A DNA stretch of 23,666 nucleotides, from positions 1 through 23,666 of IMG/VR virus record IMGVR_UViG_3300044858_002743; one strand, given 5' to 3'. The stretch comes from a virus. Below, piece by piece: positions 1 to 23,666 of the stretch. Position numbers and translations under genes: made by a program. The notes under the pieces are model-generated. The model saw only the letters and a program-made list of their open reading frames with translations. It was not told the origin of the DNA and searched no databases. Positions within the stretch are counted from its first letter, which is position 1. Every line of letters begins with the position of its first letter.

Positions 1-312
1 CGTATGCTTCGTAAGCAGTTGTAATTGCTCCTTCACGAGTGTCTGTGTAGGCCTTAGCGTCTACCTCTGCTTGGTCAGCGTATGCTTCGTAAGCAGTTGT
101 AATTGCTCCTTCACGAGTGTCTGTGTAAGCCTTAGCGTCTACCTCTGCTTGGTCAGCGTATGCTTCGTAAGCAGTTGTGATTGCTCCTTCACGAGTGTCT
201 GTGTAGGCCTTAGCATCTACCTCTGCTTGGTCAGCGTATGCCTCGTAAGCAGTTGTGATTGCTGTCTCACGGCCATCCGTGTAAGCATTTGCTGATGTTA
301 CTGCATCTGCTT
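1..312. repeat. 78-bp tandem repeat inside tail-fibre gene
   Basis: Units begin at 1, 79, 157 and 235. The first three are nearly identical (a few synonymous changes) and the fourth is degenerate at its far end. Period 78 = 26 codons, so the frame is kept. The repeat may continue left of the window. High DNA identity suggests recent unit duplication or gene conversion. Confidence 0.92.
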
Positions 313-595
313 CGGCTGTGTCTGCGTAATCTTGTGCGTCTGAAAGTGCTGCTGCTGCTGCACCATTTGAATCATACCAACCGTCAACAACTGTGCGGTC
401 AATAGAAAGTTGGCTATTGACATCGACTGAAAGTCCAGATGCAACCGAATCTATAAGATTTTCGCCACCAACTAAATCCAAAATATACTGATCTGAATTT
501 ACCTCTGTAAGTATATTTCGGCCATTAACCGTAGCTGTTGAGCCTTCAACAACCAGACCATGTTTAATTCTAAAGTTTTTATTTACTGTTGCCAT
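1..595 (-). CDS. tail-fibre protein, 3' end cut by window edge
   Basis: Open frame from ATG at 595 running off the left edge with no stop. The start has a good ribosome site (AAAAGGAG about 8 nt upstream). The N-terminus (MATVNKNFRIKHGLVVEG) resembles phage fibre/baseplate proteins. About 85 residues later it enters an Ala-rich, helix-prone region with the 26-residue repeat unit ADQAEVDAKAYTDTREGA plus ITTAYEAY, seen four times before the edge. Such repeats are typical of trimeric coiled-coil fibre shafts. It is the last visible gene of the minus-strand virion block. Receptor binding is inferred; the C-terminal tip is not in the window. Confidence 0.8.
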   Translation of the reverse strand, partial: MATVNKNFRIKHGLVVEGSTATVNGRNILTEVNSDQYILDLVGGENLIDSVASGLSVDVNSQLSIDRTVVDGWYDSNGAAAAALSDAQDYADTAEADAVTSANAYTDGRETAITTAYEAYADQAEVDAKAYTDTREGAITTAYEAYADQAEVDAKAYTDTREGAITTAYEAYADQAEVDAKAYTDTREGAITTAYEAY

Positions 596-616
596 TGATA
601 TGACTCCTTTTACTGC

Positions 617-1168
617 TTATTTTTTAATTGCTGTTCTGTAATATCTGGCTGTAACAGCAGTACTTACAGGGGTGATCTTGAGACTAATTATACCTGAATT
701 TTCTTCAAATGTATAATTAAATAGAGTGTTGTTTGTGTTTGTTATGATGTTAGATTCTGACATGTTTATGTCATTCTCGTGATTAACAATAAATATTTCT
801 GAGGCATAAATTTCTGCCCCCCTCGTTATTTGGATTGTATACTTTACGGTAGAAAATGCGTTTTTGTTAAAAAAATCTAAAGTTGTTGCATTTTCAATAT
901 CGCAAACAGTTGCTGCTATGTCGTTGTTTCCGTCCAAACCAAGAAGCTCTGATGCATTTTCTGCATCTAAAGCATTTAGGCTTGTCTCTAGCTCTGCTAG
1001 CTTGTAATCAATAGAGTTTACATCTGAAGACCCATCTACACCCAGCTTTAGTTCAATGGCTTCAATTGCATCATTTACGGTTGAGTGTAAGGAGGCATGG
1101 CCTTCTAAAGTTGAAGTGCTTTCTGGGTTTGTAAGACTATCTAACGAATTTGGATAACTACTAGGCAA
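617..1168 (-). CDS. virion/tail-fibre-associated protein (183 aa)
   Basis: The start is TTG at 1168, supported by GGAGG five bases upstream. The reading frame overlaps the end of the upstream gene by 8 bp, implying translational coupling. Residues 1-15 (PSSYPNSLDSLTNP) and the stretch around 23-50 (LEGHASLHSTVNDAIEAIE, then KLGVDGSSD) match a pattern common in phage tail-fibre and baseplate proteins. The C-terminal half is beta-rich with no catalytic motif. No known domain can be named with certainty. Its position between fibre genes supports a structural role. Confidence 0.75.
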   Translation of the reverse strand: MPSSYPNSLDSLTNPESTSTLEGHASLHSTVNDAIEAIELKLGVDGSSDVNSIDYKLAELETSLNALDAENASELLGLDGNNDIAATVCDIENATTLDFFNKNAFSTVKYTIQITRGAEIYASEIFIVNHENDINMSESNIITNTNNTLFNYTFEENSGIISLKITPVSTAVTARYYRTAIKK

Positions 1169-1532
1169 TTTCGCCTCCGTCTAGCAAGGTTAGCTGAGTG
1201 TAGCTTGCGTTGCTATAGTTTGAATTTGGACTTCCGCCATCGATACCAATTATAACAGGAATTTCTTCTTCAACACTAGAATTTTCGTTAATGTTAGAAA
1301 AGTCAATAGTTTCCTGCAAGTTAATTGTATGCACATCTCCATCATATGAGTGAGTGTGCATATAAAATGGGGCGGGATCTGTAGAGCCTGGAGTTAAGTC
1401 AACCCAAATTGCACCATTGTATATCTTAATGTTTTTGCTTGTAACATTAAAGTATACATCTCCAGATGATCCAACAAGTGGATCTTCTGGAAGTGTAAGA
1501 AGGTTTAGTAATGACTTAAACTTTTTGGCCAT
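1161..1532 (-). CDS. small virion protein, fibre N-terminal-like (123 aa)
   Basis: ATG at 1532 follows AAGGAT. The segment GDVYFNVTSKNIKIYNGAIW resembles the short module of phage fibre proteins (G.IYYDT....YYNG..W) seen in the neighbour at 1542-2969, so the two probably share an N-terminal fold. The middle has a HTHSYDGDVHTI stretch. No enzyme motif. Likely a structural or fibre-connector protein; exact role unknown. Confidence 0.7.
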   Translation of the reverse strand: MAKKFKSLLNLLTLPEDPLVGSSGDVYFNVTSKNIKIYNGAIWVDLTPGSTDPAPFYMHTHSYDGDVHTINLQETIDFSNINENSSVEEEIPVIIGIDGGSPNSNYSNASYTQLTLLDGGEIA

Positions 1533-1541
1533 TTAAAATCC

Positions 1542-2969
1542 TTATCCTATTACAACTACTCTATATTCTCCAGCTGTTGGGGCAACTGCAAATCTAATAG
1601 TCACAACTGAATCTGATGTATGCTCAACATCTGTTTCTACTTGTGCATATGGTGAAGCAACTTCGTAAATAGCAGTAACTACATCTTTTGTTCCCAAGTT
1701 ATGAGTTACAGTATAAGATGTTGCTGATGTATTAAGAGTAGTCTTATATTTTCTTGTTATCTCATGATAATTTGTACCATCATTTGTTAATGTCCACTGG
1801 TCTGATGACTCATTCCATAAAACCTCTACATCTGCTGAGGTTCCACGATTTACCTTTAATCCAGCATCTGCTAATGGTGCACTATCAACATTTGTATTAA
1901 GAACAACCTTATTATCAACAATATTAACTTCAGTTGTGCTTATTGAGTTAATTGAACCTTGTACGTCAAGGTTGCCATTAATTGTAAGATTGCCTGCAAT
2001 TGTTACATCGTCTGGCAATCCAATTGTTACGGCTGAATTTTCTGATCCAGAGCCAGTAACTTCAATTTCATTTGCTGTTCCAGAGATTGTTGCAATATAA
2101 TTTCCAGTAGTCTGGGTTGCAAGGTTAACATTTTTAATTGTTACCGCACCAGATGTTACTGTAAAGTCTGCATCCGCAAAAGAAGCAACACCCTTGTTGG
2201 TTGTGCTTGCATCTTCTCCAGCTACTGTAATTGATGTTCCAGTATGTGTTACATCAATGCCCTCTCCACCAAGAATTGAAATTCCATGTGTTGAAGGAGT
2301 TAAAGCTCCAGAATCAGTTGTAATTGCTTTAACAACTGTATCCTTTAACTCTACATGTCCGTCTGTGGCATTAAAATCATCTGTGTTAAATGATGCAACA
2401 CCCTTATTGGTAGTAGAAGCATCTTCTGCTGAAATTGCAATTGTATGCAATGTTCCATCTGATGAATAATCAGTATCAATTCCTTCTCCGCCAACAAATA
2501 TTACTGAATCAGTTAGAAGATCAAGCTTGTATCCACCATGGGCATTATCTGCACCTAAATCTAATTGTGTTGCGAGATCTGCTGTAGATGCTGCAGTCAA
2601 ACGTCCTTGTGCATCAACTGTAAATGTTGGAATTTGTGTTGTTGACCCATAGGATCCTGCTGTAACTGCAGTATCATTTAATTTTAATGTTGTGGTTCCA
2701 GCCGAATCGTCGTACGTTGCTGTAAGCGCTGTACCAGCAACTACAGATGAGCCAATAACATCTTGAATAACTTCTGTGGATCCAGACATTGGCATCCATG
2801 GACCATCGGGTGATGAAAGCCCATTGTAATAGTACATCGTTTGATTTGATGTGTCGTAGTAAATTTGACCAGATACTGGATTTGATGGGGCTGCGCCCAA
2901 GTTTTGGATTCTAGCATTGAGCAACTCATTCTTGTTGAGATCAACGCTAACTAAAAATTTTCTTGCCAT
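1542..2969 (-). CDS. tail fibre / minor tail protein (475 aa)
   Basis: ATG at 2969 with AAGGAGAT upstream. Residues 1-60 hold the fibre module with VDLNKNELLNARIQNL and SGQIYYDTSNQTMYYYNG. The centre is Thr/Ser/Gly-rich beta repeats, with an exact internal duplication of EDASTTNKGVASF at residues 182-194 and 252-264. The last ~70 residues (SYTVTHNLGTKDVVTAIYEV onward) look like a C-terminal domain also present in the gene at 2981-3421. Composition and neighbours point to a long beta-structured fibre exposed on the virion. Receptor or glycan binding is inferred. Confidence 0.85.
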   Translation of the reverse strand: MARKFLVSVDLNKNELLNARIQNLGAAPSNPVSGQIYYDTSNQTMYYYNGLSSPDGPWMPMSGSTEVIQDVIGSSVVAGTALTATYDDSAGTTTLKLNDTAVTAGSYGSTTQIPTFTVDAQGRLTAASTADLATQLDLGADNAHGGYKLDLLTDSVIFVGGEGIDTDYSSDGTLHTIAISAEDASTTNKGVASFNTDDFNATDGHVELKDTVVKAITTDSGALTPSTHGISILGGEGIDVTHTGTSITVAGEDASTTNKGVASFADADFTVTSGAVTIKNVNLATQTTGNYIATISGTANEIEVTGSGSENSAVTIGLPDDVTIAGNLTINGNLDVQGSINSISTTEVNIVDNKVVLNTNVDSAPLADAGLKVNRGTSADVEVLWNESSDQWTLTNDGTNYHEITRKYKTTLNTSATSYTVTHNLGTKDVVTAIYEVASPYAQVETDVEHTSDSVVTIRFAVAPTAGEYRVVVIG

Positions 2970-2980
2970 TTGCTATCTCC

Positions 2981-3421
2981 TTATGACAGGTATGCTGTCC
3001 CTGAAAATGGTTGAGCCATTGTCAGTGTTATTTGGTTAGTGCTATTGTAATCTATACCAGTTTCTAAAATATCTCCAGCGCTAGACTTTACGGTAACATT
3101 TGGTTGATACCCTAATCCGTGGCTAATAACAACAGAATACACTCCTAGGGCTGGCCCAGTAACCTGAGTAAGTTCCCATGAATAAGCTAATGTATTATTT
3201 GTTAAAAATATTTTAGTTGAACCAGACCATGTAATGTCTGAAACTTTTGGACCATGAAATGCTGAAGAAACTGTATCATAATAAAAATCTCCAGCAAGCC
3301 CAAGGTTTGCTGCGGGATCTCCAGAGCCATTAAGAATAGTTCTTCCTCTAGGACCTTGTGGTCCTGGAGAAGATATTACAACTTTGTTTACTTGCTCTTT
3401 AACAACTACAGACTCAATCAC
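2981..3421 (-). CDS. fibre-like virion protein with collagen-like motif (146 aa)
   Basis: The start is GTG at 3421, overlapping the upstream TAG stop by one base; the ribosome site is weak, so coupling probably drives translation. An N-terminal GPQGPRGR tract resembles the short collagen-like linkers of phage fibres. It is followed by a fibre module (GDPAANLGLAGDFYYDT). The C-terminal half (VVISHGLGYQPNVTV ... NQITLTMAQPFSGTAYL) parallels the C-terminal domain of the 475-aa fibre. Likely a shorter fibre or fibre-tip protein. Confidence 0.75.
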   Translation of the reverse strand: MIESVVVKEQVNKVVISSPGPQGPRGRTILNGSGDPAANLGLAGDFYYDTVSSAFHGPKVSDITWSGSTKIFLTNNTLAYSWELTQVTGPALGVYSVVISHGLGYQPNVTVKSSAGDILETGIDYNSTNQITLTMAQPFSGTAYLS

Positions 3422-3768
3422 TATATAGTCACCGATCTATTTAGGGTCATAAACCCTTCAAGGAGCTTTATTTTATTCGCATTAGAATCTATGACCATAA
3501 TGTCATATACAGATTTAGGATAAAAGAGTTTGTTTGTTTGAGTTGGTGTAAGCGTTACAGTTATTTTTCCAAGTGGTCCGTTTATTACTATTCCGCCGCT
3601 TGGAGATGTTAAAGTTACTGCTAACTTTGTTCCACCTTTTACATCACGAACCTGCATTTTTGCAGATGCGCCAGTAAGATCAATCGCATTACCATTATCG
3701 TCTTTATATTCTACTACAAAGCTAAATGTTGCATTCTGATCTACTTCGAAATTCTTTTGTCCTGCCAT
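3421..3768 (-). CDS. small beta-sandwich virion protein (115 aa)
   Basis: ATG at 3768 with AGGAG about 10 nt upstream. The sequence reads as one Ig-like beta-sandwich: FSFVVEYKDDNGNAIDLTGA, then AKMQVRD, then GKITVTLTPTQT and a closing strand pair. This layout (linear polarisation phrase DLTGA..AKMQVRD) recurs in small tail/baseplate-associated proteins of tailed phages. No catalytic residues are seen. It heads the run of fibre genes and is separated from the upstream membrane-protein gene by a strong hairpin. Confidence 0.7.
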   Translation of the reverse strand: MAGQKNFEVDQNATFSFVVEYKDDNGNAIDLTGASAKMQVRDVKGGTKLAVTLTSPSGGIVINGPLGKITVTLTPTQTNKLFYPKSVYDIMVIDSNANKIKLLEGFMTLNRSVTI

Positions 3769-3789
3769 TTGCCATAGTCTCCTAAATAG

Positions 3790-3825
3790 GAATACTCCTG
3801 TACTAATTTTAGCACAGGAGTATTC
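3790..3825 (-). terminator. 12-bp hairpin between holin-like and virion genes
   Basis: Perfect inverted repeat GAATACTCCTGT (3790-3801) and ACAGGAGTATTC (3814-3825) with a 12-nt loop. It sits just after the stop of the 3844-4077 gene and before the ribosome site of the next. The downstream minus-strand tract is only weakly U-rich (CTATTT), so it may be a weak terminator or an mRNA-stability hairpin. Confidence 0.55.
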
Positions 3826-3843
3826 TTAATTGACTATTTTTGC

Positions 3844-4077
3844 TTACTTGTTTGTGAAGCCGAATGATGGCTCATTTGGATTGAGCGCTTTCAAAATTAC
3901 GGGTGCTGTGGCAGCAAATCCGCCCAATAGTAGGTCTCTTGGGCTAGTGTTGCCAGTCATATAAAGAGCAATTGCTGCTCCTAGAAAATGACGTCCATAA
4001 CTTGCCAGTGCTGCTAGAATCTTTTCTTGCATTGTAACCTTTCCATCTCCATTAAGATCTTCTTTAGCTTTTGCCAT
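3844..4077 (-). CDS. small membrane protein, holin-like (77 aa)
   Basis: ATG at 4077 after a strong AAGGAGG. The N-terminus has an EF-hand/dockerin-like loop (DLNGDGKVT, residues 7-15). It is followed by a hydrophobic helix around 31-41 (HFLGAAIALYM) and a second around 50-64 (LLLGGFAATAPVILKAL). Two short helices and size 77 fit phage holins and related membrane proteins, and it lies between virion and lysis-type genes. The lysozyme-like gene at 6301 is on the other strand, so a joint lysis cassette is not proven. Holin is a reasoned guess. Confidence 0.55.
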   Translation of the reverse strand: MAKAKEDLNGDGKVTMQEKILAALASYGRHFLGAAIALYMTGNTSPRDLLLGGFAATAPVILKALNPNEPSFGFTNK

Positions 4078-4117
4078 TTTTGATCCTCCTTATTTCTAGG
4101 CGGTAAGCCTAGGAATT

Positions 4118-4133
4118 TTGGGCTTTAGCCCAA
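4118..4133 (-). terminator. short hairpin after ribonucleotide reductase gene
   Basis: Inverted repeat TTGGGCT (4118-4124) / AGCCCAA (4127-4133), realistically a 5-6 bp stem with a small loop. It lies 17 bp downstream of the reductase stop on the minus strand. It has no clear U-run, so it is a weak terminator candidate. Confidence 0.3.
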
Positions 4134-4149
4134 TCCTATTATTGTACCA

Positions 4150-6084
4150 CTATGCGCTAATATCTACCAATTCACAGTTTCCATCAGAGCTACATGCAAG
4201 TGTTGCATTTACAGAAGTTCCATCTTCTGTCTCATAAAAAGATAAATCTTCCCATCGGATTTCTTTAGGCATCTTTGCGACAAGGGATTCGTACTCTTCT
4301 TTAGTTACTTCTTGGTAAGGGGCTTGCTTATAGGTGTGATCTGAATGAGGTAAGAATGAGATTCCTGAAACTTCATCAAAGTGTTTGTAAACCCAAGCGC
4401 CAACTTCCATCCACTCGTCTTCTTTTACAGAAACTGTAATAGAGGGCTTGTGTTCACACCATGCACGTTGATATACCAACCACGTGTTTAAATGATCTAA
4501 TGCAGTCAAATCACTTCTAACAATTGCACCTTCTGGAGCCTTTACTGGAAATGAAAAAACATAAGTTTCATTTGGTTTCATTACATCATCTTCCACTGGA
4601 ATTCCAACTTCTTTTAAGAACACAGAGATAGGGTCTCCTTTAGAGCCACGGACTGTGCGAATGTAATATGGTGAATGCCAAGGGTGCATACCTGAAGATA
4701 CCCCTACAAGCTGTGAAACAGTTCCAGAAGGCTTTACACATGTAATAGCCGCAGACTCTGGAATACCTATCTTGGCAGCCTCATGCATATTTGTTTCTCT
4801 AGCTTTTTCACGCATAGACATTAGAAAAGACTCTAATGCAATAATGTCTTCTTTGCCAGACATAAACTTATGACCAAACTGTCCAGTAAGGGAAACACCT
4901 AAAAGTCTTTCCTCTTCCGTATTGTCTTTCCAGATTTTTCTAAGATACTTAAAATCTGTTAATGTTGCTTGCCAGGTTCCAAGAATTGTTGCAAGCTCAA
5001 CCTTGCGCTCAATATCTTTCTTTGTATCGCTTTCACGTAATACGACTTCTGAAAGATTACAAAATTGATAGGGACGTAAAATAATTTCTGAGCAAGGGTT
5101 TGTTCCATAATGAATTTCTGGATCTCTTCGTCCATACTTTGAGGCTTGCTTTTGAGCTGCTGCAACATTGTATATTCCACGCTCTCCTGATTTTGAATCA
5201 TAAAGTGATTTCCATTCTGAAATAAATTGCTCCATGTCTGGCTTACGAGAATAAGCTACAGAGTTATTTGAAAGAGCACGTTGAGTATTGTTTTCCCACC
5301 AATTTCCCGATTTAGCGGCGGCCATTTCAATATCGTTAATATTCGACAAGGAAATCATAGCTGAGCGGCGAACTCCGCCCACAACAACAACTTCACCAAT
5401 CTTGCACATAATGTCATGTGCCTCAATTGGCTTTAAGTTTCGTCCTGCTGCTGATTTAAACTTTGCAATTGTGAAATCAAAAAGATTAACAAGAGGCTGA
5501 GGACCTGAAGATCTCCCACCCATTGTTTTTAAACGTGCACCTGCTGGTCGAACTTTTGAAACATCAATTGCTGGGATTTGTCCTGACCAAAGCAAGGCAA
5601 GCAGCTCACGGTAGGCTTTTGCCCAACCTTGCTTTGAATCTTCTACTGTAATTACGGTTGTAGATTTTTCAAATGTTTCTGGGACGGCGGGAAGCTTATT
5701 AACATACTTATATTCAACAGAAAACCCAACACCTGTTCCACACATAAGAATATACATGGTTTCATCAAAAGATCTTGGGGAATCTACTGGGACAAATGAA
5801 CAATTGTATCCTGCTACATTATCTCTCTCTAGTGCCGCTCCTGAAGTCATTACGGAGCGCATAGAGGGCATGACGTTTCTTTTAAATACACCATCTTTTA
5901 ATTCCGCTACAAGCTTTTCAGTTGGAATGTAATTATGATTTTCTTTTAGGTGGTTTAGCATAAAATCAAAATATCTATCTACCGTCTCACCCCACGTTTC
6001 ACGACGGTTTTCTTCTGGAATCCATCTAGCGTAACGTGATAACGCAATAAAATTTTCGTACGGGTTTGCAATAGTATTTGACAT
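4150..6084 (-). CDS. nrdJ: class II (adenosylcobalamin) ribonucleotide reductase (644 aa)
   Basis: Reduces ribonucleotides to deoxyribonucleotides for phage DNA synthesis; class II enzymes use adenosylcobalamin to generate the thiyl radical and need no oxygen or NrdB. Visible landmarks: NCSF Cys95, NPCSEI with radical Cys331 and Glu333, FCNLSE Cys342, and VKPSGT at 450-455. Cys331 and Cys342 are 11 apart, as are C408 and C419 of Lactobacillus RTPR. A C-terminal Cys pair (C631 and C637) can re-reduce the active site. The protein is shorter than the ~740-aa RTPR, so an allosteric or cobalamin-side insertion may be reduced. ATG at 6084 has AAAAGG upstream. No partner thioredoxin gene is nearby. 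Confidence 0.93.
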   Translation of the reverse strand: MSNTIANPYENFIALSRYARWIPEENRRETWGETVDRYFDFMLNHLKENHNYIPTEKLVAELKDGVFKRNVMPSMRSVMTSGAALERDNVAGYNCSFVPVDSPRSFDETMYILMCGTGVGFSVEYKYVNKLPAVPETFEKSTTVITVEDSKQGWAKAYRELLALLWSGQIPAIDVSKVRPAGARLKTMGGRSSGPQPLVNLFDFTIAKFKSAAGRNLKPIEAHDIMCKIGEVVVVGGVRRSAMISLSNINDIEMAAAKSGNWWENNTQRALSNNSVAYSRKPDMEQFISEWKSLYDSKSGERGIYNVAAAQKQASKYGRRDPEIHYGTNPCSEIILRPYQFCNLSEVVLRESDTKKDIERKVELATILGTWQATLTDFKYLRKIWKDNTEEERLLGVSLTGQFGHKFMSGKEDIIALESFLMSMREKARETNMHEAAKIGIPESAAITCVKPSGTVSQLVGVSSGMHPWHSPYYIRTVRGSKGDPISVFLKEVGIPVEDDVMKPNETYVFSFPVKAPEGAIVRSDLTALDHLNTWLVYQRAWCEHKPSITVSVKEDEWMEVGAWVYKHFDEVSGISFLPHSDHTYKQAPYQEVTKEEYESLVAKMPKEIRWEDLSFYETEDGTSVNATLACSSDGNCELVDISA

Positions 6085-6135
6085 ATATAACCTTTTTCTC
6101 CGCCTAGCGGTTCGATGTAATTTAAGTAGAGTCCT

Positions 6136-6144
6136 ATTCTACCA
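6136..6144 (-). promoter_or_regulatory. extended -10 promoter candidate for nrdJ
   Basis: On the minus strand TGG-TAGAAT (6144-6136) makes an extended -10 about 50 bp upstream of the reductase ATG. No good -35 is seen. I looked for a cobalamin riboswitch in the ~50-nt leader and found it too short with no B12-box-like sequence. Confidence 0.45.
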
Positions 6145-6237
6145 AAGTTTTTTAAGCATGGGAAGGGAGATAAGCAAAAATCAATAAAAACTATTATATT
6201 ATTAGTTAACTAAAACAAATACAATGTAAATCTCAGG

Positions 6238-6267
6238 TTGACAGATTAAACTTTTTAATGGTATTCT
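6238..6267 (+). promoter_or_regulatory. canonical promoter for lysozyme-like operon
   Basis: TTGACA (6238-6243), an 18-bp spacer, then TATTCT (6262-6267). A GGAGG ribosome site follows at 6288. This classical -35/-10 layout contrasts with the short-spacer promoters after 12600. Confidence 0.65.
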
Positions 6268-6300
6268 TATAGTTCGTTATCTCTATTGGAGGAAATGCCT

Positions 6301-6861
6301 ATGGAGAATATAAAACAAAAACTTAGCGATGTTTTACATCACTACGTTGCAATATCAGTAGCTGTACTTTTTTTATTTACTGGTCAACCAGAAATAATTC
6401 AATCAGCTTCTGCTCTGGTTGTAAAACCAGATGTAGTAACCGAAGCACAACTTAACAAGGAAAAGCTGGAGGAATTCAGCAATACTGTGTGGAAACCATC
6501 TGAGTCTTTAACAGACAAAGAATTGGTTGAACTTCTCAAGGCCGTAGGCTTTGAGGGTAGCGCCCTTAAAATGGCGTGGGCTGTAGCTAAAAAGGAGTCT
6601 AATGGACGCCCAATGGCTTATAACGGCAACAGGAAAACTGGAGACAGTTCCTACGGAATTTTTCAGATCAACATGCTGGGATATCTTGGCAATGCTAGAA
6701 AAGAAAAGTTCAAACTGGACAGTAACTATTCGTTATTTGATCCAGCAATCAACGCAGAGATAACGTATTATATGACCAATGGCGGTCAAGATTGGTCGTC
6801 ATGGAAAGGCTTAACTCCTCGAACAAAAGAGTGGCTAAGCAAGTTTCCATCTAAGAGTTAG
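6301..6861 (+). CDS. exported lysozyme-like transglycosylase (186 aa)
   Basis: Peptidoglycan-cleaving enzyme of the SLT/lysozyme superfamily. The start is ATG 6301, placed 8 nt after GGAGG; upstream TTG 6286 and ATG 6295 are too close to that site. Residues 15-38 form a signal peptide or membrane anchor (AISVAVLFLF ... SASA). The catalytic part is residues ~85-180: AWAVAKKES with likely catalytic Glu99, then SSYGIFQIN at 117-125, the classic lysozyme-fold pairing. The C-terminus ends shortly after the domain. It could be an endolysin with SAR-type export or a wall-remodelling enzyme. Confidence 0.85.
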   Translation: MENIKQKLSDVLHHYVAISVAVLFLFTGQPEIIQSASALVVKPDVVTEAQLNKEKLEEFSNTVWKPSESLTDKELVELLKAVGFEGSALKMAWAVAKKESNGRPMAYNGNRKTGDSSYGIFQINMLGYLGNARKEKFKLDSNYSLFDPAINAEITYYMTNGGQDWSSWKGLTPRTKEWLSKFPSKS

Positions 6862-6933
6862 AAAGGATTTATTATTAAGATACAACTAGTATCTGAATAC
6901 TTAAGTCTTTCGAGAGAAGGTCTTGTTTCAGAA

Positions 6934-7089
6934 ATGGCTTGCCCATTAGATCAAGGCCTTCTCTTTTCTAATATTGACAACGAAGATAATGTTTTTATTT
7001 ATTGTATTTCCTGTAAATACAAAAGCTATGTGGGTATGGCCCTTTATAGCAAAATGGTGAAAGAAATAGAAAATGCAAATAGAAAGTAA
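6934..7089 (+). CDS. small Cys-containing protein of unknown function (51 aa)
   Basis: Frame continuous with MACPLDQGLLFSNIDNEDN then FIYCISCKYKS; the Cys at position 3 and the CISC pair could bind a metal. The 3' end overlaps the next gene by 17 bp. The start is uncertain: ATG 6934 has AGAAGG 14 nt upstream, while the frame stays open upstream to an ATT at 6874 with a perfectly spaced AAAGGA (6862-6867), which would add 20 residues. Looks like a conserved phage micro-protein; function unknown. Confidence 0.65.
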   Translation: MACPLDQGLLFSNIDNEDNVFIYCISCKYKSYVGMALYSKMVKEIENANRK

Positions 7090-7267
7090 ATTTGATAAGA
7101 ATTTAGTTTCAGATATGTCTGCAAGCATCCCCTGTGCACACATATCTAGAGCTTTTCTTGCTGAAAAGGCATTAAACACAATTCAAGCATATTTAGAACT
7201 TGCCAAGGTGCGTGGTTTAAATACAATTGATGAGGTGCTAGAGGATATTAAAGTAAAAAATGACTGA
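7073..7267 (+). CDS. small helical protein of unknown function (64 aa)
   Basis: Starts inside the 3' end of the preceding gene and overlaps the next gene by 8 bp, so the four small genes after the lysozyme are one coupled operon. It is predicted mostly alpha-helical (AFLAEKALNTIQAYLELAK). No recognised domain. Confidence 0.65.
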   Translation: MQIESKFDKNLVSDMSASIPCAHISRAFLAEKALNTIQAYLELAKVRGLNTIDEVLEDIKVKND

Positions 7268-7463
7268 AGATAAGTCTAGCAGCCTAGAAGATAACCTTCC
7301 TATGGTGACATACATAATGCTGCATAGGATATATGACGTAATGTGCCTAATTGCTAAGCAAAATGGTGGTAGTCAGGAAATTGAAAAAATGGTAGAATAT
7401 CACAAAGAGGGCTTTTTGCTGGGACCCTCCCCAGCATTTATTTCTGAGGAGAAAAATGGATAG
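7260..7463 (+). CDS. small conserved-looking phage protein (67 aa)
   Basis: ATG 7260 lies within the end of the upstream gene and its own end overlaps the next start by 8 bp. Contains YIMLHRIYDVMCLIAKQNGG, IEKMVEYHKEGFLLGPSP: two helices followed by a Gly/Pro turn. It resembles small proteins seen in other actinobacterial phages by memory, but no function is known. Confidence 0.65.
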   Translation: MTEDKSSSLEDNLPMVTYIMLHRIYDVMCLIAKQNGGSQEIEKMVEYHKEGFLLGPSPAFISEEKNG

Positions 7464-7641
7464 AGAACAAACAATTGAGCTAATGGTTGAAGTATTTAGC
7501 GAAATTAATAAAAGCATGGCTTTAGCTAGCGGTATGGAAGAGGAAGAAGTCAATAAGTTTATTGAGCAAAGTAATCCTTCGATTCAGCATGCTCTAACAG
7601 CTGTATACGACGTTCTTCTTGAAAAAGAACTTTTAAAATAG
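7456..7641 (+). CDS. small acidic helical protein (61 aa)
   Basis: Starts at ATG 7456 after GGAG, overlapping the upstream stop by 8 bp. Acidic and helical throughout (MVEVFSEINKSMALASGMEE). Last gene of the lysozyme operon. Function unknown. Confidence 0.65.
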   Translation: MDREQTIELMVEVFSEINKSMALASGMEEEEVNKFIEQSNPSIQHALTAVYDVLLEKELLK

Positions 7642-7643
7642 TA

Positions 7644-7672
7644 TTGCTTTCTTAAAATCTATGCAATACAAT
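7644..7672 (+). promoter_or_regulatory. promoter just upstream of a terminator hairpin
   Basis: TTGCTT (7644-7649), 17-bp spacer, TACAAT (7667-7672). A transcript from here would begin near 7679 and meet the terminator at 7721-7752 after about 75 nt. Confidence 0.5.
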
Positions 7673-7678
7673 ATAAGT

Positions 7679-7752
7679 GTGTAATGTAAGTTACACTATG
7701 CGGATATAACGCAACAAATACCCTAAAGGATCCGCCTCCTTTAGGGTTTTTT
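7679..7752 (+). ncRNA. candidate small RNA or attenuator leader
   Basis: No open frame. It holds a hairpin GTGTAA (7679-7684) / TTACAC (7691-7696), then a strong terminator hairpin at 7721-7746. The segment GCGGAT (7700-7705) is exactly complementary to ATCCGC (7730-7735) in and beside the terminator loop, so a pseudoknot or alternative fold is possible. It could be a free small RNA or an attenuator controlling the methyltransferase gene at 7767. Confidence 0.4.
7721..7752 (+). terminator. strong rho-independent terminator
   Basis: Perfect 10-bp stem CCCTAAAGGA (7721-7730) / TCCTTTAGGG (7737-7746), 6-nt loop, followed by six T. It ends the lysozyme operon and/or the small RNA. Confidence 0.92.
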
Positions 7753-7766
7753 GTTTAAGGGGTAAA

Positions 7767-8399
7767 ATGGACTCGTATTTAAGCAGATGGACAGAAGATT
7801 CTGACTTTGTAAAACTTCATAATGATTTTAATTTAATATGTAACATAAATAATGAAATGGATAACGCTTTATATGCAAGAATTTATATTCTTAGACAACT
7901 TGCAAAGCAACAGTCTATAGCAAATCCACATCTAGATTTTGCTGAATGTGGTGTTTATGCTGGAATGACAATGTTCTTTACAGCAGAGTTTTGCAACAAA
8001 AAGTTTCTTGGTGTAGACTCCTGGGAAGGGGTTTCAGAGCCAGGGGAATTTGATACAGACTACTTTAAAAAAATAAAGCTAAAATCTGAAATGGCATGGG
8101 CTAAAAATAACCTATCAAGGTACGATAATGTTTCCTTAAAAAAGGGGTGGATCCCAGAAGTGTTTAACGATATTCCCGATAGCCAATATTCCTTTGTCCA
8201 TATAGACGTAGACCTATACGAGCCTACAAAAAATTCAATTGAATACTTTTGGCCTCTTATAGTAGAAGGTGGCGTATTAATATGTGACGACTACGGATCA
8301 TACAAAACAACTGGTGCTAGAAAAGCAGTAAACGACCTATTTGAAAAGCATGATATTCTAGAGCTGCCAACTGGGCAAGCTATCGTATGGAAGAAATGA
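7767..8399 (+). CDS. TylF/MycF-like O-methyltransferase (210 aa)
   Basis: SAM-dependent, metal-dependent sugar O-methyltransferase family (macrocin O-methyltransferase, TylF). Visible: SAM-site FAECGVYAG at 58-66, GVDSWEG at 82-88, HIDVDLYEPT at 145-154 and CDDYG at 173-177. The metal-binding triad Asp147, Asp174, Asp175 has the same 27/28 spacing as MycF D191, D218, D219. ATG 7767 has AAGGGG upstream. With the nearby oxygenases and glycosyltransferase it probably modifies a sugar on the virion or host surface; the substrate cannot be read from sequence. Confidence 0.87.
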   Translation: MDSYLSRWTEDSDFVKLHNDFNLICNINNEMDNALYARIYILRQLAKQQSIANPHLDFAECGVYAGMTMFFTAEFCNKKFLGVDSWEGVSEPGEFDTDYFKKIKLKSEMAWAKNNLSRYDNVSLKKGWIPEVFNDIPDSQYSFVHIDVDLYEPTKNSIEYFWPLIVEGGVLICDDYGSYKTTGARKAVNDLFEKHDILELPTGQAIVWKK

Positions 8400-8405
8400 T
8401 ACAAT
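8397..8405 (+). promoter_or_regulatory. extended -10 for leaderless oxygenase gene
   Basis: TGA-TACAAT (8397-8405) lies exactly 6 nt before ATG 8412, so transcription would start at the A of the ATG. There is no ribosome site ahead of the gene. The same -10/N6/ATG layout occurs at 12459 on the other strand. Confidence 0.6.
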
Positions 8406-8411
8406 AAGATT

Positions 8412-9086
8412 ATGAACGCATGGCTAAAAAAAGAATTTGAAGAAAGCGGATACGCTGTAGAATGCCCTATTGAAGGTCTACTGCTTGTTAAAGACTTTAT
8501 AACTCAAGAAGAGGTTAAAGAGTATGAAAAGATAATTGCAAATGCTACGGAAGAAGATTGGGACAAGTGGTATACAGATCAGCTAAAAATTTTTACTAGA
8601 GCTAAGTTTGGAAGAGAAGATGTAGAAAACTTAGTAAAAGAAGGACTATATGAAGTAACTACAAACTGGCATGACAAGAATCTGTCTTTTGTTAATGCTG
8701 AAATACATAGAAGAGTTGATGCTAGATTTAATGAAATCTTAAAAAAATCTGGATCAGACCTAGTGTTAAGTGGATTTTATTTTATACAAAGGATGTACGA
8801 CGGGGTTGAACTAAAGTCGCACCATGATCAAAACACTGATGAGGCTATTATTCATGCTGCTGTTATATACATTAATGATGACTACAACGACGGAGAAATA
8901 TTTTGGGCCAATAAAGATTTCCAGATTAAACCTAAATCTGGAGAAATGTTAATCTTTGGTGGAGATCCAGAATGGGAGCATGGAGTTAGGTTTGTAACAA
9001 AAGGACCTATGCGATACGTTTTGCCAGCTTTTATAAAAATTCCAAACTTTTATAACAAAGAAATGGGATACCAGCCTAAAGGTTAA
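8412..9086 (+). CDS. 2OG-Fe(II) oxygenase, prolyl-4-hydroxylase-like (224 aa)
   Basis: Dioxygenase of the 2-oxoglutarate/Fe(II) superfamily. The facial triad is readable: His137-x-Asp139 in SHHDQ and distal His190 in EHGVRF, with Arg201 eleven residues later for 2-oxoglutarate. The double-stranded beta-helix core spans ~120-212 (AAVIYINDDYNDGEIFW, KSGEMLIFGG). A second, divergent copy is encoded at 10950-11519. Its stop overlaps the stop of the convergent gene at 9083. Substrate unknown; phage proteins of this type may hydroxylate protein or sugar. Confidence 0.88.
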   Translation: MNAWLKKEFEESGYAVECPIEGLLLVKDFITQEEVKEYEKIIANATEEDWDKWYTDQLKIFTRAKFGREDVENLVKEGLYEVTTNWHDKNLSFVNAEIHRRVDARFNEILKKSGSDLVLSGFYFIQRMYDGVELKSHHDQNTDEAIIHAAVIYINDDYNDGEIFWANKDFQIKPKSGEMLIFGGDPEWEHGVRFVTKGPMRYVLPAFIKIPNFYNKEMGYQPKG

Positions 9087-9613
9087 GCTGCACCTAAATT
9101 AATAAACAAGATAAGAGAATCTGATTCCCCGCTGTTTGATATAATTTCTTCTTTTTCATTAGAAAAAACAAAGTAATTTTCTTTTTCAGATAAAGGGGTT
9201 TCAATCTTGTCTGTTTTAAAAGTTCCTTTAAGGACAATTGCTACGTGGTACATCTTCTTAAAATCATCATGTGGATTTAAACTTGCAGAATGAGTGTATT
9301 CAAACTCTTCTGCATTTGAGTAAGATAATGTGTAAAAGTTAATTATTAAAGGTCTAACGGAATCTTCAATCTCAAAAGTGCTGGAAATAAGATTTCGCCA
9401 GTCTTTAAAAATTTGTCTAACAGGAATTCTGTTATATTCATAATCTGTTTTTGAAACAGCACCGTCGACTGTAACAGTTTTTTCTGAATCTGTTGCAGCA
9501 TCTAGCCAATTCTTTATTGTCTCTAGATCTTCATCTGTTACTGGAAACGATCCTTTACTTCCAAGAGGAAACTTAGGCTCCTCCGCAAAAGTTACATCAT
9601 CTAATATTCCCAT
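9083..9613 (-). CDS. protein of unknown function, possible cupin-like fold (176 aa)
   Basis: ATG 9613 overlaps the upstream TAA by one base (TAATG) and has GGAAGG nearby; an in-frame start at 9631 would lie inside the upstream gene and is less likely. The N-terminus begins MGILDDVTFAEEPKFP. The second half is beta-rich with SLNPHDDFKKMYHVAIVLKG, a His-x-Asp followed by repeated strands, which hints at a jelly-roll/cupin or oxygenase-like fold. A third metal ligand is not obvious. Function unknown. Confidence 0.65.
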   Translation of the reverse strand: MGILDDVTFAEEPKFPLGSKGSFPVTDEDLETIKNWLDAATDSEKTVTVDGAVSKTDYEYNRIPVRQIFKDWRNLISSTFEIEDSVRPLIINFYTLSYSNAEEFEYTHSASLNPHDDFKKMYHVAIVLKGTFKTDKIETPLSEKENYFVFSNEKEEIISNSGESDSLILFINLGAA

Positions 9614-9876
9614 TATTCTACTTCCTTCCACTTATTAAAAGATTCAATGTCTTGCTCTGTTCCGAAGTTAAGTACTAGGTACTCCTGCTCTTCTGACTGA
9701 TCGATTGTGCTTTCTTCTTGCCACTTAATGGTAAGTGCGCCATCCTTAACAACGGATTTAACTTCATCGTCTGAAAGATCTGCATTTTCCTTCTTAAACT
9801 CTTCTATTAGAAAAGCATCAAACTTTCTCCAGATAAGGATGATTGCATCATCTTCTAGCGTCTTAAAAAAATCCAT
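9613..9876 (-). CDS. acidic protein of unknown function (87 aa)
   Basis: ATG 9876 with a strong AAAGGAGA. Rich in Asp/Glu with alternating helices (FDAFLIEEFKKENADLSDDE). It is the first gene of a two-gene coupled operon with 9083-9613. No recognised domain. Confidence 0.65.
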   Translation of the reverse strand: MDFFKTLEDDAIILIWRKFDAFLIEEFKKENADLSDDEVKSVVKDGALTIKWQEESTIDQSEEQEYLVLNFGTEQDIESFNKWKEVE

Positions 9877-9910
9877 TTTACATCTCCTTTAATTTATTAA
9901 GAATAGGTCT

Positions 9911-9916
9911 ATTATA
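9911..9916 (-). promoter_or_regulatory. -10 box for the 9876 operon
   Basis: A perfect TATAAT on the minus strand (9916-9911), 35 bp before ATG 9876. No clear -35 and no WTGTCA element is visible. Confidence 0.5.
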
Positions 9917-9973
9917 CCCTAATTACTGCATGAACACGAAGTGAAAAAAGTGCGGCGAAAAGTGAGCCGAAAA

Positions 9974-10153
9974 TTAGAGACCATCATTTTCACTTTCCTG
10001 TATTTTCCTCAACTTCTCTATATATGCCAGGGTTTCTTCCTGAGATGGCCCTTTTATGTATTCCTCAACAGGTACACCTGCCCATAGAATAAAAAGGAGG
10101 GCAGAAAGAGGAACATCATAAGCTAGCATATAGGTATTATACTCCATAATCAT
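9974..10153 (-). CDS. small unknown protein with hydrophobic N-terminus (59 aa)
   Basis: The frame extends back into tRNA-Ile, so a start at ATG 10153 or ATG 10147 is chosen. Residues ~10-24 are hydrophobic (YDVPLSALLFILWAG) and the rest is charged helix (YIEKLRKIQESE). Possibly a small membrane-associated protein. No clear ribosome site; could be translated weakly. Confidence 0.5.
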   Translation of the reverse strand: MIMEYNTYMLAYDVPLSALLFILWAGVPVEEYIKGPSQEETLAYIEKLRKIQESENDGL

Positions 10154-10162
10154 TAAACAAAG

Positions 10163-10237
10163 TAGGCCCATTGGGATTTGAACCCAAAGTCGCTTGTATA
10201 TAAGACAAGTGCTTTAACCAGATTAAGCTATAGGCCC
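10163..10237 (-). tRNA. tRNA-Ile(UAU)
   Basis: Complete cloverleaf read on the minus strand: acceptor GGGCCTA/TGGGCCT (two G-U pairs), D-stem GCTT/AAGC, anticodon stem CTTGT/ACAAG with loop CTTATAT giving anticodon TAT, T-arm TTGGG-TTCAAAT-CCCAA, discriminator A. No CCA is encoded. It reads AUA, rare in many GC-rich actinobacteria but common in this AT-rich genome. Confidence 0.9.
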
Positions 10238-10242
10238 TTATA

Positions 10243-10320
10243 TTAGCCTATTATCTGTATGAGTATACCAAGGATAAAAGTAATGATAGCTACTATGGCT
10301 ATTTGGCAAAGAAGTTTCAC
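10243..10320 (-). CDS. 25-residue membrane micropeptide
   Basis: GTG 10320 overlaps the TGA of the FkbM-like gene (GTGA), a classic coupled start. The peptide is almost entirely one transmembrane helix (KLLCQIAIVAIITFILGILI). It ends just before tRNA-Ile. Could be a real micropeptide or a chance frame; the overlap and clean hydrophobic profile favour a gene. Confidence 0.45.
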   Translation of the reverse strand: MKLLCQIAIVAIITFILGILIQIIG

Positions 10321-10949
10321 TGTTCTACCCCCGTTTTTTCTTTATCGAATAAGTCACTATGATTAATGTTCTTATTGAAAAAATCTTTATAATTCTTTAA
10401 TGGTACAGATCTTGGATCAACCCACCAATCCTCATATGCTATACCGTTAAATATAACATTTTCTACAACTAGGACATAGCCTAGATTTGATAGTATATCC
10501 TGAGAACCCTTTTGAATATATTCTTTATGCCAACCATCTTGATATCCATTGTGCTCATAGGTTATAGTTGAAAATCTGTATTTTGCTAAAGGCATATTTT
10601 GCAGTGCCTCAAATGTTGAAAATGCTGGATGCAGATCCATTTGCAAATAATCCATGGTTAATGGATAGTTATTTTCTACAAAATATTTTTCATAATCAAA
10701 GAACCTGGCATCTTCTTGCAAAGTCTTATTTCTTCTAAATATATTATATTCTTTTGCTCTAGATGGATCATTTTCAAAAGATAAGCCTTTCCAGTTATAT
10801 CTACTTTCTAGCAAATATGTGTTGCTGTTCTTTTTTGCCCATCCACCACCTAATTCTACATAGGTACCGTTCATTTTTTCCTCTAGAACATTTAAAACAA
10901 ATGACTCCTGGCTTGCTTGGCTATTGCTACCTTTAATAAGTTTTGGCAT
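10317..10949 (-). CDS. FkbM-like SAM methyltransferase (210 aa)
   Basis: Residues ~30-60 give the SAM-binding Rossmann motif in the form used by FkbM-type enzymes: YVELGGGWAKKNSNTYLLE, then WKGLSFENDPSRAKEY. The acidic residue after the second strand (FEND) would bind the ribose. MDYLQMDLHP and STITYEHNGYQ are later conserved strands. ATG 10949 directly follows the stop of the upstream oxygenase, so the two are co-translated. Likely an O-methyltransferase acting on a glycan; substrate not determinable. Confidence 0.75.
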   Translation of the reverse strand: MPKLIKGSNSQASQESFVLNVLEEKMNGTYVELGGGWAKKNSNTYLLESRYNWKGLSFENDPSRAKEYNIFRRNKTLQEDARFFDYEKYFVENNYPLTMDYLQMDLHPAFSTFEALQNMPLAKYRFSTITYEHNGYQDGWHKEYIQKGSQDILSNLGYVLVVENVIFNGIAYEDWWVDPRSVPLKNYKDFFNKNINHSDLFDKEKTGVEQ

Positions 10950-11519
10950 TTACTTGACCACATTAACAAACCAAGATAGAACGTTAACCCTTGTTCCAGA
11001 TTTAACTTTTTCAACTTCATGTCTTGTGTTGTAACCTGGAAATAGTATTAGAGTTCCAGCTTTTGGCTTTATAGAAACTTTAGACTCTTCTCCCATTATT
11101 AAGTTTCCACCTTCATAATCATCATTAAGAAGCAAAGAGGACACATATGTTTTACTAACAAGTTCTTCTACTGGCTGGTATCTTTCTCGATCATCTTTAT
11201 GCGAATCTAATTGTGCACCTTCTCGCATCAAATTTGCATGAGATCTATTTAATAAAAATTCTCCATCTATAGAGTATGTATCTAAAAAGAAATTGCGAGA
11301 GTAGTGCAACATCTGATTAATTTTATTTAATGGATCAAACTCTAGCATAAATTCAGTTGACTGAAAAAATTCAGCATTCCCACCAAATGGGATATATCCC
11401 CAAGAGCTTCTTTCTGGATCCTGCAATTGATTTTTTATAAAATAATCAGATAGGTATTTGCAATATTCAGGATCAATAAAGTTTTCAATAGCATGATAAT
11501 CGTTATCTGCAATATACAT
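10950..11519 (-). CDS. 2OG-Fe(II) oxygenase, P4H-like (189 aa)
   Basis: Triad His107-x-Asp109 (DSHKDD) and His167 (TRHEVE), with Arg177 ten residues further for 2-oxoglutarate. The core strands (YVSSLLLNDDYEGGNLIMG, KPKAGTLILFPGY) match the prolyl-4-hydroxylase alpha-subunit-like family. It is the second such enzyme in 3 kb. It precedes the FkbM-like methyltransferase with a zero-gap junction. Confidence 0.88.
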   Translation of the reverse strand: MYIADNDYHAIENFIDPEYCKYLSDYFIKNQLQDPERSSWGYIPFGGNAEFFQSTEFMLEFDPLNKINQMLHYSRNFFLDTYSIDGEFLLNRSHANLMREGAQLDSHKDDRERYQPVEELVSKTYVSSLLLNDDYEGGNLIMGEESKVSIKPKAGTLILFPGYNTRHEVEKVKSGTRVNVLSWFVNVVK

Positions 11520-11571
11520 TTATCACCTATATTTCTTATATCTTTATTGGATTATCTGGGGATATTAGATT

Positions 11572-11706
11572 TTAGGAAAGCCCCCCTACCCCCCAAATTT
11601 TAACTTTTTGGAAAGATAGAGAAGCGTTCCTGAAATACCCACAGATAACATCTGGTACATATTGAGTTTCAGGGTAAGCCCCCACAAAGCAAACTAAGTG
11701 TATCAT
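11572..11706 (-). CDS. doubtful 44-aa reading frame in a G-rich gap
   Basis: An ATG at 11706 opens a 44-codon frame (MIHLVCFVGAYPETQYVPDV onward) filling most of the gap 11520-11729 between the oxygenase and glycosyltransferase genes. There is no ribosome site, and the end is made of a poly-G tract (GGGGGGTAGGGGGG on the minus strand), so it may be a gene remnant or noise. The gap also holds an inverted repeat CCTGAAA (11630-11636) / TTTCAGG (11667-11673). Confidence 0.25.
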   Translation of the reverse strand: MIHLVCFVGAYPETQYVPDVICGYFRNASLSFQKVKIWGVGGLS

Positions 11707-11729
11707 TTTGTTTTTATCAAAGTCAATAG

Positions 11730-12452
11730 CTAAATTAATAAATTTAATTCTTTCATTAATTCTTCGTATTTTACTTCTCTGCCAAAGTAGTCAACTAGAA
11801 TATTATCATAAAACTTATCCATATAATCTTTAGAATGAGATCCAGCAGTAAACTCTTTAATAATATGTTTATTTGCTTTTATCTCTTCACACCAACACCA
11901 ATGAGAATCTTTCCACCAATGAGGAAAAGGAGAGTTCTCTAGCTCCTTTAGCATATTTGACAATGCAGAGGCATTTGGCTTTGCTGCAAACATAGCGTTG
12001 TTATTGTATTTCTTATTTTCACAATTGTCGATAAATCCATGTACATAGCAAAAGATATCGTCTTCATCTTCCGTAACTATCATTTCGTATTTATCTGTAG
12101 CTAACTCTAGCATATAGTCAAGTGGTTGTATACATACAGAATCCATATCTACGTATACCCCGCCAAATTTATTTACTACGTAATATCTCCAAATATCAGC
12201 TTGATGCATTTTAAATGGCTTCATATGCCTTTCACACACTACCCTGCAGTATTTGCAAACAAGGTCGTTTCTAAAAAGTACATTGTAGAAATGATCGTGT
12301 TCCTTCATCATGTCCGCCCTATCTTTCGATGACATATATTTGTATTCCCAGCCAGGATTTAAATTTATCCATGTCCTTGTGTTTTTCTTTAGGTGTTCTG
12401 GAAGATCTTTGTATTCCCATTCGTGGGTTTGCCATATTATTTTAGGGATCAT
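11730..12452 (-). CDS. DXD glycosyltransferase, GT32/Gly_transf_sug-like (240 aa)
   Basis: Starts IPKIIWQTHE, the signature opening of OCH1/capsular glycosyltransferases with a DXD motif. The donor-site block ADIWRYYVVNKFGGVYVDMD runs from 85 to 104 with DXD at Asp102-Met-Asp104, which binds a metal and the nucleotide sugar. Later Trp/His-rich HWWKDSHWCWCEE probably shapes the acceptor site. It forms part of the glycan-modification cargo with methyltransferases and oxygenases. The start has a -10 box 6 nt upstream and no ribosome site, so the mRNA is probably leaderless. Confidence 0.88.
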   Translation of the reverse strand: MIPKIIWQTHEWEYKDLPEHLKKNTRTWINLNPGWEYKYMSSKDRADMMKEHDHFYNVLFRNDLVCKYCRVVCERHMKPFKMHQADIWRYYVVNKFGGVYVDMDSVCIQPLDYMLELATDKYEMIVTEDEDDIFCYVHGFIDNCENKKYNNNAMFAAKPNASALSNMLKELENSPFPHWWKDSHWCWCEEIKANKHIIKEFTAGSHSKDYMDKFYDNILVDYFGREVKYEELMKELNLLI

Positions 12453-12458
12453 GTCTCT

Positions 12459-12464
12459 ATTATA
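12459..12464 (-). promoter_or_regulatory. -10 box of a leaderless promoter
   Basis: Perfect TATAAT on the minus strand, exactly 6 nt before the ATG at 12452. The adjoining 12-bp palindrome CTAGTCGACTAG at 12478-12489 lies where a regulator of this promoter could bind. The rest of 12466-12600 has no gene. Confidence 0.6.
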
Positions 12465-12601
12465 CCCGCCATATATTCTAGTCGACTAGGATTTCAGATT
12501 TACAAAAATGTTAATATATTTTTTACATGTATGATACACACCCTGGACAAAACGGACATTTTGGATAGTGCGCCCATTATTCTTTCGGGCTTGAGCGTGA
12601 G

Positions 12602-12677
12602 TGTGATGAGCATCACAAAGATTTTTTTGCGACACGCCCGAGATTTGCCTTAATTTGTCAGTCCCCCATGCTATGCT
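12602..12677 (+). promoter_or_regulatory. P1: CRP-type site plus TGTCAG promoter
   Basis: Exact palindrome TGTGA-TGAGCA-TCACA at 12602-12617. Then TTGTCA at 12655-12660, 11 bp, and -10 TATGCT at 12672-12677 with extended -10 TGC. The offset from palindrome to TTGTCA is 53 bp. It drives the gene at 12711; the gap 12466-12710 is otherwise non-coding. Confidence 0.75.
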
Positions 12678-12710
12678 TAAGGTATAACAAAAACGAAAGG
12701 CAATAAATAA

Positions 12711-12881
12711 ATGAACACACTAGATAGAATTAGATTAGAACAACAAGAGCGAAACGCTATCGCTCACGAAAAGGCTATTGCTAAGTCACCTTGGATAAGG
12801 GAGAGCGTACAGGCTTTCCGTAACGCTACACCTGAGCAGTTAGCACAGGTCGAGGCTATCCGAGCCAAGCGAGGTATGTGA
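12711..12881 (+). CDS. small helical protein (56 aa)
   Basis: First gene of the plus-strand small-gene region, ATG after AACGAAAGG. Charged and helical (MNTLDRIRLEQQERNAIAHE), ending EQLAQVEAIRAKRGM. Its last bases ATGTGA are also the left arm of the next CRP-type site. No domain recognised. Confidence 0.65.
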   Translation: MNTLDRIRLEQQERNAIAHEKAIAKSPWIRESVQAFRNATPEQLAQVEAIRAKRGM

Positions 12882-12942
12882 CACACCTCACAGCGACACG
12901 CTAGGCTAACCTCCCCAATTTGTCAGACCCCCATGCTACACT
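12877..12942 (+). promoter_or_regulatory. P2: CRP-type site plus TGTCAG promoter
   Basis: Exact TGTGA-CACACC-TCACA at 12877-12892, overlapping the stop of the upstream gene. TTGTCA 12920-12925, 11 bp, TACACT 12937-12942 with TGC before it. Offset 43 bp, one helical turn shorter than at P1. Confidence 0.75.
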
Positions 12943-12973
12943 TACAACATAACAACAACGAAAGGTCAGAATA

Positions 12974-13087
12974 ATGACACTAGATGAATACAAGAAAATG
13001 GTAGAGGCGCAACGCCTTGCCTCCCTATCAATCGCCCTAGAGGCACTCCGTAAGTCAGAGTCTATTGCTAAGGAGATGAATAAATAA
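12974..13087 (+). CDS. small helical protein (37 aa)
   Basis: MTLDEYKKMVEAQRLASLSI then ALEALRKSESIAKEMNK. ATG after AACGAAAGG; stop and next start overlap as TAATG. A single charged helix; unknown function. Confidence 0.6.
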   Translation: MTLDEYKKMVEAQRLASLSIALEALRKSESIAKEMNK

Positions 13088-13269
13088 TGTCATACGCATA
13101 CTCATACGAAACTAATAGCGTGTCTAAGTGGGATACTATCCAATCAGATGTCGCAGATGCATACGCATACCTTGATGAGGTAGATGAGGAACAACCTCCA
13201 CTAGATGACTTTAATGATGAAGATGATGAAGAACTAGCAAAACTATACCAACTAACATGGGAGAACTAA
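13087..13269 (+). CDS. very acidic small protein (60 aa)
   Basis: Starts in the TAATG overlap. Tyr-rich N-terminus (MSYAYSYETNSVSKWDTIQS), then an Asp/Glu-dense C-terminal half (DDFNDEDDEELAKLYQL). Acidic phage micro-proteins can act as DNA mimics or inhibitors, but nothing here proves that. Confidence 0.65.
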   Translation: MSYAYSYETNSVSKWDTIQSDVADAYAYLDEVDEEQPPLDDFNDEDDEELAKLYQLTWEN

Positions 13270-13271
13270 TA

Positions 13272-13439
13272 ATGACTATCACTTACTCAATTTGGCAAGG
13301 CTCTAAACTAATCTCTATTGACAATGTAGCGCATGAGGCTAAGGCTATTGACCATGTAATACAATCGCTCAACGATAGCGAATTAGGCAAGGTTAAAAAG
13401 TTTACCGCTAATGTAATGGACATAAAGGTAACAGCATGA
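13272..13439 (+). CDS. small protein of unknown function (55 aa)
   Basis: Begins at ATG 13272 (MTITYSIWQGSKLISIDNVA), just after the upstream stop, with GGGAG 10 nt before; the in-frame ATG at 13257 lies inside the upstream gene. Ends by overlapping the next ATG (ATGA). No domain recognised. Confidence 0.6.
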   Translation: MTITYSIWQGSKLISIDNVAHEAKAIDHVIQSLNDSELGKVKKFTANVMDIKVTA

Positions 13440-13558
13440 ATAGACTACTTACTACACTAGTACAGTTATCCCTTGCCCTCCCCGCCCTATACATGGCTAG
13501 GATCGTATGGCATGACTTTAAAGCAGAGATGAGAGAGATGTGGCAAGAGTCACACTAG
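13436..13558 (+). CDS. 40-residue single-pass membrane peptide
   Basis: ATGA overlap with the upstream gene. Residues 4-20 are hydrophobic (LLTTLVQLSLALPALYM), followed by a charged tail (WHDFKAEMREMWQESH). Last gene of its operon, followed by the DnaA-box element. Confidence 0.6.
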   Translation: MNRLLTTLVQLSLALPALYMARIVWHDFKAEMREMWQESH

Positions 13559-13590
13559 CCTAACGGCGTGTCGGCTTGACAATGTCAAGC

Positions 13591-13657
13591 TGGCCCGCAA
13601 GTACTTGCGGGAGTTATCCACAGGGTTACGGGCCTCTGTGGAAAACCCCTGGATTTA
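13591..13657 (+). repeat. intergenic hairpin element A with DnaA box
   Basis: 18-bp palindrome CCCGCAAGTACTTGCGGG (13594-13611), TTATCCACA (13614-13622), TTACG core (13626-13630), near-inverse TGTGGAAAA (13637-13645), then CCCTGGATTT. An additional palindrome CTTGACAATGTCAAG lies at 13575-13589. One of seven such elements; see findings. Confidence 0.75.
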
Positions 13658-13744
13658 TGTGAGATTTATCACATTGGCTGAGCGTCTCACATCTTGGAAT
13701 TACTGGCTAGTAAGTAGAGAAATGTCAGACCCCCATGCTACAAT
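13658..13744 (+). promoter_or_regulatory. P3: CRP-type site plus TGTCAG promoter
   Basis: Exact TGTGA-GATTTA-TCACA at 13658-13673. ATGTCA 13722-13727, 11 bp, TACAAT 13739-13744 with TGC. Offset 64 bp. Between them lies a 20-bp block (13694-13713) shared exactly with the P4 region. Confidence 0.75.
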
Positions 13745-13776
13745 TCCACTATAACGAAAAAGAAAGGTGGTCTCAA

Positions 13777-13962
13777 ATGACTACACTAACAAATACACAT
13801 ACACATACTCCACACATGGAGAGCGTATCTACTACCTATGGCATGGGCGTAGATGTCGAATACACTTTCTGCGAAACATGCGAGCAGAACATAGATAGAG
13901 TTTATTTCTATGATGACTATGACCGCTTACCATTTTATACCGATTGGAGTTTAACTAAATGA
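13777..13962 (+). CDS. small CxxC protein (61 aa)
   Basis: ATG 13777 follows GAAAGG; the longer in-frame start at 13735 lies upstream of the promoter -10 and is rejected. His/Thr-rich start (MTTLTNTHTHTPHME), then VEYTFCETCEQNIDRVYFYDD with one CxxC. Possibly binds zinc with the His residues. Ends in an ATGA overlap. Confidence 0.65.
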   Translation: MTTLTNTHTHTPHMESVSTTYGMGVDVEYTFCETCEQNIDRVYFYDDYDRLPFYTDWSLTK

Positions 13963-14120
13963 AAAGTAATTTTGAGGTAACGCAAGAAATAACCGACCTT
14001 GCTAAAAAGCACTATGGCGAAATGGATTTAGCCTTTAAGTGGGGTTGTGCTCAAGCACTTCTTTCTACTAAACAATTAGAGATTATTCTAGGAATACTAA
14101 AAGATAAGGAAAATAACTAA
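13959..14120 (+). CDS. small helical protein (53 aa)
   Basis: Coupled start (ATGA). MKSNFEVTQEITDLAKKHYG, then WGCAQALLSTKQLEIILGIL: two amphipathic helices. Stop directly abuts the next ATG (TAAATG). Unknown function. Confidence 0.6.
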   Translation: MKSNFEVTQEITDLAKKHYGEMDLAFKWGCAQALLSTKQLEIILGILKDKENN

Positions 14121-14258
14121 ATGCCAATTTTTAATTTTGAGTTATTTGTAGATGTAGAAGCAGATGATTTTGAGTCTGCTTATTCATGGCTAAAGGCTAT
14201 GCCACTTGAGAGACAATTAGACTTTCATGTAATTGATTACCGACAAATGGAGGAATAA
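14121..14258 (+). CDS. small acidic protein (45 aa)
   Basis: ATG right after the upstream TAA. MPIFNFELFVDVEADDFESA reads as a short beta-strand plus helix, and the end is RQMEE. Unknown function. Confidence 0.55.
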   Translation: MPIFNFELFVDVEADDFESAYSWLKAMPLERQLDFHVIDYRQMEE

Positions 14259-14262
14259 GTAA

Positions 14263-14481
14263 ATGACAACAGATTTCGAAATCGCTTTTGCGATTAAACA
14301 ATTATTTGATGAAATGCTTGATGATTGTTATCCCGTGTATGAAATGGGTAACGCTGTTTTTTATCCGTCCCAAATTCTAAAAGATTGCGACCCTATTGCA
14401 TACAATGAGGCACTTTTAGATTTCGAGGATAATTACTTAAAAGATAATGCAGACGATTTGGAAAGGCTAATGAATGAATGA
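14263..14481 (+). CDS. small acidic protein (72 aa)
   Basis: GGAGG ends about 8 bp before ATG. Acidic, helical (IAFAIKQLFDEMLDDCYPVY ... NADDLERLMNE). Its end overlaps the next gene by 8 bp. Unknown function. Confidence 0.65.
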   Translation: MTTDFEIAFAIKQLFDEMLDDCYPVYEMGNAVFYPSQILKDCDPIAYNEALLDFEDNYLKDNADDLERLMNE

Positions 14482-14572
14482 CTTTTTTGGATTTGAGAAA
14501 GCGATTGAAATCGATCATCTTACAGATGAGCAAATCTTAAAGCTTGAAGAAATTTTTAAGGATTTCGAATAA
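14474..14572 (+). CDS. 32-residue acidic peptide
   Basis: Starts 8 bp inside the upstream gene: MNDFFGFEKAIEIDHLTDEQ then ILKLEEIFKDFE. Short amphipathic helix. Closes the P3 operon. Small, so moderate confidence. Confidence 0.5.
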   Translation: MNDFFGFEKAIEIDHLTDEQILKLEEIFKDFE

Positions 14573-14577
14573 GCAAC

Positions 14578-14677
14578 GGCGTGTCGACTTGACAAAAGTT
14601 GATGCGCCCGCAAAAGAGCGGGGTTATCCACAGGGTTACGGGGGTTATCCACAACCCCTGGAATTTTCCGACACGCC
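14578..14677 (+). repeat. intergenic hairpin element B with two DnaA boxes
   Basis: Bracketed by a 9-bp inverted repeat GGCGTGTCG (14578-14586) / CGACACGCC (14669-14677). Inside are CCCGC..GCGGG, direct TTATCCACA copies at 14624-14632 and 14645-14653 (21 bp apart), TTACG at 14636-14640, and CCCTGGAATTTT from 14656. Confidence 0.78.
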
Positions 14678-14685
14678 CGAGATTT

Positions 14686-14771
14686 TGTGATTTTTATCAC
14701 ATGACTTGAGCGTCTCATTATTTGGAATTACTGGCTAGTAATTATCTTTTGTCAGTGCTATCCGCTATAAT
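14686..14771 (+). promoter_or_regulatory. P4: CRP-type site plus TGTCAG promoter
   Basis: Exact TGTGA-TTTTTA-TCACA at 14686-14701. TTGTCA 14749-14754, 11 bp, perfect TATAAT 14766-14771. Offset 63 bp. A 20-bp block at 14722-14741 repeats that of P3. Confidence 0.78.
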
Positions 14772-14802
14772 TGCTACTATCAACAACGAAAGGCGGACTC
14801 AA

Positions 14803-15012
14803 ATGTCAGCAAATGTCTATACAATCGAAAGCCTACTTGTAGGAAAAACCTATCACTCAAAATCATTAAAGGGTGAAATTATCTCAGCCGAATTAGATAA
14901 CTCAGTTTGGTATGCAGATTGCGATACTTATAAAGTGCAGGTTCGTCCTCATTACTCAGCACCGCTAAATCTCAAAGATACTTATCGTTACTTGGCGGTA
15001 AAAACCTCATAA
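14803..15012 (+). CDS. small beta-rich protein (69 aa)
   Basis: ATG 14803 with CAACGAAAGGCGG upstream; an in-frame ATG at 14722 precedes the promoter and is rejected. MSANVYTIESLLVGKTYHSK with strands continuing through VWYADCDTYKVQVRPHYS, suggesting a small barrel fold. Unknown function. Single-gene transcript followed by ~120 bp of spacer with P5. Confidence 0.68.
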   Translation: MSANVYTIESLLVGKTYHSKSLKGEIISAELDNSVWYADCDTYKVQVRPHYSAPLNLKDTYRYLAVKTS

Positions 15013-15083
15013 ATAAATAATCGAAACAGGGGCAGTTTAGAGGGAGTCCTCGCCCAATGTCGTAAGTAAGAACCCTCAAAAAT

Positions 15084-15106
15084 TTGTCAGTGCTACCTGA
15101 TACAAT
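15084..15106 (+). promoter_or_regulatory. P5: TGTCAG promoter
   Basis: TTGTCA 15084-15089, 11 bp, TACAAT 15101-15106 with extended -10 TGA. No CRP-type site is found 30-70 bp upstream. Feeds the Cys-rich gene pair at 15136. Confidence 0.7.
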
Positions 15107-15135
15107 AACTAAATAAACACACGAAAGGAAAACTA

Positions 15136-15306
15136 ATGTTAGATACAAAATACATTGATGAAAACGAATTTTATTTCATCAAAGACGAACAGAGATTTTG
15201 TTGTGATGAGTCACAATTTAAGTATGTCTGCAAGGCTCATGGCGAGGCTATGGGTTGCTACTATTGCGAATTCGATTACTCAAAAGATTGCGAGTGTGAA
15301 GGATAA
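15136..15306 (+). CDS. Cys-rich putative zinc-binding micro-protein (56 aa)
   Basis: ACGAAAGG before ATG. Seven Cys: FCCDES (22-23), VCKAHG (32), CYYCEF (41, 44), DCECEG (52, 54). The spacing suggests one or two zinc knuckles. TAATG overlap with the next gene, also Cys-rich. Role unknown. Confidence 0.65.
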   Translation: MLDTKYIDENEFYFIKDEQRFCCDESQFKYVCKAHGEAMGCYYCEFDYSKDCECEG

Positions 15307-15449
15307 TGATTAACTCAGTATTAGCAATAGATTGCCAAGATTGCCACGGACACGGAGTAATTTTTTTTGGTGATGATAATGATTTCGATTGCGAACCTTG
15401 CGATTGCGTAGATGACGGCTCACTATTTTGGAACGGAGAAAATAACTAA
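15306..15449 (+). CDS. DnaJ-like CxxC micro-protein (47 aa)
   Basis: DCQDCHGHGVIFF at residues 9-21 is a DnaJ-type zinc half-site (CxxCxGxG), followed by CEPCDC at 29-34 that could complete the zinc site. Coupled TAATG at both ends. DnaJ zinc-finger relationship is by motif only. Confidence 0.65.
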   Translation: MINSVLAIDCQDCHGHGVIFFGDDNDFDCEPCDCVDDGSLFWNGENN

Positions 15450-15652
15450 TGTATAAATTAACTTGTGCTTATGACGGACACGCTCCTCATTGGTCAGCAG
15501 AATACGAAACCGAATTTGGTGCGTGGGAAAACTTTTTCTTATTCACCGATTGGGGATTTGCTAACGAATACTCAACTGTAAATATTTACACGCCAACAGG
15601 CAAATGCTATACAAAAGTTTTCTATCGTAGTGGAATGGTGGCAGTAAAATGA
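15449..15652 (+). CDS. small aromatic-rich protein (67 aa)
   Basis: Coupled start (TAATG). YKLTCAYDGHAPHWSAEYET, then GAWENFFLFTDWGFANEYST; beta-rich with many Trp/Phe/Tyr. Overlaps the next gene by 4 bp. Unknown function. Confidence 0.65.
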   Translation: MYKLTCAYDGHAPHWSAEYETEFGAWENFFLFTDWGFANEYSTVNIYTPTGKCYTKVFYRSGMVAVK

Positions 15653-15840
15653 TGACACGAAAAGATTATGTCGCGGTTGCAGAAATTCTAAAGTATGCAA
15701 GCGATAAGGCGCACCCAGCGTTATTTTCTAAAATAGTTAATGACTTTGCGGAGATGTTCGCAAAAGATAATGACCGATTTGATGTAAAACGATTTCACGA
15801 AGCGAGTGGGTATCATGTCCCAAAATTCACTTCGAGATAA
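15649..15840 (+). CDS. small phage protein, MTRKDYV family (63 aa)
   Basis: Begins MMTRKDYVAVAEILKYASDK and continues IVNDFAEMFAKDNDRFDVKR, FHEASGY. By memory this pattern recurs in many actinobacterial phages as a small helical protein of unknown function. Coupled by a 4-bp overlap. Confidence 0.7.
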   Translation: MMTRKDYVAVAEILKYASDKAHPALFSKIVNDFAEMFAKDNDRFDVKRFHEASGYHVPKFTSR

Positions 15841-15946
15841 AGTAAAACGAATTCAGGAATTGCGTCGCAGTAATGCGGCGCAACCTGTTCGCAATAAGAA
15901 AAAATATTTTCGAAAGATCAAACATAAAAATAAATATGCAGAGTGA
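15815..15946 (+). CDS. small basic protein (43 aa)
   Basis: ATG 15815 lies 26 bp inside the upstream gene and is preceded by GAGTGGG. MSQNSLRDKVKRIQELRRSN, then a Lys/Arg-rich tail (NKKKYFRKIKHKNK). Net charge is strongly positive, so nucleic-acid contact is possible. Last gene of the P5 operon. Confidence 0.55.
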   Translation: MSQNSLRDKVKRIQELRRSNAAQPVRNKKKYFRKIKHKNKYAE

Positions 15947-16022
15947 TGCATAGCTATGCAGGCCCGCAATACTGCGGGGTTATCCACAGGGTTACGGGAG
16001 TTATCCACAACCCCTGGAATTT
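15947..16022 (+). repeat. intergenic hairpin element C with two DnaA boxes
   Basis: Palindromes TGCATAGCTATGCA (15947-15960) and CCCGCA-ATAC-TGCGGG (15963-15978), direct TTATCCACA at 15980-15988 and 16001-16009 (21 bp apart), TTACG at 15992-15996, CCCTGGAATTTT from 16012. Confidence 0.8.
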
Positions 16023-16097
16023 TGTGAGATTAATCACAAAATAAATTAGATAAAGCTTAGGCGTGTTGCACAATTTGTCAGTGGCCTAGTGTACAAT
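16023..16097 (+). promoter_or_regulatory. P6: CRP-type site plus TGTCAG promoter
   Basis: Exact TGTGA-GATTAA-TCACA at 16023-16038, directly after the hairpin element. TTGTCA 16075-16080, 11 bp, TACAAT 16092-16097. Offset 52 bp. Confidence 0.78.
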
Positions 16098-16126
16098 ACT
16101 CTTATACCAACAACGAAAGGCAAAAA

Positions 16127-16330
16127 ATGATAGTAGAACACAATCTAAAGTTTGTAACAGAGTTTGCAGACAATCATCCAGTAACTCAACAGGTCATGGC
16201 ACTTGATGAAAATACTCGTATCTTTATGCTAGAGTCTATGCTAAAAGATTTAGTAGCACCACGCCTACAACCAATTCTTGATGAAATAAATGCTAATGGC
16301 TCTTACGCAATACTAAAGGTGGCAGAATAA
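16127..16330 (+). CDS. small helical protein (67 aa)
   Basis: CAACGAAAGG before ATG. MIVEHNLKFVTEFADNHPVT, then a helix (MLESMLKDLVAPRLQPILDE). TAATG overlap with the next gene. Unknown function. Confidence 0.68.
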   Translation: MIVEHNLKFVTEFADNHPVTQQVMALDENTRIFMLESMLKDLVAPRLQPILDEINANGSYAILKVAE

Positions 16331-16590
16331 TGGGATACAATACAGCATTAGATTTATCTGAGGAATTAGATTTAGAAGTAGCATTAGGCTATCACTTACA
16401 GGGTAATCATTACCCACCCGTTCCACTTTCTATGGTGCCAGTATGTATCGAGGCAATTGACTTTGCTCATGATGACATGTGGGATGAAACTATTGAAATG
16501 CCTGATGGGATTACTTACAAGGGGCAGACATGTGCGCCAGTGTGGGCGATCATCGAGGCTCACCACTTACACGCTTGGCTACCTGAGTGA
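16330..16590 (+). CDS. conserved-looking phage protein (86 aa)
   Basis: MGYNTALDLSEELDLEVALG, HLQGNHYPPVP, then GITYKGQTCAPVWAIIEAHH. By memory this arrangement (NHYPP..., then APVWA...) recurs in small actinophage proteins of unknown function. Coupled start. Its TGA stop falls inside the P7 palindrome. Confidence 0.7.
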   Translation: MGYNTALDLSEELDLEVALGYHLQGNHYPPVPLSMVPVCIEAIDFAHDDMWDETIEMPDGITYKGQTCAPVWAIIEAHHLHAWLPE

Positions 16591-16661
16591 CTAAGGTCAC
16601 ACAATAACTTTCTCAAATAATGAGATAGGGCTAGACTAATGTCAGACCCCAATGCTATAAT
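16586..16661 (+). promoter_or_regulatory. P7: one-mismatch CRP-type site plus TGTCAG promoter
   Basis: AGTGA-CTAAGG-TCACA at 16586-16601 (one mismatch; the GTGA-N6-TCAC core is intact). ATGTCA 16639-16644, 11 bp, TATAAT 16656-16661 with TGC. Offset 53 bp. Confidence 0.68.
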
Positions 16662-16691
16662 TACCAACCTAACAAAGAAAAGAGGCAATAA

Positions 16692-16874
16692 ATGACAATC
16701 AACGACAAGTTGTATCAGGTAGGCGATTTATTCACTACCCTTAAGTCAAAGAAAACAGGTGTGATTAAAGAAATCCACCCACAAACATCTGGCTCGGTGC
16801 GTGTGCTACTAGAAATGCCCAACAAGGAAACTCGTTGGACTTCAGTATCCGCTCAAACACTACTAGGCGTTTAA
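16692..16874 (+). CDS. small barrel-like protein (60 aa)
   Basis: MTINDKLYQVGDLFTTLKSK, KTGVIKEIHPQTSGSVRVLL: short alternating strands of the SH3/KOW type, which often bind nucleic acid or protein. Single-gene transcript. Fold is inferred. Confidence 0.68.
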   Translation: MTINDKLYQVGDLFTTLKSKKTGVIKEIHPQTSGSVRVLLEMPNKETRWTSVSAQTLLGV

Positions 16875-16897
16875 TTTAATGGGAGGGGGGTCGCAGA

Positions 16898-16920
16898 AAT
16901 GTCAGACCCCCCTGCTATAA
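16898..16920 (+). promoter_or_regulatory. P8: TGTCAG promoter
   Basis: ATGTCA 16898-16903, 11 bp, perfect TATAAT 16915-16920 with TGC. No CRP-type site 30-70 bp upstream; a G-run (16881-16889) lies just before it. Confidence 0.72.
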
Positions 16921-16960
16921 TTACTTAATCAAACCAACCAACAACGAAAGAAGGAAACAA

Positions 16961-17383
16961 ATGGCTAGAGGAAAAGCAATCAGCGTTAAAATCGCAACAC
17001 CAAAGGTAATCAAGGCACTAGAAACTGCACTAGCAAAACTAGAGTCAGATTATTCATCACAAGAAGCAAACGAAGCAAAGTATGAGAAGGCAAGACAAAA
17101 GTGGCAGAAGGAACTTAGTGACTATGCCGTTGCCAACATCAAGAAGGCAGAAAACTTCCGTACATCTTATCGCTCATGGAACAATACACTAAACATTGAC
17201 TATGACTTAACAGTTGCAGAAAAGGACTTGCCTAAAGAGCCTCAGCGTGACTTTGTTGTTATGCACCAGCATACATACAATGACCAAAAAGAGGAAATGC
17301 TTAACGCAATTCGTATTCTCAAGATGACAGATGAGGAAACAGTTTCCACATCAACTTATCAAGCGGTTGCTCGTTATCTGTAA
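16961..17383 (+). CDS. coiled-coil protein of unknown function (140 aa)
   Basis: ATG with CAACGAAAGAAGG upstream. Residues ~15-70 are a charged coiled coil (KALETALAKLESDYSSQEAN, EKARQKWQKELSDYAVANIK). The C-terminal part is less helical, containing QRDFVVMHQHTYNDQ, then ILKMTDEETVSTSTYQAVAR. No known domain. Likely made in quantity given its perfect -10 and strong ribosome site. Confidence 0.75.
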   Translation: MARGKAISVKIATPKVIKALETALAKLESDYSSQEANEAKYEKARQKWQKELSDYAVANIKKAENFRTSYRSWNNTLNIDYDLTVAEKDLPKEPQRDFVVMHQHTYNDQKEEMLNAIRILKMTDEETVSTSTYQAVARYL

Positions 17384-17454
17384 ATAATCCAACGACCTGA
17401 GTATGTCGCCAAACTGCTCTCCCTTTAGGGACAACTACTAACAAAGGCAACAAA

Positions 17455-17709
17455 ATGAAAAATCGTTTCAGAGTAGAAATCTATGATGCAAACAAAGCAA
17501 ATGATGTAACAATTTATTCAGAGCAAGGCGTAGATAAAGAATACTTAACTGAGTTAGCATTCTCTAATAGACGTAATTTCTTAGGGGATGTTCGTGCTTA
17601 TGTCTATGATACATTGAAGAAGACTAAGACTACTGCTCTTTATCTCCCGTCCGAAGTTATTAACTTCAATCGCAAAAACCAATTGACTAGGGAAGAGTTA
17701 GGTCTGTAA
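17455..17709 (+). CDS. small protein of unknown function (84 aa)
   Basis: ACAAAGG upstream of ATG. Strands at the start (RFRVEIYDANKANDVTIYSE), then a helix LTELAFSNRRNFLGDVRAYV. The 71-bp gap before it has no WTGTCA promoter, so it is probably transcribed with the 140-aa gene. Confidence 0.7.
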   Translation: MKNRFRVEIYDANKANDVTIYSEQGVDKEYLTELAFSNRRNFLGDVRAYVYDTLKKTKTTALYLPSEVINFNRKNQLTREELGL

Positions 17710-17724
17710 AGATCTAGCACCAGT

Positions 17725-17799
17725 TGCATATGCAGCTGGCCCGCAAAGCTAAGGGGTTATCCACAGGCTTACGACTACTTGTGGATAACCCTGGAATTT
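17725..17799 (+). repeat. intergenic hairpin element D, inverted DnaA boxes
   Basis: Palindrome TGCATATGCA (17725-17734), CCCGCAAAGCTAAGGGG, then a perfect 12-bp inverted repeat GGGTTATCCACA (17754-17765) / TGTGGATAACCC (17780-17791) around TTACG (17769-17773), followed by CCCTGGAATTT. Boxes are head-to-head here, unlike B and C. Confidence 0.8.
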
Positions 17800-17875
17800 T
17801 GTGAGATTAATCACATGGATCAATTCGGACATATTGTAACTAATCATAGACAATGTCAGTGGGGTCTGTTATACT
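17800..17875 (+). promoter_or_regulatory. P9: CRP-type site plus TGTCAG promoter
   Basis: Exact TGTGA-GATTAA-TCACA at 17800-17815. ATGTCA 17853-17858, 11 bp, TATACT 17870-17875 with TGT. Offset 53 bp. CAATTCGGACATA at 17821-17833 recurs at 23230-23242. Confidence 0.78.
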
Positions 17876-17906
17876 TACAACTAATCAAACAAACGAAAGG
17901 TAAAAA

Positions 17907-18914
17907 ATGGCTCATAATCTAGAAATGGAAAATGGCGAAGTTGCATTCGCACTTCGTGGCGCACCTGCATGGCACAACCTTGCAAATCGCATCTTTACAC
18001 AAGATGAAGATGTTACAACTCAAATGATGTTAGATGAGGCAAAACTTTCCAACTGGAATGTTCGCTTGTCTCCACTAACTGACCATATCTCAGATACATG
18101 GAATGATGTATCTAATGCTCAATTAGTTATTCGTGACAACCCATTCAACAATGGCACTGATGTGCTTGCAACTGTTGGAAAGCGTTACAAGCCTGTACAG
18201 AATGAGGAACTATTCGCATTCGCTGATGCAATTCATGATGCTAATGCTGATTGCCGTTGGGAATCTGCTGGCTCACTTCGTAGCGGTAAGGTTGTATTCG
18301 GTACAGTGGATATTCCTCGCACAATGGTGCTTGACCCACAAGGCGCAAATGATGCAACTAAGTTGTATCTAATTGTTTGGACATCTCATGACGGGTCAGT
18401 TGCTGTTCAGGCTGCTGTTACTCCTGTTCGTGTTGTATGCCAAAACACTCTTAACCTTGCAATGAAGAATGCTAAGCAATCTTTCAAGATTCGCCACACG
18501 CAATCTGTTGAAGGTCGCATCCAAGTTGCTCGTGAAACTCTTGGGCTTGCTCTTGGTTACTTTGATGAATTCGAGAAAGAGGCTCAGGCTCTTTATTCTC
18601 AATCAATCACTGATGCTGAATTCTCAAAGTTGATTCAGACAATTTATCCTAAGCCAGATAAGGATGCCGCTAAAGTTGCATTGACTAAGTGGGAAAACAA
18701 AGTCGTGCTCCTTGATGAGTTGTATCATAACTCACCAACCAATGCTAATATCAAGGGAACAAAGTGGGGTGCATTTAATGCACTTACTGAACGCCTTGAT
18801 TACTATCGTTCAGGTCGTGGAAATTCTGAAACACTTATGGCGGGTGCATCAGGCTTTGACCCAATTCTAACCGCAGAAAAAAATAAAATTAAAAAATTAG
18901 TTTCTGCGTTCTAA
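17907..18914 (+). CDS. DUF932 / phage-plasmid-like protein (335 aa)
   Basis: Full-length member of the DUF932 (phage/plasmid-like protein, TIGR03299) family, function unknown. Characteristic features: the opening HNLEMENGEVAFALRGAPAW then H, NWNVRLSPL, LATVGKRYKPVQNEE and VVFGTVDIPRTMVLD, and the central VTPVRVVCQNTLNLAMKNA followed by a helical C-terminal region. It is by far the largest gene of the small-gene region and has its own CRP-type promoter. Codon use looks richer in CGT/GCA than neighbours, hinting at high expression. Confidence 0.85.
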   Translation: MAHNLEMENGEVAFALRGAPAWHNLANRIFTQDEDVTTQMMLDEAKLSNWNVRLSPLTDHISDTWNDVSNAQLVIRDNPFNNGTDVLATVGKRYKPVQNEELFAFADAIHDANADCRWESAGSLRSGKVVFGTVDIPRTMVLDPQGANDATKLYLIVWTSHDGSVAVQAAVTPVRVVCQNTLNLAMKNAKQSFKIRHTQSVEGRIQVARETLGLALGYFDEFEKEAQALYSQSITDAEFSKLIQTIYPKPDKDAAKVALTKWENKVVLLDELYHNSPTNANIKGTKWGAFNALTERLDYYRSGRGNSETLMAGASGFDPILTAEKNKIKKLVSAF

Positions 18915-18962
18915 ATAAATAAATTCCTGAGCATGAATAAAAACTGCTCACAATTTTTTCCA

Positions 18963-19039
18963 GGTCCATTAGCTCAGTTGGTTAGAGCGCTACCCTGTCA
19001 CGGTAGAGGTCGACGGTTCAAGTCCGTTATGGATCGCCA
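18963..19039 (+). tRNA. tRNA-Asp(GUC)
   Basis: Acceptor GGTCCAT/ATGGATC, D-arm GCTC-AGTTGGTTA-GAGC, anticodon stem CTACC/GGTAG with loop CTGTCAC (anticodon GTC), T-arm GACGG-TTCAAGT-CCGTT, discriminator G and encoded CCA. Lies between DUF932 and element E, probably on the DUF932 transcript. The overlapping plus-strand frame is not coding. Confidence 0.96.
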
Positions 19040-19040
19040 A

Positions 19041-19103
19041 GCGCCCTCAAAGCTAAGGGGCCAAAAAATGTGTTACGACTCACATAAAAATCCCCTGGAA
19101 ATC
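19041..19103 (+). repeat. intergenic hairpin element E (no DnaA box)
   Basis: AAAGCTAAGGGG, ATGTG-TTACGACT-CACAT, then CCCTGGAAAT. GGGG at 19057, TTACG at 19073 and CCCTGG at 19093 keep the 16 and 20 bp spacing of the other copies, but the arms are not TTATCCACA. Confidence 0.68.
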
Positions 19104-19133
19104 CTTGATAATGTCAGTCGGATCCTGTATAAT
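19069..19133 (+). promoter_or_regulatory. P10: near CRP-type site plus TGTCAG leaderless promoter
   Basis: TGTGT-TACGAC-TCACA at 19069-19084 (one mismatch). ATGTCA 19111-19116, 11 bp, perfect TATAAT 19128-19133. ATG 19141 lies 7 nt after the -10, so the mRNA is leaderless. Offset 42 bp. Confidence 0.65.
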
Positions 19134-19140
19134 TCTACTC

Positions 19141-19758
19141 ATGACCAACGAACTAGTATCAAGTAAATATACCTTTGTCTGCGACCCAGACGAATGCGAT
19201 TCATTAATAGAACTAACATCATCTGATGGATTTGGCTTTCCTTCAGGTGTGACAACGCTCACATGCCCATGCGGACGCAAGACCACATTATTGTCAGTGG
19301 AGCATGCTACAATTACACCAACAACAACGAAAGAGGATAAAATGGAAACAACAACAGACAATCACTACTTGACACGGGAATTTCTTGAGTCACGTTTAGT
19401 AGAAAATGAAACACGCATCAAGCAACTAGAAGAGCACATTCAGCGTGTGACACAACGTGATTACAATACTGCAAGCGTTCTAACACAGTTACGTGACAAC
19501 ATGAAGGTATTCACACTAGAGGGCCTTGATGACGACTCATTGACTGAGTTTCAAGCAGAAGAGATTGCAAGCATCTGTGGATTCGAACTAACACAGGAAT
19601 TTGAGTTAGAAGTTACAGTACAATACTCAGTTACAGTTAATGCTCGTGATGAAGAGTCTGCTATTAATGCAATTCATGAGACGGACTTTGACACAGTGTC
19701 ATATGATGAACCAATTACATATATGTCATCATCTATCGATTCAGTAGAGGTTAACTAA
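19141..19758 (+). CDS. Zn-ribbon leader protein fused in frame to a coiled-coil protein (205 aa)
   Basis: Leaderless ATG 19141 (MTNELVSSKYTFVCDPDECD). Residues 1-50 carry CDPDEC and CPCG, a four-Cys zinc ribbon. The same frame then runs without a stop through an internal promoter and ribosome site into a second protein starting at ATG 19342. The second part has a coiled coil (VENETRIKQLEEHIQRV) and a beta region (VTVQYSVTVNARDEES). The longer start at 19105 lies upstream of the -10 and is rejected. Whether the full 205-aa form accumulates is unknown. Confidence 0.7.
   Translation: MTNELVSSKYTFVCDPDECDSLIELTSSDGFGFPSGVTTLTCPCGRKTTLLSVEHATITPTTTKEDKMETTTDNHYLTREFLESRLVENETRIKQLEEHIQRVTQRDYNTASVLTQLRDNMKVFTLEGLDDDSLTEFQAEEIASICGFELTQEFELEVTVQYSVTVNARDEESAINAIHETDFDTVSYDEPITYMSSSIDSVEVN
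19248..19313 (+). promoter_or_regulatory. P11: CRP-type site plus TGTCAG promoter inside a gene
   Basis: Exact TGTGA-CAACGC-TCACA at 19248-19263 within the coding sequence of the Zn-ribbon. TTGTCA 19291-19296, 11 bp, TACAAT 19308-19313 with TGC. Offset 43 bp. Followed by CAACAACGAAAGAGG and ATG 19342. Confidence 0.75.
19342..19758 (+). CDS. internal-start product: coiled-coil protein (138 aa)
   Basis: Nested in the 19141 frame, with its own promoter P11 and ribosome site. Starts METTTDNHYLTREFLESRLV. Helical to about residue 60, then a region IASICGFELTQEFELEVTVQ of alternating strands. Ends with a TAATG overlap into the next gene. Probably the main product; function unknown. Confidence 0.7.
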   Translation: METTTDNHYLTREFLESRLVENETRIKQLEEHIQRVTQRDYNTASVLTQLRDNMKVFTLEGLDDDSLTEFQAEEIASICGFELTQEFELEVTVQYSVTVNARDEESAINAIHETDFDTVSYDEPITYMSSSIDSVEVN

Positions 19759-19961
19759 TGTACTTTGAACTCACCGCTCCTGATAGGCTCTCCATGGAGA
19801 GGGCCTATTGGGATGCACAAATCACAGGGCTCGACCCACAAGCAATGTCTCCATTGACATTCAACATTGGAACTGGTAGTATTGAGAAAGTAAGTAGACT
19901 TAGAGATAAGTATAACTTAACTGAATCTTATGTATCAGACTACGAAACCACAGGTTATTAA
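19758..19961 (+). CDS. small protein of unknown function (67 aa)
   Basis: Starts at ATG 19758 in the TAATG overlap, with GAGG upstream. MYFELTAPDRLSMERAYWDA, later SIEKVSRLRDKYNLTESYVS. No domain recognised. Confidence 0.65.
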   Translation: MYFELTAPDRLSMERAYWDAQITGLDPQAMSPLTFNIGTGSIEKVSRLRDKYNLTESYVSDYETTGY

Positions 19962-19970
19962 GGAGAGATT

Positions 19971-20117
19971 ATGTCAGACTATAAAGATGGCTGGGATGAC
20001 GGGTATAAGTTTGCTCGTGAAGAAATAATGGAGAAGTTATCAGAAATTGATATCAACGATATTGATTCTTGGATTCTTGACCGTCTTTCTGAGATGATCG
20101 AAGGCGGTTCTCTATGA
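19971..20117 (+). CDS. small acidic helical protein (48 aa)
   Basis: AAGGAGAG before ATG. MSDYKDGWDDGYKFAREEIM then DIDSWILDRLSEMIEGGSL. The DGWDDGYKFAREE phrase is typical of short phage helix proteins. ATGA overlap with the next gene. Confidence 0.65.
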   Translation: MSDYKDGWDDGYKFAREEIMEKLSEIDINDIDSWILDRLSEMIEGGSL

Positions 20118-20314
20118 GAGACAGAGAATTCATTCCTTGTGATGCATGTGGATCAGCAGATGCAATGTATTTAATTAAACTAGTAGAAGGTGAACTAGCT
20201 TTTTGCGGTCACCACTACAACAAAAACAAGGCAGGCCTAGACAAGGTCGCCTATGAAGTGATAGAATTAGACAAGAAAGAACCAGCACTACCTACTTTAG
20301 AAACGGCGGAATAA
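20114..20314 (+). CDS. DUF7455-like zinc-finger protein (66 aa)
   Basis: CDACGSADAMYLIKLVEGEL followed by FCGHHYNKN: a CxxC plus CxxH zinc site like the small actinobacterial DUF7455 family. The C-terminal tail is charged. Coupled start. Zinc binding is by family analogy; function unknown. This family is a fair pointer to an actinobacterial host. Confidence 0.75.
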   Translation: MRDREFIPCDACGSADAMYLIKLVEGELAFCGHHYNKNKAGLDKVAYEVIELDKKEPALPTLETAE

Positions 20315-20315
20315 A

Positions 20316-20681
20316 ATGGGAGACAGAGCAAACTTTGGTTTTAAAGACCAAAAGGGTGATACGGTATTTTTATACGGGCACTGGGCGGGACATGACATGC
20401 TAGCAAAACTAGCAAATGCTGTTCAGGCTGCAGAAACAAGATGGCAGGACCCATCATATGCAACACGTATTGCGATATCGCATTTAATTGGAGAAGACTG
20501 GAATCAAACATTATCGTGGGGTATCTATGTCAACCAATTGGGAGACAATGAGCACAAGGTACCTGTGATTAATTGGGCCAATCAAACGTTCACACTGTAT
20601 GAAGAGGACCTTGAAACAGTTGTATTTAGTTCATCATTAGCGGCATTTGTAGACAAATACAGTCGACTAGTTATGGTATAA
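20316..20681 (+). CDS. conserved phage protein, MGDRAN family (121 aa)
   Basis: Begins MGDRANFGFKDQKGDTVFLY then GHWAGHDM, a recurring phage/plasmid protein pattern of unknown function. A helical middle (LANAVQAAETRWQDPSYATR) is followed by LSWGIYVNQLGDNEHKVPVI. One base separates it from the upstream stop. Its end contains the -10 of the RNA candidate downstream. Confidence 0.75.
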   Translation: MGDRANFGFKDQKGDTVFLYGHWAGHDMLAKLANAVQAAETRWQDPSYATRIAISHLIGEDWNQTLSWGIYVNQLGDNEHKVPVINWANQTFTLYEEDLETVVFSSSLAAFVDKYSRLVMV

Positions 20682-20682
20682 T
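20677..20682 (+). promoter_or_regulatory. -10 of a promoter at the end of the MGDRAN gene
   Basis: Perfect TATAAT with extended -10 TGG, straddling the stop of the preceding gene. At the WTGTCA position (20660) there is only a weak match (CAGTCG). It would start RNA near 20689. Confidence 0.5.
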
Positions 20683-20688
20683 TAGACT

Positions 20689-20833
20689 AGGACTAAGGTC
20701 CTGGTTTTAATAGGAAATATAATGGTGCGTCTATTAGTCTTTAGGGCCAGGCGCTAAGTAAAGCGGGTTTATTTCTTTCGTTGGAAATCCAGGCAGCCAT
20801 TATTCATAACCCCCAGCTATGCTGGGGGTTTTC
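20689..20833 (+). ncRNA. candidate structured small RNA, about 145 nt
   Basis: Gene-free interval with promoter at 20677 and terminator at 20808-20833. It contains a closing pair ATAATGG (20719-20725) / CCATTAT (20797-20803), GGAC..GTCC near the 5' end, and CCTGG/CCAGG pairs. One short frame (20722-20757, MVRLLVFRARR) has GGAAAT before it, so a leader peptide is an alternative. Not a tRNA, and I cannot match it to a known RNA family. Confidence 0.45.
20808..20833 (+). terminator. rho-independent terminator
   Basis: Stem AACCCCCAGC / GCTGGGGGTT with a TAT loop, followed by TTTTCT. Ten-bp perfect stem, strong candidate. Confidence 0.88.
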
Positions 20834-20837
20834 TATT

Positions 20838-20900
20838 GCCCGCAAAGACATGAGGGTAGCATATTGTCGTTACGACTGTCAACTCTATTCCCTGGAATTT
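20838..20900 (+). repeat. intergenic hairpin element F (no DnaA box)
   Basis: CCCGCAAAGACATGAGGG, GTCG-TTA-CGAC with TTACG at 20870, then CCCTGGAATTT at 20890. Core spacing 16/20 kept; arms diverged. Followed by inverted repeat GATCAAAAC (20912-20920) / GTTTTGATC (20946-20954). Confidence 0.68.
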
Positions 20901-20956
20901 CCACAATATGAGATCAAAACGATAATTTAGATCTAATCAATTAGTGTTTTGATCAA

Positions 20957-21012
20957 TGTGGTGGGAATCACAGGAGATATGTATTCCATTTGTCAGTGGT
21001 CCAATGTATAAT
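20957..21012 (+). promoter_or_regulatory. P12: near CRP-type site plus TGTCAG promoter
   Basis: TGTGG-TGGGAA-TCACA at 20957-20972 (one mismatch). TTGTCA 20990-20995, 11 bp, TATAAT 21007-21012. Offset 33 bp, two helical turns shorter than the usual 53. Confidence 0.68.
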
Positions 21013-21039
21013 TATCACATATCAACGAAAGGATATAAA

Positions 21040-21762
21040 ATGCCAAATTGGGTATATAACGGTTTAACTATTGAAGGCAATCCTGAGCAAGTTAAATCTT
21101 TAATCAAGCAGATGAATAAGCCATTTGTTTATTCTATTACTGCATTAGGTGATTTATCATATGATGTCAAGCAGACTAAGTATGTTAATCCTATCTTTGC
21201 TTTTCATAATATCTATAACTATAGAGATGCTGGTATTACTGATGAGGTATATCATGGACAGCCTCCTCGTTCCACCGACTTTTCTCAGGCCATGAAGTTT
21301 GAGACCAATGACTGGTACAACTTTAATGTTCGTGAGTGGGGTACTAAGTGGGATGTTGCTGTGTCAGAAGATGATAAGCATCCTGATACATATATGGAGG
21401 AAGCCGAGAATGGCGAGAACTATGTAGTCTATTACAACTTTAATACTGCATGGTCACGACCTCTTGGTGCTATATCTAAACTATCTGCACAATACCCAAC
21501 ACTACTATTTACTTTATCATACGAAGAAGAAACAGGCTGGGGTGGGGAAATGGAATTCCTCCGTGGTGAAGTTATCTCAGAATCAGAATACGATAACATG
21601 TGCCGTGATTGTGATGCAACTGACCAAATGGAATACTGCGACAATGACTGCGGTGAAATCTGTGGCAACTGCAACTGGCTAGGCAATGCTGACCTACAGG
21701 CTGTCGCAACTTGTCAGACCCATAGTGTATTATTAGAATCTAAAGAAAAGGCGGAGGCATAA
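21040..21762 (+). CDS. Api92/DUF1281-like ferredoxin-fold protein (240 aa)
   Basis: Starts MPNWVYNGLTIEGNPEQVKS, the signature opening of Api92-like (DUF1281/YubB-type) phage and plasmid proteins, and contains the NFNVREWGTKWDV motif typical of that family. ATG 21040 has CAACGAAAGG. A C-terminal Cys-rich extension (CRDCDATDQ, then YCDNDCGEICGNC) could bind zinc and is unusual for the family. Function unknown. The in-frame ATG at 20956 precedes the promoter and is rejected. Promoter P13 lies in its last 50 bp. Confidence 0.82.
   Translation: MPNWVYNGLTIEGNPEQVKSLIKQMNKPFVYSITALGDLSYDVKQTKYVNPIFAFHNIYNYRDAGITDEVYHGQPPRSTDFSQAMKFETNDWYNFNVREWGTKWDVAVSEDDKHPDTYMEEAENGENYVVYYNFNTAWSRPLGAISKLSAQYPTLLFTLSYEEETGWGGEMEFLRGEVISESEYDNMCRDCDATDQMEYCDNDCGEICGNCNWLGNADLQAVATCQTHSVLLESKEKAEA
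21711..21733 (+). promoter_or_regulatory. P13: TGTCAG promoter inside coding sequence
   Basis: TTGTCA 21711-21716, 11 bp, TATTAT 21728-21733, all inside the 3' end of the Api92-like gene, 29 bp before ATG 21762. GGCGGAGG supplies the ribosome site. No CRP-type site. Confidence 0.62.
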
Positions 21763-21974
21763 TGGAAGCATTTACAGATACAGTAGGAGAACATATCCTT
21801 GGAGCAATTCAAGTAGATATTGAGCAAGCATTATTTGAAGATTGGAATAATGCTAACTTAGAAGAAGGGGAGGCATTTGCAGAATGGAGATTTATGCAAT
21901 TTGCTCCTGATAACTTAAAACAATCATACAATGAATACTATGGATATATTGAAGGAGATGAGTTTCTACTATGA
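21762..21974 (+). CDS. small acidic protein (70 aa)
   Basis: TAATG overlap and GGCGGAGG. MEAFTDTVGEHILGAIQVDI, then DWNNANLEEGEAFAEWRFMQ. Acidic, helical. ATGA-type overlap with the next gene. Unknown function. Confidence 0.65.
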   Translation: MEAFTDTVGEHILGAIQVDIEQALFEDWNNANLEEGEAFAEWRFMQFAPDNLKQSYNEYYGYIEGDEFLL

Positions 21975-22123
21975 TGTTAGGTTATACATTAGACGATCTT
22001 GATGAAATGAGGGCTGTTGTTACTAAGGCTCTCTATGATTCTAAGGGACTGCCGACTGAAAAAGGATTAGAAAAGACAGCAGACTTTTTAGACGGGCTTT
22101 GGTCGGAGGGTTACTTTGACTAG
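21971..22123 (+). CDS. small helical protein (50 aa)
   Basis: Double ATG (21971/21974) overlapping the upstream TGA. MMLGYTLDDLDEMRAVVTKA, end FLDGLWSEGYFD. Overlaps the next gene by 8 bp. Unknown function. Confidence 0.6.
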   Translation: MMLGYTLDDLDEMRAVVTKALYDSKGLPTEKGLEKTADFLDGLWSEGYFD

Positions 22124-22322
22124 ATCATCTCAATTTATGGAGTACATGAGACTACATCATATATCTCTATGCCAGGACATGGAAGCTTTATCTACAGATA
22201 AAGAGTATACAACTGAGGAACTATTAGAGATTGCCGACCTTCAAGGTAGGATTAATCAAACATGGGAGTTATTGTCAGTGGCTACTGATATAATGAACTC
22301 TTCTAACGAAAGGTATGAATAA
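22116..22322 (+). CDS. small helical protein, TTG start (68 aa)
   Basis: TTG 22116 is 5 nt after GGAGGG and overlaps the upstream gene; the next in-frame ATG is at 22137 and lacks a ribosome site. Helical throughout (MEYMRLHHISLCQDMEALST, ELLEIADLQGRINQTWELL). The last ~50 bp contain promoter P14. Confidence 0.65.
   Translation: MTRSSQFMEYMRLHHISLCQDMEALSTDKEYTTEELLEIADLQGRINQTWELLSVATDIMNSSNERYE
22272..22294 (+). promoter_or_regulatory. P14: TGTCAG promoter inside coding sequence
   Basis: TTGTCA 22272-22277, 11 bp, perfect TATAAT 22289-22294 with TGA, within the 3' end of the preceding gene. TAACGAAAGG follows and ATG 22322. Confidence 0.7.
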
Positions 22323-22591
22323 TGAATAGAGAAGACATTGGGCTCCCGCCCCATTTGCAACGCATGGTCAATGCACGGGTATCAGGCCTTGACATCATGC
22401 ACGGAGAACTAAAGAATCTAATGCTAATTGCTGAGCAAAACTGGGAGGCTGCTAAAAACGGGGACCCATTAGAAGAAGATGAATATGATGAGTCAGATGA
22501 CTATCATCAAGGATATCTAGACGCATTAACAGTTGTATATAAACTAACATATGATTTATCATTTGCGATTGGAGAACAAGTTGAAGTCTGA
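22322..22591 (+). CDS. small acidic protein (89 aa)
   Basis: TAATG overlap and ACGAAAGG. MNREDIGLPPHLQRMVNARV, a helix, then an acidic DPLEEDEYDESDDYHQGYLD segment. Overlaps the next gene by 11 bp. Unknown function. Confidence 0.68.
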   Translation: MNREDIGLPPHLQRMVNARVSGLDIMHGELKNLMLIAEQNWEAAKNGDPLEEDEYDESDDYHQGYLDALTVVYKLTYDLSFAIGEQVEV

Positions 22592-22895
22592 CGATAAAGA
22601 TAAACTAAACAAATGTTTAGAAATTCTAGACAGTACTGACTTAGGTCTATCATTAGTTTGGTTGTGGACATGGTCCACCATTAACAACATCTTAGACGAT
22701 GATAACTACAAGGCCAAGGTAACCCAAGATGAGATGTGGGACCACCTGTGTGAGGCTGTGGAGGCTGGTATGGGGTTCTCTCTAGAGTGGGGAGCCGAAC
22801 AACATCAAGAGGAAGTTTTGGATTGGATGATGAGCAGGGACTACATCGTTGACCCTGAAGATGAAGATGAGGAGGACGAAGATGAAGATGAGTGA
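22581..22895 (+). CDS. acidic-tailed protein, TTG start (104 aa)
   Basis: TTG 22581 follows GGAGAA by a few bases and overlaps the upstream stop; the in-frame ATG at 22551 is deep in the previous gene with no ribosome site. Trp-rich middle (LSLVWLWTWSTINNIL), ending in a run of Asp/Glu (DPEDEDEEDEDEDE). Possibly a DNA-mimic or chaperone-like tail; role unknown. Confidence 0.65.
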   Translation: MKSDDKDKLNKCLEILDSTDLGLSLVWLWTWSTINNILDDDNYKAKVTQDEMWDHLCEAVEAGMGFSLEWGAEQHQEEVLDWMMSRDYIVDPEDEDEEDEDEDE

Positions 22896-23025
22896 TGAGT
22901 ATCTAAACGATCAACTTAGTAAGGCCCAAGCATTGCTATGGGGTGGCTCCGAAACTGAAAACATCGAAGCACACAATATCATTGCTAAATTAATTAAAGA
23001 TAAGATAGAGCAGGTGGGACTATGA
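22888..23025 (+). CDS. small protein of unknown function (45 aa)
   Basis: ATG 22888 is inside the acidic tail of the previous gene, with GGAGG about 12 nt upstream. MSDEYLNDQLSKAQALLWGG, then IIAKLIKDKIEQVGL. Ends in ATGA overlap. Confidence 0.6.
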   Translation: MSDEYLNDQLSKAQALLWGGSETENIEAHNIIAKLIKDKIEQVGL

Positions 23026-23207
23026 GACAAGACTATAAAATCTATGGTGACCGCAAGCAGGAGTTTTATGTAATCATTAATGCAGAGTCTCACGACCTTG
23101 CGTGGGAATCAGCCCTTCGGATTCCTGCAGAGGGCTGGACTGAGATTCCAACTAATGACATGATTGAACCCTATAACGTAGTAGAACTAGAAGTAACAAC
23201 TAAATAG
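23022..23207 (+). CDS. small alpha/beta protein (61 aa)
   Basis: Starts in the ATGA overlap, with AGGTGGG upstream. MRQDYKIYGDRKQEFYVIIN, ESHDLAWESALRIPAEGWTE. Last gene of the P14 operon. Unknown function. Confidence 0.65.
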   Translation: MRQDYKIYGDRKQEFYVIINAESHDLAWESALRIPAEGWTEIPTNDMIEPYNVVELEVTTK

Positions 23208-23216
23208 AGATAGCTT

Positions 23217-23249
23217 TGGCCGTTATGGACAATTCGGACATAACGGCCA
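23217..23249 (+). repeat. 11-bp hairpin after the P14 operon
   Basis: Perfect inverted repeat TGGCCGTTATG (23217-23227) / CATAACGGCCA (23239-23249), 11-nt loop carrying most of CAATTCGGACATA, a 13-mer also found at 17821. No U-run, so either operator or weak terminator. Confidence 0.6.
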
Positions 23250-23312
23250 TTAAGCTAAGGGACACGGGCAAAAATATTGCTTTACGACCCTATTTACAAA
23301 ACCCCGAAATTC
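23250..23312 (+). repeat. intergenic hairpin element H (diverged)
   Basis: TAAGCTAAGGGACACGGG, TTACG at 23282, CCCCGAAATTC from 23302. Core spacing is kept, DnaA boxes and the CRP-type site are absent. Confidence 0.5.
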
Positions 23313-23315
23313 GGA

Positions 23316-23321
23316 TATAAT
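23316..23321 (+). promoter_or_regulatory. -10 box for the Lsr2-like gene
   Basis: Perfect TATAAT at 23316-23321 in an AT-rich run, 34 bp before ATG 23355. No WTGTCA element 17 bp upstream, so this promoter is of a different class. Confidence 0.5.
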
Positions 23322-23354
23322 ATATATAACAAAGATCTAGAAAGGATCAAACTA

Positions 23355-23504
23355 ATGTCAACACCAACAACAACTCGTGAATACCTAAAGGCCCAGGGAA
23401 TCGCTGTAGGCAAGCGTGGTCGCTTTTCAGCTGCAGCTCTAGGCGTTATCAACAAGGCAGCACAAGAAGGCGTAGTCTTCACAGACAAGAAGAACGTCAA
23501 GTAA
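23355..23504 (+). CDS. Lsr2-like mini DNA-binding protein (49 aa)
   Basis: ATG 23355 after GAAAGGA; a longer in-frame start at 23277 precedes the promoter and is rejected. REYLKAQGIAVGKRGRFSAA then ALGVINKA closely follows the C-terminal DNA-binding domain of Lsr2 (pattern R.WA...G..V..RGR....V...Y), with RGR as the AT-hook-like minor-groove motif. The Lsr2 oligomerisation domain is missing. It could compete with host Lsr2-type silencers at AT-rich DNA. This is a motif match; binding is not shown. Confidence 0.65.
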   Translation: MSTPTTTREYLKAQGIAVGKRGRFSAAALGVINKAAQEGVVFTDKKNVK

Positions 23505-23518
23505 CAAACTAAGTGTGG

Positions 23519-23560
23519 GGTTCCTCCTCTCTGGTGGGAAACTGGGAAAGGGGAGGAACC
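23519..23560 (+). terminator. hairpin after the Lsr2-like gene
   Basis: GGTTCCTCC (23519-23527) / GGAGGAACC (23552-23560), 24-nt loop. Weak U-run downstream (CGCTTCATTT); terminator possible. Confidence 0.4.
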
Positions 23561-23575
23561 TCGCTTCATTTACAA

Positions 23576-23598
23576 ATGTCAGTGGTCAATGGTATAAT
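23576..23598 (+). promoter_or_regulatory. P15: TGTCAG promoter
   Basis: ATGTCA 23576-23581, 11 bp, perfect TATAAT 23593-23598 with TGG. No CRP-type site within 70 bp. AACGAAAGGCGG precedes ATG 23619. Confidence 0.72.
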
Positions 23599-23618
23599 CA
23601 AAACGAAAGGCGGAACTC

Positions 23619-23666
23619 ATGGCTAAGGCGAACGAATTCAAAGCGGCAGAAAAACTAACAGACTAT
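23619..23666 (+). CDS. start of a gene, cut by window edge
   Basis: ATG 23619 with AACGAAAGGCGG upstream; 16 codons visible (MAKANEFKAAEKLTDY). Too short to assign. Its promoter and ribosome site follow the regional pattern, so the frame is very probably real. Confidence 0.6.
   Translation, partial: MAKANEFKAAEKLTDY

Follow-up and report, generated by a model that had tools for sequence, protein, structure and literature searches.

A lone Lsr2-type DNA-binding domain encoded by a phage

The window, by which we mean the whole stretch of 23,666 nucleotides of viral DNA that was analysed, contains a short gene at 23355-23504 (+) whose 49-residue product is, by profile and motif, an Lsr2-type DNA-binding domain, scoring below the curated Pfam cut-off. 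This mini-protein is not Lsr2 proper, because the dimerisation domain is missing. The ORF starts with ATG and is preceded by a good ribosome-binding site; an alternative upstream TTG would give a product of 75 aa. The product, MSTPTTTREYLKAQGIAVGKRGRFSAAALGVINKAAQEGVVFTDKKNVK, carries the RGR motif at residues 21-23 and has a net charge of +6. The GC content is 38% for the window and 49% for the gene itself.

A first scan of IMG/VR found 84 relatives; a second, made with the alignment, found 230, and 80 were kept from each. All translated relatives were free-standing proteins of about 45-52 aa. Among 33 members, T6, R8, E9, Y10, L11, K12, Q14, G15, I16, V18, G19, R21, G22, R23, F24, S25, A27, A28, A35, G39, and F42 were invariant, so that the RGR minor-groove motif was present in all 33 sequences, with a spacing that is ungapped relative to Lsr2 of M. 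tuberculosis. The pN/pS ratio of the gene was about 0.23 (62 distinct DNA cores, pairs with pS below 0.5). Since the gene is conserved across relatives and has this low ratio, it is a genuine and constrained coding sequence. A decayed or truncated host lsr2 was ruled out by the conservation over many loci and by the anatomy of the gene.

Scanning prokaryote genome contigs for the family gave no match, and neither did searching 396 genomes from one actinobacterial phylum with a profile, a search that had no positive control. With both searches empty, the family seems restricted to phages. The mini-protein itself matched nothing in PADLOC or NCBIfam.

Assignment by profile, motif and predicted fold

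The sequence-only reading of this DNA had described a 49-residue protein with the Lsr2 C-terminal pattern and RGR but without the dimerisation half, and both parts of this description were confirmed. The pattern R-x-[WY]-x(4)-G-x-x-V-x-x-RGR was found without gaps, as in the C-terminal domain of actinobacterial Lsr2 (PDB 2KNG, 6QKP), and phrog_6269, annotated as Lsr2-like DNA bridging protein, matched the mini-protein with E=1.5e-7 over profile positions 5-46 of 188. All 33 members matched this profile, down to E 1.9e-9. PF11774, the Lsr2 dimerisation domain, was found neither in the window nor in 12 related contigs (80-120 kb); these contigs may be partial records, so its absence there is not proof.

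The only Pfam match was PF23359 (Lsr2_DNA-bd), with E=0.011 and 15.5 bits against a cut-off of 26.9. The same profile was matched by 33 of the 33 members at E<=1 (best 6.6e-4) and once in each of the 12 related contigs, in none of them above the cut-off. When compared by hhalign with canonical Lsr2 C-terminal domains, the family gave probabilities of 85-92% and scores of 27.5-30.7; the best of 300 column shuffles reached 16.4 against the observed 27.5, and none of the 300 was as good. A resemblance to LysR proteins, seen as weak PDB matches by sequence and by profile and placed first in the profile search, was taken as chance similarity around RGRF.

On the likeness of the predicted fold to the Lsr2 C-terminal domain, two models differed. 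The AlphaFold2 model of the mini-protein (model 1, mean pLDDT 78) has two helices flanking the RGR loop, the same order of helix, loop, and helix as in the Lsr2 domain. Foldseek against 350,542 PDB chains placed the Lsr2 C-terminal domains 2kng and 6qkp at ranks 1 and 2, with E values of 2-4, and among the chains re-aligned with VIA-align these two were the only ones with Z>=2 (Z 2.6). Model 2, that of a relative, retrieved neither structure. Given the E values of 2-4 and the failure of model 2, the predicted fold is no more than suggestive of the Lsr2 domain. The assignment is based on sequence-profile evidence for that reason. Unlike actinobacterial Lsr2, the mini-protein lacks the N-terminal dimerisation domain, has instead a C-terminal G-x-x-F extension, and scores below the Pfam cut-off.

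Counterparts in Stanwilliamsviridae

The closest relatives were the N-terminal domains of tandem proteins of Streptomyces phages in Stanwilliamsviridae. In Tomas gp7, Moab gp219, and Wakanda gp234, all of phrog_6269, this domain is homologous to nearly the whole mini-protein (hhalign probability 99%). The tandem proteins have 169-194 aa and add to it a canonical Lsr2-type domain, which in the Tomas protein matches PF23359 with E=5.6e-14, and a Cys-containing tail, whereas the mini-protein corresponds to the first domain only. Judged by these profiles, the mini-protein belongs on the N-domain side of phrog_6269, without the second domain and the tail. With these N-terminal domains as its nearest relatives, the gene was rejected as a simple truncation of host Lsr2. 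The Stanwilliamsviridae proteins annotated as Lsr2-like DNA bridging proteins, among them those of Tomas and Moab, thus seem to be tandem DNA-binding domains without the Lsr2 dimerisation domain, and the name may mislead for that reason.

The position of the gene was compared using a ribonucleotide reductase gene at 4150-6084 (-) as an anchor, the product of which is closest to Stanwilliamsviridae enzymes, with 65% identity. In the window, the reductase gene and the mini-gene are 17.3 kb apart and divergent. In the Streptomyces phage Coruscant, the tandem gene is located at 4.6 kb on the minus strand and the reductase gene at 21.6 kb on the plus strand, that is, with an equal 17-kb spacing and likewise in divergent orientation. 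In our reading, the mini-gene corresponds by position to the tandem gene and is either reduced to its first domain or ancestral to it. The Tomas counterpart is located in the direct terminal repeats and is present at both genome ends, and the same location has been stated for cluster BE (PMC8612146). This location fits early entry into the cell.

Other Lsr2-like sequences were also seen. Proteins of 92 aa encoded next to the tandem gene in Wakanda (gp233, L168 478-756) and BillNye (L175 490-768) contain two RGR motifs of the Lsr2-like kind themselves, and no dimerisation half is apparent in them. Rhodococcus phage Peregrin encodes, near a WhiB gene, a hypothetical protein of 123 aa (gp202, L172 892-1263) with a related N-terminal domain in which GSKGKFS replaces RGRFS. 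In Tomas gp7 (L081:6148-6285), the second of the two Lsr2-type domains weakly matched PDB 8qsy/9gs0, a capsid stabilization protein (E=0.17, residues 101-129), which might be a case of an Lsr2-type domain in a virion protein.

Gene anatomy and promoter classes

The mini-gene has its own promoter, composed of TTTACA (23293-23298), a 17-bp spacer, and TATAAT (23316-23321), on the plus strand and kept in nearly all relatives. A different promoter class recurs in the window: AATGTCAG was found seven times, always on the plus strand (13721, 14802, 16638, 16898, 17852, 19110, and 23575), and each copy stands 8-13 bases 5' of a TATAAT-like box, which is often preceded by TG at a distance of one base. 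By its sequence, this combination is a recurrent phage promoter class used by the neighbours. The canonical promoter of the mini-gene contains no AATGTCAG, in agreement with the earlier claim that its promoter class is unlike that of its neighbours.

Several inverted repeats surround the gene. In the promoter spacer there is a short one, CCGAAATTCGG (23304-23314, not assigned to a strand), which might be an operator. Distant relatives have a clearer dyad over the -35 element, TATTTAC-N6-GTAAATA or TATTG...CAATA, which is imperfect in the window; as the promoter dyad is clear in distant members only, we do not claim an operator here. Another inverted repeat, GGCCGTTATG...CATAACGGCC at 23218-23248 (+), lies between the preceding gene and the mini-gene and is possibly functional.

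In the 5'UTR, a hairpin at 23334-23348 (+), GATCT-AGAAA-GGATC, encloses the ribosome-binding site. Its stem covaries among relatives, appearing as GATC/GATC, CATC/GATG, TTATC/GATAA, or TGTC/GACA. In the alignment 91% of cells were paired and the covariation score was 0.632, compared with a mean of 0.219 for shuffles (none of 500 as high) and a maximum of 0.134 on sliding. Hairpins of this kind are not unique to the mini-gene. A similar one, ATATC-AACGAAAG-GATAT at 21019-21036 (+), precedes a gene whose product starts with MPNWVYNGL, and it was also seen in the relatives L001, L003, L006, L030, L057, and L063.

Just 3' of the mini-gene, at 23515-23564 (+), there is a strong terminator-like hairpin (-32.5 kcal/mol, z -4.8) with a weak T run, and relatives carry a G+C-rich inverted repeat of other sequence at this position. 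Because the gene has its own promoter and terminator-like hairpin while the neighbours use another promoter class, it is probably a transcription unit of its own. The strong promoter, the structured ribosome-binding site, and the terminator-like hairpin suggest that the mini-protein is probably expressed early and at a high level. At the other end of the window, positions 2-595 (-) encode a protein that resembles a tail fibre and in which AKAYTDTREGAITTAYEAYADQAEVD is repeated in tandem.

Host and host silencer

The phage most likely infects actinobacteria, because its reductase is closest to those of Stanwilliamsviridae and because WhiB is carried by 13 of 15 related contigs. A search for the host with the tRNA-Asp gene gave a best match of 88% and identified no host. 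In a sample of 197 genomes from one actinobacterial phylum, that of G016 (L186), PF11774 was found in 19, all of at least 3.1 Mb, and PF23359 in 22. With PF11774 in so few genomes and in none below 3.1 Mb, the host of this phage may be without Lsr2. By the same size distribution, small-genome actinobacteria may be without it.

Possible function

An isolated Lsr2-type domain of this kind likely binds DNA. In Lsr2, insertion of the RGR loop into the minor groove of AT-rich DNA is established (structural work cited in PMC10066036 and PMC7002338). The loop of the mini-protein would probably insert in the same way, as a monomer; lacking the oligomerisation half, the protein would neither bridge DNA nor polymerise. 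It would thereby occupy AT-rich sites on the phage DNA and also on host DNA. Such occupation would most likely serve to block oligomeric, Lsr2-like nucleoid proteins of the host, which then could not nucleate silencing filaments on the phage DNA. We give a probability of about 40% to this explanation as a whole, in which a lone binder of AT-rich DNA is made early and abundantly and blocks the nucleation of host silencing. Of its parts, the homology, the free-standing state, the conservation, and the gene anatomy were observed, and from these the DNA binding, the early and abundant expression, and the competition with a host silencer are inferred.

Phage antagonists of silencers are known for H-NS, namely T7 5.5, T4 Arn, and perhaps MotB, the last of which is a nonspecific DNA binder that changes H-NS binding (PMC7827196). 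By analogy, antagonism of host Lsr2 by the mini-protein, as suggested in the sequence-only reading, is plausible, so that this reading is supported in part. Against antagonism, weaker binding is expected of a single domain than of an oligomer. Nor was the loss of host lsr2 made good by full-length lsr2 genes of phages (PMC10066036), and the possible lack of Lsr2 in the host also counts against it. We tentatively propose, at less than even odds, that there is a widespread class of phage counter-silencers that consist of the DNA-binding domain of the silencer alone and flood AT-rich DNA with non-oligomerising copies, so that host silencing filaments could not nucleate.

The mini-protein might instead be a transcriptional regulator of the phage's own, which as a monomer binds AT-rich sites and tunes or represses phage promoters, possibly including its own, independently of any host silencer. 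We regard this as a real possibility, if one that falls short of even odds. Tight control is suggested by the dyads that relatives carry around the promoter and by the covarying hairpin that encloses the ribosome-binding site; the distinct AATGTCAG promoter class of the neighbours could be its target, and the Lsr2 N-terminal domain occurred in only few of the sampled genomes (19/197). However, the dyad over the mini-gene's promoter is imperfect in the window, and Lsr2-type domains read AT-richness more than one defined sequence. A precedent for such a regulator is RokLS20 of plasmid pLS20, a silencer homologue consisting of the DNA-binding domain only, which represses comK (PMC7074111).

Less probable are roles in which the domain works as a structural component. 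A protein that is small, basic, and, by its gene anatomy, probably well expressed could coat AT-rich phage DNA and condense it in a nucleoid or virion, and the weak match of a capsid stabilization protein to the Lsr2-type motif points in this direction; this is improbable, because the Tomas counterpart stands among small genes of the terminal repeats annotated without function and not among annotated virion genes, and a lone domain would presumably be unable to bridge DNA. Slightly more doubtful still is a two-part silencer in which the mini-protein pairs with a separate oligomerisation protein of phage or host, or with a host nucleoid protein that has diverged: Wakanda and BillNye do have two adjacent Lsr2-like genes, but PF11774 was not found in the 12 related contigs. 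That the resemblance to Lsr2 is accidental and the role unrelated to DNA is very unlikely; the single-sequence Pfam and PDB matches are indeed below significance and the PDB profile search was weak with LysR proteins first, but the profile comparison was far above shuffles, and in Streptomyces phages members of the same family are joined to a canonical Lsr2 DNA-binding domain.

The distinction between silencer antagonism and a phage regulator has wider consequences. Full-length and oligomerisation-half Lsr2 are known in actinophages with debated roles, and a conserved family of the DNA-binding half, present in many actinophage contigs from environmental samples, offers the complementary test. 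If the mini-protein derepresses Lsr2 targets, occupation of DNA would be the way in which phages overcome xenogeneic silencing; if it does not, they would have adapted the Lsr2-type domain as their own regulator.

Comparison with other silencer-derived proteins

In the open-licence literature, phage Lsr2 was found as full-length proteins, as the oligomerisation half only, and fused to Ku; a free-standing family of the DNA-binding domain was not found there, and priority is not certain because only open-licence papers were covered. The truncated Lsr2 of phage clusters BD, BK, EE, and EH (PMC10066036) is likewise half of Lsr2, is shorter than 80 residues, occurs in lytic phages, and has been proposed to interfere with host Lsr2 as a dominant negative. 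Those proteins, however, keep the oligomerisation half and the mini-protein keeps the DNA-binding half, making it their mirror image. RokLS20 resembles the mini-protein as a silencer homologue on a mobile element reduced to its DNA-binding domain, but it belongs to the Rok family and to Bacillus, and is a known comK repressor (PMC7074111). Ku-Lsr2 of cluster J mycobacteriophages also contains the Lsr2 DNA-binding domain without the Lsr2 N-terminal domain (PMC8612146); there the domain is fused to Ku, whereas the mini-protein is free-standing.
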